From NCBI RefSeq assembly GCF_022761015.1, contig NZ_JAKWJQ010000002.1, forward strand, positions 248,001-312,000: 64,000 nt of DNA, given 5' to 3'. Positions 1 to 64,000 of this stretch are shown piece by piece. The position numbers and the translations under genes are program-made. Source of the DNA: Humibacter sp. RRB41. GTDB taxonomy: Bacteria; Actinomycetota; Actinomycetes; Actinomycetales; Microbacteriaceae. A model generated the notes under the pieces. That model was not told the origin of the DNA. It searched no databases and saw nothing but the letters and a program-made list of their open reading frames with translations. Numbering within the stretch: position 1 is the first letter of the stretch; each line of letters begins with the position of its first letter.

Positions 1-80
1 ATGTCGGCATCGTGACCGCGATCATCGGGGCGCCGTTCTTCATCTGGATCGTGCGACGCCAGAAGGTGCGTGAACTGTGA
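1..80 (+). CDS. FecCD-family iron-siderophore ABC permease, C-terminal end only
   Basis: Only the last 25 codons are inside the window, read in the frame that ends in TGA at 78-80. The tail reads VGIVTAIIGAPFFIWIVRRQ, which matches the conserved C-terminus of BtuC/FecCD permeases (a T-A-x-x-G-x-P-F-F segment followed by a basic end). The next permease starts with GTG at 77, overlapping this stop by four bases, so the two are translationally coupled. Together they would form the heterodimeric membrane channel of a ferric-siderophore importer. The start, the substrate-binding protein and the promoter are outside the window. Confidence 0.85.
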   Translation, partial: VGIVTAIIGAPFFIWIVRRQKVREL

Positions 81-1129
81 GCGCGGGCATCCTCGGCGCC
101 CGGTCCGAGGTGCGCACGATCGTCGCCGGTCGCAGGAAGCGGATGCGCCGCCGCGGCCTTGTCATCGCGATACTCGTGATCGCCGTGGTCGCCGTCTTCC
201 TCGCCACCCTGATGATCGGCCAGACCTTCTACGGCCCCGGAGATGTCATCAGGGTGATCTTCGGGCAGACGGTGCCAGGGGCATCCTTCACGGTCGGAGA
301 CCTGCGCCTGCCGCGAGCGAGCCTCGGCCTGCTCTCCGGATTCGCCTTCGGCATCGCCGGAGTCACGTTCCAGACCATGCTGCGCAATCCGCTCGCCTCA
401 CCCGATGTGATCGGCATCAGCTCAGGAGCGAGCGCGGCTGCCGTGTTCGGGATCATCGTGCTATCGCTCGACGGCGCCGCCGTCTCGCTGCTCGCGCTGT
501 GCGGCGCGCTCGTCACCGCGGCCGTGATCTACCTCCTGTCGAACCGCGGAGGCTTCGGCGGAACGCGCCTGATCCTGATCGGCATCGGCGTTGCGGCGAT
601 GCTCGAGAGCGTCATCTCGTACGTGCTCTCCCGTGCCGCGGCGTGGGACCTGCAGACGGCGATGCGATGGCTCACGGGAAGTCTGAACGGCGCAGAGTGG
701 TCCAGTGTTCTTCCGCTCGCCGTCGCGAGCCTCGTGCTGGTGCCGCTGCTGCTTTCTCAGGGGCGTTCGCTGAGCACTCTTCGGCTCGGCGACGACTCCG
801 CTGCGGCTCTCGGCGTTCGCGTCTCGCGCATCCGCCTGCTGGCGATCATCGCCGCTGTCGCGCTGCTGGCGATCGCCACGTCGGCCGCCGGTCCCATCGC
901 CTTCGTCGCCTTCATGTCGGGGCCGATCGCCGCCCGTCTCGTCGGCCCAGGAGGCTCTCCTCTGTTGCCGGCCGGTCTCGTCGGCTCGCTGCTCGTCATG
1001 CTGTCCGACCTGGTCGGCCAGTTCGCCTTCGACGGCCGTTACCCGGTCGGCGTCATCACGGGCGTGCTCGGCGCGCCCTACCTCGTCTTGCTCCTCACCA
1101 GGATGAACCGCACGGGAGGATCCCTGTGA
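77..1129 (+). CDS. FecCD-family iron-siderophore ABC transporter permease
   Basis: A 350-residue integral membrane protein. After a basic N-terminus (about residues 11-27) it shows roughly ten hydrophobic segments and carries the family hallmark RNPLASPDVIGISSGA near residues 103-118, the coupling region that contacts the ATPase. It should form the inner-membrane channel for ferric siderophores together with the preceding FecCD gene. GTG at 77 is chosen because it overlaps the previous stop (GTGA) and the next gene starts the same way at 1126. The length is normal for FecCD. The exact siderophore cannot be told from sequence. Confidence 0.93.
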   Translation: MSAGILGARSEVRTIVAGRRKRMRRRGLVIAILVIAVVAVFLATLMIGQTFYGPGDVIRVIFGQTVPGASFTVGDLRLPRASLGLLSGFAFGIAGVTFQTMLRNPLASPDVIGISSGASAAAVFGIIVLSLDGAAVSLLALCGALVTAAVIYLLSNRGGFGGTRLILIGIGVAAMLESVISYVLSRAAAWDLQTAMRWLTGSLNGAEWSSVLPLAVASLVLVPLLLSQGRSLSTLRLGDDSAAALGVRVSRIRLLAIIAAVALLAIATSAAGPIAFVAFMSGPIAARLVGPGGSPLLPAGLVGSLLVMLSDLVGQFAFDGRYPVGVITGVLGAPYLVLLLTRMNRTGGSL

Positions 1130-1965
1130 CCGAATCGCACACACTCGCCGCCGATGCCCTGACACTCGCCTACGGCGACCGCACGATCGTCGACGGCCTC
1201 GACCTCGTCGTGCCGCCTGGACGGATCACCGCCATCGTCGGTGCGAACGGCTGCGGCAAGTCCACGCTGCTGCGCGCGCTCGCGCGCATCGTCACTCCGA
1301 AGTCCGGTCAGGTGCTGCTCGACGGCACGTCGTTGCGCGAGCTGCCGACCAAGGAGATCGCCCGCACGCTGGGGCTGCTCCCCCAGTCGCCGACGGCGCC
1401 GGAGGGAATCGCGGTGTCCGATCTCGTGGGCAGGGGCAGGCATCCGCACCAGAAGTTCCTGGCGAGGTGGAGCGAGGGCGACTACGAATCGGTCGCGCGG
1501 GCATTGGCCTCGACGCGGACCACCGAGCTGGCCGATCGGCCGGTCGACGAACTCTCCGGTGGGCAACGGCAGCGGGTCTGGATCGCCATGGCGCTCGCTC
1601 AGGAGACCGACGTGCTGATGCTGGACGAGCCGACCACCTATCTCGACGTCGCGCACCAGATCGAGGTTCTCGACCTCCTCGCCGACTTGAATCAGGAACG
1701 GGGAACGACGATCGTGATGGTGCTTCACGACATGAATCTGGCCGCGCGTTACGCGGATCACGTCTTCGCGATGCGCGAAGGGCGCATCGTCGCAAGCGGA
1801 CCACCTGCCGAGGTGATGACGAGCGAACTCATCCGAACGGTCTTCGACCTGGACTGCACGGTCATCCCCGACCCGGTGTCCGGAGCGCCGCTCGTGCTCC
1901 CCCGTGGACGGCACCATGCGCGGGACGCCGAGCTCGAGCAGGTGGGAGCCTTCGATGCCCGCTGA
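1126..1965 (+). CDS. Iron-siderophore ABC transporter ATP-binding protein (FepC/FecE type)
   Basis: A 279-residue ABC ATPase. It has Walker A GANGCGKS (about 39-46), the Q-loop in LGLLPQSP, the signature LSGGQRQR (about 143-150), Walker B MLDEP (about 165-169) and the switch histidine in VLHDMN. The central LGLLPQ...VGRGRHPHQ segment is typical of the ferric-siderophore and cobalamin importer class. It powers the two FecCD permeases just upstream. The GTG start at 1126 overlaps the permease stop at 1127-1129 and is preceded by a GGGAGGA ribosome site. The longer reading frame from position 70 is rejected because it overlays the permease gene in another frame. Confidence 0.93.
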   Translation: MTESHTLAADALTLAYGDRTIVDGLDLVVPPGRITAIVGANGCGKSTLLRALARIVTPKSGQVLLDGTSLRELPTKEIARTLGLLPQSPTAPEGIAVSDLVGRGRHPHQKFLARWSEGDYESVARALASTRTTELADRPVDELSGGQRQRVWIAMALAQETDVLMLDEPTTYLDVAHQIEVLDLLADLNQERGTTIVMVLHDMNLAARYADHVFAMREGRIVASGPPAEVMTSELIRTVFDLDCTVIPDPVSGAPLVLPRGRHHARDAELEQVGAFDAR

Positions 1966-2851
1966 GACAGCGCGATTCTTCCGTGCCAAGGTCGCGGTGA
2001 TCAGCGACGTGACGCCGAGCTTCCGCCGCTTCACGTTCAGTGGAGGCGATCTGGCGAGCTACGGCGACCCGGGATACGACCAGCGCATCAAGGTGATCTT
2101 CCCGACGGCGACCGCCGGGCTCGACACGATGCCGAGCGCCGAGGACTGGTATACGACCTGGCGGGAGCTGCCGAAGGACGCCAGGCCTCCGTTCCGCACC
2201 TACACCACGCGGGCTGTGCGCAATGAGCTGTGCGAGGTGGACATCGACATGGTGGCGCACGATGTGGTCGGCCCTGCCTCCGCGTGGATCGCGAGCGCCG
2301 AGGTGGGCGACGAGGTGCTCATCTACGGTCCGACGACGCACCACAGCGGCGTCAGCCTCGGCGTCGACTTCGTGCCACCCGCGAAAACCGAGAACTATCT
2401 GCTGGCCGGGGACGAGACGGCCGCGCCCGCCATCGCGGGCATCCTCGAGCAGCTGCCGCAGGATGCCCGTGGCGTCGTCGTGCTCGAAGTGCCGCATGCC
2501 GACGATGCTCGCTACCTCCCGCGCCATCCTGGATTCGACTACCGGGTGGCTTCACGCGGCAGCGCCGAACGGCATCGCCACCTGGTCGCGGCCGTGCGGC
2601 ACGCGGTCGCGGAGCTCGCGCCCGCCGGCCGCGGCGCCGAGGTCGAGGAGCTCGACACCGACCTCATCTGGGAGGTGCCCCGCACGGCAAAGGGTGGGGC
2701 AGCGCTGAAGAGTGCGCCGCTCTACGCCTGGCTCGCCGGGGAGGCAGGGGCGATCAAGGCACTGCGCAGACACCTGGTGAGCGGGCACGGCGTCGACCGT
2801 CGCGCCGTCGCCTTCATGGGCTACTGGCGCCTGGACAAGGCGGAGGCCTGA
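1955..2851 (+). CDS. Siderophore-interacting FAD-binding reductase (SIP/ViuB family)
   Basis: A 298-residue protein of the SIP family, which uses FAD and NAD(P)H to reduce ferric siderophores in the cytoplasm and release Fe2+. Family features visible are the GYDQRIKVIFP segment near the N-terminus, the flavin-binding R-T-Y-T-T-R stretch, LAGDETAAPAIAGIL in the C-terminal Rossmann-like part, and the closing AWLAGEAGAIKALRRHL and GYWR. ATG 1955 is preferred over ATG 1904 because it lies just before the end of the ATPase gene with a GGTGGGAG-like ribosome site, and because the family motif begins right after it. Position as last gene of the importer operon fits the role. Confidence 0.92.
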   Translation: MPAETARFFRAKVAVISDVTPSFRRFTFSGGDLASYGDPGYDQRIKVIFPTATAGLDTMPSAEDWYTTWRELPKDARPPFRTYTTRAVRNELCEVDIDMVAHDVVGPASAWIASAEVGDEVLIYGPTTHHSGVSLGVDFVPPAKTENYLLAGDETAAPAIAGILEQLPQDARGVVVLEVPHADDARYLPRHPGFDYRVASRGSAERHRHLVAAVRHAVAELAPAGRGAEVEELDTDLIWEVPRTAKGGAALKSAPLYAWLAGEAGAIKALRRHLVSGHGVDRRAVAFMGYWRLDKAEA

Positions 2852-2880
2852 CGGCGCGCGTTACGTTGCTCGTTGCGCGC

Positions 2881-2910
2881 TGCGCTGCTCTGTGTTGCGC
2901 TGCTCTGTGT
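2881..2910. repeat. Two tandem copies of a 15-bp GCTG-rich unit
   Basis: The unit TGCGCTGCTCTGTGT occurs at 2881-2895 and again at 2896-2910. It sits inside a low-complexity GCTG/TGTT-rich run from about 2865 to 2945, just after the siderophore reductase. No start codon with a convincing ribosome site goes with it. It looks like slippage-prone filler DNA at a convergent gene boundary. Confidence 0.75.
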
Positions 2911-2954
2911 TGTTCTGCCGCTGCGCTGCTGCGCCGCTGCCGGCCTCCAGATGT

Positions 2955-3017
2955 CGTTTCAACTGCAGAAATGGCGAATAGCCCAAGCCCGGAAGCGCCA
3001 TTTCTGCAGTTGAAACG
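2955..3017. terminator. Perfect 22-bp inverted repeat, candidate bidirectional terminator or palindromic element
   Basis: Arms at 2955-2976 and 2996-3017 are perfectly complementary over 22 bp (each contains CTGCAGAAATGGCG or its complement) around a 19-base loop. The hairpin lies between the convergent siderophore reductase (stop 2851) and sufT (stop 3392). There is no T-run after either arm, so classical intrinsic termination is not certain. The arms are less GC-rich than their surroundings, which is unusual and would also fit a small palindromic mobile or regulatory element. Confidence 0.55.
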
Positions 3018-3066
3018 CAATCTCGCGTGCGGAGCAGCTGGCGTGGGGATGGCGGCGCTGGGTGGA

Positions 3067-3381
3067 GACCGGCGCATATCTCTGAGACGTGACCCGCTCT
3101 GCGAGGTGGCGGCTTCGCCGGCGCCGTACGCGACCATGCGCATAGCCGACCGCGGCGCGCCGGGCAAGGACCGGCGCATATCTCTGAGACGTGACCCGCT
3201 CTGCGAGGTGGCGGCTTCGCCGGCGCCGTACGCGACCATGCGCATAGCCGACCGCGGCGCGCCGGGCAAGGACCGGCGCATATCTCTGAGACGTGACCCG
3301 CTCTGCGAGGTGGCGGCTTCGCCGGCGCCGTACGCGACCATGCGCATAGCCGACCGCGGCGCGCCGGGCAAGGACCGGCGC
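3067..3381 (-). repeat. Three 102-bp tandem repeats (locus 1 of a dispersed 3'-flanking repeat family)
   Basis: Copies begin at 3067, 3169 and 3271, each 102 bp and apparently identical, followed by a 9-bp start of a fourth at 3373. The element ends about 10 bp from the sufT stop at 3392, so on the sufT strand it lies immediately 3' of the gene. Each unit contains a small hairpin (GGCG-GCTT-CGCC in the first copy at 3108-3119). It aligns without gaps to the elements at 25241-25462 and 53465-53561. All frames are open only because the DNA is GC-rich and the period is a multiple of three; no gene is supported. Confidence 0.85.
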
Positions 3382-3391
3382 GCAAGACAAC

Positions 3392-3721
3392 TCAGATAGC
3401 GAAACCGAGGGCGCGCATCATGTCGCGGCCGTCTTCGGTGATGCGCTCAGGGCCCCACGGGGGCATCCACACCCAGTTGATGCGGAAGCGCTCCACGACC
3501 CCGTCGAGCGATTCGGCGGTCTGGTCCTCGAGCACGTCGGTGAGCGGGCATCCGGCGCTGGTCAGCGTCATCGAGATGACGAGGGCGTCGTTCTCCTCGT
3601 CCCATGCGAGGTCGTAGATCAGTCCGAGGTCGACGATGTTGACGCCGAGCTCGGGGTCCATGACGTCCTTCAACGCCTCTTCGACCTGGTCGTAGAGGGT
3701 GGGAGCGAGCGTGGAAGCCAT
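3392..3721 (-). CDS. sufT: SufT / MIP18-like iron-sulfur assembly factor (DUF59)
   Basis: A 109-residue DUF59 protein. The family helps deliver or mature iron-sulfur clusters. Visible features are the N-terminal MDPELGVNIVDLGLIYDL segment and the conserved cysteine in TSAGCPLTD, followed by the family's usual C-terminal region of aromatic residues and prolines (WVWMPPWGPE). It is the last gene of the suf operon, starting four bases after the sufC stop (ATG 3721, sufC stop at 3726). Length and position are as in other Actinobacteria. The SufT name rests on operon context; by sequence alone it is a DUF59 metal-sulfur cluster assembly factor. Confidence 0.9.
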   Translation of the reverse strand: MASTLAPTLYDQVEEALKDVMDPELGVNIVDLGLIYDLAWDEENDALVISMTLTSAGCPLTDVLEDQTAESLDGVVERFRINWVWMPPWGPERITEDGRDMMRALGFAI

Positions 3722-3725
3722 GAAA

Positions 3726-4532
3726 TCAGCCTACGCTCGCCGGCGCGTCGTCGGGCAGGACGGCATCCGTATCGTCTTCGCCATCGGTGACGAAGCGCAC
3801 GTAGCCCTCTTCTTCCAGCTGCTCGGCCAGCTCGGGGCCGCCCTCTTCCGCCACACGACCTGCGACGAACACGTGCACGAAGTCGGGCTTGATGTAGCGC
3901 AGGATGCGCGTGTAGTGCGTGATCAGCAGCACGCCCAGCTTGGTGTTGTCGTGAGCGCGGTTGACGCCCTCCGACACGATCTTCAGCGCGTCGATGTCGA
4001 GTCCGGAGTCGGTCTCGTCGAGCACGGCGAACTTCGGCTTCAACAGCTCGAGCTGCAGAATCTCGTTGCGCTTCTTCTCACCGCCGGAGAAGCCCTCGTT
4101 CACGTTGCGCGCGGCGAACGACGAGTCCATCTTCAGGTTGTCCATGGCGGCCTTGACGTCCTTGGTCCAGTGACGGATCGAAGGAGCCTCCCCATCGATG
4201 GCCGTCTTGGCAGTTCGCAGGAAGTTCGTGTTGGTCACGCCCGGGATCTCGACCGGGTACTGCATGGCGAGGAAGAGGCCGGCACGTGCGCGCTCGTCGA
4301 CGGTCATCGCGAGCACGCTCTTCCCGTCGAGCTCGATGCTGCCGCGCGTCACCTTGTACTTGGGGTGGCCCGAGATCGTGTAGGCGAGCGTCGACTTGCC
4401 CGACCCGTTCGGGCCCATGATGGCGTGGATCTCGTCGGTGTTGATGGTCAGGTCGACACCGCGGAGGATCTCCTTGGTGCCCTGATCGGTCTCGACGGTG
4501 ACGTGCAGGTCGCGGATGGCGAGTGTGGACAT
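3726..4532 (-). CDS. sufC: SufC, ATPase of the SufBCD scaffold
   Basis: A 268-residue ABC-type ATPase that works in the cytoplasm with SufB and SufD to assemble Fe-S clusters. Walker [10 protein letters not shown] lies at about 40-48. The SufC-typical [14 protein letters not shown] segment follows, then the variant signature [13 protein letters not shown] and a Walker B ending in [15 protein letters not shown], which is characteristic of SufC rather than of transporters. There is no partner permease of transporter type. It starts three bases after the Rieske gene stop and is followed four bases later by sufT, so all are one transcript. Confidence 0.96.
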
Positions 4533-4535
4533 GGC

Positions 4536-4862
4536 TCAGCTGGCTTTCGTGGTAGTCGGGTCGATGAAGACGTCTCCGTCGATGAGCTCGACGGTGAAAA
4601 CGGGGACCGGCTCGTAGGCCGGCAGGTTGAGGGGCTTTCCGGTGAGGAGCGAGAACTGCGATCCGTGCGCCCAGCACTCGATCGCCTCGCCCTCGACGAA
4701 GCCCTCGGACAGCGAGATGTCGCCGTGCGTGCAGGTGTCGCCGATGGCGTGGATGTCGCCGGCCGAGTCCTTGACGAGTGCGATCGGCACGCCGCCGACC
4801 ACAACCCGCCTGGCCTCGTTCGCCACCAGCTCAGCTGCAGGGCAGACGCGCTCCGCGCTCAC
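4536..4862 (-). CDS. Rieske-type [2Fe-2S] ferredoxin of the suf operon
   Basis: A 108-residue single-domain Rieske protein. The cluster ligands are visible as C44-x-H46 (CTHGD) and C63-x2-H66 (CWAHG), the standard CxH...CxxH spacing. It is a soluble ferredoxin like the small subunit of non-heme dioxygenases, but no oxygenase is nearby. In Actinobacteria this gene is regularly inserted between sufD and sufC, where it probably supplies electrons or serves as an early acceptor of clusters; that role is inferred. The GTG start at 4862 overlaps the sufD stop (GTGA). Confidence 0.92.
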   Translation of the reverse strand: MSAERVCPAAELVANEARRVVVGGVPIALVKDSAGDIHAIGDTCTHGDISLSEGFVEGEAIECWAHGSQFSLLTGKPLNLPAYEPVPVFTVELIDGDVFIDPTTTKAS

Positions 4863-5995
4863 CGTTCCACTCCGGAGAGCTCAGCCTCGATCGCGTCGTG
4901 CAGGTGCTCCTCGAGCGCCGGCGAACCGATCTGCTGCACGATCTCGATGAGGAAGCCTCGTACGACGAGGCGACGGGCCTCGTCCTCGGTGATGCCACGC
5001 GACTGCAGGTAGAACAGCTGCTCGTCGTCGAAGCGTCCGGTCGCGCTCGCGTGACCCGCTCCGACGATGTCGCCGATCTCGATCTCGAGGTTCGGCACCG
5101 AGTCGGCGCGCGCACCCTCGGTGAGCACCAGGTTGCGGTTCTGCTCGTAGCTGTCGGTGCCGACGGCCCGCTGGCCGATGAGCACATCGCCGATCCAGAC
5201 CGTGTGGGCGGATACCCCCTGCAGCGCGCCCTTGTAGGTCACGCGGCTGCGCTGGTTGCTTTCGTCGTGGAAGACGTACACCTGGTGCTCGATGTACTGG
5301 CCGGCATCCGCGAAGTAGGCGCCGTAGGCTTCGATCTCCGCGCCGGGTCCGGCGAGATGCACGGCAGGGTTCAACCGGATGAAGCCGCCGCCGAGCGAGA
5401 CCGTCACGTGCTTGAGACGGGCGTCGCGACCGACCGACGCGAAATGCGTCGAGACGTGCCGCGAGGCATCCGTCCACTCCTGCACGCTGACGAGTGTGAG
5501 CTGAGAGCCCTGCTCGAGCACGATCTCGATGTTCTCGGTGAGGCTGGCATCTCCCGTATTGCGCAGCACGAGGGTGCCACTACTGCCCGCGAGGGCGTGC
5601 ACGACGGTGTGTGCAGCGCGGTCGCCGTTGCCCAGACCGGAGCGCGACAGCACGGCCTCTCCGGTGTCGCCGGAGACCGTGACGAGGAGAGCCTCGTCGA
5701 ACGAGCTCCAGGCGTTCGCGGATGCCTTCTCCTCCGGTGTGCCTGCCGCGCCGATCAGCGCATGGTCGCGGCCGACCCACTCCGCGGTCACTCCGCCGCT
5801 TGCTGTGAGCTCGGTGTCGTAGCGGGATCCGTCGAGTCCGGGCTCGAAGAGCTGCGCGATGCGGGCGACAGGCGTGTACCGCCAGGTCGCCTCACGACCG
5901 GTGACCGCGCCGAAGTCCGCGACGTCTGTCGACGCGAAGCGCTCCGAACGGGTCTGGACCGGGATGAACGTGGGTTCTGTCTCGGTGATGGTCAT
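4859..5995 (-). CDS. sufD: SufD, Fe-S cluster scaffold subunit
   Basis: A 378-residue beta-helix scaffold protein of the SUF system. The C-terminal half carries the SufB/SufD family pattern: H-Q-V-Y-V-F-H-D-E, K-G-A-L-Q-G, the SVPNLEIEIGDIVGAGHAS stretch and the closing EDEARRLVVRGFLIEIVQQI. SufD pairs with SufB and the SufC dimer as the site of cluster assembly. ATG 5995 is chosen because it lies two bases after the sufB stop and the alignable sequence starts there; the longer open frame above it overlays sufB. Confidence 0.95.
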   Translation of the reverse strand: MTITETEPTFIPVQTRSERFASTDVADFGAVTGREATWRYTPVARIAQLFEPGLDGSRYDTELTASGGVTAEWVGRDHALIGAAGTPEEKASANAWSSFDEALLVTVSGDTGEAVLSRSGLGNGDRAAHTVVHALAGSSGTLVLRNTGDASLTENIEIVLEQGSQLTLVSVQEWTDASRHVSTHFASVGRDARLKHVTVSLGGGFIRLNPAVHLAGPGAEIEAYGAYFADAGQYIEHQVYVFHDESNQRSRVTYKGALQGVSAHTVWIGDVLIGQRAVGTDSYEQNRNLVLTEGARADSVPNLEIEIGDIVGAGHASATGRFDDEQLFYLQSRGITEDEARRLVVRGFLIEIVQQIGSPALEEHLHDAIEAELSGVER

Positions 5996-5997
5996 GA

Positions 5998-7416
5998 CTA
6001 ACCGACGGATCCTTCCATGCCCATCTCGATGAGCTTGTTGAGTTCGAGCGCGTATTCCATCGGAAGTTCGCGTGCGATCGGCTCGATGAAGCCTCGCACG
6101 ATCATGGCCATGGCCTCGTCTTCCGGCATGCCGCGGCTCATCAGATAGAAGAGCTGTTCCTCGCTGACGCGGGAGACCGTCGCCTCGTGCCCGAGCTGCA
6201 CGTCGTCGACGCGGATGTCGATGGACGGGTAGGTGTCGCTGCGCGAGATGGTGTCGACCAGCAGCGCATCGCAACGCACCGTGTTCGCGGCGTGGTGGGC
6301 GTCTTTCTCCACCCGAACCTCACCGCGGTAGCCGGCACGTCCGCCGCCGCGAGCAATCGACTTGGAGACGATCGAGGACTGCGTGTAGGGCGCGAGGTGG
6401 ATCATCTTTGCGCCGGCATCCTGGTGCTGGCCCGGACCGGCGAAGGCCACGGAGAGCGTCTCGCCCTTCGCGTGCTCCCCCGCCAGGAAGATCGACGGGT
6501 ACTTCATCGTCACCTTGGAGCCGATGTTGCCGTCGATCCACTCCATCGTCGCGCCCTCGTGGGCGATCGCACGCTTGGTGACGAGGTTGTAGACGTTGTT
6601 CGACCAGTTCTGGATCGTCGTGTAACGCACGCGTGCGCCCTTCTTCACGATGATCTCGACTACGGCCGAGTGCAGGGAATCCGACTTGTAGATCGGGGCA
6701 GTGCAGCCCTCGATGTAGTGCACGTAGCTGTCTTCGTCGGCGATGATGAGCGTTCGTTCGAACTGGCCCATATTCTCCGTGTTGATACGGAAGTAGGCCT
6801 GTAACGGAATGTCGACGTGGACGCCCTTGGGGACGTAGACGAACGATCCGCCGGACCACACGGCGGTGTTCAGGGCGGCGAACTTGTTGTCGCCGGCCGG
6901 AATGACCGTGCCGTAGTACTCCTCGAAGAACTCCGGGTGCTCGCGAAGAGCGGTATCGGTGTCCATGAAGATGACACCCTGCGCCTCGAGGTCCTCGCGG
7001 ATCTGGTGATAGACGACCTCGGACTCGTACTGCGCAGCAACGCCTCCGACGAGTCGCTGCCGTTCAGCCTCGGGGATGCCGAGCTTCTCGTACGTGTTCT
7101 TGATGTCATCCGGCAGGTCGTCCCAGGTCTGGGCCTGCTTCTCGGTCGACCGCACGAAGTACTTGATGTTGTCGAAGTCGATCTCGGAGAGATCGGCGCC
7201 CCAGGTCGGCATGGGTTTGCGCTGGAACATGGACAGGGCCTTGATGCGGCGCTGGAGCATCCATTCCGGCTCGTTCTTGAGGGCGGAGATGTCGCGGACC
7301 ACCTGGTCCGAAAGACCGCGACGAGCTGTCGCCCCTGCTGCGTCTGAATCGGACCAGCCGAACTCGTACTGGCCGAGGCCGGCGAGTTCTGGACGGTCGA
7401 TGAGAACGTCTGACAT
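5998..7416 (-). CDS. sufB: SufB, Fe-S cluster scaffold subunit
   Basis: A 472-residue SufB, full length for the family. Recognisable parts are the N-terminal [16 protein letters not shown], the central [18 protein letters not shown], the [11 protein letters not shown] region, and a C-terminal [20 protein letters not shown] followed by [12 protein letters not shown]. SufB holds the nascent cluster in the SufBC2D complex. ATG 7416 has an AACGAGG ribosome site and gives the usual N-terminus. It is the first gene of the operon on this strand. No sufR repressor gene lies upstream, and sufS and sufU are not in the window. Confidence 0.96.
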
Positions 7417-7528
7417 TGTGAATACCTCGTTTTCCTGCCGCCCGTGACCGGCTTCAGACCGGCTCCGACCCCGGATTTCACCATCGCGGGTCGATAGTGA
7501 AAGGGCACGGATTGTGCGGATGGCTTGT

Positions 7529-7547
7529 GAGTGCCGACGGTGCACTC
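7529..7547. promoter_or_regulatory. Short inverted repeat upstream of sufB, possible operator
   Basis: GAGTGC at 7529-7534 and GCACTC at 7542-7547 are separated by seven bases, in the 226-bp space between the sufB start (7416) and the DUF899 stop (7643). That space should hold the suf promoter. The repeat could be an operator for an unseen Fe-S or iron regulator, or part of a terminator for the DUF899 gene. It is short enough to be chance. Confidence 0.2.
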
Positions 7548-7642
7548 CTGAACCCTTGGATTCTACAGGGCCGGGCACGGCAGCGAGCCAATCCGCGGCA
7601 TCCTCTCGGGTGCGCAGGTCGGCTCGCGCCCTTTTCGACGGC

Positions 7643-8329
7643 TCAGTCGGCTGCAGGTCCGTATGCTGCGGCGACCTCCTGCGACGAGGTCCAGCGGGAA
7701 TAAGTAGGCGACTGCGGCCATCCCTCCGGCGAGTCCTGCCACTCCTCCTGCCTGCCATACGGCAGCAGGTCGATCAGGGCGAACGTGTGGCTGAGCTGCT
7801 CGGTACCCCTGCCGTTCGTGTGCCACGTGCGGTAGACCACGTCGCCTTCGCGGAGGAACACGTTGACGGCGAACCCTCCCCCACGCGGCGCACCGACGTC
7901 AGCGCCGAATGCACTGTTCGCCGTTGAATACCAGGTCATGCGGTTGCCGACTCGTCGCTTGTACGCGAGCGCTTGATCGATCGGCCCCTGCGTGACGATC
8001 ACGAATCTGGCGTCATAGGGCTTCAGGAATTCGAAGCGGGTGAACTGCGACGTGAATCCGGTGCAGCCAGGGCACTGCCACTCCTCGTCGTCGAACCACA
8101 TGTGGTTGTAGACGATGAGTTGCGACGCGCCATCGAACACGTCAGCAAGGCTGACGGGGCCGTTCTCTCCCTCGAGCGTGTAGTCCGGCATGCGCACGGC
8201 GGGCATCCGACGGCGCTGCGCCGCCACTGCGTCGAGCTCGCGTGTCGCGGCCTTCTCGCGGATGCGCAGCGCGTCGAGTTCTCGTTGCCACGTGTCGGCG
8301 TCGACAACCGGCGGCAGTGCGGTGCTCAT
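7643..8329 (-). CDS. DUF899 thioredoxin-like family protein
   Basis: A 228-residue protein of the DUF899 family, which has a thioredoxin-like fold and no firmly established reaction. Typical features are the N-terminal W-Q-R-E-L-D-A-L...R-E-K-A-A-T-R segment, the [19 protein letters not shown] block carrying a C-x-x-C pair, the FVIVTQGP stretch, and the [10 protein letters not shown] segment. It is soluble with no signal peptide. ATG 8329 is 77 bp from the divergent TetR start, and the shared space holds an inverted repeat. It is therefore a likely TetR target, possibly a thiol or organic-hydroperoxide protein; that function is a guess. Confidence 0.85.
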
Positions 8330-8349
8330 GTCTTCTCCCACTCCTATGT

Positions 8350-8382
8350 GTACAGTGTGAACATTGGTTTCCAACACAGTAC
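8350..8382. promoter_or_regulatory. Putative TetR operator between DUF899 and TetR genes
   Basis: A 33-bp imperfect palindrome with arms GTACAGTGT (8350-8358) and ACACAGTAC (8374-8382); eight of nine positions pair. It sits in the 77-bp space between the two divergent starts (8329 and 8407). Size and location fit an autoregulatory TetR site that also covers the DUF899 promoter. No experimental match is claimed. Confidence 0.45.
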
Positions 8383-8406
8383 TCGGCTTGCCGGAGAGGA
8401 TCAAGG

Positions 8407-9012
8407 TTGGCTCAGACGAGACGTCCGTACCACCACGGTGACCTTCGCGCAGCGCTCGTCGACGCCGGTCTCGAGGCGACCCGTGCCGGCGGCCCCTCTG
8501 ACCTGATCCTTCGTGACGTGGCGCGCAGAGTCGGGGTCTCGGCCAACGCGGCATATCGGCATTTCGACGACCGTGAAGCGCTGCTCGCTGCCGTGGCTGC
8601 GGAGATTCTCGCGCGGGTCGCGAGGGGCATGGCACCCGCCGAGCCGGTGAACGGCACCGAGCGCACCCGCGCGCTGGAGCGGTTGCGCTCGGTGGGGCTT
8701 GGCTACATCGACTTCGCGAGGCGCGAGCCCGGTTGGTTCTCGGTCGTGTTCTTCGGGTGGCGCACAGGCGAGGCGGTTGCGACGCCGCCGCCCGGCCCCT
8801 TCGTCGCGCTCACGGATGCGCTCGATGCGATGGTCGCTGCCGGTGCCCTGAACGACGCAGGAAGGGACGGAGCCGAGTGGCTGTGCTGGTCGGCTGTGCA
8901 CGGCTTCGCGGAGCTCGTTCTCAGGGGGCCGCTGCGGGATGCGCCCGACGATCAGGTGGACCGCCTCGCGGTGCGCACCGTCGATGCGATCATTGCAGGC
9001 CTGGACGCGTAG
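8407..9012 (+). CDS. TetR-family transcriptional regulator with WHG-type C-terminal domain
   Basis: A 201-residue regulator. The N-terminal helix-turn-helix reads LRDVARRVGVSANAAYRHFDD (shown as about residues 36-56), the classic TetR DNA-binding signature. The C-terminal part has W-F-S-V-V-F-F-G-W and a later W-S-A-V-H-G-F, as in WHG-domain regulators. TTG at 8407 is chosen as start because GGAGAGGA lies six bases upstream and the protein then opens with AQTRRPYHHGDLR, where the family alignment normally starts. The open frame runs upstream to 8242, but that part overlays DUF899. It probably represses the divergent DUF899 gene. Confidence 0.88.
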   Translation: MAQTRRPYHHGDLRAALVDAGLEATRAGGPSDLILRDVARRVGVSANAAYRHFDDREALLAAVAAEILARVARGMAPAEPVNGTERTRALERLRSVGLGYIDFARREPGWFSVVFFGWRTGEAVATPPPGPFVALTDALDAMVAAGALNDAGRDGAEWLCWSAVHGFAELVLRGPLRDAPDDQVDRLAVRTVDAIIAGLDA

Positions 9013-9034
9013 CGCGGTCGCGAGTGAGCGACAA

Positions 9035-9892
9035 TCATCGATCGCTCAGCGCGCCGGCGATGCCCCCGACCGAGAAGTAGCGATGCAGCAGGCCGAAAAG
9101 CAGCAACGGCGGCAGCACGATCACGAGGATCAGACCGGGCGTGCGCGCTGCCTGGAGCCCGATGGTGAGCGTGTAGAGCGAGTTCGACTTGAGGAACACG
9201 ATGGCGACGAGATAGTCGTTCCAAGTCAGTAGGAAGCAGTAGATCGCTGTCGAGATGATCCCTGGCCAGCAGCCGGGCAGCACGATGCGGATGAAGCCGC
9301 TGAACACGGAGCATCCGTCGAGCCACGCGGACTCTTCGAGTCGAACGGGGATCGTGTCGATGTAGGAGGTGAGCATCCACACCGCGACGCCCACCGAGAG
9401 TCCGATGTAGATGATCGTGAGCCCGCCGAGCGAGTCGACGAGCCCGGCGCCGGCGAACAGCACGAACAGCGGGATCACCAGCACGATCACCGGCAACGAC
9501 TGCACGACGAAGAGCAGAAGTGAATAGCTCGAGACGAGCCGCCCGCGAGCACGCGACAACGCGTAAGCGGCGGGCGCGGCCACCGCGATGGCGACCACGG
9601 TGGTGCAGGTCGCGACGAGCAGACTGTTGCCCAGCCAGGTGAGTGCAGGCGTGTACTGGAACGTCGCGATGATGCCGGCGAGCGGTCCGCCTGGCGCGCC
9701 GGGGAAAGCGGGTCGGAATGCCTGATCGATCGTCGGCCAGAGCGGCGACGTGACCAGGGCGCAGACCAGGGCGAGGGCGAGCATCCTGGCCACCATGCCG
9801 ATGATGCGGGCGGGGCGACGGCGAGGGTTGCGGCCGGCGAGACGACGGGCAGGTGGGGCGACGCGGATGGTTCGCGAGTCGGATGCCGTCAT
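9035..9892 (-). CDS. Carbohydrate ABC transporter permease, MalG type, without visible partner genes
   Basis: A 285-residue inner-membrane permease with about six hydrophobic segments and an EAA loop EESAWLDGCSVFSGFIRIV that docks on the ATPase. This places it in the MalG/UgpE branch of sugar importers. Normally it is co-transcribed with a MalF-type permease and a solute-binding protein. Neither is here: the downstream neighbour is the convergent TetR gene and the upstream one is ctaA. The length is complete and the frame intact, so it is not an obvious pseudogene. Upstream (9940-9947 and 9977-9984) is a spaced repeat CATCGTTT/AAACGATG that could be an operator. Confidence 0.85.
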   Translation of the reverse strand: MTASDSRTIRVAPPARRLAGRNPRRRPARIIGMVARMLALALVCALVTSPLWPTIDQAFRPAFPGAPGGPLAGIIATFQYTPALTWLGNSLLVATCTTVVAIAVAAPAAYALSRARGRLVSSYSLLLFVVQSLPVIVLVIPLFVLFAGAGLVDSLGGLTIIYIGLSVGVAVWMLTSYIDTIPVRLEESAWLDGCSVFSGFIRIVLPGCWPGIISTAIYCFLLTWNDYLVAIVFLKSNSLYTLTIGLQAARTPGLILVIVLPPLLLFGLLHRYFSVGGIAGALSDR

Positions 9893-10052
9893 CCGGTGAC
9901 CGCCGAACGCGGCGGTGCGAGAGAAGTGACGTCGGCGCCCATCGTTTCCACTCTTTCAGCAGTTCCGCGAGAAACCAAACGATGGACGGTTTTCACCGCG
10001 GGTTCATATGGTCGGGCATGTTTGCGGGTGAGACTCGACGAAACGGATGCCC

Positions 10053-11060
10053 TCAGCCCGCACGCCCGGCGAGCGACTCCGCCTTCAGCGCAGGCGACGT
10101 TGTCGAGTCCGACTCGGCCGGCGCCGTGTGGACACTCGGGAACAGGCCGGGGTTGACGTCGAGAAGAACGCGGAGAACACCGACCAGCACCAGTGCGGCG
10201 AACAGCAGATGGATCGCCACCAGCAACTCGGGAAGCGCTGTCAGCGCTTGAACGGTTCCGACGATTCCCTGAACGAGCACGACCCCGAGGAAGACGAGCG
10301 TTCGCAGAAGCGGGAGTCTCGCGCGTGAGCGCCAGAGGACGAATGCCAGTGCGACGGCAACGATCAGCGTCGCAACGCCGAGACTGGCGTGCACGATCGT
10401 GATGTCGATCCAGTCGAATCCCATGCGCGGAACGTCCGCCGAATCGCCGGAGTGCGGCCCTGAACCAGAGACGAGCGTGCCTGCGACGATCAGAACCGCT
10501 GTGAGCGCGGTGAGCGTCCAGCTCAGTGTGCGGGCGGGCGCCGTGATACGGGCGAGAGCGGCCGACGTGACGGGTCTCTCCCGCACGCGGTGCCACGTGA
10601 GCGTTGCGGTCGTGAGCAATGCCATCGCCATCAGAAAGTGGAACGCGACGACGTAGGGGTTCAGCCCGGTCCACACGCTGATTCCGCCGGCGATCGCGTT
10701 CGCAACGACCAGCCAGAACTGCGACCAGGCCAGACGGGTGATGCTGCGCACACGCGGCTTCTGCAGGCGGGCCGCGATGATCACCAACGCGACGGCCAGG
10801 CAGAGCACCGTCGTGAGCATGCGATTGGAGAACTCGATGATGGCGTGGATGCCCATCGCCGGCGTCGGCGCGACCGACCCGGCGTCGCAGGTCGGCCAGG
10901 TCGGGCATCCCAGGCCGGAGCCAGTGACGCGAACGATGCCGCCGCCGAGCACGATCAGGATGCTCACGACGAGCGATGCTGTCGTCGCCCAGCGCAACCA
11001 ACGCGGCGAAAGCGTGTAGCGATCCGCAAGCCAGCCCAGCGGGGTCGTGAACGTGGCCAC
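10053..11060 (-). CDS. ctaA: CtaA/Cox15 heme A synthase
   Basis: A 335-residue membrane protein with about eight transmembrane segments. It converts heme O to heme A for the aa3-type cytochrome oxidase. The early extracytoplasmic segment TGSGLGCPTWPTC carries the family's cysteine pair, and heme-ligand histidines are visible in AFHFLMA and VHASLGV, with another in AIHLLFA. The GTG start at 11060 is two bases after the ctaB stop (TGA at 11063-11065), giving tight coupling. The open frame continues upstream but only as a shadow of ctaB. Confidence 0.93.
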   Translation of the reverse strand: MATFTTPLGWLADRYTLSPRWLRWATTASLVVSILIVLGGGIVRVTGSGLGCPTWPTCDAGSVAPTPAMGIHAIIEFSNRMLTTVLCLAVALVIIAARLQKPRVRSITRLAWSQFWLVVANAIAGGISVWTGLNPYVVAFHFLMAMALLTTATLTWHRVRERPVTSAALARITAPARTLSWTLTALTAVLIVAGTLVSGSGPHSGDSADVPRMGFDWIDITIVHASLGVATLIVAVALAFVLWRSRARLPLLRTLVFLGVVLVQGIVGTVQALTALPELLVAIHLLFAALVLVGVLRVLLDVNPGLFPSVHTAPAESDSTTSPALKAESLAGRAG

Positions 11061-11062
11061 GG

Positions 11063-11983
11063 TCAGAACGGGAGGAGCGGGTCGATGGCGATCGCGAGGA
11101 ACAGCACCGACAGATAGGTGATCGATCCGTGGAACACGCGCATCGGCGACGGGTTCTCGTGCCGGATGGCCAGCGAGTAGAGCCGATGGGTCTCGTAGAT
11201 GAACCACACACCGGCAGCCAGCGCGGTCAGCGTGTACACCAGCCCCATCTGTGCGACCGGAATGAGCAGCAGCGAGCACGCCACGGTCGCCCACGCATAA
11301 AGGATCACCTGCAGGCCGACGGCCGCACGCCCACGCGTCACACCGAGCATGGGCACGCCGACGGTCTTGTAGTCGTCGCGGTACTTCATCGACAGCGGCC
11401 AGTAGTGCGGTGGGGTCCAGAGGAACACGACGCCGAACAGGATGAACGGCGCCCACGTCAGGGATTCGGTGACCGCAGCCCATCCGATCAGCACGGGGAA
11501 GCATCCCGCTATGCCACCCCAGATGATGTTCTGCTGCGTGCGTCGCTTGAGCCACAGCGTGTAGATGAGGACGTAGAAGAGGATGGCGCCGACCGACAGC
11601 GCTGCTGCCAGCCAGTTCGTGGTGAGGTACAGCCAGACCGTCGACGCGACGGCCAGCACCCACGAGAAGACGTAGGCCTCGCGTGGCGTGAGCTCCCCCG
11701 TGACGAGCGGACGGTTCTTGGTGCGCGCCATGACCTTGTCGATGTCGCGGTCGATGTAGCAGTTGAACGCGGCCGCTGAGCCGGCGCTCATCGCCCCTCC
11801 GATGACAGTGGCCGCGATGAGCCACAGATTCGGAACGCCCCCCTGCGCCAGGAACATCACGGGAATGGTCGTGACGAGCAGAAGCTCCATCACTCTGGGT
11901 TTCGTGAGGGAGAGATAAGCGGCGAACTTGCGCCGGAACCCGATCCTTGCCGGGGAGACCCGGCTTTCAACGGCTACGCCCAT
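11063..11983 (-). CDS. ctaB: CtaB, protoheme IX farnesyltransferase (heme O synthase)
   Basis: A 306-residue UbiA-superfamily prenyltransferase that adds a farnesyl group to protoheme IX, giving heme O. The first aspartate-rich motif is NCYIDRDID and the second conserved loop is [13 protein letters not shown]. Around nine hydrophobic segments are visible. It precedes ctaA by two bases, so heme O is passed directly to the next step in the pathway. ATG 11983 has a GAGGAG ribosome site. It diverges from tkt, an arrangement typical for Actinobacteria. Confidence 0.96.
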
Positions 11984-12304
11984 TGCTCCTCAATCACGTG
12001 AAAACCCGACTTCGAGTCTAAGTCATGCCGTGGGGTCGGAAGTCGGCTTGCCAAGTCGGCCCGCGTTGTGGATACCGCACAGTCGACGACGCCCTGTGAC
12101 CCTCGATTCTGGCATTCTCCCTATACTTGGCAGTGCTCGCCTATCGATGCACTGCCCTGCTTCCGGCTCTGCCGGAGGCATGTGAACGGGTGCATGGGTG
12201 CCGATGACGTCTGGGGCGCGCGCACTACCTCTCCAGCGGTGCGGGTCCGTTCGACGGGCCCCTTCAGAAAACGCACCGAAGCAAACAAGAAGGGTCAGTC
12301 TCAA
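11984..12304. promoter_or_regulatory. Divergent ctaB/tkt promoter region
   Basis: This 321-bp gene-free stretch should contain both promoters. On the plus strand TATACT at 12122-12127 is a fair -10 for tkt, without a clear -35, leaving a leader of about 170 bases. On the minus strand TAGACT (12020-12015) could be the ctaB -10. A spaced inverted repeat CCGACTTC (12006-12013) / GAAGTCGG (12039-12046) flanks that region. No riboswitch was recognised in the tkt leader. Confidence 0.35.
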
Positions 12305-14398
12305 GTGGCAGCACTGCAATGGGATCCCATTGACAACAAGGCCGTCGACACCGTCCGCGTCCTCGCGGCGGATGCTGTGGAGAAGGTGGGCAACGGGCAT
12401 CCTGGCACCGCGATGAGCCTCGCCCCAGCCGCCTACCTTCTGTTCCAGCGCGTCATGCGTCGTGACCCGAAAGACCAGCACTGGCTGGGCAGGGACCGCT
12501 TCGTCCTCTCGGCAGGCCACAGCTCGCTGACCCAGTACGTGCAGCTCTACCTGGGCGGCTACGGGCTGCAGCTCGACGACCTGAAGGCGCTGCGCACCTG
12601 GGGTTCGCTGACCCCCGGCCATCCCGAGTACGGCCACACCGACGGCGTCGAGATCACGACGGGCCCGCTGGGTCAGGGACTGTCGTCCGCCGTGGGTTTC
12701 GCCTATGCGAGCCGCTACGAGCGCGGCCTCTTCGACCCGGATGCCGCGCCCGGCACCAGCCCGTTCGACCACTTCGTCTACGTGATCGCCAGCGACGGCG
12801 ACCTCGAGGAGGGCGTGACGAGCGAAGCGTCGTCGCTCGCCGGCCACCAGGAGCTCGGCAATCTTGTCGTGCTCTATGACAGCAACCAGATCTCCATCGA
12901 AGACGACACGAACATTGCATTCACGGAAGACGTGAAGGCGCGTTACGAGGCCTACCACTGGCACGTGCAGGTCGTCGACTGGAAGAAGACCGGCCAGTAC
13001 GTCGAAGACGTGCAGGAGCTGTTCGACGCGATCGAGGCGGCCAAGGCCGTCACCGACAAGCCGTCGATCATCATTCTGAAGACCATCATCGGCTGGCCCA
13101 GCCCGAAGAAGCAGAACACCGGCAAGATCCACGGCTCGGCACTCGGCGCCGACGAGTTGCGCGCTGTCAAAGAGGTACTCGGCTTCGACCCCGAACTGAC
13201 ATTCCAGGTCTCCGACGAGGTCATCGAGCACACCCGCAAGGCGATCGATCGTGGTGCGCAGCAGCGCGCAGAGTGGCAGATCGGCTTCGACGCGTGGGCC
13301 GAAGCGAATCCCGAGCGCAAGGCGCTGCTCGACCGACTGCTCACGGGCGAACTGCCAGAGGGCGTCGAAGAGGCGCTCCCCGTCTTCGAGGCGGGCAAGG
13401 ATGTCTCCACCCGCGCCGCCGGCGGCAAGGTGCTGAACGCGATCGCGCCGATCATCCCCGAGCTGTGGGGCGGCTCGGCCGACCTCGCCGAGTCGAACAA
13501 CACGACGATCGAGTCGGCGGCGTCGTTCGTGCCAACGGAGCACTCGACGCACGAGTGGACAGGCAACCCATACGGCCGGGTGCTGCATTTCGGCATCCGT
13601 GAGCACGCGATGGCTGCGATCCTCAACGGCATCGTGCTGCACGGTCCTACCCGACCGTACGGCGGCACCTTCCTCATCTTCAGTGATTATCAGCGCCCGT
13701 CGCTGCGTCTGGCAGCGCTGATGAACATCCCCTCGATCTTCGCGTGGACTCACGACTCCGTCGCGCTCGGCGAAGACGGCCCGACCCATCAGCCGGTCGA
13801 GCAGCTCACCACGCTGCGCTTGATTCCGAACTTCACAGTGGTGCGCCCCGGCGACGCCAACGAGGTTGCGTACGCCTGGCTCGAGCTGCTGAAGCGCCGC
13901 GGCGGTCCGGCGGGCATCGCGCTCACCCGTCAGAACATCCCGGTGTTCGAGCGCGGCGACGGCGAGGCATCCGGCGACACGTTCGCGTCGGCGAAGAACG
14001 TCGCGAAGGGCGCCTACGTGCTCGCCGAAGCGCCGAACGGGACCCCCGACGTGATCATCATCGCGACGGGTTCCGAGGTGCAGCTGGCGGTGAACGCCCG
14101 CGAGGCGTTGGCGGCCGACGGCATCAACGCCCGCGTGGTCTCGGCCCCGAGCCTCGAGTGGTTCGCCGAGCAGAGCGACGAATACAAGGAGTCGGTGCTG
14201 CCGGCATCCGTCACGGCCCGCGTCTCCGTCGAGGCCAGCCGCGCGCTCACCTGGCGTCCCTACGTCGGCGACAAGGGTCGCAGCGTGTCGATCGAGCACT
14301 ACGGTGCCTCCGCCGACTACAAGACGCTGTTCGAGAAGTTCGGCTTCACGACGGATGCCGTCGTGTCGGCCGCCAAGGACTCGCTCGCCGCGCAGTAG
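12305..14398 (+). CDS. tkt: Transketolase
   Basis: A 697-residue thiamine-diphosphate enzyme that moves two-carbon ketol units between pentose-phosphate pathway sugars. The ThDP/metal-binding motif is seen as [13 protein letters not shown]...[11 protein letters not shown], the [11 protein letters not shown] segment is at the N-terminus, and [13 protein letters not shown] marks the pyrimidine-binding half. GTG 12305 has AAGAAGGG ten bases upstream and gives the usual N-terminus ([17 protein letters not shown]). It starts a plus-strand operon tkt-tal-pgi-zwf-opcA-pgl that makes NADPH and pentoses. Confidence 0.97.
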
Positions 14399-14447
14399 TC
14401 GCTGGCAGGCAACGGAACGAAGAAGAAGAGAAGAAGAGGCGAGATCA

Positions 14448-15575
14448 ATGACCGAATCCCCTACAGCACGGCTTGCGGCCGCTGGCGTGAGCATCTGGCT
14501 CGACGACCTGTCGCGCGAGCGCATCACCTCCGGAAGCCTTCAGAACCTGATCGACACCCGCAACGTCGTCGGCGTCACCACGAACCCGACGATCTTCGCC
14601 AATGCGCTGTCGAACGGCGAGGCGTACGACGAGCAGGTTCGTGAACTCGCAGCAGCGGGCAAGGACGTGCACGAGGCGGTCTTCGAGATCACCACGACGG
14701 ATGTCCGCAACGCGGCCGACGTGTTCGCTCCGGTCTACGAGGCATCCGGTCACAAGGACGGCCGCGTGTCGATCGAGGTCGAACCCGGTCTCGCGCACGA
14801 CGCGGCGGGCACCATCGCGCAGGCTAAGCAGCTCTGGGCGAAGGTCGACAAGCCGAACGCGATGATCAAGATCCCCGCGACCGTCGAGGGTCTAGAGGCC
14901 ATCGCCGAGGTGACCGCGGCCGGAATCAGCGTGAACGTCACGCTGATCTTCAGCCTCGAGCGCCACCGCGAGGTCATCAACGCCTACCTCACCGGACTCG
15001 AGAAGGCGAAGGCGGCGGGCATCGACCTGTCGACGATCCGCTCTGTGGCATCGTTCTTCGTCTCGCGCGTCGACTCAGAGGTCGACAAGCGACTCTCGGC
15101 GATCGGCACACCGGAGGCGCTCGCGCTCAAGGGCAAGGCCGCCGTCGCGAACGCGCGGCTGGCCTACCAGGTCTTCGAGCAGTCCTTCGACTCCGAGCGC
15201 GCCAAGGTTCTGCTGGCGGCGGGCGCGAACAAGCAGCGCCCGCTCTGGGCATCCACCGGTGTCAAGGACCCGTCCTACTCCGACACGCTGTACGTCAGCA
15301 CTCTCGTCGCCCCTGACGAGGTCAACACGATGCCCGAGAAGACGCTCGAGGCGACGTTCGACCACGGAGACATCGCTGACAACAGCATCGAGGGAACCTA
15401 CGAGGAGTCCAACGAGGTGCTGAACGCGATCGCCGCACTCGGAATCTCGTACGACGACGTCACGCAGACGCTCGAAGACGAGGGCGTTGAGAAGTTCATC
15501 GTGTCGTGGAACGAGTTGCTCTCCGACGTGACGAGCGCCCTCGAGGGCGCCGCCGCCAAGGAAAGCGTGCAGTGA
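14448..15575 (+). CDS. tal: Transaldolase
   Basis: A 375-residue class I aldolase that exchanges three-carbon units in the non-oxidative pentose-phosphate pathway. The family motif VTTNPTIF is at the N-terminal end of the barrel, and the Schiff-base lysine is visible in AMIKIPAT. The length suits the actinobacterial single-domain type. The start ATG 14448 follows an A/G-rich leader (AAGAAGAGGCGAG). The stop overlaps the GTG start of pgi. The glucose-phosphate isomerase gene follows as a separate reading frame, not as a fusion. Confidence 0.97.
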
Positions 15576-17185
15576 GCTTCAAGATCCACGTCAGCGGAGC
15601 CGCGCAGGCCGCGGTGACGCAGAACGTGCCTTCACTGGTGAAGGACCTTGTCGCGTCGGGCATCACGGCGCAGGATCCAGCGCTCTGGGGACCGGATGCG
15701 GAGGCCGAGGCGGGCATCCGTCTCGGCTGGACGGAGGCGGTCGCTCTTTCGCGCCCGCTGGTCCCCCGCATCCTCGAACTGCGCGAGAAGTTCCTCGCAG
15801 CGGGTGTCGACCACTTCGTGCTCGGCGGCATGGGCGGATCGTCCCTGGCCCCCGAGGTGATCGCCAACACTGCTGGCGCGGAGCTCACGATTCTCGACAC
15901 CACGGACCCCGGTCAGGTGCTCGAGGCCGTGAACGACCGCCTCGCGACGAGCGTGCTGGTCGTGTCGTCGAAGTCCGGCTCGACCGTCGAGACCGACAGC
16001 CATCGCCGCACGTACGAGAAGGCGTTCAAGGATGCCGGCATCGATCCGGCGGAGCGCATCGTCGTGGTGACCGACCCGGGCTCACCCCTGGACGCGTCGG
16101 CACGAGAGGCCGGCTACGAGGTGTTCAACGCCGACCCGAACGTCGGTGGGCGCTACTCGGCACTCACCGCTTTCGGTCTGGTGCCGTCGGGCATCGCCGG
16201 CGTGGACATCGAGGAGATGCTCGAAGAGGCAGAGACGATCTCTCTCGAGCTTGCGATCGACGACGAGACGAACCCGGGTCTCATCCTCGGGGCGGCCATC
16301 GCGGGTACGACGCCGTTGCGCGACAAGCTGGGAATCATCGCCGACGGCACGCACATCGTCGGTTTCGCCGACTGGGCTGAGCAGCTCATCGCCGAATCGA
16401 CCGGCAAGCTCGGCAAGGGGCTGCTCCCCGTCGTGCTCGACGTGGTCTCCCCCGAGCTCAGCGAGAATCTGCCAGACCTGCAGGTCGTGCGCATCGTCGA
16501 CAACGCCGGCGCTCACCACCTGCTCCCTGCCGACCGGCACGATGGCGAGATCCTCGTCTCCGGCACACTGGGCGCGATGTTCCTCGTGTGGGAGTACGCG
16601 GTTGCCGTCGCCGGCAGACTGCTCGGTATCAACCCCTTCGACCAGCCCGACGTGGAGTCGGCGAAAGCCGCGGCACGCGGCCTGCTCGAGCAGCGTCCCG
16701 CTCCGACCGAGCCGGCGTTCGTCGACGGGGGCATCGAGGTGCGCGGAGACCCCGCGCTTCTCGGCGATGCGACGACCGTCGACGGTGCGGTCAGCGCTGT
16801 GCTCGCCCAGCTGCCGGACGACGGATACGTGGCAGTGCAGGCTTACGCGAACCGGATCGAATTGCCGCAGTTGGCCGGCATGCGCGATCTGCTCGCCGCC
16901 CGCGCCACGAGGCCGGTCACGTTCGGTTGGGGACCGCGATTCCTTCATTCGACGGGGCAGTTCCACAAGGGCGGACCCGCCGTCGGAGTCTTCGTGCAGA
17001 TCCTGACGCACGAGGCAACCGATCTCGAGGTGCCCGACCGGCCCTTCACCTTCGGGCAGCTGATCAGCGCCCAAGCTGCCGGGGATGCCGCCGTGCTCGC
17101 CGAGCACGGCCGTCCCGTTCTCACCCTCACGCTGACCGACCCCGTCTCGAACATCGAGACGCTGTTCGGCGACGTGGACGCCTGA
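15572..17185 (+). CDS. pgi: Glucose-6-phosphate isomerase
   Basis: A 537-residue isomerase interconverting glucose-6-phosphate and fructose-6-phosphate, linking glycolysis to the neighbouring pentose-phosphate enzymes. The phosphate-binding SIS-type motif [12 protein letters not shown] is clear, as are [14 protein letters not shown] and [11 protein letters not shown]. The sequence is a divergent actinobacterial form: the textbook C-terminal Pgi signature is not obvious to me. GTG 15572 overlaps the tal stop (GTGA), which decides the start. It is in the middle of the tkt-pgl operon. Confidence 0.92.
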
Positions 17186-17203
17186 ACCGACACGAGGAGA
17201 TCC

Positions 17204-18742
17204 ATGTCACCTGTGGAGATCACCGCGGACTCCAATCCGCTGAGAGTTCCGACCGACCGTCGGCTCAACCGCATAGCAGGCCCGAGCAGCCTCATCATCT
17301 TCGGTGTGACGGGTGACCTGTCGCGCAAGAAGCTGATGCCGGCTGTCTACGACCTGGCCAACCGCGGCCTGTTGCCGCCGGGCTTCGCGCTCGTCGGGTT
17401 CGCCAGGCGCGATTGGGAGGATCAGGACTTCGAGAAGGTCGTCTACGACGCCGTCAAGCAGTACTCGCGCACCGAGTTCCGCGACGAGGTCTGGCGCCAG
17501 CTGGCTCAGGGCATCCGCTTCGTCCCAGGCGAGTTCGACGACGACGAGGCGTTCGAACGCTTGAAGACCACGGTCGACGAGCTGGACCGAGACAGGGGCA
17601 CGATGGGCAACCATGCGTTCTACCTGTCCATTCCGCCGAAGGCCTTCCCACTCGTGACCGAGCAGCTGCGGCGTTCGGGTCTCGCGGAACAGTCGAAGGG
17701 CTGGCGCCGAGTGGTCATCGAGAAGCCGTTCGGCAGCGACCTGAAGACAGCGCGCGAGCTGAACAAGGTCGTCGAGTCGGTGTTCCCGCCCGACTCGGTG
17801 TTCCGCATCGACCACTATCTCGGCAAAGAGACGGTGCAGAACATTCTTGCTCTGCGCTTCGCCAACGAGCTCTACGAGCCGATCTGGAACGCCAACTACG
17901 TCGACCACGTGCAGATCACCATGGCAGAGGACATCGGAGTGGGCGGTCGCGCCGGTTACTACGACGGCATCGGGGCGGCGCGCGACGTCATCCAGAACCA
18001 CCTGCTGCAGCTTCTGGCCCTCACGGCGATGGAGGAGCCGGTCTCGTTCGACGCGGCAGACCTGCGCGCCGAGAAGGAGAAGGTGCTGAAGGCGGTACGT
18101 CTGCCGAAGGATCTCGGAGAAGCGACGGCACGCGGACAGTACTCGAGCGGCTGGCAGGGCGGTGAGAAGGTCATCGGATTCCTCGACGAGGACGGCATGA
18201 ACCCGCACTCGACGACCGAGACGTTCGCGGCGATCAAACTCGACATCGGCACCCGGCGCTGGGCGGGCGTTCCGTTCTACTTGCGGGCGGGAAAGCGGCT
18301 CGGGCGCAGGGTGACCGAGATCGCCGTCGTCTTCAAGCGGGCGCCGCAGCAGCTTTTCGCGGAGAGTCAGACGTCGGCCCTGGGTCAGAACGCGCTGGTC
18401 ATCCGGGTGCAGCCGGACGAGGGCGTGACCATCAGGTTCGGTTCGAAGGTCCCTGGTGCAGGCATGCAGGTGCGCGACGTGAGCATGGACTTCGGGTACG
18501 GCCACGCCTTCACGGAGGCCAGCCCTGAGGCGTACGAACGGCTCATCCTCGACGTGCTGCTCGGCGACCCGCCGTTGTTCCCTCGCCACGAGGAGGTCGA
18601 ACTCTCGTGGAAGATCCTCGACCCGATAGAGGAGTACTGGGCGTCGCACGGCACACCAGAGCAATACCGCCCGGGAACCTGGGGCCCGGCATCCGCAGAT
18701 GAGCTTCTCGCCCGCGACGGGCGAACCTGGAGGCGCCCATAA
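17204..18742 (+). CDS. zwf: Glucose-6-phosphate 1-dehydrogenase
   Basis: A 512-residue enzyme for the first, NADP-reducing step of the pentose-phosphate pathway. The nucleotide-binding FGVTGDLSRKKLMPA motif is near residue 33, the substrate loop EKPFG follows, and the active-site signature RIDHYLGKE is intact. ATG 17204 is 18 bases after pgi with a GAGGAG ribosome site. OpcA, needed for its assembly or activity in Actinobacteria, is encoded next. Confidence 0.98.
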   Translation: MSPVEITADSNPLRVPTDRRLNRIAGPSSLIIFGVTGDLSRKKLMPAVYDLANRGLLPPGFALVGFARRDWEDQDFEKVVYDAVKQYSRTEFRDEVWRQLAQGIRFVPGEFDDDEAFERLKTTVDELDRDRGTMGNHAFYLSIPPKAFPLVTEQLRRSGLAEQSKGWRRVVIEKPFGSDLKTARELNKVVESVFPPDSVFRIDHYLGKETVQNILALRFANELYEPIWNANYVDHVQITMAEDIGVGGRAGYYDGIGAARDVIQNHLLQLLALTAMEEPVSFDAADLRAEKEKVLKAVRLPKDLGEATARGQYSSGWQGGEKVIGFLDEDGMNPHSTTETFAAIKLDIGTRRWAGVPFYLRAGKRLGRRVTEIAVVFKRAPQQLFAESQTSALGQNALVIRVQPDEGVTIRFGSKVPGAGMQVRDVSMDFGYGHAFTEASPEAYERLILDVLLGDPPLFPRHEEVELSWKILDPIEEYWASHGTPEQYRPGTWGPASADELLARDGRTWRRP

Positions 18743-18755
18743 TGAGGAGCACACA

Positions 18756-19721
18756 GTGATCGTCGATCTTCCCGACACCACGACCAGCAACGTCTCGAAG
18801 ACGCTGATCAAGATCCGCGAAGAGGGCGGTGCGGTTGCACTCGGCCGCGTGCTCACGCTGATCATCGCCACTCGACTCGGCCAGGAAGAAGAGGTCATCG
18901 AGGCGGCGAACGAGGCATCCCGTGAGCATCCGATGCGCGTCATCGTGGTCTCCACAGCCGATCCGGACCACCCGAAAGCGGATGCCGCGACCCGGCTCGA
19001 CGCGCAGATCCGCGTCGGCGGTGACGCGGGCGCCAGCGAGGTGATCGTGCTGCGCGCCTACGGTGACACGGCCAGCGACGAGGAGGGACTCGTCACTGCG
19101 TTGCTGCTGCCCGACGCGCCCGTCGTCGTGTGGTGGCCGGGCACCGCGCCCGACGTCGTTTCGACCTCCGCGCTCGGCCGTATCGCCACACGCCGCATCA
19201 CGGACTCCTCGTCTGCCGGCGACCCCCACGAAGCGCTGCTGCACCTGGCGGAGACCTACGCGCCGGGCGACACGGACTTCGCGTGGACGAGGCTGACCCT
19301 GTGGCGAGCACAGCTCGCCGCTGTGCTCGACCAACCGCCGTACGAGGCCGTGGAGTCCGTCGAGGTGTCGGGTGCGCCCGACTCCCCCTCGACGGTGCTG
19401 CTCGCCTCCTGGCTACGTCTGCAGCTGGATGCCCCTGTGCAGCACGACTTGACGGCACGCCAGCGCGGATTGAGCGGCATCCACGGCGTGCAGCTGCGAC
19501 GGGCGGCCGGCACCATCGAGCTCGTCCGCGACATGCCCGACGTGGCTACGCTCACCCAGCCCAACCAGCCGACCCACGACCTCGCACTGCCGCGCCGCAA
19601 CCTGCGCGACTGCCTTGCTGAGGAACTGCGTAGGCTGGACCCCGACGAGTTGTACGGCGAAGTGCTCACCAAGGGCCTTCCGTTGCTCGAAGCGGAAGAG
19701 CAGGCAGCGAGTTCGCGATGA
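18756..19721 (+). CDS. opcA: OpcA, glucose-6-phosphate dehydrogenase assembly protein
   Basis: A 321-residue protein of the OpcA family, which supports G6PDH oligomerisation or activity in cyanobacteria and Actinobacteria. Visible features are the N-terminal VDLPDTTTSNVSKTLIKIREE, typical for the family, and the central LLPDAPVVVWWPG. No catalytic motif is expected. GTG 18756 lies 13 bases after the zwf stop with GAGGAG upstream. The stop overlaps the ATG of pgl. Order and spacing support a role with zwf. Confidence 0.94.
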   Translation: MIVDLPDTTTSNVSKTLIKIREEGGAVALGRVLTLIIATRLGQEEEVIEAANEASREHPMRVIVVSTADPDHPKADAATRLDAQIRVGGDAGASEVIVLRAYGDTASDEEGLVTALLLPDAPVVVWWPGTAPDVVSTSALGRIATRRITDSSSAGDPHEALLHLAETYAPGDTDFAWTRLTLWRAQLAAVLDQPPYEAVESVEVSGAPDSPSTVLLASWLRLQLDAPVQHDLTARQRGLSGIHGVQLRRAAGTIELVRDMPDVATLTQPNQPTHDLALPRRNLRDCLAEELRRLDPDELYGEVLTKGLPLLEAEEQAASSR

Positions 19722-20488
19722 CGAATGAACGACGGGTGCTCGTACACTCCGACAAAGGCGCCCTGGTGTCGGCGGTTTCGTCGCGTTTTCTGACCAAGAT
19801 GGTCGACATCATCGACGATCTCGGCTCGGCGAACGTGTGCCTGACCGGCGGCACCGTCGGTATCGCCGTGCTGGCGGCCATCGCCTCCTCCCCCGCGAGA
19901 GACACCATCGATTGGTCGAAGGTGCACTTCTGGTGGGGCGACGAGCGCTGGGTCGCCGCGGACTCGGACGACCGGAACGACAAGCAGGCCCGCGAGGCTC
20001 TCCTCGACCACGTGAACGTGCCGGCGGAGAACGTGCACCCCTTCGCGTCGACCGATTCCGGGCTGGAGCTGGATGCGGCGGCCGATGCCTACGCAGCAGA
20101 CCTTGCGGCTGCCGGCGACGACACCGCGCCGTACCCCCGCTTCGACATCACGTTCCTCGGCGTCGGCCCTGACGGTCACATCGCATCGCTGTTCCCGGAG
20201 CGCAGCGGCATCAGGGAGACGGAACGCACGGTGATCGCGGTGCGCAACTCCCCCAAGCCGCCCCCGGAACGGCTCAGCCTGACGAGGCCGGTCATCAACG
20301 CATCCGCCCGCGTCTGGATGGTGCTGTCGGGCGCGGACAAGGCATCAGCTCTGGGCCTCGCGCTTGCCGGAGCCAGCTACACGGAAGTGCCGGTCGCCGG
20401 CGCCAAGGGACGCAAGCGCACCGTGTTCTTCGTCGACAGGGAGGCCGCAGCCGAGATTCCGGAGAGCCTCATCGCGCCGGAGTACTGA
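19718..20488 (+). CDS. pgl: 6-phosphogluconolactonase
   Basis: A 256-residue lactonase, hydrolysing 6-phosphogluconolactone made by Zwf. Family features are LTGGTVGIAVLAAI, the FWWGDERWV block with the catalytic-site D-E-R-W, and the C-terminal FLGVGPDGHIASLFP. ATG 19718 overlaps the opcA stop (ATGA). It ends the operon and is followed by a strong hairpin at 20515-20555. Confidence 0.96.
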   Translation: MTNERRVLVHSDKGALVSAVSSRFLTKMVDIIDDLGSANVCLTGGTVGIAVLAAIASSPARDTIDWSKVHFWWGDERWVAADSDDRNDKQAREALLDHVNVPAENVHPFASTDSGLELDAAADAYAADLAAAGDDTAPYPRFDITFLGVGPDGHIASLFPERSGIRETERTVIAVRNSPKPPPERLSLTRPVINASARVWMVLSGADKASALGLALAGASYTEVPVAGAKGRKRTVFFVDREAAAEIPESLIAPEY

Positions 20489-20514
20489 CGCTCGGAGCAC
20501 AGAAACACGGAGAG

Positions 20515-20555
20515 ATGCGAAAGGGCCGAACCCCGTGGGTTCGGCCCTTTCGCAT
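20515..20555. terminator. Strong bidirectional terminator between pgl and rbpA
   Basis: Perfectly complementary 19-bp arms at 20515-20533 and 20537-20555 close on a three-base loop (CGT). The stem contains AAAGGGCCGAACCC. It lies 26 bp after the pgl stop and five bases from the rbpA stop on the other strand, so it can end both convergent transcripts. The AAA/TTT tracts are within the arms. Confidence 0.9.
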
Positions 20556-20559
20556 GAGT

Positions 20560-20928
20560 TCAGTTCGTGGGCGTGAGGCGCCCGCGGCGTTCGCGAAGCT
20601 GGCGGAGGGCATCCTCGAGCAGCTGCTCGGCCTCTTCTTCGGAGCGGCGCTCCTTCACGTAGGCGAGGTGTGTCTTGTACGGCTCCAGCTTGGTGAGAGC
20701 AGGCGGATTCTCCTGGTCCCGCCCGGCCGGCAGACCCGACGCCGGACTGTCGATGGTGTCGGGAATCTCCTCGTCGGGAAGGTTCGCTGCAAAGTAGCGC
20801 ACCGTCTCATTGCCGAGAGCGTCCCAATACCGCACCGCAATGCGATCCGCGTGGTAGCCGTGGTCCTGCTCCCCCATGGGGCCGGAGCCGACCCTCGAAC
20901 CCCTGATCGCACTTCCGCCTGAAGCCAT
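20560..20928 (-). CDS. rbpA: RbpA, RNA polymerase-binding protein
   Basis: A 122-residue actinobacterial transcription factor that binds RNA polymerase and the principal sigma factor and helps open promoters. The RGSRVGSGPMGEQDH segment, the R-Y-W-D...E-T-V-R-Y-F-A-A core, the basic linker THLAYVKERRS and the C-terminal helix EEAEQLLEDALRQLRERR are all in the usual order. It has no cysteines, so it is a non-zinc version, as in some other family members. It is convergent with pgl across a terminator. Confidence 0.93.
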   Translation of the reverse strand: MASGGSAIRGSRVGSGPMGEQDHGYHADRIAVRYWDALGNETVRYFAANLPDEEIPDTIDSPASGLPAGRDQENPPALTKLEPYKTHLAYVKERRSEEEAEQLLEDALRQLRERRGRLTPTN

Positions 20929-20965
20929 GAATCCTCCTTGATCGCGCTTGCGTCGTCAGTCGGCG

Positions 20966-21211
20966 CTACGCGCTGAACTTGGTGATGAGACCGAGCACCA
21001 CGATGCAGGCGATCCAGACCAGACCGAGCACGACAGTGATGCGATTGAGGTTGCGCTCTGCAACGCCGGATGCTCCGAGATTCGAGGTCATGCCGCCTCC
21101 GAACATGTCGGAGAGGCCGCCACCACGTCCCTTGTGCAACAGGATGAGGAGGGTCAGCAGGAGGCTCGTGATGCCGAGCAGCACCTGGAGAACGACCGTG
21201 AGAATCTGCAC
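20966..21211 (-). CDS. secG: SecG, preprotein translocase subunit
   Basis: An 81-residue membrane protein with two hydrophobic segments (about 3-24 and 59-78) separated by the family loop HKGRGGGLSDMFGGG. It is the small accessory subunit of the SecYEG channel. It lies downstream of tpiA on the same strand, with about 120 bp between, a conserved neighbourhood in Gram-positive bacteria. ATG 21211 has an AAAGGCAC-like ribosome site. Confidence 0.95.
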   Translation of the reverse strand: MQILTVVLQVLLGITSLLLTLLILLHKGRGGGLSDMFGGGMTSNLGASGVAERNLNRITVVLGLVWIACIVVLGLITKFSA

Positions 21212-21332
21212 GAGAGTGCCTTTCGGGTTGTGATCCGGGTCAGGCGAAACGAGTCGCTGGACCGACGACCATTATATCCGGATGCTTGCCGCTCGCATCC
21301 GGACGCGTGTCACCGACGGTTTCGATGCCCGT

Positions 21333-22124
21333 TCACACGCCGACGTGCTTCTGGTACCGAGCGATGCTCGAGAACCCGTCGACGTCGAGGCTGGCTCCGC
21401 CCACGAGCGCTCCGTCGACGTCCGGCTGGCGCATGAAACCGGCGATGTTCTCGGCCTTCACCGAACCGCCGTACAGGATGCGCGTGCGCGCGGCCGCCTC
21501 ATCGCCGAGCTTCTCCGCGATGACGGCGCGCAGTGCCGCAGCGACCTGCTGCGCCTGTTCCGGCGTAGCGGCCTGTCCCGAGCCGATAGCCCAGACCGGC
21601 TCGTACGCCACAACGAAGTCCGCGTTCTTCTGCAGGCCTTCGAGTGCGATGGCGAGCTGCGAGACGGGTACGGCGCTTGCGCCGTGCGTCTCCAGGTCTT
21701 CCGCGGTCTCGCCGACGCAGATCAGTGGCACGAGTCCGGCGGCCGATGCGGCGACGGACTTGGCGGCGACGACCTCGTCGGTCTCACCGTGCAGTGTGCG
21801 TCGCTCGGAGTGGCCGATGATCACGTAGCGGCAGTCCAGCTGCGCGAGGAATGACGCTGCGATCTCTCCGGTGAACGCACCCGAGGCGTGCTCGCTGACA
21901 TCCTGTGCGCCGTAGCCGATGGGCAGCTTGTCGGCGGCCACCAGCGTCTGCACGCTGCGCAGATCGGTGAAGGGCGGGAAGACCGCCACCTCGACAGCGG
22001 CGAAGTCGTGGCGGGCATCCTTCAGGCTCCACGCGAGCTTCTGCACGAACGCGATCGACTGCAGGTGGTCGAGGTTCATCTTCCAGTTGCCCGCGATGAG
22101 CGGGACGCGTGCTAGCTCTGCCAT
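21333..22124 (-). CDS. tpiA: Triosephosphate isomerase
   Basis: A 263-residue TIM-barrel enzyme interconverting dihydroxyacetone phosphate and glyceraldehyde-3-phosphate. The catalytic residues are visible: lysine in IAGNWKMN, histidine in IIGHSERR, and glutamate in VAYEPVWAIGSG. It overlaps the end of pgk by 13 bp (pgk stop at 22112), so both are translated from one message in the gap-pgk-tpiA order. Confidence 0.98.
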   Translation of the reverse strand: MAELARVPLIAGNWKMNLDHLQSIAFVQKLAWSLKDARHDFAAVEVAVFPPFTDLRSVQTLVAADKLPIGYGAQDVSEHASGAFTGEIAASFLAQLDCRYVIIGHSERRTLHGETDEVVAAKSVAASAAGLVPLICVGETAEDLETHGASAVPVSQLAIALEGLQKNADFVVAYEPVWAIGSGQAATPEQAQQVAAALRAVIAEKLGDEAAARTRILYGGSVKAENIAGFMRQPDVDGALVGGASLDVDGFSSIARYQKHVGV

Positions 22125-23329
22125 CCGAGAACCTCCAGTCCGGGGAGCGTCTTGCCTTCGAGAAACTCCAGGCTCGCTCCGCCGCCGGTGGAGATGTGTC
22201 CGAATTGGTCGTCATCGAAGCCGAGTGCACGTACCGCCGCAGCGGAGTCGCCGCCGCCGACGACGCTGAGCCCACGGGTCTCGGTGAGCGCGAGTGCGAT
22301 CTGCTTCGTCCCTGCCGCGAATGGTTCCAGCTCGAACACGCCCATCGGGCCGTTCCAGAACACCGTCACCGACTCGCGAATGATCTCGGCGAACTTCGCC
22401 GCAGTGTCGGGCCCGATGTCGAGACCGAGGCCGGATGCACCCCACGGGGTGTCTTCGATCGACGAGACGGGACGCACCTCGTGCTCCGCGTCTCCGCCGA
22501 ACTTCGATGCCACGACGACGTCGGTGGGGAGGATCAGCTCGACACCGAGTTCCTGAGCCTTCTGCAGGTAGCCGCGGACGGTTTCGACCTGATCTCGTTC
22601 GAGCAGACTGGAGCCGACCTCGAAGCCCTGCGCCTTGAGGAAGGTGAAGAGCATGCCGCCGCCGATGAGCAGGGTGTTCACGCGCGGAAGCAGGTGGCCG
22701 ATCACGCCGAGCTTGTCCGACACCTTGGATCCACCCAACACCACCGTGTAGGGGCGCTCCGGGTTGCCGGTGAGGCGATCGAGCACGTCGAGTTCGGCGA
22801 CGATCAGGAGGCCCGCAGCGCTGGGCAGAGCCTTGGCGAGCTCGTAGACGCTCGCCTGCTTGCGGTGCACGACGCCGAAGCCGTCGGAGACGAAAGCGTC
22901 GCCGAACGCTGCCAGCTTCGCTGCGAAGGCGGCTCGCTCCTCATCGGACTTGCTCGTCTCCTCCGGATTGAAGCGGAGGTTCTCGAGCACGACGATGCCG
23001 CCGTCTGCGAGGGATGCCACGGCATCCTTCGCCGCGTCGCCGACGGTGTCGGTCGCGAAGGTCACCGGCGAACCGAGCAGCTCGCCGAGTCGCTCGGCGA
23101 CCGGAGCGAGGCTGTACCTCGGGTCGGATGCGCCATCGGGGCGTCCCAGGTGGGAGATCACGACGACGCGTGCACCCTGCGAGGTCAGCGCGTTGATGGT
23201 GGGCAGCGAGGCGCGCACTCTGCCGTCATCGGTGATCTCACCGTCCGCAAGCGGAACGTTGAGATCGCATCTGACGATGACAGTGCGACCGGCGAGCGAA
23301 CCCAGTGATTCGAGAGTGCGGAGCGTCAC
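22112..23329 (-). CDS. pgk: Phosphoglycerate kinase
   Basis: A 405-residue glycolytic kinase making ATP from 1,3-bisphosphoglycerate. The N-terminal substrate motifs RCDLNVP and SHLGRPDG and the nucleotide-site GGSKVSDKLGV are intact, and the C-terminal GGGDSAAAVRALG motif is present. It starts with GTG at 23329, 19 bases after the gap stop. Confidence 0.98.
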   Translation of the reverse strand: MTLRTLESLGSLAGRTVIVRCDLNVPLADGEITDDGRVRASLPTINALTSQGARVVVISHLGRPDGASDPRYSLAPVAERLGELLGSPVTFATDTVGDAAKDAVASLADGGIVVLENLRFNPEETSKSDEERAAFAAKLAAFGDAFVSDGFGVVHRKQASVYELAKALPSAAGLLIVAELDVLDRLTGNPERPYTVVLGGSKVSDKLGVIGHLLPRVNTLLIGGGMLFTFLKAQGFEVGSSLLERDQVETVRGYLQKAQELGVELILPTDVVVASKFGGDAEHEVRPVSSIEDTPWGASGLGLDIGPDTAAKFAEIIRESVTVFWNGPMGVFELEPFAAGTKQIALALTETRGLSVVGGGDSAAAVRALGFDDDQFGHISTGGGASLEFLEGKTLPGLEVLGWQS

Positions 23330-23348
23330 CCGAGTCCTCCGTGCGCGC

Positions 23349-25084
<1,736 letters not shown>

Positions 25085-25240
25085 TCACTCTCTCCTCGTG
25101 ATCGACCCGTGGCACGACGGCCGCGCCGCGGTAAGAACAACCCCTCCACTCTACTGAGCGGGCACCGAGGGCGAGGCCCCTTGACGCAGGGTGACGCGGG
25201 CCCCGCCCTGGTCGTCTTGCAGGGCGCACATGACGACGGC

Positions 25241-25462
25241 CTCCGCAACGCGACCCGCTTTACGAGGCGGCGGCGTGCACGCCGCCGTTCGCAGCCATGC
25301 AGCCGGTCGACTGCGGCGCGCCCGGCGGGGACGGGCGCGAATCGGCAGAGCCGGGCGGGCGTCTCCGCGACGCGACCCGCTCTACGAGGCGGCGGCGTGC
25401 ACGCCGCCGTTCGCAGCCATGCAGCCGGTCGACTGCGGTGCGCCCGGCGGGGACGGGCGCGC
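25241..25462 (-). repeat. Two ~100-bp direct repeats (locus 2 of the dispersed repeat family), 3' of whiA
   Basis: Copies at 25241-25340 and 25363-25462 are nearly identical with a 122-bp period. Each centres on a perfect 20-bp palindrome (25268-25287 and 25390-25409). The second copy ends six bases from the whiA stop (25468), so on the whiA strand the element follows the gene directly. It aligns without gaps to the elements at 3067 and 53465. The rest of the 383-bp sodA-whiA space (25085-25240) should hold the sodA promoter; no clear -35/-10 pair was found. Confidence 0.85.
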
Positions 25463-25467
25463 AAATG

Positions 25468-26445
25468 TCACAGATCCATATCCGCCGGAAGGCTCGCTTC
25501 GGTGCCGGGGATGCCGAGATCGGAGGCGCGCTTGTCGGCCATGGCGAGGAGCCTGCGGATGCGGCCGGCGACGGCATCCTTCGTCATCGGCGGATCCGCG
25601 TGGTGGCCCAGCTCGTCGAGGCTGGCGTCGCGGTGTGCGAGCCGCAACTCCCCCGCGTAGCGCAAGTGCTCAGGCATGGTCGGCCCGAGGATCTCCATGG
25701 CGCGCTCGACGCGCGCGCATGCTGCGACGGCGGCCTGGGCAGAACGGCGCAGGTTGGCGTCATCGAAGTTCACGAGGCGGTTGGCCGTCGCGCGCACCTC
25801 GCGGCGCTGCCTGAGCTCTTCCCAGGTGCGCACCGTGCCGGTGGCGCCCATGCGGGTGAGCATGCCGCTGATGGCTTCGCCGTCGCGGATGACGACCCTG
25901 TGCACTCCTCGTACCTCGCGGGCTTTCGCCGGGATTCCGAGACGTCCCGCCGCCCCGACGAGCGCCATCGCGGACTCATTTCCAGGGCAGGTGATCTCGA
26001 GTGCCGCCGACCTTCCAGGATCGGTCAGGGAGCCGTGCGCCAGGAAGGCGCCGCGCCAGACTGCTGCGAGGTCTTCCTTGGAGCCGGTCGTCAGTTTGTT
26101 GGGCAGGCCGCGGATGGGCCTACGGTGCTGGTCGAGGAGGCCGGTCTGCCTGGCGAGGGTTTCTCCCCCGTCGAGCACCCGCACGGTGTACACGGTGTTC
26201 TTGCGGATGCCGCTCGCCGACGTCACCGACACCTCGCTGCGCACTCCGTAGAGTTCGGCGAGTGCCTTGCGCACGTGTCTGGCGAGTTGCGGGGAATCGA
26301 CCTCGGCTTCGACGGCGATGCGACCCGAGATCAGGTGCAGTCCCCCGGCAAGCCTGAGGATGGTCGCCAGCTCGGCCGCGCGCACCGTGTTCTTTCCCGC
26401 CTCGACGCCGAGGAGTTCTTCTTTGACGTCAGCGGTCAGTGCCAA
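25468..26445 (-). CDS. whiA: WhiA, DNA-binding developmental/division regulator
   Basis: A 325-residue WhiA protein, combining an N-terminal LAGLIDADG-homing-endonuclease-like fold without nuclease activity and a C-terminal helix-turn-helix. The N-terminus [17 protein letters not shown], the [15 protein letters not shown] helix, the [22 protein letters not shown] stretch and the closing [22 protein letters not shown] are typical. TTG 26445 is chosen because the family alignment starts exactly there; the ribosome site is weak. WhiA activates division and, in sporulating relatives, septation genes. It lies downstream of rapZ. Confidence 0.93.
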
Positions 26446-26512
26446 TCGGGTGGATCCGTTCTGTGTTGAGCATGGCTGCCGGAAGCGGCGTGGAGGAGGC
26501 GCTCGACGCCTG

Positions 26513-27406
26513 TCATTCCCGGCCGAGGTCGCGATGTTTGATCGCGACGGCGACGCCGGGCACATCGCGCAAACGCGCGGCCAACGCCTCGGCGATGGCC
26601 ACGGAGCGATGCTTCCCCCCGGTGCAGCCTACCGCGATGGTGGCGTGACGCTTGTTCTCACGGCGGTAGCCCTCGAGCACAGGACGTAATGCGCGGGAGT
26701 AGTCGTCCACGAAATCGGTGGCGCCCGGCTGCGCGAAGACGAAGTCGCGAACGGCCTGGTCGAGGCCGGTGAGGGCCCGCAGTTCCGGCTGCCAGAACGG
26801 ATTGGGCAGGAACCTCGCGTCGGCGACGAGGTCGGCATCCGATGGCAGGCCGTACTTGAAGCCGAAGCTCATCAGGGTGAGCTGGATGTCGGCGGAATCC
26901 TCTGTCGCGAAGATCTGGTTGATCTCGACGGCGAGCTGGTGGATGTTGAGGTCCGACGTGTCGATGATGATGTCGGCTGACTCGCGCAGCTCCCGCACCC
27001 GTTCCCGCTCGGCCATGATGCCGTCGAGAATGGTTCCGGTTCCCTGCAGTGGATGCGGACGGCGCACGGATTCGAAGCGGCGCACCAGAGCGGCATCCGT
27101 GGCGTCGAGGAAGAGCACGCGCACGCTTTCACCGCCGCGCAACGTCTGGATCATGTCGCGCAGATCGGGAAAGAACCCCCGCCCGCGCACATCGACCACC
27201 GCTGCGATCCGCGGCAGTGTGGAGCCCGCCCTTCCAGCGAGGTCGACGAGCGGCCGGAGCATCTGCGGCGGAAGGTTGTCCACCACGTACCAGTCCAGGT
27301 CTTCCAGCGCATTGGCCACAGTCGACCGGCCGGCGCCGGACATGCCGGTGACGATGAGCAGTTCCTGGTGCTGGCTCTCTACTTCTTCGGGTCGATCCTC
27401 GGTCAT
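26513..27406 (-). CDS. rapZ: RapZ/YvcJ-family nucleotide-binding protein
   Basis: A 297-residue P-loop protein. Walker A is GMSGAGRST near residue 21. The W-Y-V-V-D-N-L-P-P motif follows, then the [10 protein letters not shown] segment, the FGFKYGLP motif, and the C-terminal CTGGKHRSV signature. In E. coli RapZ is an RNase adaptor for GlmZ; in Gram-positive relatives (YvcJ) the function is less clear. The usual third gene of this cluster, yvcK, is not between rapZ and whiA. The start ATG 27406 is 37 bp after the uvrC stop. Confidence 0.93.
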
Positions 27407-27443
27407 CCCCCACCTCGGTCGTCATGGTGACGTTCCCTCAAGC

Positions 27444-29402
27444 CTATGGTGTGCGCTCCTCGACTGTGGCCGGTTCGGCACTCTGCCCGTCGTGCAGGGC
27501 TCCGTGCACGGCAGCCGCGAGGGTCGGCCCGATGCCACGTACCTCGGCGATCGTCTCGATCGGCGCCTGACGCAGTCGCGCCACCGAGCCGAAGTGCTTC
27601 AGAAGCTCGCGCACGCGGGCCGGGCCGAGACCGGGGATCTCGGCGAGCTGCGATGAGATGTCGTGCTTGCGCCTTGCGCGCTGGTACGTGATGGCGAAGC
27701 GGTGAGCCTCGTCGCGGATGCGCTGAACGAGGAACAGTGCGTCGCTGTTCCTCGGCAGGATGACCGGGAAATCGGAGTCGGGCAACCAGAGTTCCTCGAG
27801 ACGCTTGGCGATACCGGCCAACTGGATGCCCGTGACCCCTGACTCCTCCAGGGCCCTGCGTGCGGCGGCGACCTGCGGCTGACCGCCGTCGACCAGCAGC
27901 AGTTGAGGAGGGTAGGAGAACTTGCGCGGCGTCGTCTGGGTGCCGTCGGCATCCGTCGTCGCAGCCTCCGCCGACTCCTCGCCAGAGGACAGATACGCCA
28001 GCCTGCGGGTGAGCACCTGGTAGATGGACTCGGTGTCATCGGTCGAAGCCGGGATGCTGAATCGGCGGTACTGGTCTTTGCGCGGGATGCCGTCTTCGAA
28101 CACCACCATCGAGGCGACGATGTTCGTTCCTGAAAGGTGCGAGACGTCGTAGCACTCCATGCGCAGTGGAGCCTCGCTCATGCCGAGGGCATCGCGGATG
28201 TCTTCAAGTGCCTGCGAGCGTGCGACGAAGTCCGCGCTGCGCCTGGTCTTGTACAGCATGAGCGAGTTCTTCGCGTTGCTCTCCGCCGTCTGGGCGAGTG
28301 CGGCCTTCTCGCCGCGTTGGGCGACGCGCAGGCTCACCTTCGACGGGGTGGTCCCTCGCGCGTGTGCTGCCTCTGCCGCCTCGCCTCGGCGTGCCCCGAG
28401 CCACTGCTCGAGCTCGACGGTGTCGTCGGGCAGTACGGGAACGAGAATCTCGCGCGGCGGCGCGAACTCGTCGTCGTAGGCGTTCTCGAGCACCGTCTCG
28501 ATCAGCTCGGAGACGTTGACATCGAGTTCCTTGTCGACGACCCAACTGCGAGTTCCACGGATGCGGCCTCCTCGCACGATGAACTGGTGCACGGCCGCGG
28601 CGAGCTCGTCGTCGGCGATGCCGAAGACATCGACGTCGACGTCGTCGGAGAACACCACGGCGGTTTTCTCCATCACGGCGCGCATGGCCTGGATGCTGTC
28701 GCGATAGCGGGCGGCTGCCTCGTACTCCTGGGTCTGTGCCGCGTCGCGCATCCGCTGTTCGAGCGCCCTGACGTAGCTGGTGTCGTTGCCGGCCATGAAC
28801 GAGACGAAGTCGTCTGCGACATCGCGGTGCTCCTCGAGCGTGACCCTGCCGACGCACGGCGCCACGCACTTGCCGATGTCGCCGAGCAGGCACGGCCGCC
28901 CCGTGAGCTCCGCTCTGCGGTAGACGCCGTCGGAACAGCTGCGCATCGGGAACGCCTTGAGCATCAGGTCGAGCGTCTCGCGAATGGCCCACACCTTCGT
29001 GTACGGACCGAAGTAGCGAGCACCCTTGATACCGCGATTGCGGGTGACCATGGCCCGCGGAACGTCGTCGGCCATGGTGACCGCGAGGTAGGGGTATGTC
29101 TTGTCGTCGCGGAACTGCACGTTGAACGGAGGGTTGAACTCCTTGATCCAGGTGTACTCGAGCTGCAAGGCCTCGAATTCGTTGGCGACGACCGTCCACT
29201 CGACGGATGCTGCTGTGGTCACCATGCGCCTGGTGCGCTCGTGCAGGTTGCGCAGCGGCTGGAAGTAGTTGCTCAGCCGTGCACGCAGGTTCTTCGCCTT
29301 GCCGACGTAGAGCACGCGCTTCTTCGCGTCCCTGAAGCGATAGACGCCCGGCTGCGTCGGGATCTCACTCGACTTGGGACGATATGCGACGGTGTCGGCC
29401 AT
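27444..29402 (-). CDS. uvrC: UvrC, excinuclease ABC subunit C
   Basis: A 652-residue nuclease making both incisions in nucleotide excision repair. It has the N-terminal GIY-YIG domain ([22 protein letters not shown], about 19-40), a central UVR motif, the C-terminal RNase H-like endonuclease half ([14 protein letters not shown]) and a helix-hairpin-helix end [19 protein letters not shown] 29402 is six bases after the uvrA stop, so uvrA-uvrC-rapZ are probably one transcript. Confidence 0.97.
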
Positions 29403-29408
29403 CGCGTG

Positions 29409-32300
<2,892 letters not shown>

Positions 32301-32418
32301 CCAAGAAGTCTACGGAGAGCCACCGACATCCGCCGACGGCGAACAGCGCCGACCGAGGAGCACCTGCCGAGCGGACCCCACTGTCGCAGGCAGGGACTAC
32401 TGTGCTCGGGTGGCGGCG

Positions 32419-33192
32419 ATGGCAGACGGCGATTTCGAACGCGAAGACGAACTCATGGCGGAGGTGCCCCTCGAGGGCGGCAACGCCACAGCTGTGAGCA
32501 GGCGCGGTTCGACGGTGCTTCGGGAGGGCGGCCCATGGACGCCCACAGTGCACGCTGTTCTGGAGCACGCGCGTTCGTCGGGGATGACGGACGTCCCCGA
32601 ACCGCTCGGCACCTCGGTCGACGGCAGAGAGATCATGTCGTACCTTCCGGGCCAGGTCCCCGCATACCCGATGCCGTCATGGGTGTGGAGCGACTCTGTG
32701 CTTGTGCAGGCGGCACGGATGCTCCGTGCCTGGCACGACTCCACGGCAGGCTTCTCACCGGTGAATGCGGTCTGGCGTCTGCCATCGCACGATCCGGCAG
32801 AGGTGGTCTGCCACAACGATTTCGCTCAGTACAATCTGGTCTTCGATCTGGAGGGTGACGAGCCCGAGCTGACGGGCGTCATCGACTTCGACACGATGTC
32901 GCCAGGACCGCGGGTGCTGGATATCGCCTACCTCGCGTACCGGCTCGTCCCCTACCTTGATGAGCCGGACACTCCGGAAGGGCCGGAGCGGGTGCGGCGG
33001 CTCGCACTGCTTCTGGAAACCTACGGGGGAACCGTCAGTCGACAAGAGGTGTTCGCCGCGATGGTGGCGAAGCTGCGAGAACTCGCCGATTTCACCGACG
33101 AGCGAGCCGTCGAGACCGGCCGATCGGATCTCGTCGAGCACGCAGTGATGTACCGCGAACATGCGACCAGGATCAGCGCCGCCGGAGCGTGA
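32419..33192 (+). CDS. Aminoglycoside phosphotransferase (APH)-family kinase-like protein
   Basis: A roughly 257-residue protein of the APH/choline-kinase fold. The catalytic loop is visible as VVCHNDFAQYNLVF (H-N-D-x5-N) and the Mg-binding motif as TGVIDFDTMSPGPRVLDIAY. The N-terminal lobe is short (GGNATAVSRRGSTVLREGGPWTP), as in actinobacterial 'phosphotransferase family' proteins of unknown substrate; it need not be a resistance enzyme. ATG 32419 is used, but GTG 32410 or ATG 32455 are possible because no ribosome site is decisive. It diverges from uvrA and its end overlaps the minus-strand membrane gene by 20 bp. Confidence 0.85.
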   Translation: MADGDFEREDELMAEVPLEGGNATAVSRRGSTVLREGGPWTPTVHAVLEHARSSGMTDVPEPLGTSVDGREIMSYLPGQVPAYPMPSWVWSDSVLVQAARMLRAWHDSTAGFSPVNAVWRLPSHDPAEVVCHNDFAQYNLVFDLEGDEPELTGVIDFDTMSPGPRVLDIAYLAYRLVPYLDEPDTPEGPERVRRLALLLETYGGTVSRQEVFAAMVAKLRELADFTDERAVETGRSDLVEHAVMYREHATRISAAGA

Positions 33193-33691
33193 GCACGACG
33201 ATCGCTGCGACGCACGCCGCGGCGATGACGGCGAAGACTCCTGCCGTCGGAAGACCTCTCGGCGCATTCGTGCCGGAGAACGCCAGCACGAGAGCCAGCA
33301 CAGCCTGCGCCGGCAGCTGCAGGACGAGCCAGCGACGGAGCGGACGCAGCAGAGCGCGCACCTGCAGGGAGCCTCCTGGTTCGACGACGAGCGCGAGCGC
33401 GCCGATCACGTGCAGCAGGTGCACGACCGCGAGGGTGACATACGGACGCCAGTCCCCCGCGTCGGGCGTACGGGCGAGTTGTGTCAGAGCGAGCGCGAGC
33501 GCGCATCCCCAGGTGGCCAGCGTCGACGGGAACAGCGCGCCGACCAGTGCCAGCGCCATGGCGATGTACGAGAACGGCTCCGGCATCATCGTGAGTGCCG
33601 CGGCGCATCCGATCAGCGCTCCGGCGAGCCGGGGCGAGACGCCAGGGATGAGGACGCCGGCGGAGATTCGTGCGTGAAGTCGGTCGCTCAT
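33173..33691 (-). CDS. Membrane protein of the MoxR/DUF58 operon
   Basis: A 172-residue protein with about four to five hydrophobic segments and no recognisable catalytic motif. Its ATG at 33691 overlaps the DUF58 gene stop (ATGA), so it is the last member of the five-gene operon running from 37176 down. The conserved company with MoxR, DUF58 and DUF4129 proteins suggests a role in envelope or complex assembly; function is not known to me. Confidence 0.8.
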   Translation of the reverse strand: MSDRLHARISAGVLIPGVSPRLAGALIGCAAALTMMPEPFSYIAMALALVGALFPSTLATWGCALALALTQLARTPDAGDWRPYVTLAVVHLLHVIGALALVVEPGGSLQVRALLRPLRRWLVLQLPAQAVLALVLAFSGTNAPRGLPTAGVFAVIAAACVAAIVVLTLRRR

Positions 33692-34956
33692 GCCCGCCTC
33701 GGCGTCGCCAGCGTGCGCAGCACGGCGCGCAGTTCGGTGTGGGCGCTGTCCCAGGCCAGGACATCGACGCCGATGGCGCGCAGCTCGTGGAGGCGCTCGT
33801 CACGCAGGCCGAGAACCACACGTAGTGCGAGGAGCTGCCTGCGGTTCAATCCGCCGGAGTTCAGACGTGGGAGCGCGTCGATCGCGAGAACCCTGTGCCC
33901 GGCAGCGCGCCACAAGGCTGCCAGCCGTACGGCATCTCGCTCGAGAAAGCTGGAGACCAGCACGACCAGGGCGCCCGGCGCGACCAGCGGCGTTCGGGCT
34001 CTGCTCAGAAGCCTCGGATGCGGCGACGTCTGGGCGATGGCGGCCTTGAGCCGCTCGAGCTGCCGCCCTCCTCCGCCACGCGGCACTGCTCCCCTGGTGC
34101 GCGAGAGCACCTGGAACGAGACCGCGTCGCCCGCCTCGAGGTAGGCGGACGCGAGGCTCCAGGCGGCGTCGCGCGCGACATCCAGCGAGGTTCTCCCGCT
34201 CAACGTCGGGTCGCCCAACGTCCATTCCACGACCGCCTCGCCGACGTCGTCTGCGTCGTCGAAGACGATGGCGACATCCGCATCGGACGTCGCGTTGGTA
34301 CGTCGCACGAACAGGTCGCCTGGTCGACGGGCGAGCCGTGCCGTCGCCTTCCAGTCGATGCGCCTCAGGCGGTCTCCCGCCGCGAACGGATGGATGTCGC
34401 GGAACTCACCTCCGTCGCCGGGGCGCGACGATTGGTGACCGCCGGCGAGCCCGCGCAGCCTGGCGGGCAGCGGCAGGAAAGGAACGCCCGTCGCCATCGG
34501 CTCGACGACGGTGCGCACGGATGCCCGCGCCGAGGCATCCGAGATCGCCGCGGCTTCGCCCGCCACCCCTCGCAACTCCACCGCTGCGATCTCCTGCTCG
34601 CCGGAGTGCGCAAGCGGAACCTCGATCGTCACGTTCGCAGGCGGTGCGACGGCGACGCTTTGCGACTCGAAGCCGAGCGCCGTGATGCGCAGCAGAACGA
34701 GGTCGACGTCGGGATCGGCCGTCACGGCCGCGTGGACCTCGGCGCTGGAGACCGGGCCACTGACCTCGTCGACCTGCGTCAGTGTCGCCATGACGATGCG
34801 ATCGTCCCTGCGGACGCGGGAGCCGAGCACCACGGCCGCGAACAGCACGACGGCCAGCACAGCGACGTCGGCTCGCCCGAAGGTGAGGGCGGCGCCGGCG
34901 AGCACGATCGCGCAGACCGCTCCTGCGGCCGGCGCTGCCGAACGGCGCCAGCGCAT
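33688..34956 (-). CDS. DUF58 domain protein (MoxR partner)
   Basis: A 422-residue protein with two N-terminal hydrophobic segments (about 10-45). The DUF58 core comes later: FRDIHPFAAGDRLRRIDWKATARL, followed by a von Willebrand A-like region (VAIVFDDADDVGE). DUF58 proteins are typically encoded beside MoxR ATPases and are thought to be remodelled by them. The metal-site (MIDAS) D-x-S-x-S motif is not clear here. ATG 34956 shares one base with the MoxR stop. Confidence 0.9.
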   Translation of the reverse strand: MRWRRSAAPAAGAVCAIVLAGAALTFGRADVAVLAVVLFAAVVLGSRVRRDDRIVMATLTQVDEVSGPVSSAEVHAAVTADPDVDLVLLRITALGFESQSVAVAPPANVTIEVPLAHSGEQEIAAVELRGVAGEAAAISDASARASVRTVVEPMATGVPFLPLPARLRGLAGGHQSSRPGDGGEFRDIHPFAAGDRLRRIDWKATARLARRPGDLFVRRTNATSDADVAIVFDDADDVGEAVVEWTLGDPTLSGRTSLDVARDAAWSLASAYLEAGDAVSFQVLSRTRGAVPRGGGGRQLERLKAAIAQTSPHPRLLSRARTPLVAPGALVVLVSSFLERDAVRLAALWRAAGHRVLAIDALPRLNSGGLNRRQLLALRVVLGLRDERLHELRAIGVDVLAWDSAHTELRAVLRTLATPRRA

Positions 34957-35942
34957 CACACGGTTCCGGTTCTGGCGACAGTGGGCGGACCGGGCACAGC
35001 GGCAGCGATGCCCTCGATCACGCGTGACGGGTCGGTGCCGGCTGCCCAAGCCGCCGGTGTCAGGGTGAGCCGGTGCGCCAGCGTGGGCACGGCGATCTGC
35101 TTCACGTCGTCGGGAGTGACGAAGTCACGTCCGTCGATGACGGCGAGAGCCCGTGAGACGAGCATGAGCGCCTGGGATCCACGCGGCGATGCCCCGACTT
35201 CGACGGCCCGATCGGTGCGGGTCGCCGCGGCGAGATCGACGCAGTACCGCAGGATGTCCGCGTCGACGTGCACCCTCTCGACGCCCGCCTGCATCGCACG
35301 CAGTCCATCGGCATCGGTGACCGCGTCGACGAAGGCGACTTCTGTGCGGCGCGCGATGCGGTTCGCGAGCACGCGCTCCTCCTCGCCTCGATCCGGGTAG
35401 CCGACGCTGAGCCGCACCAGGAATCTGTCGAGTTGGGCCTCGGGCAACGCGTACGTTCCCTCGTACTCGATGGGGTTCGCCGTCGCGATCACGTGGAACG
35501 GCGTCGGCAGCGGGAAGCTCGTGCCTTCGACCGTGACCTGCCCTTCCGCCATCGCCTCGAGCAGGGCGGACTGCGTCTTCGGTGCTGTGCGGTTCAACTC
35601 GTCAGCGAGCAGCAGGCCGGTGAAGACGGGACCTGGGCGGAACGCGAACTCTCCCGAGGTCGGCGCATAGACGTACGAGCCCGTGATGTCGGCGGGCAGG
35701 AGGTCTGGCGTGCACTGCAGCCGACGGAACGGCAGGCCCATTGCGGAGGCGAGGCTGCGAGCAGCGAGCGTCTTGCCGAGGCCCGGCACGTCTTCGAACA
35801 GCACATGCCCGCCGGCGAGGATGCTCGCGAGGGCGATGCGCAGCGGCCGCGACTGACCGATCACCACCTGTTCGACGGCCTCCAGGATGTCATGCGCACG
35901 CTGCGCGATCTCCGCCGTCTTCGGCACGCGTTCATCGTTCAC
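34956..35942 (-). CDS. MoxR-family AAA+ ATPase
   Basis: A 328-residue AAA+ ATPase of the MoxR group. Walker A is EDVPGLGKT, Walker B is LLADELNRT, the sensor/pore segment ATANPIEYEGTYALPEAQLDRF is typical, and the C-terminal lid carries SPRGSQALM. MoxR proteins act like chaperones for metal insertion or complex maturation with VWA-domain partners, here the next gene (DUF58). GTG 35942 overlaps the upstream stop (GTGA); longer frames are shadows. Confidence 0.93.
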   Translation of the reverse strand: MNDERVPKTAEIAQRAHDILEAVEQVVIGQSRPLRIALASILAGGHVLFEDVPGLGKTLAARSLASAMGLPFRRLQCTPDLLPADITGSYVYAPTSGEFAFRPGPVFTGLLLADELNRTAPKTQSALLEAMAEGQVTVEGTSFPLPTPFHVIATANPIEYEGTYALPEAQLDRFLVRLSVGYPDRGEEERVLANRIARRTEVAFVDAVTDADGLRAMQAGVERVHVDADILRYCVDLAAATRTDRAVEVGASPRGSQALMLVSRALAVIDGRDFVTPDDVKQIAVPTLAHRLTLTPAAWAAGTDPSRVIEGIAAAVPGPPTVARTGTV

Positions 35943-36454
35943 GGGTATTGCTGTCCCTTCGGTCGGTCGATCGCTTCGAGCGCGTCGACGCAGTGCGTCA
36001 GCGCTCCGAACGACGGCAGGATGCCCCGCACCGGATGCAGCGCGGCGTACGCCTGCTCTCCGATCAGAGCGACGACGGCCGCGCGGTCCTCCTGCGCGTC
36101 GACGTCGAGGCCGTGTCTGGCCAGCCGCCTGACGCCGAGCTCGCGTACGGCCCTGAACCCCGGTTCGCGCACCGAGCCGCGCCGGCCCTGGAACGCCCAC
36201 GCTAGACGTGTCACGTCGGAGCGCGTGCCGGGCAGCGGCGACGGCTTCTCCTGCGGCCACTTCACGACACTCGGACCGCTGTACGCGGCCCAGGCGAGTC
36301 CGATCGCGATGATCAGGCATCCGACCGCCACGGAGAACCAGGTGTCGACGCCGAAGAACCAGAGCAGCGCGGCGGCGAGAACGCCGACGACGATCGAAGC
36401 GGCGACGCGACCGCCGGTGAGCCGACCTTTGTCCGGCGGGTCGACCTCGGTCAT
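35939..36454 (-). CDS. Small membrane protein of the MoxR operon
   Basis: A 171-residue protein with two hydrophobic segments (about 17-36 and 40-59) and a soluble C-terminal part. I recognise no family. Both ends overlap neighbours by four bases (ATGA with the DUF4129 gene, GTGA with the MoxR gene), so it is certainly translated with them. It probably belongs to the same envelope-associated complex. Confidence 0.82.
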   Translation of the reverse strand: MTEVDPPDKGRLTGGRVAASIVVGVLAAALLWFFGVDTWFSVAVGCLIIAIGLAWAAYSGPSVVKWPQEKPSPLPGTRSDVTRLAWAFQGRRGSVREPGFRAVRELGVRRLARHGLDVDAQEDRAAVVALIGEQAYAALHPVRGILPSFGALTHCVDALEAIDRPKGQQYP

Positions 36455-37176
36455 CGCGTCGCCTCCGCGTTCCAGGATTCGCGCAGGCGGGTCAGACATG
36501 AACGCGCGGTGGCCACCGTCGTCTCGTCGGCCGGATGCGATCCGAACCTGACGCCCTGATACAGGGCGAGCAGTGTGTCGGCGGCCTGGCTGTCCGCCCC
36601 GAACCGGGAGACGATGCGCGCTGTGTACTCTGCAGGGGTCTCCGCGGGGCGGCGGCGCACGCCGGACGCCGACGCGGCATCCTGGAGACCGAGCCAGGCC
36701 TTGACGATGGCATCGTGCGGCTCGCGCGCCTCGTCGAGCAGTTGGATTGCGCGCTCGATGCCTTCCGCCACCACGGGGGCTGCCGGTTCGTCGGTGCGCG
36801 CTGCCGGCCCGGCCGGTGTCGCAGGAGCGACGGGCGCTCGACGCTCTTCCGTGATCGTTCCCGAGCGGCGCAGCATGCGCCGAATCAGGTAGACGAGTAT
36901 TCCCGCCAGAACGACAGCGGCGATCAGGGCGTACACGAGCCAGAGCTGAAGCTGCGCAGGCGGCGTGCTCGAGTGGGATGGCGCCGCGGGCACTTCGGTC
37001 TGGAACGGTCCGGGAGCGGCGGACGGTGGGATGCCATCGCCCTTGGTCGGAAGCCATCTCGGCGGTCCTGCGCGCAGCGGCCCGGCGACCAGCACGCCGC
37101 CGATCATGACGAGGCCGAGCACGCAGACGGCGACGACGAGCGCGGCCCGTCTTCCCGACGCCTCGGTGCTGCCCAT
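36451..37176 (-). CDS. DUF4129 domain membrane protein
   Basis: A 241-residue protein with an N-terminal hydrophobic segment (about 11-32), a proline/serine-rich extracytoplasmic stretch, a second membrane segment (about 78-97) and a cytoplasmic C-terminal DUF4129 domain (R-R-P-A-E-T-P-A-E-Y-T-A-R). DUF4129 proteins are often linked with transglutaminase-like and MoxR/DUF58 proteins. It is the first gene of this five-gene operon. The function is unknown. Confidence 0.87.
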   Translation of the reverse strand: MGSTEASGRRAALVVAVCVLGLVMIGGVLVAGPLRAGPPRWLPTKGDGIPPSAAPGPFQTEVPAAPSHSSTPPAQLQLWLVYALIAAVVLAGILVYLIRRMLRRSGTITEERRAPVAPATPAGPAARTDEPAAPVVAEGIERAIQLLDEAREPHDAIVKAWLGLQDAASASGVRRRPAETPAEYTARIVSRFGADSQAADTLLALYQGVRFGSHPADETTVATARSCLTRLRESWNAEATR

Positions 37177-37222
37177 CCGTTCACGCTAGCGCCCCGCGGG
37201 ACCTGCCTGTGACGCGGATCGG

Positions 37223-37939
37223 TCAGGCGGCAAGGGCTCCCGCCCGGATGATGCGCACCGCTTCGGCGTGGCTGACCCCGCCGTTGACGAGATACGACCC
37301 CTCGACGAGAACAGCGCGGATGCCTGCAGCGGTTGCACCCTCGATATCCGCGACCGGATTGTCTCCGATCAGCCAGACATCGTCCGGGTGTCCGAACGCG
37401 TCGAGCGCGTGCGCGAAGATGCCGGGATGCGGCTTCTCGAACCCGATCGTCGCCGACGTGAAGACGGTGTCGAAATAGCCGGCGAGACCCAGCGCATCGA
37501 CGATCGCCGGCAGCTCAGGAACATGATTGCTCAGCACGGCCTGCGTGACACCCTCGCGCTGCAGAGCAGCGAGTGCATCCGTTGCGCCGGGGATCACGCG
37601 CCAGGTCGATGCATCACTGAATCGCACCCGCACTCCGGCGACCGCCAGGTCGACGACGCTCTCCGGCACGCCCGCGCTCAGGTATGCCGAGCGCAGAACG
37701 GTCCCGAGTGCGCGCCACCAGGCGTCTGCGTCCGTCAGGTGGGTGCGGTCGAGCGTGGTGTCCTGCCACGGGAACCCGGTGCGCAGATAGGGTTCGAACG
37801 TGTCGATGGTCAGGTCGTTGTCGTTCCAGAGAGGCTCGAGAACGTCGAGCATGCACGACGACCAATGGCCAGGGCGCTCCGCGATGGTGCCGTCGAAGTC
37901 CCAGAAGACGACCGTCTTCGCCCTGCTGGTCGCGCTCAC
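37223..37939 (-). CDS. HAD-superfamily phosphatase (phosphoglycolate phosphatase-like)
   Basis: A 238-residue HAD hydrolase. Motif I is [10 protein letters not shown], motif II is the serine in AVLSNHVPE, motif III is the lysine in FEKPHPGIF and motif IV is [14 protein letters not shown] helical cap lies between motifs I and II. The substrate is unknown. GTG 37939 overlaps the uvrB stop, so it is transcribed with uvrB, possibly by convenience. Confidence 0.9.
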
Positions 37940-40005
37940 GCGTGCCCGACCTTCTCCATTTGGCGAAGGTCGCGCTTGAGATCGGAGAGCTCGTCTCGCA
38001 GGCGTGCCGCCAACTCGAACTTCAGTTCGCCCGCCGCCGCCAGCATCTGATCGTTGAGGTCGGCGATGATCGATTCCAGCTCGTGTGCGCCCTCTGCGGC
38101 GATGCCCTCCCGGCGCAGGTTCGGGGTCGGCGCCTTCTTGCGGCCGCCGCCCTCCCGCGCAGCGAGCATCTTCTGCGTGTCTGCGCCCTCGCGGGCGAGC
38201 ACGTCCGTGATGTCAGCGATGCGCTTACGCAGCGGCTGAGGGTCGATGCCGTTCACGAGGTTGTACTCGACCTGCTTCTCGCGTCGCCGAGTGGTCTCTT
38301 CGATCGCCTGCTTCATGGAGTCGGTGAGCACATCCGCGTACATGTGCACCTCGCCAGAGACGTTGCGTGCCGCACGGCCGATCGTCTGGATGAGTGACGT
38401 CGACGAGCGCAAAAAGCCCTCTTTGTCGGCGTCCAGAATGGCCACGAGCGACACCTCGGGAAGGTCGAGGCCCTCGCGCAGCAGGTTGATGCCGACGAGC
38501 ACGTCGTAGACGCCCTGTCTGAGCTCGGTGAGCAGTTCTACCCGTCGCAGTGTGTCGACGTCGGAGTGCAGGTAACGCACACGCACACCGGCCTCTGCCA
38601 GATAGTCCGTGAGCTCCTCGGCCATCTTCTTCGTGAGCGTGGTGACGAGCACACGTTCGTTGCGCTCCACCCGCAACCGGATCCCTTCGAGCAGGTCGTC
38701 GATCTGGCCCTTCGTGGGTTTGACGACCACCTCGGGGTCGATGAGCCCAGTCGGACGGATGACCTGCTCGACGATGCCGTCCGCCACGCCCATCTCGAAG
38801 CGTCCCGGCGTCGCAGACATGTACACCGTCTGGCCGACCCGCTGCTCGAACTCCTCCCACTTCAGCGGGCGGTTGTCGAGCGCGCTGGGCAGCCGGAAGC
38901 CGTGCTCGACGAGCGTGCGCTTGCGCGATGCATCCCCCTCGTACATGGCGCCGATCTGCGGAACCGTGACGTGCGACTCGTCGATGATGACGAGGTAGTC
39001 GTCGGGGAAGTAATCGAGGAGGCAGTGCGGTGCCTCGCCAGGCTGACGGCCGTCGATGTGCCTCGAGTAGTTCTCGATGCCGGAGCAGAACCCGATCTGC
39101 TCCATCATCTCGAGGTCGAACGTGGTGCGCATGCGCAGCCGCTGCGCCTCGAGCAGCTTGCCTTGGCGCTCGAGTTCCTCGAGACGTTCGGCGAGCTCGA
39201 TCTTGATGGTGCCGATCGCGCGCTGCATGGTCTCGGGGCTCGCGGCATAGTGCGTCGCCGGGAACACCGAGACGGCGTCGAGCTGCTTGATCACCTCGCC
39301 TGTGAGCGGATGCAGCGAGTACAGCGCCTCGATCTCGTCGCCGAACAGCTCGATGCGGATGGCGTGCTCCTCGTACACCGGGATGATCTCGATGGTGTCG
39401 CCTCGCACCCGGAACTTGCCGCGTGAGAAGTCGACGTCGTTGCGCTGGTACTGCATGTTCACGAACATGCGGATGATCCGGTCGCGACCGATGTTCTGTC
39501 CGACTTGCAGGGCAGCCATCGCGTCGAGGTACTCCTCGGACGAGCCGAGGCCGTAGATGCACGACACGGTGGACACCACGACGACGTCTCGCCTGCTGAG
39601 CAGCGAGTTCGTCGTCGAATGCCGCAGCCGCTCCACCTCCGAGTTGATGGACGAGTCCTTCTCGATGAAGGTGTCTGTCTGAGGAACGTAGGCCTCTGGC
39701 TGGTAGTAGTCGTAGTAGGAGACGAAGTATTCAACGGCGTTACGCGGCATGAGATCGCGGAACTCGTTCGCGAGCTGGGCTGCGAGGGTCTTGTTGTGCG
39801 ACAGCACGAGGGTCGGACGCTGCACCTGCTCGATCAGCCATGCGGCGGTCGCCGACTTTCCCGTGCCCGTTGCGCCGAGCAGCACGACGTCGGTCTCTCC
39901 AGCGTTGATACGGGCTGCAAGCTCTTCGATCGCTTGCGGCTGGTCGCCGCTGGGAACGTATTCGCTGACAACCTCGAAGGGGCGAACGGCACGGGTTGGC
40001 TGCAT
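37936..40005 (-). CDS. uvrB: UvrB, excinuclease ABC subunit B
   Basis: A 689-residue helicase-like repair subunit. Walker A GATGTGKS lies near residues 44-51, the beta-hairpin [17 protein letters not shown] follows, then helicase motif II DESH, the PTGLIDPEV segment, motif [11 protein letters not shown] and a C-terminal UVR domain that contacts UvrC. ATG 40005. It is full length. Leaderless transcription is possible (see the promoter at 40013). Confidence 0.97.
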
Positions 40006-40012
40006 GGAATCA

Positions 40013-40018
40013 AGTGTA
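40013..40018 (-). promoter_or_regulatory. Possible uvrB -10 element placed for a leaderless transcript
   Basis: On the minus strand TACACT lies seven bases before the uvrB ATG (40005), the distance expected when transcription begins at the start codon. A TGCGAC hexamer about 17 bases further upstream is a weak -35. No ribosome site precedes the ATG, which fits a leaderless mRNA, common in Actinobacteria. Confidence 0.35.
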
Positions 40019-40095
40019 GGAAGAGCCCCCGACGGTCGCAGAGGATCACGCTGAGGGCGGACAGGTGGTGATTCGGCACCCAGTGCAATTCACAG

Positions 40096-40113
40096 GAGAA
40101 TCGTGAGAATCGC
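40096..40113. repeat. Tandem 9-bp direct repeat upstream of the MFS gene
   Basis: GAGAATCGT (40096-40104) is followed at once by GAGAATCGC (40105-40113), about 70 bp before the MFS start and within the 176-bp divergent space with uvrB. It may be a binding site for an activator or repressor, or chance. Confidence 0.3.
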
Positions 40114-40181
40114 ATGCGGTTCCCTTACGGCCTCGGAGTAAATTCCAGAGAAACCCCTCAGGAACACCGACGGATCGGCAC

Positions 40182-41507
40182 ATGACGACGACTGAAACGA
40201 CCACCCAGACGAAGCACCGCGGAACGCCGATCCTGTTCCATCGGCGCCGCGGGCGGGTGGTGATCCTGCTCTGCGTCATGTACTTCATCGCGTACTTCGA
40301 CCGGAACAACATCGCGACAGCCGGTCCGAGCATCATCAAGGAATTTCACCTCTCCAACGCGCAGTTCGGACTCGCAGCCTCTGTGTTCGCCCTGTTCTAC
40401 GCGTTGCTGCAGATCTTCGGCGGATGGATCGGCGAGAAGATCGGGCCGCGCCGCGGTCTGCTCATCCTCGGCCTGCTGTGGGGTCTTTCGACGCTCTTCA
40501 CTGGCCTCGTCGTCGGCCTCGTGACGCTCCTGATCGCCCGCGCCATCCTGGGATTCAGCGAGTCGGCGACGTTCCCGACCGCCACGCAGGCGATGAGCCG
40601 CTGGGTTCCGAAGGATCGCAACGGGTTCGTGCAGGGCATCGTGCACTCGGCATCCAGGCTGGGTACCGCGGTCGCGCCCATCGTGGTGGCCGCGATCATC
40701 ATCTGGTCAGGATGGCGTGCATCGTTCATCTACATCGGCATCCTGAGCATGCTGTGGGCGCTCGTCTGGTACGCGATGTTCCGCGACCGGCCCAAGGAGA
40801 TGAAGGGCATCACCCAGCAGGAGCTGGCCGAGATTCCCGACATTCCGAAAGCCGCCGACCTGCCGCCCGTGCCGTGGAAGCGCCTGATCACGACCATCCT
40901 CCCCGTGACGCTCGTCGACTTCGCCTACGGCTGGGTCGCGTGGGTGTTCTTCACCTGGATTCCGACCCTGCTGTCGACGATCTACCACCAGGATGTGGCT
41001 AAATACGGCCTGCTGACCTCGCTCATCCTGATCGGCGGCGTTGTTGGCGACACACTGGGCGGCGTCGCAAGCGACTGGCTGCTGCGCCGCACCGGCAATG
41101 CTCGAGCTGCCCGTCGCACTCTGCTGCTGATCGGATTCATCGGCGCGGGCGTGTGCCTGATCCCTTTGGTGTTCACTCCCCCGCTGACTCTCGCGGTGGT
41201 GGCGCTCGCGCTGTCGTTCTTCTTCCTCGAGCTGACCAACGCACAGCTGTGGGCGATTCCGATGGACGTCGCCCCGATGTGGTCGGGAACGGCAAGCGGA
41301 ATGATGAACACCGGCTTCGGCGTCGCCGGCATCATCTCCCCCATCGTCGTCGGCGCCCTCGTCGACTGGACGGGCGGATTCGCGTGGCCCTTCGGCCTCT
41401 CGATCGGCATCCTCGTCGCGGCCACCGTGCTCGCCGGCGTGATGCGGCCGAAGCCCGTGCAGCCCAACGTGCCTGCTGAGGACGCGGCGATCACCGGTCA
41501 GGCGTAG
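40182..41507 (+). CDS. Major facilitator superfamily transporter, anion:cation symporter type
   Basis: A 441-residue transporter with about twelve hydrophobic segments. The YFDRNNIATAGPSI motif after the first segment and GWIGEKIGPRRGL in the first cytoplasmic loop are typical of the ACS group (GudP/phthalate permease-like), which carries organic anions such as sugar acids. The fold and proton coupling are family knowledge; the substrate is not deducible. No catabolic genes are adjacent. ATG 40182 has only a weak ribosome site (GGATCGG). Confidence 0.9.
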   Translation: MTTTETTTQTKHRGTPILFHRRRGRVVILLCVMYFIAYFDRNNIATAGPSIIKEFHLSNAQFGLAASVFALFYALLQIFGGWIGEKIGPRRGLLILGLLWGLSTLFTGLVVGLVTLLIARAILGFSESATFPTATQAMSRWVPKDRNGFVQGIVHSASRLGTAVAPIVVAAIIIWSGWRASFIYIGILSMLWALVWYAMFRDRPKEMKGITQQELAEIPDIPKAADLPPVPWKRLITTILPVTLVDFAYGWVAWVFFTWIPTLLSTIYHQDVAKYGLLTSLILIGGVVGDTLGGVASDWLLRRTGNARAARRTLLLIGFIGAGVCLIPLVFTPPLTLAVVALALSFFFLELTNAQLWAIPMDVAPMWSGTASGMMNTGFGVAGIISPIVVGALVDWTGGFAWPFGLSIGILVAATVLAGVMRPKPVQPNVPAEDAAITGQA

Positions 41508-41514
41508 GACCTGT

Positions 41515-42696
41515 TCACCCCGGCGGCACCTCGATCTGCTTTCGGTGGTGGGCCCGAGGGCTGTACCTGCGGCCGGTGAGAGCCAGGCTCAGCGGCGTGC
41601 GGCGGGCGATCTCGGTGATCAGCACCGCGCCGATGATGACGAGCACGTAGGTGACGAGCGTGAGCCACGGCGTCGGAACCGTGTGCTCCAGCCAGTCGTC
41701 ACCCACCCAGAGCAGAACCCAGATCACCATCGGGTGAGCGAGGAAGATGCCGAAGGAACGGTCGGATGCCAGGTCGACGGTGCGCGCCATGAACGACTCC
41801 TTGCGGCGTCGATCGGCCCACCAGGTGCCGATGGCAAGGAACCCGAGGCCCACCGCGACGCTCCAGACGATCACGATCGGTTGCATCGGCGTTCCTGCGC
41901 CGTAGTAGCTGTGGCCCATCGCGACCTCGAGCCAGTAGAAGGCGATCATGATGGCGCCGGAGCCGAGCACCAGCCAGCCGATGAGCACACGGTGCGATCG
42001 GATCCACGGCAGGAATGCCTTGGCATGATCGGCGGCGACGGCGCCAGCGATCACGAAGAACGAATAGGTGAAGACGATCTGCTTCGCCCAGTCGCCGTAC
42101 CAGCCGGTCGTCGCAGGCGCGTAGTGGTACCACGACATCAGCCCGGCCTGGATGACCAGGGCGACCAGCATCAGGAGCCAGTGCTTGCCCCGGGTGCGGC
42201 GCACGAGCCACAGGATGACCGGAACGAGCAGGTAGACCTGCATCGTCACGAGCAGGAAGTACAGGTGGTACCAGGCGCTGCCGGTCAGCGTCGAGAAGAC
42301 GAACTTCAGCACGAGATCCCAGAGTGTTCCCGTCGGGTGGTGCAGGTATCCGGCAACCACGTAGATCGCCGACCAGACGACATACGGAACGCCGACCAAG
42401 AGAAAGCGCTTCGGCCAGAACTTGCGCATCGGCACCGGCCGAGCGTCGTACGTGTAGACGAGCACGAATGCCGTCAGCGCGAAGAACACCTCGCGGGTGA
42501 AGTGCAGCAGATCCAGCAGCATGTACAGGCCGATGTCGTTCGGCCCTGCGGTGTGGCTCGTGGTGTGGACACCGATCACGCAGACGAACGTGAGGATGCG
42601 CACGATGTCGATCTCGTAGAGGTGACGGGCGCGCTTGTGGTGGTGCCGGGCATCCGTTCCGGAGGTCACCGGTCGGTGTGCCGCCTCGTCGGTCAT
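41515..42696 (-). CDS. Acyltransferase 3 family membrane protein (OafA/YrhL-like)
   Basis: A 393-residue protein with about ten hydrophobic segments. The first segment region YEIDIVRILTFVCVIGVHTT has the arginine and later histidine typical of Acyl_transf_3 enzymes, which move acyl groups onto sugars or lipids of the envelope. It lacks the SGNH domain found in some relatives. ATG 42696 overlaps the stop of the acyl-CoA ligase gene (ATGA). That pairing suggests the ligase activates the acid the transferase uses; this is inferred. Confidence 0.88.
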   Translation of the reverse strand: MTDEAAHRPVTSGTDARHHHKRARHLYEIDIVRILTFVCVIGVHTTSHTAGPNDIGLYMLLDLLHFTREVFFALTAFVLVYTYDARPVPMRKFWPKRFLLVGVPYVVWSAIYVVAGYLHHPTGTLWDLVLKFVFSTLTGSAWYHLYFLLVTMQVYLLVPVILWLVRRTRGKHWLLMLVALVIQAGLMSWYHYAPATTGWYGDWAKQIVFTYSFFVIAGAVAADHAKAFLPWIRSHRVLIGWLVLGSGAIMIAFYWLEVAMGHSYYGAGTPMQPIVIVWSVAVGLGFLAIGTWWADRRRKESFMARTVDLASDRSFGIFLAHPMVIWVLLWVGDDWLEHTVPTPWLTLVTYVLVIIGAVLITEIARRTPLSLALTGRRYSPRAHHRKQIEVPPG

Positions 42697-44186
42697 TCTG
42701 CGTTCGCCGCGGAGTCCGCGATGGCCGACCGCAGCCGTACCCGTTGCACCTTGCCGGTCGCGGCGCGCGGAACGTCGTCGACCACCGTGATGGTGCGCGG
42801 ACGTTTGAACCTCGGCAGGCGCTCCTCGGCGAGGGCCGCGAGCCGCTCGACCAGGGTGCGCTCCTGCTCGTCGCTGCGCGCCCTCTCGGCCGGGATGACG
42901 AAGGCGACCGGAACGAAGCCGAGAACGTCGTCCGGTGCTCCCACGACGACCACCTCGCGCACCTCGGAGTCGATGAGCAGCACCTCCTCGACCTCCAGCG
43001 GGTAGACCTTCTCGCCTCCGCGGTTGATCACGTCGTCGACGCGTCCGGCGAGCGTCACGTAGCCGTCGTCGTCGAGCGAGCCGAGATCGCCGGTGCGCAG
43101 CCAGCCGTCCGCATCGAAGCGGTCGGCTGCGGCGCCGCCGAAATACGATGTCACGACGCCAGGCCCGCGGATCCAGAGTTCGCCAACCGTGCCCGTCGAA
43201 ACAGCCGTGCCGCCATCCCTCACCTCGACCTCGGTGCCCACCGGGACGCCGACGGTTCCGTGACGAGGCGCATTCACCGGGGTGGCCGTGATCTGACTCG
43301 ACGCCTCGGTCATGCCGTAGCTGACGACGAGGGGGATGCCGTCGAACGCGTCCGCGACGGGACCCGGCAACGGAGCCGACGCGGTGCGGATGAGCCGGAG
43401 CCGCTGCGGCGCGGCGATCGGCTCCGTCGCGAGAACGGCCAGGATGGCCGGCACCGCGTTGATCCACGAGATGTCGCGTTGCGCCATGAGCGGCCAGAAC
43501 CCTGTGCGGTGGAACCGGCGGTCGAGTACGAGGGTCGAACCGGCGGACAGCGTCGAGAGCAGGCCCACTACCTCGGCGTTGATGTGGAAGAGCGGAAGCG
43601 AGTTGTAACCGCGGTCCTCGGGCGTCAGGCGGAGATGATCAGCGACCGCTGCGCCGACGAAGAGCAGCTGGTCGGCACCGAGCTCGACGCCCTTGGGCGT
43701 GCCCGTCGACCCAGAGGTGAACAGCATGGCAGAGCCGTCAGGACGGAACACGGATGCCTCAGGGCGTCGGCCAGGACCGCCGTCGAGTTGCGGTGGCGCG
43801 ATTCTGTCCACGCCGCACGCGGCCGCACGAGCATCGGCGGCCGTGACCAGAACCTTGGGGCCATCGACGAGCTTCGCGAGACGGGCGATGTCGTCGGGGG
43901 CGAGCGCCGGGTCGAGCGGCACGGAACGATGTCCTGCCGCGACCGCGCCGAGATGGGCGACGGCGAAGACGAGCGGGTCGGACTCGTCGATGAACACTGT
44001 CGTGCGGGCCGGCAGTCCGGCGCCGGCGATGAAGGAGGATACGGCGTCGAGCGTCTGCGCGTAGGTCAGTGCCGTCGTGCTGCGCGCATCCTCGAGGTAG
44101 TTGCGATCGCCGTCTTCTGCTGCTCTGAGTCGCAGCAGCTCCCCGAGCGATGCGGTCGGGACACCGTCCGTTTTCTCCCTAGTCAC
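42693..44186 (-). CDS. AMP-binding acyl-CoA synthetase / ligase
   Basis: A 497-residue adenylate-forming enzyme. The core motifs are in order: LFTSGSTGTPKG, SYGMTEAS, WLRTGDLG, GRVDDVINRGGEKVYPLEVEE, and the C-terminal catalytic lysine in PRAATGKVQR. It should activate a carboxylic acid as acyl-AMP and then a thioester. The substrate is unknown. GTG 44186 is the only start near the family N-terminus; the ribosome site is poor. It lies 23 bp after the hydrolase gene, in the run downstream of cydDC. Confidence 0.92.
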   Translation of the reverse strand: MTREKTDGVPTASLGELLRLRAAEDGDRNYLEDARSTTALTYAQTLDAVSSFIAGAGLPARTTVFIDESDPLVFAVAHLGAVAAGHRSVPLDPALAPDDIARLAKLVDGPKVLVTAADARAAACGVDRIAPPQLDGGPGRRPEASVFRPDGSAMLFTSGSTGTPKGVELGADQLLFVGAAVADHLRLTPEDRGYNSLPLFHINAEVVGLLSTLSAGSTLVLDRRFHRTGFWPLMAQRDISWINAVPAILAVLATEPIAAPQRLRLIRTASAPLPGPVADAFDGIPLVVSYGMTEASSQITATPVNAPRHGTVGVPVGTEVEVRDGGTAVSTGTVGELWIRGPGVVTSYFGGAAADRFDADGWLRTGDLGSLDDDGYVTLAGRVDDVINRGGEKVYPLEVEEVLLIDSEVREVVVVGAPDDVLGFVPVAFVIPAERARSDEQERTLVERLAALAEERLPRFKRPRTITVVDDVPRAATGKVQRVRLRSAIADSAANAE

Positions 44187-44209
44187 CTTTCGATGCTAGC
44201 CGCGGGATC

Positions 44210-45265
44210 CTATGTGCGGCCCGTGTGCACGCTGTCCGAAGACCGTGCGGTAATCGTCGTGGGGCGGACGGGTGAGAAGGTGTGCCGGAGCATCCAGGTC
44301 CACTGCGCCTCGAAGACCGGGTGGCCGGTGGCTGCGCCAGGACTGGCATCCGTCACGGAACGGTCGTGCGCCTGAACGGGAGTGCCGAGGTCGTAATGCG
44401 TGACGAAGAGGTGGGCGCCGGCGACGGGTGCGCCCGTGTCGATGGCGGAGCGGAGGCCCATGGCCCGCCAGGAGCCGACGATACGTCCCGCGTAGATGTC
44501 GCCCGCGTCGTCGAACCCGTACATGCGTGAAGTGGGCGTGGCACCCGGAGCGTGCATCCAGGTGGGGATGACGCCTCTGTCGTCGTCGACCGGAGAGGAG
44601 AACATGATCACGCCGCGCAGCGCGTGCAGGTGGGAGATGAACGCCGCCTCTCCCCCGCCCTGCGAGTGACCGGCGACCACGATGTCCTTCCACACCGGTC
44701 GATCGAGCGAGAGGTACTGGGACCACTGGCCGGCGGGATCCCGTCTGTTCGCCGCGCCGATGGCCGCGGCGAAGCGAGGCAGAATTCCGCCCTCGTGCCC
44801 GACGCGGCTGAATCGCGAGGGCGTTCCCCCGTTGAGGCGGTTGGTCTGCACGCTCGTGTAGCAGGTGGCGTCCACCTGGCACGTGCGGGCGATCGAGCGA
44901 CCCGTGTTGTGGTATTCGAGTGACAGCACGTGGTACCCGACCCGCGTAGCGGTGTCGGCGAAGGCCAGGTAGTCGGACGGCACGGCGCGCGTCGCCGGCA
45001 GGAACAGCAGCAGCGGTCCATGTGCGTGCCCGGCCGCCGGACGCTCGATGATGTCGGCTGCGTTCGGGCGCGGCACGTCCGGATGGAGGAAATGACGCAC
45101 CGGTCGCTCCGCTGCCGACGCGGGCGCCGGCAGCCACGACAGCGCCGCCGCGACCACTGCGACCAAGACGCATGCCGCGATCACGCACACGCGAATCGGC
45201 CATCTCACGACGCAAAGATATCCGCGCAAAGCTCGGAACAAGGCCAGCCACGGCCGTTTCGCCAC
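44210..45265 (-). CDS. Secreted or membrane-anchored alpha/beta hydrolase
   Basis: A 351-residue protein. A basic start and a hydrophobic segment (about 25-48, ending in PAPASAAERP) indicate an export signal or anchor. The nucleophile elbow is GHSQGGGEAAF, with aspartate candidates in DDDRG and a histidine in FVTHYD as possible triad members. It resembles uncharacterised extracellular alpha/beta hydrolases. GTG 45265 is 11 bases after the cydDC stop, so it may be co-transcribed with the cyd genes. Confidence 0.82.
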   Translation of the reverse strand: MAKRPWLALFRALRGYLCVVRWPIRVCVIAACVLVAVVAAALSWLPAPASAAERPVRHFLHPDVPRPNAADIIERPAAGHAHGPLLLFLPATRAVPSDYLAFADTATRVGYHVLSLEYHNTGRSIARTCQVDATCYTSVQTNRLNGGTPSRFSRVGHEGGILPRFAAAIGAANRRDPAGQWSQYLSLDRPVWKDIVVAGHSQGGGEAAFISHLHALRGVIMFSSPVDDDRGVIPTWMHAPGATPTSRMYGFDDAGDIYAGRIVGSWRAMGLRSAIDTGAPVAGAHLFVTHYDLGTPVQAHDRSVTDASPGAATGHPVFEAQWTWMLRHTFSPVRPTTITARSSDSVHTGRT

Positions 45266-45276
45266 TGAGGGTGCGC

Positions 45277-48200
45277 TCAGGCGGCCGCAGGCACCTCGCC
45301 CTGTGAGGTGTCGCGGGCGGATGCGCCGGGTCCGCCGAGCAAGATCAGCCGGTCCGCGACGCGCGCCTCCTCGGCGTCGTGCGTGACGAGCACCGTGACG
45401 GCGTCGGTCAGGGCGCCGCGCAGGTCGGCCATCAGCTCTGCCGACGCCTGTTCGTCGAGTTGCGCCGTCGGCTCGTCGATGAGCACGACGTCCCCTCGGG
45501 TCAGCAGCGTCCGTGCGACGGCGAGGCGCTGGCGCTGGCCGCCCGACAGCCTGCTACCCCCGGGACCGATCCTGGTGTCGAGGCCGTCGGGCAGTGTTGC
45601 GACGAGAGGGGCGAGTCCGACGCGGGCGAGCGCCTCGGTCATCTCGGTGTCGGTCGGCCGATCGTCACGACCTCGCGCGATGGCGAGGTTCGCACGCAGG
45701 GTGGAGTCGAACAGGTGGCCGTCTTGCGGGCACCACGCCACGCGGGTGCGGAGGGAGTGGGGCGAGACGGTGGAGGCATCCATCGCCTCGTTCTCGCTGA
45801 CGAGTCGATAGCTGCCTTCGCCGGGATCGATGAACCGCAGAAGCAGCGCCAGCAGGGTCGATTTGCCGGAACCGCTTGGCCCGGTCACCGCGAGCCACTG
45901 CCCCTTGCCGACCGCGGCGGAGACGTGGTCGAAGACGGCGTGGTCGGTACCGTCGTAGCTGAATGCGACGTCGTCGAGCCCGATGCCATCGATGGTCGGA
46001 GCGCGGCCGGATGCCTGGGCGTGTTCAGCAGCGGATGCCGCCGATGCCTCGGCGACCGTCCCCAGCACCTCGGCGAGTGCGAGTGCCTTCGCCGCGGCCG
46101 CGACACCGTCGGTGAACGGCTCGATCAGAGCCAACGGAACGAGGGCGAGTACGGCGACCGCATCGGGGCGGAGTGTGCCGGATGCCACGGTCGCGGCCAC
46201 CAGCGGCAGCACCGTGACGGCGGTGGCACAGCACGCCAGCACCACGAGCGCCGAGGCTGCGCCCTCGACGAAGGCGGCGCGTCGTTCGCTCGCCGATGCC
46301 GCCAGATCGGCGCGCCGGATGCGCGCGAGAACACCGCCCGCCGCCCGAGGCGTGAGGTCATCACGGGCGATCAGCAGACCGGTGAACGCGGTCAGCACGG
46401 CACTTCGGGCGACCTCGCCACGACGAGCGGCGATCCGTCCGCCGACGGCGGCGACCGCCGGTGCCACGAGCAGCGCGATCGCGCCGCATCCGCCGATGAG
46501 AGCCGCTGCGGGCGGAAAGATCAGCCAGAGCGTCACGAGTGCGCCGACGAAGACGACGGCAGCCGTGATCGCCGGCTGTACGACCCTGGGCATCAGATCC
46601 CGAACCCGATCGGCGGCACCCACCAGCGTGCGCAGGGTGTTCGCCGGCGAGAGCGCCGACCGGCCGGCCGGTCCCTTCGCCGCAAGTCCTCGCCAGAGGC
46701 GCAGTCTGAGCCCCGTGACCGCGCGAAGCACAGCGTCATGGGTCAGCAGCCGCTCCGCGTACCGCAGCGCCGAGCGACCGATGCCGAAGAACCGCACGCC
46801 GACGATCGCCACGAGCAGATACATGATGGCGGGCTCCTGGCTGGCACGCACGATGAGCCACCCGGAGACCGCGGTGAGCGCGACGGCGAACGCGGTCGAG
46901 AGAATGCCGACCGACACGGCGGCGACCATGCGCCAACGGACCGGCCGAAGGAATGCGGCGAGTTCGGCGATGGCCCGTCTTCCCGTCGGCCGCCCGCGAT
47001 GCGCGGCAGACTCGGCGGCCGCCGCCAGGCGGAGTGGAGCGGATGTCGTCTCCTCCTCGCCGTCCGTCTCACATCGTGCAGGCAACGGCCTCCGCGAACG
47101 TGTCGATGCGCCGACGGCGACGACTTCGTCTGCGAGATCCTGCAACGCCGGGTCGTGGGACGCCAGTACGACGGTCGCTCTCCCCCGCAACTCCGCGATC
47201 TCGCGGCGAACGTGCACAGCGGAGCCGGGGTCGAGATGCGCGGTCGGCTCGTCGAGGAGCACGAGAGTCGCCCCGGTGTCGACGGCGGCGAGCACTCGGG
47301 TGAACGCGAGCCGACGCGCTTCCCCCGGACTGAGCTCGTCGGGGGAACGGCCGGCGAGAACGGCGAGACCGACGCGGCCGAGCAGCGCGACGGCATCCAC
47401 CTCGGGTGCGCCGTAGAGCGCGACCTCGTCGGCGAGTGTGGCGGACGAGAAGCGCGGATGCTGCGGCATCCAGACTGTCGTATCGGACGGCGGCAGCAGA
47501 AGCTCGCCCGACACCGTCGCGTCGGGTTCGAGCAGGGCGCCGCGACAGGCGAGCACCGACAGCACCGTCGACTTTCCGGTACCGCTGGCGCCGGAGAGCA
47601 GCGTGATGCGATGCGGCTTCGCCGTGAACGAGAGCGACCTCACGGCGGTTTCGTTGCGCTGTCGATACCTGACCGAGAGGTCGTGCACGACGAGTGTCGA
47701 CGAGGTGAGCGCCGTCACCGCATTCCGCAACGGCGTGCGCTCGAACACGGCACGCACCCGACGAAGAGCCTCGCGCCCCGTGTCGCTGGCATGGAACGCG
47801 GCACCGATCTCGCGGATCGGGGCGTAGCACTCCGGCGCGAGAATGAGAGCGACGAGACCTGCCTCGAGTGTGAGCTGGCCGTTCAGAAGCCGGATGCCGA
47901 CCAGCACCGCCACGATGGCGACGGAGATCGTGGAGAGCAGGTCGAGTGCCAGGGCGGACAGGAACGCGGTGCGCAGCGCCGTCATGCTCCGTACCCGGTG
48001 GTCGTCCGAGATGTCGGCCAGTGCGCGCGCCTGCTCCCTGTCCCGTCCGAGACCGACCAGCACGGGGAGGCCGCAGGCGAGTTCGACGAGATGGTCCGAC
48101 AGTCGGCCGAGCGCATCGAGGGAGGCTGCGACCCTGTCCCTGGTGTGCATGCCGATGAGCGCCATGAACAACGGCACCAACGGCACCGTGATGACGATGA

Positions 48201-48672
48201 CGAGTGCACTGACCCAGTCGGCCGCAAGGATGCGCGCCCCGACCAGCAGCGGAACGGTCGCCGCCGTCACCAACGAGGGCAGGTACGACGTGTAGTAGGC
48301 ATCCAGATCGTCGAGTCCGGTCGTCACCACTGTCGTCTCCGCGCCGACTCCTTCGCCGGAACGGTCGAGCATGGCGCGAGCTGCTCGTTCGCGCAGGTTC
48401 CGTTTCACGCCGGCTGCGGTGGACTGCGACGCCACTCGCAGTCCCCAGAGCGACACGGCGCGAACGAGCGCGCCCGCGAGTCCTTCGATGACGGGAATCG
48501 CGACGTCGCCGTGCCCGATCACGGCGACGATGCCGGCCGCCAGCGCGTCGGCCACCAGCACGATGCCGAGGGCCTTGAGGGCTCCGAGCAGGCCGAGCAG
48601 AAGCATCCGCTTGGTGCCGACCTCGGCGAGGCCGTCGGCCGGCGACGTGCGGGGCGTTGTCGTCGTCGTCAT
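45277..48672 (-). CDS. cydDC: CydDC, fused thiol-reductant ABC exporter for cytochrome bd assembly
   Basis: A 1131-residue fusion of CydD (about 1-530) and CydC (about 566-1131), each with a six-helix membrane domain and an ATPase. The CydD half has Walker A GASGTGKS (361-368) and a degenerate signature LSPGE (447-451). The CydC half has GPSGSGKS (931-938) and LSGGQ (1042-1046). CydDC exports glutathione or cysteine-type thiols and is needed to mature cytochrome bd. E. coli has two genes; a fused form is known in Actinobacteria. ATG 48672 overlaps the cydB stop. Confidence 0.95.
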   Translation of the reverse strand: MTTTTTPRTSPADGLAEVGTKRMLLLGLLGALKALGIVLVADALAAGIVAVIGHGDVAIPVIEGLAGALVRAVSLWGLRVASQSTAAGVKRNLRERAARAMLDRSGEGVGAETTVVTTGLDDLDAYYTSYLPSLVTAATVPLLVGARILAADWVSALVIVITVPLVPLFMALIGMHTRDRVAASLDALGRLSDHLVELACGLPVLVGLGRDREQARALADISDDHRVRSMTALRTAFLSALALDLLSTISVAIVAVLVGIRLLNGQLTLEAGLVALILAPECYAPIREIGAAFHASDTGREALRRVRAVFERTPLRNAVTALTSSTLVVHDLSVRYRQRNETAVRSLSFTAKPHRITLLSGASGTGKSTVLSVLACRGALLEPDATVSGELLLPPSDTTVWMPQHPRFSSATLADEVALYGAPEVDAVALLGRVGLAVLAGRSPDELSPGEARRLAFTRVLAAVDTGATLVLLDEPTAHLDPGSAVHVRREIAELRGRATVVLASHDPALQDLADEVVAVGASTRSRRPLPARCETDGEEETTSAPLRLAAAAESAAHRGRPTGRRAIAELAAFLRPVRWRMVAAVSVGILSTAFAVALTAVSGWLIVRASQEPAIMYLLVAIVGVRFFGIGRSALRYAERLLTHDAVLRAVTGLRLRLWRGLAAKGPAGRSALSPANTLRTLVGAADRVRDLMPRVVQPAITAAVVFVGALVTLWLIFPPAAALIGGCGAIALLVAPAVAAVGGRIAARRGEVARSAVLTAFTGLLIARDDLTPRAAGGVLARIRRADLAASASERRAAFVEGAASALVVLACCATAVTVLPLVAATVASGTLRPDAVAVLALVPLALIEPFTDGVAAAAKALALAEVLGTVAEASAASAAEHAQASGRAPTIDGIGLDDVAFSYDGTDHAVFDHVSAAVGKGQWLAVTGPSGSGKSTLLALLLRFIDPGEGSYRLVSENEAMDASTVSPHSLRTRVAWCPQDGHLFDSTLRANLAIARGRDDRPTDTEMTEALARVGLAPLVATLPDGLDTRIGPGGSRLSGGQRQRLAVARTLLTRGDVVLIDEPTAQLDEQASAELMADLRGALTDAVTVLVTHDAEEARVADRLILLGGPGASARDTSQGEVPAAA

Positions 48673-49700
48673 CGTGTCTTCAGCGCTGCGGTCACGGGCT
48701 TGGCCTGCGGGATGCTCGCGCCGCTGATGCGCTTGCGGAACACCCAGTAGGTCCAGCCCTGGTAGGCGAGCACGAGCGGTATTCCGAACGCGGCCACCAC
48801 GCTCATCACCCCGAGCGTGTACGGCGAACTCGAGGCGTTGGCGACGGTGAGGTCGTACGTGTCGCTGATCGTGGACGGGAGCACGTTCGGGAAGGCGTTC
48901 GCGAAGATCGACGCCGTGCCCAGCAGCAGGAAGAGCGCCATGCCGGCGAACGCCCTGCCCTCACTCCTGCGCCGCGCCGAAAGCCAGGCGAAGACGGCGG
49001 CGGCCACCGCCGTCGTGACAAGGATCCAGGTATATGACTTGCCGTTCATGAGCTGCACTCCGAAAACCCACACCGCGATCGGGAGCAGTAGCACGGGCAT
49101 CCACCGAACGGCGAAGCGTCCACTGCGGTCTCGGACGTCGCCTTCGGTCTTGAGCGCGAGAAAGGTCGCGGAGTGCGCGAGACAGAACCCTACGACCGCA
49201 AGGCCGCCGATGACGGCCCAACCATTGAACCAGTCGAACGGTCCGCCCGTCCCGTCGCCGTTCGCGTTGATCGGCAGGCCGGTCGTCGTGAGCGCCAGAG
49301 TCGCGCCGACGCCGAACGCCGCGACCGACGAGCCGACCCCCAAGGCGATGTCCCAGACGCGCGTCCACCGCGCGGTCGACCCCTTGCCGCGGTATTCGAT
49401 GGCGACGGCACGGAAGATGAGGCTGAGCAGCACGACGACGAGCGGCACGTACAGAGTGGAGAACAGCGATGCATACCAGAACGGGAATGCAGCGAAGGTC
49501 GCGCCGGCAGCCGTGATCAGCCACACCTCGTTGCCGTCCCAGACCGGGCCGATCGTGTTGAGCATGACGCGGCGGTCGGTCTCGCTTCGCGCCGACACCA
49601 GCACGTGCATGCCGACACCGAGGTCGAATCCCTCGAGGAACAGATAGCCGGTCCACAACACGGCGATCAGAATGAACCAGAGGGTGGGAAGGAAGTCCAT
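48669..49700 (-). CDS. cydB: CydB, cytochrome bd ubiquinol/menaquinol oxidase subunit II
   Basis: A 343-residue integral membrane subunit with about eight to nine hydrophobic segments. The early motif L-W-F-I-L-I-A-V-L-W-T-G-Y-L-F-L-E-G-F-D and WDGNEVWLITAAGATFAAFP are hallmarks of CydB. It forms the oxidase with CydA. It starts 15 bp after cydA and overlaps cydDC by four bases. The oxidase works at low oxygen without pumping protons. Confidence 0.97.
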   Translation of the reverse strand: MDFLPTLWFILIAVLWTGYLFLEGFDLGVGMHVLVSARSETDRRVMLNTIGPVWDGNEVWLITAAGATFAAFPFWYASLFSTLYVPLVVVLLSLIFRAVAIEYRGKGSTARWTRVWDIALGVGSSVAAFGVGATLALTTTGLPINANGDGTGGPFDWFNGWAVIGGLAVVGFCLAHSATFLALKTEGDVRDRSGRFAVRWMPVLLLPIAVWVFGVQLMNGKSYTWILVTTAVAAAVFAWLSARRRSEGRAFAGMALFLLLGTASIFANAFPNVLPSTISDTYDLTVANASSSPYTLGVMSVVAAFGIPLVLAYQGWTYWVFRKRISGASIPQAKPVTAALKTR

Positions 49701-49715
49701 GATCGGTCCTCTCGA

Positions 49716-51299
49716 CTAGTAGGCGAACGCGAGCACGTCGTCGTCAGACGGGGCATCCGGATCCTTCGGCTTCTCGCCGAGCTCGGGGATGGCGCCGGCC
49801 ACTCCGCTGCGGATGTACTTCACGAGCAGGCGAACTTCCACGACCATGAGCACGGCGTAGACAGCCGTGAGCGAGATGAGCGAGAACAGGATCTCCCCGA
49901 AGCTCACCCCCGGTGAGACAGCAGCCGCCGTGAACATGAAGACGCCGTCGATGCCCCCTGGCGTCGGATTCGGTGCAACGACGAACGGTTGTCGGCCCAT
50001 CTCGGTGAAGATCCACCCAGCCGAGTTCGCGGCGAACGGCGACAGGATGCCCGCGACCGCCAGCCACATCACCCAGCGCGATCGCGGCACCGTCCCCTTT
50101 CGCGTCAGCCAGAGTGCAACGGCCGCGGCGAAGGCCGCCAGCGCGCCGAACAGGATCATCAACCGGAAGCCCCAGTACGTGACAGCCATGATCGGCACGT
50201 ACGTGATCTTCTCCCCCGCCCGTGAGCCGTACAGGGGATTGTCGGGCAGGTTCGTCCCGTACTTCTTCTGATACTGCGGCACGAGTTCGTTGACGCCCTT
50301 GACGGGCTCGTTGAAGTCGCCGTTGGCGAGGAACCCGAGCACGCCGGGAATCTCGATCACGTTGACGACCCCCTTGCAGTCCTTCGAGCCGATGTCGCCG
50401 AACGCGAGCACGGAGAAGCTGGTGCCTGTGTGGCAGGCGGCCTCGGCCGACGCCATCTTCATCGGCTGCTGCACGAACATCAGCCTGGCCTGCGCGTCAC
50501 CGGTGATCGCGACACCGCCGAACGCGATGATCGCGGTCACAGCGCCGATGCGCAGCGACGTGATCCACACCTTGTGGTCGAGCTTGTCGCGACCTCGGAT
50601 GCTCACTGCTTCGCCCGCGATCACGCGCTTGTCCCATCCGATCGTGTCGATGCCGTCCCTGCGCCGCCGCCAGAGGTGGTACCACGCGACGCCGAGCAGC
50701 AGCGCACCACCGACGGAGAACGCGCCGAAGATCGTGTGGGTGAACGCGGCGACCGCGGTGTTGTTGCCGAGCACGGCCCAGACATCCGTCATCACGGGCC
50801 TGCCGTCAGTGAGTTTCACGCCGACGGGATGCTGCATCCACGAGTTCGCGGCGATGATGAAGTACGCCGAGACGACGGAGCCGGCGACGGCGAGCCACAG
50901 GCACGCGAGATGGATGCGCTTGGGCAGCTTGCCCCAGCCGAAGATCCACAGTCCGAGGAAGGTCGACTCCACGAAGAACGCCAGCAGAGCCTCCATAGCC
51001 AGCGGAGCACCGAACACGTCGCCGACGAACCGGCTGTACTCGCTCCACGCCAGACCGAACTGGAACTCCTGGACGATGCCGGTGGCGACGCCCATGATGA
51101 AGTTGATCAGATAGATCTTTCCCCAGAACTTGGTCATGCGGTAATAGCGCTCGTTGCCGGTGCGGTTCCACATGGTCTGCATGAGCGCGACGAGCGGGCC
51201 GAGGCCGATCGTCATCGGCACCATCCAGAAGTGATAGACGGTGGTGATGCCGAACTGCCAGCGGGCGATGAGCAGCGGATCCAGGTCGGCCGGGTGCAC
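49716..51299 (-). CDS. cydA: CydA, cytochrome bd oxidase subunit I
   Basis: A 527-residue heme-bearing subunit. The N-terminal ARWQFGITTVYHFWMVP holds the axial histidine for the high-spin heme, and the AAFTHTIFGAFSVG histidine and the later methionine region serve the low-spin heme. The conserved TEMGRQPFVV (GRQPW-type) motif is near the C-terminus. The quinol loop is of the short type. GTG 51299 follows GGAGG by four bases; the TTG further up is less likely. It is the promoter-proximal gene of the cyd run and faces blaI across an array of palindromes. Confidence 0.96.
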   Translation of the reverse strand: MHPADLDPLLIARWQFGITTVYHFWMVPMTIGLGPLVALMQTMWNRTGNERYYRMTKFWGKIYLINFIMGVATGIVQEFQFGLAWSEYSRFVGDVFGAPLAMEALLAFFVESTFLGLWIFGWGKLPKRIHLACLWLAVAGSVVSAYFIIAANSWMQHPVGVKLTDGRPVMTDVWAVLGNNTAVAAFTHTIFGAFSVGGALLLGVAWYHLWRRRRDGIDTIGWDKRVIAGEAVSIRGRDKLDHKVWITSLRIGAVTAIIAFGGVAITGDAQARLMFVQQPMKMASAEAACHTGTSFSVLAFGDIGSKDCKGVVNVIEIPGVLGFLANGDFNEPVKGVNELVPQYQKKYGTNLPDNPLYGSRAGEKITYVPIMAVTYWGFRLMILFGALAAFAAAVALWLTRKGTVPRSRWVMWLAVAGILSPFAANSAGWIFTEMGRQPFVVAPNPTPGGIDGVFMFTAAAVSPGVSFGEILFSLISLTAVYAVLMVVEVRLLVKYIRSGVAGAIPELGEKPKDPDAPSDDDVLAFAY

Positions 51300-51319
51300 G
51301 GTGCCTCCGATTCGAGCGG

Positions 51320-51336
51320 TTCTACGCAACGTAGAA
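51320..51336. promoter_or_regulatory. BlaI-type operator 1 (cydA-proximal)
   Basis: A 17-bp palindrome TTCTAC-GCAAC-GTAGAA, perfect in its outer six bases and extended to seven by the flanking G and C. On the minus strand it contains TAGAAC (51324-51319), a plausible -10 for cydA that would start RNA about 13 bases before the GTG, upstream of the GGAGG ribosome site. The TAC...GTA core fits operators of the BlaI/MecI family. Confidence 0.75.
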
Positions 51337-51353
51337 TTCTACGTGCTGTAGAA
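51337..51353. promoter_or_regulatory. BlaI-type operator 2 (central)
   Basis: A second 17-bp copy TTCTAC-GTGCT-GTAGAA, directly abutting operator 1 at 51336/51337. The junction GTAGAATTCTAC is itself a perfect 12-bp palindrome. The direct abutment suggests cooperative binding of repressor dimers. Confidence 0.75.
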
Positions 51354-51378
51354 AGGTCTACCACCGATGCGCGAACCT

Positions 51379-51395
51379 TTCTACACGAGGTAGAA
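51379..51395. promoter_or_regulatory. BlaI-type operator 3 overlapping the blaI -10
   Basis: A third copy TTCTAC-ACGAG-GTAGAA. It overlaps TAGAAT (51391-51396), a good -10 hexamer located six bases before the blaI ATG at 51403, which would give a leaderless blaI mRNA. Binding here would block the repressor's own promoter. Confidence 0.75.
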
Positions 51396-51402
51396 TCGAG
51401 GC

Positions 51403-51777
51403 ATGGCGACGCGAACACTGACTCATCTCGGGGATCTCGAGCGCGCAGTCATGGATGTCATGTGGGACTCCCCCGACCCGCTCACGGCCACCGGCTTGCG
51501 CGACGCGCTGAACGCATCCGGAAGCCAGGGCAAGGACCTCGCCATCACCACCGTGATGACGGTGCTCTCCCGTCTGGAGGCCAAGAACTTCGTGGTGCGC
51601 GATCGGGATGCCCGTCCGCACCTGTACAGCGCAGCCATGACGCGCGAGGACCACGTGGCCGAGCTGATGCACGAGGTGCTCGGGTCGGCTTCGGATCGAG
51701 ACGCCGTGCTCGCCAGGTTCGTCGGCCAGGTCACTCAACACGACGCAGAGCGACTTCGCAGGTTGCTGGACTCCTGA
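51403..51777 (+). CDS. blaI: BlaI/MecI/CopY-family transcriptional repressor
   Basis: A 124-residue repressor. It has an N-terminal winged helix (GDLERAVMDVMWDSPDPLTATGLRDAL, then TVMTVLSRLEAKNFVVRDRDARPHLYSA) and a C-terminal dimerisation helix bundle. Such repressors bind TAC/GTA palindromes and are inactivated by proteolysis or ligand. It is followed five bases later by an M56 membrane protease gene, the usual BlaI-BlaR1 pairing. Three matching palindromes in front of it and facing cydA suggest control of the cyd operon. No beta-lactamase or PBP is nearby. Confidence 0.92.
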   Translation: MATRTLTHLGDLERAVMDVMWDSPDPLTATGLRDALNASGSQGKDLAITTVMTVLSRLEAKNFVVRDRDARPHLYSAAMTREDHVAELMHEVLGSASDRDAVLARFVGQVTQHDAERLRRLLDS

Positions 51778-51782
51778 CGATC

Positions 51783-52745
51783 ATGCTCGCCGTCGCTGCC
51801 GCACTCGCGCTGCTCGCCGTCGCCCTGGCGTGGCCGGTTCCGGTTGCGCTCGCGAGGGCGAGCTGGCCGAGGCGGATGCCAGGAGCTGCGCTCGTGCTCT
51901 GGCAAGCGGTCGCCCTCGCCGGCGGCCTCTCGATGATCGGCTCCCTTCTCGTCTTCGGCCTCATGCCGTTCGGCGACGACCTGCTACGAGCGGCAGGAGC
52001 TTTCACCGCAGACCTGTTCGCTGGACGGCTCCCGCCGGAGGCGAACTTCCCGGAGATGTTCGCGCTGGCCGGTGCCGTGCTTCTCGGCGTTCACCTGCTG
52101 CTCAACCTGGTGCGAACGGCATGGCGGGCCGAGCGCCAGCGCCGTCACCACGCGCAACTCCTGCGGTTGCTCTCGGATCCGTTGCCGGAGCGTCCAGGAA
52201 CGCGGGTGATCGACCACGCCGCCCCCGTCGCCTACTGCCTGCCCGGCGTGCCGAGAGCAGTGACCGTGCTCTCCGCCGGCCTGTTGGACCTGCTCTCCGA
52301 TGACGAGCTCGCCGCGGTCGTCGCGCACGAGCGTGCGCATGTGCAGCAGCACCATCACGTGCTGCTGGTGGCGTTCAGCGCCTGGCGCAGCGCCCTGCCG
52401 TGGTTTCCGATAGCGACGCGCGCACATGACGCGGTCGGGCTGCTTGTCGAGCTGCTGGCGGATGATCAGGCAAGACGCACCGTGTCGGAACGTCACCTCT
52501 CCCGTGCCGTCGCCCGAGTGGCACTGGCGACGTCGGCATCTCGTGGCGCGGCCTCCGACGCGGCTCCGGCTCTGGGGATCGCGACGATCCCTCCTACCGC
52601 TGGTGAGTGGGCGGATGCCCGCGTCACCCGCCTCACCGACGCTACGGCGCCTGCGGCCCCCGCGCTGCGCCTCACGGTGCTGGCCAGCGCCGTCGCACTC
52701 GTGGCGGTGCCGACGCTGATGCTCCTGAGCCCTGTCGTCCGCTAG
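51783..52745 (+). CDS. M56-family (BlaR1/MecR1-like) membrane metalloprotease
   Basis: A 320-residue membrane protein with hydrophobic segments near 1-25, 35-60, 80-105 and 290-315. The zinc motif H-E-R-A-H (HExxH) is in VVAHERAHVQQHHH. It lacks the C-terminal penicillin-binding sensor of true BlaR1, so beta-lactam is not the expected signal. By analogy it would cleave, directly or not, the BlaI repressor encoded five bases upstream. ATG 51783 is the first start after blaI. Confidence 0.9.
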   Translation: MLAVAAALALLAVALAWPVPVALARASWPRRMPGAALVLWQAVALAGGLSMIGSLLVFGLMPFGDDLLRAAGAFTADLFAGRLPPEANFPEMFALAGAVLLGVHLLLNLVRTAWRAERQRRHHAQLLRLLSDPLPERPGTRVIDHAAPVAYCLPGVPRAVTVLSAGLLDLLSDDELAAVVAHERAHVQQHHHVLLVAFSAWRSALPWFPIATRAHDAVGLLVELLADDQARRTVSERHLSRAVARVALATSASRGAASDAAPALGIATIPPTAGEWADARVTRLTDATAPAAPALRLTVLASAVALVAVPTLMLLSPVVR

Positions 52746-52780
52746 CTGCCTCGGGGCTAGCTGGGCGGGCGCCAGCTGCT

Positions 52781-53404
52781 TCAGCGCCAGCTCTGCTGGG
52801 TACCGGCACTCAGGTCGTGCCAGAACGCGTCGACCCGGTCGACCAGCTGCTGTCTGCTTCCGTTGTTGTCGAGCACCACGTCGGCGATCGCACGGCGGGA
52901 GTCGTCGTCCGCCTGTGCGCCGATGCGGCTCACGGCATCCGCTTCGCTCATTCCGCGGTCGGCGATCAGGCGCCTGATGCGCTCGTCACGATCGCCCTCC
53001 ACGACGACGACGCGATCGAAGTGCAGCGGACGTCCTTCCGCCGCCTCGACCAGCAGCGGCACGTCGTAGACGACCACAGCATCGGGATCGGCGGCCTCCG
53101 CCGCCTCGAAACGCTCGGTGGCCGCCCGCCACACGGCAGGATGCGTGATGGCGTTGAGATCCGCGAGCGCCGCGGGGTCGCTGAACACGATCGCGCCGAG
53201 CGCCGGCCGGTTCAGGCTTCCGTCGGCGGAGATGATCTCGTCGCCGAACCGCTCGCGAACGGCCTGCAACCCGTGGGTGCCGGGCTCGACCACCTCACGA
53301 GCGAGTTCGTCCGCGTCGACGATGATCGCGCCGTGCTCGGCGAGCCGACGGGAGACTGTCGATTTGCCCGACGCGATGCCGCCGGTGAGCGCGATGACTA
53401 GCAC
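52781..53404 (-). CDS. coaE: Dephospho-CoA kinase
   Basis: A 207-residue P-loop kinase for the last step of coenzyme A synthesis. Walker A is GGIASGKST at residues 8-16, followed by the D-A-D substrate residues in IIVDADELAREVVEPG and VVVYDVPLLVEA later. The length is normal; it has no fused GrpB-like domain, which some actinobacterial CoaE proteins carry. GTG 53404. It lies downstream of rpsA, a widespread actinobacterial order. Confidence 0.95.
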   Translation of the reverse strand: MLVIALTGGIASGKSTVSRRLAEHGAIIVDADELAREVVEPGTHGLQAVRERFGDEIISADGSLNRPALGAIVFSDPAALADLNAITHPAVWRAATERFEAAEAADPDAVVVYDVPLLVEAAEGRPLHFDRVVVVEGDRDERIRRLIADRGMSEADAVSRIGAQADDDSRRAIADVVLDNNGSRQQLVDRVDAFWHDLSAGTQQSWR

Positions 53405-53464
53405 CCTAGAAGCCTAGTGAGCGGCGGCGACGTGCCGGTACGGCGTCGGCATCGTGGTGATTGG

Positions 53465-53561
53465 AGAACGCAAAACGCTCCACGAGGCGGAGGCCTTGAC
53501 GCCGCCGAACGCAATCACGCTCTCTGTTGACTGCGTCGCGTCGGGCGGGGACCGGCGCGTA
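53465..53561 (-). repeat. Single ~100-bp element (locus 3 of the dispersed repeat family), 3' of rpsA
   Basis: This copy aligns without gaps to those at 3067 and 25241; shared blocks include ACGAGGCGG, ACGCCGCCG and GGCGGGGAC. A weak central hairpin is kept (GGCGG 53486-53490 / CCGCC 53502-53506). It begins right beyond the rpsA terminator hairpin and precedes coaE, again 3' of a minus-strand gene and in the same orientation as the other two loci. Confidence 0.75.
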
Positions 53562-53606
53562 GATATGAGAAAGGCCGGGACGCATGGTCCCGGCCTTTCT
53601 CATATC
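53562..53606 (-). terminator. rpsA terminator hairpin
   Basis: Perfect 19-bp arms at 53562-53580 and 53588-53606 (core AGAAAGGCCGGGA) around a seven-base loop, seven bases after the rpsA stop (53613). On the minus strand the 3' arm ends in TTTCTCATATC, giving a moderately U-rich tail. Confidence 0.88.
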
Positions 53607-53612
53607 GCACTG

Positions 53613-55067
53613 TTATGAATTGCTGGAGAGCTTCTCGCGCAGAGCGGCGAGCGAAGCGTCATCGGCCAGCGTGCCGGCCGCTCCGGCGTCGCTCGAGTAC
53701 GAGGGACCGCTGGATGCGGACTCGGCCGTCGTGGCCTCCTCTTCCAGCCCCTTGGCGACCTGCTTCTTGTGGGCCTCCCAGCGAGCCTGAGCCGCTGCGT
53801 AGTCCAGCTCCCACTTCTCGCGCTGAGTGTCGGAGCCTTCGGTCCACTCGCCGGTCTCGGGGTCGAAGCCCTCGGGGTACTTGTAGTTGCCCTGGTCGTC
53901 GTACTCCGTGAGCATGCCGTAGAGCGCCGGGTCGAACTCGCTGCCCTCGGGGTCGACGCCCTCGTTCGCCTGCTTGAGCGACAGGGAGATGCGGCGACGC
54001 TCCAGGTCGATGTCGATGACCTTGACGAAGACCTCTTCGCCGACCGACACGACCTGCTCGGCGAGCTCGACGTGCTTTCCGGACAGCTCGGAGATGTGAA
54101 CGAGACCCTCGATGCCGTCTGCGACACGCACGAAGGCACCGAACGGAACCAATTTCGTGACCTTGCCAGGTGCGAACTGACCGATCGCGTGCGTGCGGGC
54201 GAAGACCTGCCACGGGTCTTCCTGCGTCGCCTTGAGCGAGAGAGAGACACGCTCGCGGTCGAGCTCGACGGAGAGCACCTCCACGGTGACCTCCTGGCCG
54301 ACCTCGACGACCTCGCTGGCGTGCTCGATGTGCTTCCACGAGAGCTCGGAGACGTGCACCAGACCGTCGACGCCACCGAGATCGACGAACGCGCCGAAGT
54401 TGACGATCGACGAGACGACGCCCTTGCGAACCTGGCCCGGGTGGAGGTTCGCCAGGAAGGTCGAACGGCTCTCGGACTGGGTCTGCTCGAGCAGTGCACG
54501 GCGGGACAGGACCACGTTGTTGCGGTTCTTGTCGAGCTCGAGGATCTTCGCCTCGATCTCCTGGCCGAGGTACGGCGTCAGATCGCGTACGCGGCGCAAC
54601 TCGATCAGGGATGCCGGCAGGAAGCCACGCAGTCCGATGTCGACGATCAGGCCGCCCTTGACGACCTCGATGACCGAACCGGTCACGACGCCATCGGCTT
54701 CCTTGATCTTCTCCACGTCGCCCCACGCGCGCTCGTACTGCGCGCGCTTCTTGGAGAGGATGAGGCGGCCTTCTTTGTCTTCCTTCTGAAGAACAAGGGC
54801 CTCGACGGTGTCGCCGACGCCGACGACCTCGCTGGGGTCGACATCGTGCTTGATGGAAAGTTCGCGGGAGGGGATCACACCCTCCGTCTTGTAACCGACG
54901 TCGAGGAGAACCTCGTCGCGGTCGATCTTCACGACGGTGCCTTCGATGAGGTCACCATCGTTGAAGAACTTCAGTGTCTTCTCGACCGCGGCAAGAAAAT
55001 CTTCAGCAGAGCCGATGTCGTTGATCGCGACCTGCTTGGTTGCCTTGTCGGTCGTTGCGGTTGTCAT
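53613..55067 (-). CDS. rpsA: Ribosomal protein S1
   Basis: A 484-residue S1 protein with four S1 RNA-binding domains (about 35-105, 120-190, 206-275 and 290-360). Repeated signatures are seen, such as FGAFVDLGGVDGLVHVSELSW and FGAFVRVADGIEGLVHISEL. The C-terminal 110 residues are acidic and low-complexity. It helps load mRNAs on the 30S subunit. ATG 55067 gives the usual TTATTDKATKQVAINDIG N-terminus; upstream open frame residues are shadow. A GTCAC-AAAA-GTGAC repeat lies in the leader or promoter. Confidence 0.96.
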   Translation of the reverse strand: MTTATTDKATKQVAINDIGSAEDFLAAVEKTLKFFNDGDLIEGTVVKIDRDEVLLDVGYKTEGVIPSRELSIKHDVDPSEVVGVGDTVEALVLQKEDKEGRLILSKKRAQYERAWGDVEKIKEADGVVTGSVIEVVKGGLIVDIGLRGFLPASLIELRRVRDLTPYLGQEIEAKILELDKNRNNVVLSRRALLEQTQSESRSTFLANLHPGQVRKGVVSSIVNFGAFVDLGGVDGLVHVSELSWKHIEHASEVVEVGQEVTVEVLSVELDRERVSLSLKATQEDPWQVFARTHAIGQFAPGKVTKLVPFGAFVRVADGIEGLVHISELSGKHVELAEQVVSVGEEVFVKVIDIDLERRRISLSLKQANEGVDPEGSEFDPALYGMLTEYDDQGNYKYPEGFDPETGEWTEGSDTQREKWELDYAAAQARWEAHKKQVAKGLEEEATTAESASSGPSYSSDAGAAGTLADDASLAALREKLSSNS

Positions 55068-55163
55068 TGAGTGGTTACTCCAGTGTGGACATGAGTCAGG
55101 CCCGGCAGATTGTGCTTTTGGTGGTATTGGTTCGTGCTGTCCGCCGAGCAGGCGAATGGGAAC

Positions 55164-55177
55164 GTCACAAAAGTGAC
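55164..55177. promoter_or_regulatory. Small palindrome in the rpsA upstream region
   Basis: GTCAC (55164-55168) and GTGAC (55173-55177) flank AAAA, about 100 bp upstream of the rpsA ATG. It may be an operator or chance. The 197-bp rpsA-DUF885 space otherwise holds only the hairpin at 55217 and the presumed rpsA promoter. Confidence 0.25.
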
Positions 55178-55216
55178 TCTCCAGACTACCGTCTTGCGGC
55201 ATCCACACGCAACAAC

Positions 55217-55254
55217 GCCGGGTGGGGCGCCGCTATTCCGGCCACCCACCCGGC
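55217..55254 (-). terminator. Hairpin downstream of the DUF885 gene
   Basis: Arms GCCGGGTGGG (55217-55226) and CCCACCCGGC (55245-55254) pair perfectly over 10 bp with an 18-base loop. It is 11 bp after the DUF885 stop (55265) on the minus strand. A T-rich tail is weak (GTTGTT), so efficiency is uncertain. Confidence 0.6.
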
Positions 55255-55264
55255 GGATCGCCGC

Positions 55265-56938
55265 TCAGCCGAGCAGCGCGGTCTTCAGGGTGTCGAGTCC
55301 GACGCCGCCGATGTCGAGTGCCTTCTTGTGGAAGGCCTTGATGTCGAAGGATGCGCCCTCACGACGCTGATACTCGTCGCGGATCTGTTCCCAGATGCGC
55401 TGCCCGATCTTGTACGAAGGGGCCTGGCCGGGCCAGCCCAGGTAGCGGTTCACCTCGAAGCGCACGAATCCGTCATTCATGTTGACGTTCTGGCCGAGGA
55501 AGTCGAACGCGTAGTCGCCGGTCCACACGCCCTGGCCATCGGGGCGCTGCTTCCCGAGGTGCACGCCGATGTCGAGCACGACGCGTGCCGCGCGCATCCG
55601 CTGCCCGTCGAGCATGCCGAGCCGGTCGGCCGGGTCGTCGAGGTAGCCGAGCTGCTCCATGAGCCGCTCTGCGTACAGCGCCCAGCCCTCAGCGTGTCCG
55701 GACGTGCCCGCGAAGCGGCGCCAGGTGTTCAGCTGAGCCTTGTTGTACGTGGCGGTCCCGATCTGCAGGTGATGGCCGGGGACGCCCTCGTGGTACACGG
55801 TGGTCAGCTCGCGCCAGGTGTCGAACTCGGTGACGCCCTCCGGAACGCTCCACCACATGCGGCCCGGGCGCGAGAAGTCGTCTGCAGGGCCTGTGTAGTA
55901 GATGCCGCCCTCTTGCGTCGGGGCGATCATGCACTCGAGTCTTCTGATGGGTTCCGGGATGTCGAAGTGCGTCTTGCCGAGCTCTGCGACGGCGCGGTCG
56001 CTTGTTTCCTGCATCCAGCGCTGCAGGGCGTCCGTTCCGTGCAGTTTGCGGGATGTGTCGCCGTCGAGGAACTCGATCGCCTCCGCGACCGAGGCGCCCG
56101 GCTTGATCTCCCTGGCGATCGCCTCTTGTTCGACGACCATGCGGCGCAGTTCTTCGACACCCCATTCGTAGGTCTCGTCGAGGTCGACCGTGGCGCCGAG
56201 GAAGCTGCGGGACGCGAGCGAGTAGATCTCGCGGCCGACGGCATCCTGCTCGGGGGCGTGCACGGCCAGCTCGTCGTCGAGGAAGACCGACAACTCGCCA
56301 TAGGCCGCAGCGGCTTGCGCGGCACCCTTCTCGAGGTCCTTCTTCAACGAGTCGGGGAGCTCGCCCTCCGCTGAGCGTGCCGTGCCGGCGAACTCGTAGA
56401 AGAATCCGTTCGGCGCGAGCTGCTTGTCGGCCTGGATGATGCCCTCTCGCACCTGACGGATCGCAGGGACCCTGCCCGACTGGATGCCGGCACGCAGGGT
56501 CGCGATGTAGCCCCGCATGGCGCCGGGCAGGTTGTGCAGGCGAGTGGCGATGGCCTCCCAGTCGCCGACGGTGGCAGTCGGTGAGATGTCGAAGATCTCG
56601 CGCAGCTGCTGCTCGGGCGAGGCGATGACGTTCAGATCGCGCTGCTCGAAGCCGGCGTCGTGCTTCTCCAGCTCGAGACGAAGCTCCCTCGTGAGATCGA
56701 GCTTGGTGATCGTGTCGACCTCGTCGACGGGTTCGGCCGCCTCGATGCGCGACAGGGCGGCGGCCGTCGCTTCGGAAGCCTTCTCGTGCCCTTCCGGCGA
56801 GTAGTCGGCGTACTCCCCCTCGCGTCCCGGCCTGCCGAGATACACGTGGAACTCGGGGAAGATTTCGAGTTGGGTGTCGATCCAGTCTTCGGCGATCTGG
56901 TCGATGGGTGTGGGGGTTCGCTGTTGTTCCGAGCTCAT
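55265..56938 (-). CDS. DUF885 family metallopeptidase-like protein
   Basis: A 557-residue soluble protein of the DUF885 family, distantly related to M2/M3-type zinc peptidases. The likely metal site is YHEGVPGHHLQIG with a downstream glutamate in HAEGWALYAERL. The C-terminal LGWPGQAPSYKIGQRIW is a family constant. It lacks a signal peptide. The substrate is unknown; a peptidase role is inferred from the fold. ATG 56938. It is a single transcription unit between rpsA and polA. Confidence 0.9.
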   Translation of the reverse strand: MSSEQQRTPTPIDQIAEDWIDTQLEIFPEFHVYLGRPGREGEYADYSPEGHEKASEATAAALSRIEAAEPVDEVDTITKLDLTRELRLELEKHDAGFEQRDLNVIASPEQQLREIFDISPTATVGDWEAIATRLHNLPGAMRGYIATLRAGIQSGRVPAIRQVREGIIQADKQLAPNGFFYEFAGTARSAEGELPDSLKKDLEKGAAQAAAAYGELSVFLDDELAVHAPEQDAVGREIYSLASRSFLGATVDLDETYEWGVEELRRMVVEQEAIAREIKPGASVAEAIEFLDGDTSRKLHGTDALQRWMQETSDRAVAELGKTHFDIPEPIRRLECMIAPTQEGGIYYTGPADDFSRPGRMWWSVPEGVTEFDTWRELTTVYHEGVPGHHLQIGTATYNKAQLNTWRRFAGTSGHAEGWALYAERLMEQLGYLDDPADRLGMLDGQRMRAARVVLDIGVHLGKQRPDGQGVWTGDYAFDFLGQNVNMNDGFVRFEVNRYLGWPGQAPSYKIGQRIWEQIRDEYQRREGASFDIKAFHKKALDIGGVGLDTLKTALLG

Positions 56939-57006
56939 CCTTCGAGCCTATTGGGCGACGACCGCCAGATCGAGAGGGATTCGCACGTGATGGCCGTTGC
57001 TTCGGG

Positions 57007-59670
57007 TCAGTGCGCCGCAGCGTCCCAGTTCTTGCCGCGCCCGACCTGCACGGTCAGGGGCACGCGCAGGTCGGCCGCCGTGGACATCCGTCCGGAGACG
57101 ATCGTCGCGAGCGTGTCCCACTCCCCCTCAGAGACCTCGAAGATGAGCTCGTCGTGCACCTGCAGCAGCATGCGCGAGGTCAGGCCGTGTTCGCGCATGT
57201 CGGAGTCGATGCCGATCATCGCGATCTTCATGATGTCGGCGGCCGATCCCTGGATGGGAGCGTTGAGGGCCGCGCGCTCCGCGTTGTCGCGCAGCACGCG
57301 GTTGGTGCTCGAGAGTTCGGGGAACGGACGCCTTCTGCCGAAGAGCGTCTCGGTGTAGCCGTCGACGCGTGCCTTCTCGACCACATCGCGCAGGTAGTCG
57401 CGCACGGCGCCGAATCGGGCGAAGTAGTCGGTCATCAGCTGCCTGGCCTCTGCGGTCTCGATGCGCAGCTGCTTGGAGAGCCCGAACGCGCTCAGTCCGT
57501 ATGCCAGGCCGTACGACATCGCCTTGACCTTCGTGCGCATGACCGGGGTGACGTCCTGCGGCTCGACACCGAAGATGCGGGCGCCGACGAATCGGTGCAG
57601 GTCCTCGCCGGCGTTGAACGCCTCGATCAGGCCGGCGTCTTCACTGAGGTGCGCCATGATGCGCATCTCGATCTGCGAGTAGTCGGCGGTGAGCAGCGTC
57701 TCGAAGCCGTCACCACTGACGAAGGCCGACCTGATCTGCTTTCCGACCTCCGTGCGCACCGGGATGTTCTGCAGGTTCGGGTCGTTGGACGAAATGCGGC
57801 CCGTCGATGTGCCGGTCTGGTCGTACGTGGTGTGGATGCGCCCGTCGGAGCGCACGGACTTCTCCAGCGTCTCGATGATCTGCTTGAGCTTCGTGGCGTC
57901 GCGATGCTGCAGCAGCAGGTCGAGGAACGGATGCGGATTCTTCTCCTGCAGGTCGGCGAGCGATCCGGCATCCGTGGAGTATCCGGTCTTCGTCGAGCGC
58001 GTCTTCGGCATGCCGAGCTCGTCGAAGAGCACCTGCTGCAGCTGCTTGGGCGAGCCGAGGTTCACCTCGTGCCCGATCTCCGTGTAGGCGGCCTGAGCGA
58101 GGCCGTCCGCTCTGACCGTGAGCTCCTCGCGCTGAGATCGAAGGATGTCCGCATCGATCGCGACTCCGCTCGCCTCCATACGCGAGAGCACGCCGGTCAC
58201 CGGCAGCTCGATGTCGACCAGCACTCCCCGCGTGCCCTCTTCCAGACCGGCGGAGACCGCATCGACGACGCGATGCACGTACCAGGCCTCGGTGGCGACG
58301 CCGACCGGTTCGACCTCGGGCACGAGCTGAGTCGGATCGGACTGCGGCATCTTCTCGCCCAGCACCTCGTACACCTGATCGGCGAGCGACGTTGCCGAGC
58401 GATTGGGGTTCACCAGCCAGATCGCGATCCGCGCGTCGAAGGCGAGCCCGCCGAGCTCGATTCCGACTGCGGCGAGGGCCTTCAGCTGGTTCTTGGCGTC
58501 GTAGAACTGCTTGGGCGAATCGGAAGCCAGCCATCGCTCGAGCGCGACATCCACAGTGCCGCCGTTCACGGCGATGAGTGCGGATGTCTCGGCGGTGGAG
58601 AGCCCGACGCCGCTGACGACTCCTGCCGAGAGGTCGAGCTGCACCGAGACGGGGCGTGAGCCGTCAGCGGATGCCGCTGCGAGCCATCCGCTCAGCTCGT
58701 CGCCTGCCAGCTCGCGCACCTCAGGCGCGCGCACCTCGTCGATCTCGGCGCCGGTCACCACCCCCGTGTCGGAGCCGTCGCCGTCGATCAGCTTGAAGAC
58801 GCGCTCGAGGAGCGTGCGGAACTCGAGGCGGGCGAACACGTCGCGCACCGCCTGCTCGTTCATCGGCTTGCGGTCGAGATCGGCCGGAGCGTAGGGAAGC
58901 TCCAGATCGCGCACCAACTGGTTCAGCCGTCGGTTGCGCAGCGCCTTCTCGTGCTGGTCGCGCAGGTTCTGACCGACAACGCCCTTGATCTCGTCGGCGT
59001 GCTCGACGAGGTTCTGCACCGTGCCGTACTGCAGCACCCACTTCACCGCCGTCTTCTCGCCCACCTTGTCGATGCCCGGCAGATTGTCGCTCGTCTCGCC
59101 GACGAGTGCCGCGACCTCCGGATACTTCTCCGGCGGGATGCCGTACCGCTCGAGAACGGCCTCGCGGTCGTACCGCTTGAGTTCGGAGACGCCACGAACG
59201 TTCGGGTAGAGCAGCGTCACGTCGTCGTCGACGAGCTGGATGGTGTCCCGGTCGCCTGAGACGACGAGCACCCGGAAGCCCTGCTGCGCCCCTTCGGCCG
59301 CGAGGGTCGCGAGAATGTCATCCGCCTCGAAGTTCTCCTTTTCGAGGATCGGGATGTTCATCGCCCGCAACGCCTCTTGCAGCAGCGGGATCTGCCCGGA
59401 GAACTCGGGTGGTGTCGCGCCGCGGGTTCCCTTGTACTCGGCGTATTCGTCGGTGCGGAAGGAGTGCCGCGAGATGTCGAATGCGACGGCGAGGTGCGTC
59501 GGACGCTCGTTCTGGAGCAGCAGAAGAAGCATCGAGAGGAATCCGTGGATGGCGTTGGTGTGCTGCCCGTCACGCGTGGTGAAACTGTCTACCGGGAGCG
59601 CGTAGAACGCCCGGAATGCCAGCGAATGGCCGTCGATGATGAGGAGGGTAGGCTTTTCCGAGTCCGACAC
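57007..59670 (-). CDS. polA: DNA polymerase I
   Basis: An 887-residue enzyme for Okazaki-fragment maturation and repair. It has an N-terminal 5' nuclease domain (LLIIDGHSLAFRAFYALP; EADDILATLA; GDRDTIQL), a middle exonuclease-like domain that appears to lack the usual acidic catalytic residues, as in other Actinobacteria, and the polymerase domain (LTADYSQIEMRI, LNAPIQGSAADI, VHDELIFEV). GTG 59670 is chosen because the nuclease domain starts a few residues later; the frame above is intergenic. Divergent from the thioesterase gene. Confidence 0.96.
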   Translation of the reverse strand: MSDSEKPTLLIIDGHSLAFRAFYALPVDSFTTRDGQHTNAIHGFLSMLLLLLQNERPTHLAVAFDISRHSFRTDEYAEYKGTRGATPPEFSGQIPLLQEALRAMNIPILEKENFEADDILATLAAEGAQQGFRVLVVSGDRDTIQLVDDDVTLLYPNVRGVSELKRYDREAVLERYGIPPEKYPEVAALVGETSDNLPGIDKVGEKTAVKWVLQYGTVQNLVEHADEIKGVVGQNLRDQHEKALRNRRLNQLVRDLELPYAPADLDRKPMNEQAVRDVFARLEFRTLLERVFKLIDGDGSDTGVVTGAEIDEVRAPEVRELAGDELSGWLAAASADGSRPVSVQLDLSAGVVSGVGLSTAETSALIAVNGGTVDVALERWLASDSPKQFYDAKNQLKALAAVGIELGGLAFDARIAIWLVNPNRSATSLADQVYEVLGEKMPQSDPTQLVPEVEPVGVATEAWYVHRVVDAVSAGLEEGTRGVLVDIELPVTGVLSRMEASGVAIDADILRSQREELTVRADGLAQAAYTEIGHEVNLGSPKQLQQVLFDELGMPKTRSTKTGYSTDAGSLADLQEKNPHPFLDLLLQHRDATKLKQIIETLEKSVRSDGRIHTTYDQTGTSTGRISSNDPNLQNIPVRTEVGKQIRSAFVSGDGFETLLTADYSQIEMRIMAHLSEDAGLIEAFNAGEDLHRFVGARIFGVEPQDVTPVMRTKVKAMSYGLAYGLSAFGLSKQLRIETAEARQLMTDYFARFGAVRDYLRDVVEKARVDGYTETLFGRRRPFPELSSTNRVLRDNAERAALNAPIQGSAADIMKIAMIGIDSDMREHGLTSRMLLQVHDELIFEVSEGEWDTLATIVSGRMSTAADLRVPLTVQVGRGKNWDAAAH

Positions 59671-59734
59671 GCCTGACAGCCTACAAGCGGCCTCGGACAC
59701 CGGATTCCGGCCTCGACCAGCGCACAGGAGCACC

Positions 59735-60166
59735 ATGTCAACCACCGGTGAAACGGACTCGGCAGCCGACGCTCTCGCTTATGTCAAGGAGCGGGGCATG
59801 GGCGCCCTGGCAACCAAGATGGGCATCGAGATGGTCGAGTTCACCGTCGACCGTGCGGTCGCCACGATGCCTGTCGAAGGCAACACTCAACCGGCCGATC
59901 TTCTCCACGGTGGGGCGTATGTGGTGCTCGGCGAGTCACTCGGATCGATGGCCGCCAACCTGTGGGCAGGGCAGGGACGCCTCGCCGTCGGCATCGAGAT
60001 CAACGCCACTCACACCCGATCGGCGACGAGCGGAATCGTCACCGCCGTGTGCACGCCGATCCACCTGGGTCGCACGCTGACGACCCACGAAATCGTCGTG
60101 ACAGATGACCGGGGACGCCGCTGCTCCACGATCCGCATCACGAACCTGATCAAGGACGCTCGCTAG
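59735..60166 (+). CDS. Hotdog-fold thioesterase (PaaI/YdiI type)
   Basis: A 143-residue hotdog thioesterase. The active-site helix is DLLHGGAYVVLGESLGS (HGG with downstream glutamate), and the SGIVTAVCTPIHLGRT strand is typical. Such enzymes hydrolyse aryl- or enoyl-CoA thioesters, including in menaquinone synthesis. Menaquinone use is plausible here, but the substrate is not determined. ATG 59735 has CAGGAG four bases upstream. A similar gene commonly sits beside polA in Actinobacteria. Confidence 0.9.
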   Translation: MSTTGETDSAADALAYVKERGMGALATKMGIEMVEFTVDRAVATMPVEGNTQPADLLHGGAYVVLGESLGSMAANLWAGQGRLAVGIEINATHTRSATSGIVTAVCTPIHLGRTLTTHEIVVTDDRGRRCSTIRITNLIKDAR

Positions 60167-60174
60167 ACCCAGTG

Positions 60175-60235
60175 GTTCCCTGAGCGTCAGTTCCCTCAGC
60201 GTCAGTTCCGTGAGCGAGCGAAGCGTGTCGAAGGG
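60175..60235. repeat. Tandem 15-bp repeats and a dispersed-repeat fragment between convergent genes
   Basis: GTTCCCTGAGCGTCA (60175-60189) is followed by a one-base variant (60190-60204) and a third, degenerate copy from 60205 that runs into GAGCGAGCGAAGCGTGTCGAA. The last part resembles short intergenic repeats that I recall as common in Microbacteriaceae genomes. It lies between the thioesterase stop (60166) and the ANTAR regulator stop (60239). Confidence 0.7.
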
Positions 60236-60238
60236 CAG

Positions 60239-60847
60239 CTACTTCTTCGATGCGAGCTGGTCGATGATCGCCTTCGCGACGTCGTGCATGGTGAGGCGAC
60301 GGTCCATGGATGCCTTCTGGATCCACCGGAACGCCTCCGGCTCCGACAGACCCATCTTCTCGTTGAGCAGTCCCTTTGCGCGGTCGACGAGCTTGCGGGT
60401 CTCGAAGCGCTCGTTGAGGTCACCGACCTCCGCCTCGAGCGCGATGATCTGCGCGTAACGGGCGAGAGCGATCTCGATCGCCGGGAGAAGGTCGTTCGGC
60501 GTGAACGGCTTGACGACATAGGCGAGAGCCCCGGCTTCGGTGGCCCGCTCGACGAGTTCCTTCTGGCTGAACGCGGTGAGCAGCACGACGGGGGCGATGT
60601 GGTTCTTGGAGAGACGCTCGGCAGCCGAGATGCCGTCGAGCTGCGGCATCTTGACATCCATGATCACGAGATCGGGGCGCAACTCGGTGGCCAACGCGAC
60701 GGCGGTCTCGCCGTCACCGGCCTCGCCGACGACTTCGAACCCGTTGTCTCGCAGGATCTCGACGATGTCGAGGCGGATCAAGGATTCGTCTTCCGCAACG
60801 ACTACGCGACGCGGTGCGGAGGTGTTTTCAGTGTCGGTCACGGTCAT
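60239..60847 (-). CDS. pdtaR: ANTAR-domain response regulator (PdtaR-like)
   Basis: A 202-residue regulator. The receiver domain has the acidic pair in VVVAEDESLIRLD, the phosphorylation aspartate in LVIMDVKMPQLDG and the lysine in AYVVKPFTPND. The C-terminal ANTAR domain (about 130-195; TRKLVDRAKGLLNEKMGLSEPEAFRWIQKASM) binds paired RNA hairpins and causes antitermination. It matches mycobacterial PdtaR, usually paired with the kinase PdtaS, which is not in the window. ATG 60847 begins the alignable part; the longer frame runs into the tRNA. Confidence 0.92.
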   Translation of the reverse strand: MTVTDTENTSAPRRVVVAEDESLIRLDIVEILRDNGFEVVGEAGDGETAVALATELRPDLVIMDVKMPQLDGISAAERLSKNHIAPVVLLTAFSQKELVERATEAGALAYVVKPFTPNDLLPAIEIALARYAQIIALEAEVGDLNERFETRKLVDRAKGLLNEKMGLSEPEAFRWIQKASMDRRLTMHDVAKAIIDQLASKK

Positions 60848-60922
60848 CAAGCCTACGGTATGGGCGATTGAGGTGAGAGGGACGTGAGCTCGCTCGCGGA
60901 TCCGAGCCGATTGAGTCCGTGA

Positions 60923-60937
60923 GTGCCCTCCGGGCAC
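60923..60937. other. Short perfect hairpin upstream of tRNA-Leu
   Basis: GTGCCC (60923-60928) and GGGCAC (60932-60937) pair across a three-base loop, 25 bp before the tRNA and 76 bp from the ANTAR gene start. This 115-bp space must hold promoters for both. The hairpin could be an operator or simple secondary structure; no convincing -35/-10 pair for the tRNA was found. Confidence 0.3.
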
Positions 60938-60962
60938 GATATTGTTGGCTCGGCACCTGGAG

Positions 60963-61048
60963 GCCGGTGTGGCGGAATGGCAGACGCGGAGCACTCAAAA
61001 TGCTTTGTTCGAAAGGACGTGTGGGTTCGAGTCCCACCACCGGCACCA
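60963..61048 (+). tRNA. tRNA-Leu (anticodon CAA)
   Basis: An 86-base type II tRNA. The acceptor arms GCCGGTG (60963-60969) and CACCGGC (61038-61044) pair perfectly, and the discriminator A and encoded CCA end at 61048. The anticodon stem AGCA/TGCT encloses the loop CTCAAAA with anticodon CAA, reading UUG. The T-loop GTTCGAGTC and a long variable arm (TTGTTCGAAAGGAC region) confirm leucine identity. Confidence 0.96.
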
Positions 61049-61055
61049 CGTGAAA

Positions 61056-61082
61056 GGGATCGGCCCCGATGGGGTCGGTCCC
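61056..61082 (+). terminator. Hairpin downstream of tRNA-Leu
   Basis: Arms 61056-61067 and 61071-61082 form a 12-bp stem with two G-U pairs around a GAT loop, eight bases after the tRNA. There is no U-tract after it, so it may act as a processing or weak termination signal. Confidence 0.5.
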
Positions 61083-61293
61083 AGACCACTCACGATGCGT
61101 CGAGCATCGCGGCGACGAGAGATCCCCGCCTCCAGCCGAGCCGGATGCTGCTGGTCGCCGCGGCCAGTTCGCGAATGCTGGTGCGCCTGGACCGTTCATC
61201 GGCTCATGGCTGCAGCTTCTCGGACTCGCTGTGTCCCTTATCGCAGCAGTCGTCGCAATAGTCCAGGCGGCACAGAGGCGGCCGCTCTGGTGA
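61069..61293 (+). CDS. Possible small membrane protein (hypothetical)
   Basis: An open frame of 74 codons. Its last 30 residues form a convincing membrane segment (WLQLLGLAVSLIAAVVAIV) followed by a basic tail. The only start in frame, ATG 61069, lies within the tRNA-downstream hairpin, with AAAGGG ten bases upstream. The N-terminal half looks like untranslated DNA in composition. It could be real, partial or chance. Two GCGGCCGC palindromes (61278-61285, 61295-61302) flank its end. Confidence 0.25.
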   Translation: MGSVPDHSRCVEHRGDERSPPPAEPDAAGRRGQFANAGAPGPFIGSWLQLLGLAVSLIAAVVAIVQAAQRRPLW

Positions 61294-61390
61294 GGCGGCC
61301 GCACGCACAATCGGCGCGACCTCGGACTCCGGCGTTACTCTCGACCGCAACGCGCACACGCGCACGACGACACGAGCAAGGAGCGTCCTC

Positions 61391-61495
61391 ATGACAGACA
61401 AGACCCCGCGCGAAGAGGAGATCGAGAAGGAAGAGGAGCGCAAGGAGGCCGAGAAGAGGCGCCTCGAGCAGGAGGAGGAGCGCCGCCTCGAGTGA
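61391..61495 (+). CDS. Highly charged 34-residue small protein
   Basis: A short ORF starting ATG 61391 with AAGGAG seven bases upstream, one of the best ribosome sites in the window. The peptide opens MTDKTPREEEIEKEE and is then almost only Glu, Lys and Arg with few Leu, predicting a single long charged alpha-helix or coiled coil. There are no cysteines or aromatics. It stands alone between the tRNA and the phosphatase gene. The function is unknown; it may be a small nucleic-acid- or membrane-surface-interacting protein. Confidence 0.6.
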   Translation: MTDKTPREEEIEKEEERKEAEKRRLEQEEERRLE

Positions 61496-61620
61496 CGGCA
61501 TCCGCCTGCTCGCATGAGCGCACCTGACGCCCACGCCTTACGCCGCGCCCTGTGCGCCGCCTATGTTGTCGGTATCGACAACGGTGCCCCCGAACGGGGG
61601 TGAACGAGAGGTGGGCATAG

Positions 61621-63312
61621 ATGTTGCATCCCTGGAAGTCGGTTCGCTCATCGAGTGGACATTCCCGACGACGTGGAGCCGCGGCTGTCGCGGCGGCCGC
61701 CGCACTCGCACTGGGCCTCACCCTCGTCGGTGCGAGTGGGGCGCAGGCGTTCCCTGGCGGCGGCGCGGGGTGGCATGGTGGGCATGACTCGCAGCTGACG
61801 CCGCGCACGGAGTTCACGATGGCGCCCGACGGATCGAGTGGCGCGACGCAGGGCGGCGACGGCATCCCGAACATCGACGTGGTCAAGAAGACGATCGCGA
61901 CCTACTACGGCGACCCGGGTACGGGCATCTCGAACAAGCAGAGTTCGCCGTACATCAGTCAAATGAACGGGATCATCGCCAAGGCGACTGCCCAGTTGAA
62001 GCCCGCCTACGACGAGGCGATCGCGAAGGGTGAGAAGCCGGCGATCGTGTTCGACGCCGACGACACCACACTGTGGACGTACGACATGGAAGTCGGCGAC
62101 ATGCACTTCAATTACAGCCCGGCGGAACAGGATGTCTGGGTGCAGGGCGAGAAGTTCCCAGCTGTCCCGGCAATGGTCGGCTTCGTCAACACGGCGTCCG
62201 CGATGGGCTACACGGTGTTCGGCCTGACCGGTCGCAACGACGACCAGAAGGCGGCGACGCTCGAGAACCTGAAGAACGACGGCTACTCCGCGTTCACGTC
62301 AGACGACTTCTACACGAAGTGGACGGGCAAGGGAGCCTCGCAGCAGCCGTCGTACATCACGTGCGCGACGTCGAGCTGCACGACAGTGGAGTACAAGGCG
62401 CTGACACGCAAGCACATCGAGAAGGACCTCGGCTACACGATCACCCTCAACGCGGGCGACCAGTGGTCGGACCTGCAGGGCGGCTTCGCCGACAGAATCC
62501 TGAAGCTGCCGAACCCGACGTATTACCTGCCATCCCCTGATCTGCCAGGCGTGTCCGAGCCGAAGCTGGCACCGCGCACGCACTTCACGATGAAGGCCGA
62601 CGGCACGAGCGGTGCGACGCAGGGCGGTGACGGCATTCCGAACATCGATTCCGTGAAGTCGACGATCGCCACCTACTACGGCGACCCTGGCACCGGCATC
62701 TCGAACAAGCAGAGCTCGCCCTACATCAGCGAGATGAACCGCATCGCGGCCGCCAAGCTGCCGACGATCGCAGCCCAGTGCCGCATCGAGAAGATGCTGC
62801 ACAAGAATCCTGCCGTCGTGTTCGACGCTGACGACACCACGTTGTGGACCTACGACATGGAGGTCGGCGACATGCACTTCAACTACAACCCGACCGAACA
62901 GGATGTCTGGGTGCAGGGAGAGAAGTTCCCAGCGACGCCGGCGATGGTGACCCTCGAGAAGGCCGTGCAGAAGTCCGGCTGCACCGTGATCGGCCTCACA
63001 GGCCGTAACGACGACCAGAAGAAGGCGACGCTGACCAACCTTGCGAACGTCGGCTACACCGGCTTCACGTCGGCGAACTACTACACGAAGTGGACGGGTG
63101 TCGGTGCGTCGCAGCAGCCGTCGTACATCCACTGCGCTGCGGCGAGCTGCACCACGATCGAGTACAAGTCGCAGACGAGGGCGCACGTCGAGTCGCGCTC
63201 AGGCGGCAGGTACGACGTCGTGGCGAACTTCGGCGACCAGTTCAGCGACCTGATCGGCGGTCACGCCGACCGCACGATCAAGCTGCCGAATCCCACGTAT
63301 TACCTTCCCTGA
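61621..63312 (+). CDS. Secreted HAD-family acid phosphatase with two tandem phosphatase domains
   Basis: A 563-residue exported protein. The N-terminus (RRRGAAAVAAAAALALGLTL, cleavage likely after AQA at 43) is a signal peptide, possibly twin-arginine. Two copies of a class B-like acid phosphatase domain follow, about 58-304 and 317-563. Each has the nucleophile motif FDADDTTLW (144 and 401), GLTGRNDDQK (201 and 458) and an acidic GDQ-(W/F)-SD motif (279 and 538). The halves are very similar over their whole length. ATG 61621 has GAGAGGTGG upstream. It probably releases phosphate outside the cell. Confidence 0.9.
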   Translation: MLHPWKSVRSSSGHSRRRGAAAVAAAAALALGLTLVGASGAQAFPGGGAGWHGGHDSQLTPRTEFTMAPDGSSGATQGGDGIPNIDVVKKTIATYYGDPGTGISNKQSSPYISQMNGIIAKATAQLKPAYDEAIAKGEKPAIVFDADDTTLWTYDMEVGDMHFNYSPAEQDVWVQGEKFPAVPAMVGFVNTASAMGYTVFGLTGRNDDQKAATLENLKNDGYSAFTSDDFYTKWTGKGASQQPSYITCATSSCTTVEYKALTRKHIEKDLGYTITLNAGDQWSDLQGGFADRILKLPNPTYYLPSPDLPGVSEPKLAPRTHFTMKADGTSGATQGGDGIPNIDSVKSTIATYYGDPGTGISNKQSSPYISEMNRIAAAKLPTIAAQCRIEKMLHKNPAVVFDADDTTLWTYDMEVGDMHFNYNPTEQDVWVQGEKFPATPAMVTLEKAVQKSGCTVIGLTGRNDDQKKATLTNLANVGYTGFTSANYYTKWTGVGASQQPSYIHCAAASCTTIEYKSQTRAHVESRSGGRYDVVANFGDQFSDLIGGHADRTIKLPNPTYYLP

Positions 63313-63351
63313 TCCCCGATGCCGGCGTGCGGACGCCGCCTGAACGGATGT

Positions 63352-63387
63352 CGACGGCCCGGTGCGCGCTCAGCGCCCGGGCCGTCG
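63352..63387 (+). terminator. Terminator hairpin after the tandem phosphatase gene
   Basis: Arms CGACGGCCCGG (63352-63362) and CCGGGCCGTCG (63377-63387) pair perfectly, and inner GCGC pairs (63364-63367, 63373-63376) extend the stem. It is 40 bp after the stop at 63312. There is no long U-tract. Confidence 0.75.
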
Positions 63388-63461
63388 GCGTGTGAAAGCA
63401 GCGAACGAGTCGACGTGCGCCACGCTGTCGACAGTGGTATCGGCGACCGGAGGAGAGTCCC

Positions 63462-64000
63462 ATGGACTGGGCGGTGTTGGCGGATTTCGGTACCGCGATC
63501 GGCACCTTGGTGCTCGCTGTGGCGACGTTCACGGCGACCAGGTCGGCGAACCGTTCCGCACGGCTTGCCGAGCGAGCGCTGCTCGAAGGGCTTCGCCCGT
63601 TACTGCTTCCATCGAGCTTCGGTGACGAGACGCAGAAGGTTCGGTTCATGGACGGCCGCTGGCTCAGCGTGAGGGGCGGCCGCGCGAGCATGCAGGTCGA
63701 CGCCTCGACGGTCGCGCTCGTACTCTCCGTGCGCAACGTCGGCTCCGGCCTGGCCGTGCTGCACGGCTGGAGCATCCCTGACGATCCGTTGGCAGCACCG
63801 GCTGATCCGGTGGACTTCCGTCGGCTCGCGCGTGACATCTACGTCTCGACCAACTTCGTGGGTTTCGTGCAGGTGGCGATCCGGGACCCCCAGTCCGTCG
63901 CATATCGCACGGTCGTCGATCGAGTGCGTCGCGACGACTTCGTGCTCGTCGACGTGCTGTACGGCGACGCCGAAGGAAGCCAGCGGGTGATCAGCCGATT
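63462..64000 (+). CDS. Hypothetical membrane-anchored protein, truncated by the window end
   Basis: The frame opens at ATG 63462 with GGAGGAGAG six bases upstream and stays open to the end of the window (about 179 codons, no stop seen). Residues 5-25 (VLADFGTAIGTLVLAVATFTA) form one membrane segment, followed by a basic, alanine/arginine-rich stretch and a soluble region with VALVLSVRNVGSG. I recognise the general type of actinobacterial hypothetical protein with one N-terminal membrane helix but no function. Confidence 0.75.
   Translation, partial: MDWAVLADFGTAIGTLVLAVATFTATRSANRSARLAERALLEGLRPLLLPSSFGDETQKVRFMDGRWLSVRGGRASMQVDASTVALVLSVRNVGSGLAVLHGWSIPDDPLAAPADPVDFRRLARDIYVSTNFVGFVQVAIRDPQSVAYRTVVDRVRRDDFVLVDVLYGDAEGSQRVISR

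Follow-up and report, generated by a model that had tools for sequence, protein, structure and literature searches.

A putative BlaI-type switch with a sensor-less BlaR1-like protease at the cytochrome bd locus of Humibacter sp. RRB41 and its relatives

Cytochrome bd supports bacterial survival of low oxygen, nitric oxide, cyanide and respiratory inhibitors, and a regulator of its synthesis is therefore of general interest. In the 64-kb stretch of Humibacter sp. RRB41 DNA analyzed here (the window), the cytochrome bd genes lie divergent from a pair of genes that resemble the BlaI repressor and the BlaR1 protease of beta-lactam resistance, which raises the question of whether such a pair controls bd and by what means. 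To our knowledge, pairs of BlaI and a sensor-less membrane protease have no established signal outside beta-lactam resistance. The reading that we consider likely, in which we infer binding, repression, cleavage and signal alike, is that BlaI represses cyd and itself and that the sensor-less protease relieves this repression by cleavage on respiratory failure.

On the minus strand, cydA (49716-51299) encodes cytochrome bd subunit I (527 aa; PF01654, 492.7 bits). Its probable start is GTG 51299, behind a GGAGG sequence (51308-51304) that is its likely ribosome-binding site. Also on this strand are cydB (48669-49700; subunit II, PF02322 and TIGR00203 over cut-off) and cydDC (45277-48672), a fused single ORF of 1131 aa with CydD at residues 24-520 and CydC at residues 572-1099 (TIGR02857 and TIGR02868 over cut-off). 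The plus strand carries the blaI-like repressor gene (51403-51777, 124 aa) and, directly after it, with a probable start at ATG 51783, a gene for a BlaR1-like integral membrane zinc protease (51783-52745, 320 aa) that has HERAH and ELLAD motifs and no sensor domain; coaE lies 3' of the protease gene on the other strand. The repressor matches PF03965 over residues 9-123 (77.7 bits versus a cut-off of 22.6), and its gene is the single Penicillinase_R match (E <= 0.001) in the whole genome. The nearest solved chain is 2g9w, which we take to be M. tuberculosis BlaI (Rv1846c). Elsewhere in the window, a 563-aa ORF (61621-63312, plus strand) appears by eye to consist of two tandem copies of one phosphatase-like domain.

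The three copies of the palindrome TTCTAC-N5-GTAGAA that the initial annotation had reported between cydA and blaI, the first two abutting, are all exact, with zero mismatches. Operator 1, TTCTACGCAACGTAGAA (51320-51336), lies 20 nt upstream of the cydA start, a position kept in two congeners; operator 2, TTCTACGTGCTGTAGAA (51337-51353), abuts it; and operator 3, TTCTACACGAGGTAGAA (51379-51395), ends 7 nt from the blaI ATG, so that a palindrome with TAC/GTA halves lies at blaI's own candidate promoter. The operators of BlaI and MecI follow a TAC/GTA rule, which the CTAC/GTAG core of the palindrome fits. No other exact copy exists in the 3.89-Mb genome, which is also free of exact copies of a reversed-pattern control. 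When up to 2 mismatches were allowed, the window had 6 palindromes, as against a mean of 0.25 and a maximum of 1 in shuffles. With one mismatch, 5 sites are found genome-wide and 7 for the control, so only the exact sites stand out; one-mismatch sites lie elsewhere in the genome at C1:1154020 and C8:312131. Since 62 family genomes without a BlaI match hold only 2 exact copies in total, three copies within 76 bp are not a chance occurrence, an explanation that is ruled out by the shuffles, the genome scan, the reversed control and the genomes without BlaI taken together. A relaxed search of the same genome (TCTAC-N5-GTAGA) gave one extra site, at C11:128044 inside a predicted ORF, and the control gave 3. 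No regulon beyond the locus was thus found in the window's own genome, where there is no further exact site and the relaxed search yields fewer sites than its control; for lack of a further exact site, the switch in this genome looks dedicated to cyd.

The operators coincide with candidate promoters for both transcription units. For cydA, the initial annotation had proposed a -10 element TAGAAC (51324 to 51319) overlapped by operator 1, but the last base of this element varies among three congeners, and it was dropped as not conserved. The sequence TAGAAT on the minus strand at the junction of operators 2 and 1 (51341 to 51336, 36 nt before the cydA GTG) is invariant in the three species and is therefore the better candidate. 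On the blaI side, the coordinates previously given were found to agree: a candidate -10 element TAGAAT (51391-51396, plus strand) ends 6 nt before ATG 51403, and five of its six bases are covered by operator 3. A spacing of about 6 nt between -10 element and ATG is that expected of a leaderless actinobacterial promoter. This layout of blaI is common to the two congeners, yet in the wider set, where the start codon was chosen by script, it was seen at 11 of 135 loci. Both TAGAAT elements, the three operators and their order are kept in the two congeners available. BlaI bound to these operators would block the candidate promoters of cydA and blaI alike.

If BlaI reads these palindromes, the two should occur in the same genomes. 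A set of 150 genomes of the family was examined, in which a search with the window protein gave a BlaI match in 88 (called close at 100 bits or more) and cydA was present in 114. Among genomes with cydA, an exact palindrome was found in 55 of 59 with a close BlaI, in 4 of 21 with a weak one and in 0 of 34 with no BlaI match; among those lacking cydA, the corresponding figures are 1/1, 5/7 and 2/28. For 55/59 versus 0/34, Fisher's test gives a p of 2.6e-21 that is uncorrected for relatedness, and because the genomes are related such p values are too small. From these cross-counts it appears that the palindrome follows blaI rather than cydA. They bear directly on whether some other transcription factor binds the palindromes, with BlaI unrelated to them. 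Such an explanation draws on the fact that BlaI binding is itself something that we infer; the presence of the palindrome nevertheless tracks blaI and not cydA, its core fits the rule for BlaI/MecI operators, and several of the different repeats seen in other families (described below) also hold TAC/GTA halves. We regard it as the least probable of the explanations considered here.

The gene order is conserved along with the palindrome. It should be noted that similarity to the window BlaI was the search criterion for these loci, and that such a search favours conserved gene order. In the 60 close-BlaI loci, cydA is divergent from blaI in 58 and the protease gene is present in all 60, although further downstream in one of them (L027). 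Loss of the palindromes in relatives that keep the gene order had been named at the outset as an observation that would count against the proposal; what was found is an exact palindrome upstream of blaI in 56 of the 60 loci, and a palindrome with at most one mismatch in 58. One genome, G134, is a clear exception: its cydA adjoins blaI, yet no palindrome was found there within 2 mismatches. Another, G097, has cydA elsewhere and a 2-mismatch site only, and two genomes of one genus (G006 and G089) combine a weak BlaI and an adjacent cydA with 2-mismatch sites only. The best 80 of 579 loci from Microbacteriaceae and Micrococcaceae, a set that overlaps the 150 genomes so that the counts are not to be added, show a divergent cydA in 76/80, and an exact palindrome and the protease in 80/80 each. 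The layout is shared by both cydA types of the family, at about 75% and 45% identity. The comparative evidence strongly supports a regulatory link of the palindromes and BlaI with cyd. Conservation of this kind cannot tell repression from activation and is compatible with either.

The distribution of the operators within the intergenic region suggests that they serve both genes. Among the best 80 of 579 loci, 52 are divergent with an intergenic distance of 180 bp or more; exact operators lie in both halves of the intergenic region in 42 of the 52, and in 38 the cydA half contains exactly two of them and the blaI half one. Loci in which the genes have become separated are informative in the same respect. 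In Arthrobacter sp. AL12 (L119), where the predicted ORFs put cydA about 3.8 kb away, two operators are found with cydA and one with blaI. In genome G135 (L207), cydA is far from the sole, weak (about 42%) BlaI match on the same contig and has three operators upstream of it; in G072 (L091), cydA has two operators and lies on a different contig from the sole, likewise weak (about 42%) BlaI match, with no blaI in the 4 kb beyond these operators. In G106, a CydD-like ABC gene that is convergent with the blaI-protease pair has an operator of its own 8 nt before its predicted start. Taken together, these distributions and separations make the best case for cyd as a genuine target.

The same loci allow a simpler possibility to be weighed, namely that the palindromes serve blaI autoregulation only and that cydA is an innocent neighbour. 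Autoregulation would account for operator 3, which covers the blaI promoter candidate, and for three loci without a neighbouring cydA (L142, L148 and L165) in which the blaI-side operator is kept. It would not account for the operators of the separated cydA genes (L119, L091 and L207), nor for the two of three operators that fall in the cydA half in 38 of the 52 wide intergenic regions, and we consider it very unlikely. In the original proposal, cyd was the target of BlaI-type operators. The target has stood up well, through the operators retained by separated cydA genes and the 58/60 synteny, while binding by BlaI is still a prediction. We thus take control of cyd through these operators to be a well-supported reading of the sequences.

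The arrangement extends beyond the two families. Loci from the order (20), from family f2 (6) and from the class (20) were hand-picked to cover different families, and do not form a random sample. At order level, outside the two families, cydA is divergent in 17 of 20 loci, cydDC lies directly upstream on the same strand in 2 and no cyd gene is present in 1; an exact palindrome was found in 3/20, and in several of the remaining loci inverted repeats of another sequence, but with TAC/GTA halves, occur. The family f2 loci have a divergent cydA in 4 of 6 cases and an exact palindrome in all 6. At class level, cydA is divergent in 8/20 (two of them only 26-27% identical), downstream on the same strand in 1/20 and missing in 11/20. 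The association of cydA, blaI and protease is therefore broad, but not universal. The tandem operator was rejected as a phylum-wide code, as it occurs in 2 of 396 genomes (the window's own and one of the same order), a collection in which few genomes belong to this order. Two further observations concern loci in other families. Loci L175-L191 keep the layout of cydA, blaI and protease, and the exact palindrome is missing from most of the 17, and several have other inverted repeats; such changes could allow operators to be matched to changes in the recognition helix. L192 and L193, which come from a single family of the order, have blaI and the protease gene behind cydDC on the same strand and not divergent from cydA.

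When all exact sites in the 60 close-BlaI genomes were mapped, 111 of the 146 were located at the cyd/blaI region; the other 35 lie elsewhere and are spread over 19 of the genomes. By our own placement, made with no background rate for functional classes, respiration and energy genes lie behind 18 of the 35 extra sites. A flavohaemoglobin gene accounts for six of these (5 genomes, 3 genera); ctaC and atpB each have extra sites in 3 genomes of 2 genera, and pta in 3 genomes of 1 genus; and cydD, ppk2 and an inorganic pyrophosphatase gene have one each, that of the pyrophosphatase lying inside a predicted neighbouring ORF. The remaining 17 sites precede or fall within genes of other or unknown kind; among them are two sites at a MoCF/MFS pair, two at genes for a membrane protein without a Pfam match, two at adenosine deaminase genes, and sites at a MarR gene, a SOR/SNZ gene and others. 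Some of the start codons beside extra sites, and hence the distances, are uncertain, and the Pfam scan of these genes covered all loci except L036, L201, L202, L236, L238 and L246. These extra sites suggest that in some relatives the putative operators define a respiration and energy regulon.

Several individual sites may be recorded here. At L204:3875-3956, two exact palindromes separate a gene for an MFS transporter from one for a molybdopterin-binding MoCF protein. In two genomes of one genus (L039:263-1480 and L210:2535-3683), an exact palindrome is found 21-22 nt before the predicted start of a gene for a membrane protein of about 400 aa; this protein has no Pfam match, and its identification as NnrS was dropped for that reason. 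In two genomes of one genus (L241 and L242), an exact palindrome lies close to where an adenosine deaminase gene is predicted to begin, and a relaxed, non-exact site (L237:2414-2428) overlaps the region in which a UbiA-family gene resembling heme O synthase is predicted to start.

How might such a switch be opened? In the protease, the HExxH motif noted initially is present as H182, E183 and H186, and these residues, together with E223 and D227 of an ExxxD motif, are invariant in 58 of 58 aligned relatives. The M56 label that it had been given holds only in part: the PF05569 (M56) match of 24 bits is below the cut-off of 31, whereas PF01435 (M48) passes with 41.5 bits against 20.3; the motifs do fit BlaR1, and the fold is about as close to BlaR1 as to ZMPSTE24. 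An AlphaFold2 model (pLDDT 93.5, pTM 0.89) gave BlaR1 as top match in a fold comparison (8ext_A, residues 3-292; rmsd 5.2 over 215 residues), with a Z of 10.9 in a range (below about 13 for helical models) where the comparison tool may report a common arrangement only. ZMPSTE24, at Z 10.2, is tied with it, and the highest-ranking unrelated entry follows at Z 7.6 (77 residues). Foldseek gave a best E of 0.014, with nothing below 0.001, and for BlaR1 a probability of 1.00 with a TM-score of 0.34. The matches to Ste24 and ZMPSTE24 were taken to indicate no more than the wider M48/M56 fold. In our reading the protein is not to be filed as M56 or as BlaR1, and it would work like the protease half of BlaR1.

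In the model only one residue, the terminal residue 320, follows the last helix, and a profile search of the protein found no transpeptidase or penicillin-binding match. It is thus without a penicillin sensor, as the initial annotation had recognized. Judged by analogy to BlaR1, the extracytoplasmic part appears to be confined to about residues 60-95, so that the site of signal perception would have to be the membrane or its vicinity, or the cytosolic domain, unless the signal came from a partner. Phe is missing from a low-confidence loop of the window protein (about residues 261-270), and a BlaR1-like autocleavage bond is therefore not evident. C152 in the zinc domain is nearly invariant (53/58); the notion that it is special to cyd-linked proteases was abandoned, as 9 of 10 loci at class level that lack cydA have it too. 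The missing sensor is difficult to reconcile with an ordinary BlaR1-type switch for beta-lactams or envelope stress, of which bd would be a downstream target since antibiotics disturb respiration. The resemblance to BlaI and BlaR1 speaks for such a switch, but apart from the missing penicillin-binding domain, profile searches of the six proteins around the operators (CydDC, CydB, CydA, BlaI, the protease and CoaE) found no beta-lactamase, in agreement with the earlier claim that none is nearby, and 18 of the 35 extra operators precede respiratory or energy genes. We hold this explanation to be quite improbable.

In S. aureus, the genes for repressor and protease lie side by side and are divergent from the gene that they control. 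The available portions of PMC9834060 describe cleavage of the S. aureus BlaI and MecI repressors at N101-F102 and a BlaR1 active site formed by HExxH and ExxxD. The window locus is like the S. aureus BlaI-BlaR1 and MecI-MecR1 systems in having a repressor with a membrane zinc protease, palindromic operators, the same active-site motifs and the Phe of the cleavage site. It differs in that BlaR1 and MecR1 have a C-terminal penicillin-binding sensor, which the window protease lacks, and in its target, which is beta-lactamase or PBP2a in S. aureus and here would be cytochrome bd, with the operator TTCTAC-N5-GTAGAA. In a profile alignment, F106 of the window BlaI falls on the Phe at P1' of the S. 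aureus cleavage site; it is invariant (38 of 38), and the preceding P1 residue is Arg in 35 of the 38, not Asn. The bond R105-F106, in the dimerisation domain, is thus a candidate cleavage bond.

Repression of cyd and of blaI itself could also be relieved without proteolysis, if BlaI sensed a ligand or metal in the manner of CopY and the protease were otherwise employed. CopY/TcrY is in fact the best NCBIfam match of the repressor, far below cut-off (35.4 versus 121.95), and cleavage is for now a prediction. The window BlaI, however, has zero cysteines, which argues against direct thiol or CopY-type sensing by it, since the cysteine metal site of CopY is absent. Moreover, the constant presence of the protease beside close BlaI (60/60), its invariant active site (58/58) and the invariant F106 (38/38) speak against a relief in which the protease has no part. 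This alternative seems to us unlikely.

With relief by cleavage as the preferred reading, the switch would operate as follows. A dimer of the BlaI-family protein (51403-51777) would bind the three palindromes and block the minus-strand promoter of cydA(BDC) and its own plus-strand promoter. Failure of respiration through the main haem-copper oxidase, or low oxygen, would activate the neighbouring membrane protease, which would cut BlaI in the dimerisation domain, perhaps at R105-F106; the cytochrome bd operon and the blaI-protease operon would then be derepressed. On recovery, newly made BlaI would close the switch.

Partial precedents exist in mycobacteria. In the available text of PMC12565901, mycobacterial BlaI is reported to repress the ATP synthase operon: it binds the Rv1303-atp promoter in EMSA, and its overexpression is reported to lower the transcript of the M. 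smegmatis homologue; the link between BlaI and ATP synthase also appears in the accessible part of a review (PMC5874750). It has a possible counterpart in the palindrome before atpB in three relatives of Humibacter sp. RRB41. Control of cydABDC by M. tuberculosis BlaI does not figure in the available portions of PMC12565901, PMC5874750 and PMC7924339. The last of these, as far as its available text goes, reports higher levels of cyd and rv1303-1305 when a sigC mutant is in copper-poor medium; it discusses blaI in this connection and places cydB under SenX3/RegX3. According to the available text of PMC12140626, the main text of which does not name BlaI, loss of copper leaves M. tuberculosis without a working bcc:aa3 oxidase and leads to induction of cydA. 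Among the open PMC titles and beginnings of abstracts listed, we recognized no description of control of cyd by BlaI or M56 proteins; the BlaI regulon of Sala et al. 2009 may name cyd. The link of BlaI to ATP synthase and the general BlaI-BlaR1 design are partial precedents, and a BlaI-cyd switch would be a variant of the latter.

A further comparison is with Rex, which in Streptomyces represses the cyd, atp and nuo operons through palindromic operators (PMC5355995, available portions). This set overlaps in part with the genes behind the extra BlaI-type sites in relatives, but Rex reads NADH/NAD+ itself, whereas the window locus has a repressor-protease pair. No genome of the 150 in the family had a Rex match (NF003995) over cut-off, the window's own having no match at all, in a search for which 6 of 14 controls, none of them actinobacterial, were over cut-off; PF06971 was over cut-off in 2 of the 150, not including the window's own. 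Rex was therefore set aside as the missing cyd regulator in this genome, where neither model found it, the controls over cut-off being non-actinobacterial. Taken with the mycobacterial BlaI-ATP synthase link and the copper and cyd findings, the lack of a Rex over cut-off in the 150 genomes leads us to favour failure of haem-copper respiration (low oxygen, nitric oxide or lack of copper) as the signal, a tentative choice made from gene content that may well prove wrong.

A more general proposal, which we put forward as speculative and rather doubtful in its full extent, is that BlaI and a sensor-less BlaR1-like protease form a widespread actinobacterial switch for respiration and energy metabolism, taking the place of Rex in bacteria without it. 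From within the membrane, the protease itself would read failure of the haem-copper chain and cut BlaI, and cytochrome bd would thereby be turned on, along with flavohaemoglobin, ATP synthase, aa3 oxidase and acetate genes in some genera. In such a switch the protease would read the membrane, the quinone pool, nitric oxide or copper loading, with C152 and W40-Q41 in TM2 as candidate residues. If this were true, beta-lactam sensing would be a later add-on to an older respiratory switch. Apart from this wider proposal, the recurrence of the arrangement across many related soil bacteria makes it probable that the pair governs when they resort to backup respiration. A pair that is tied to one conserved target, with operators mapped in many species, makes it testable what a sensor-less BlaR1-like protease senses, and the locus likewise makes testable how bacteria without a detected Rex time their use of cytochrome bd.
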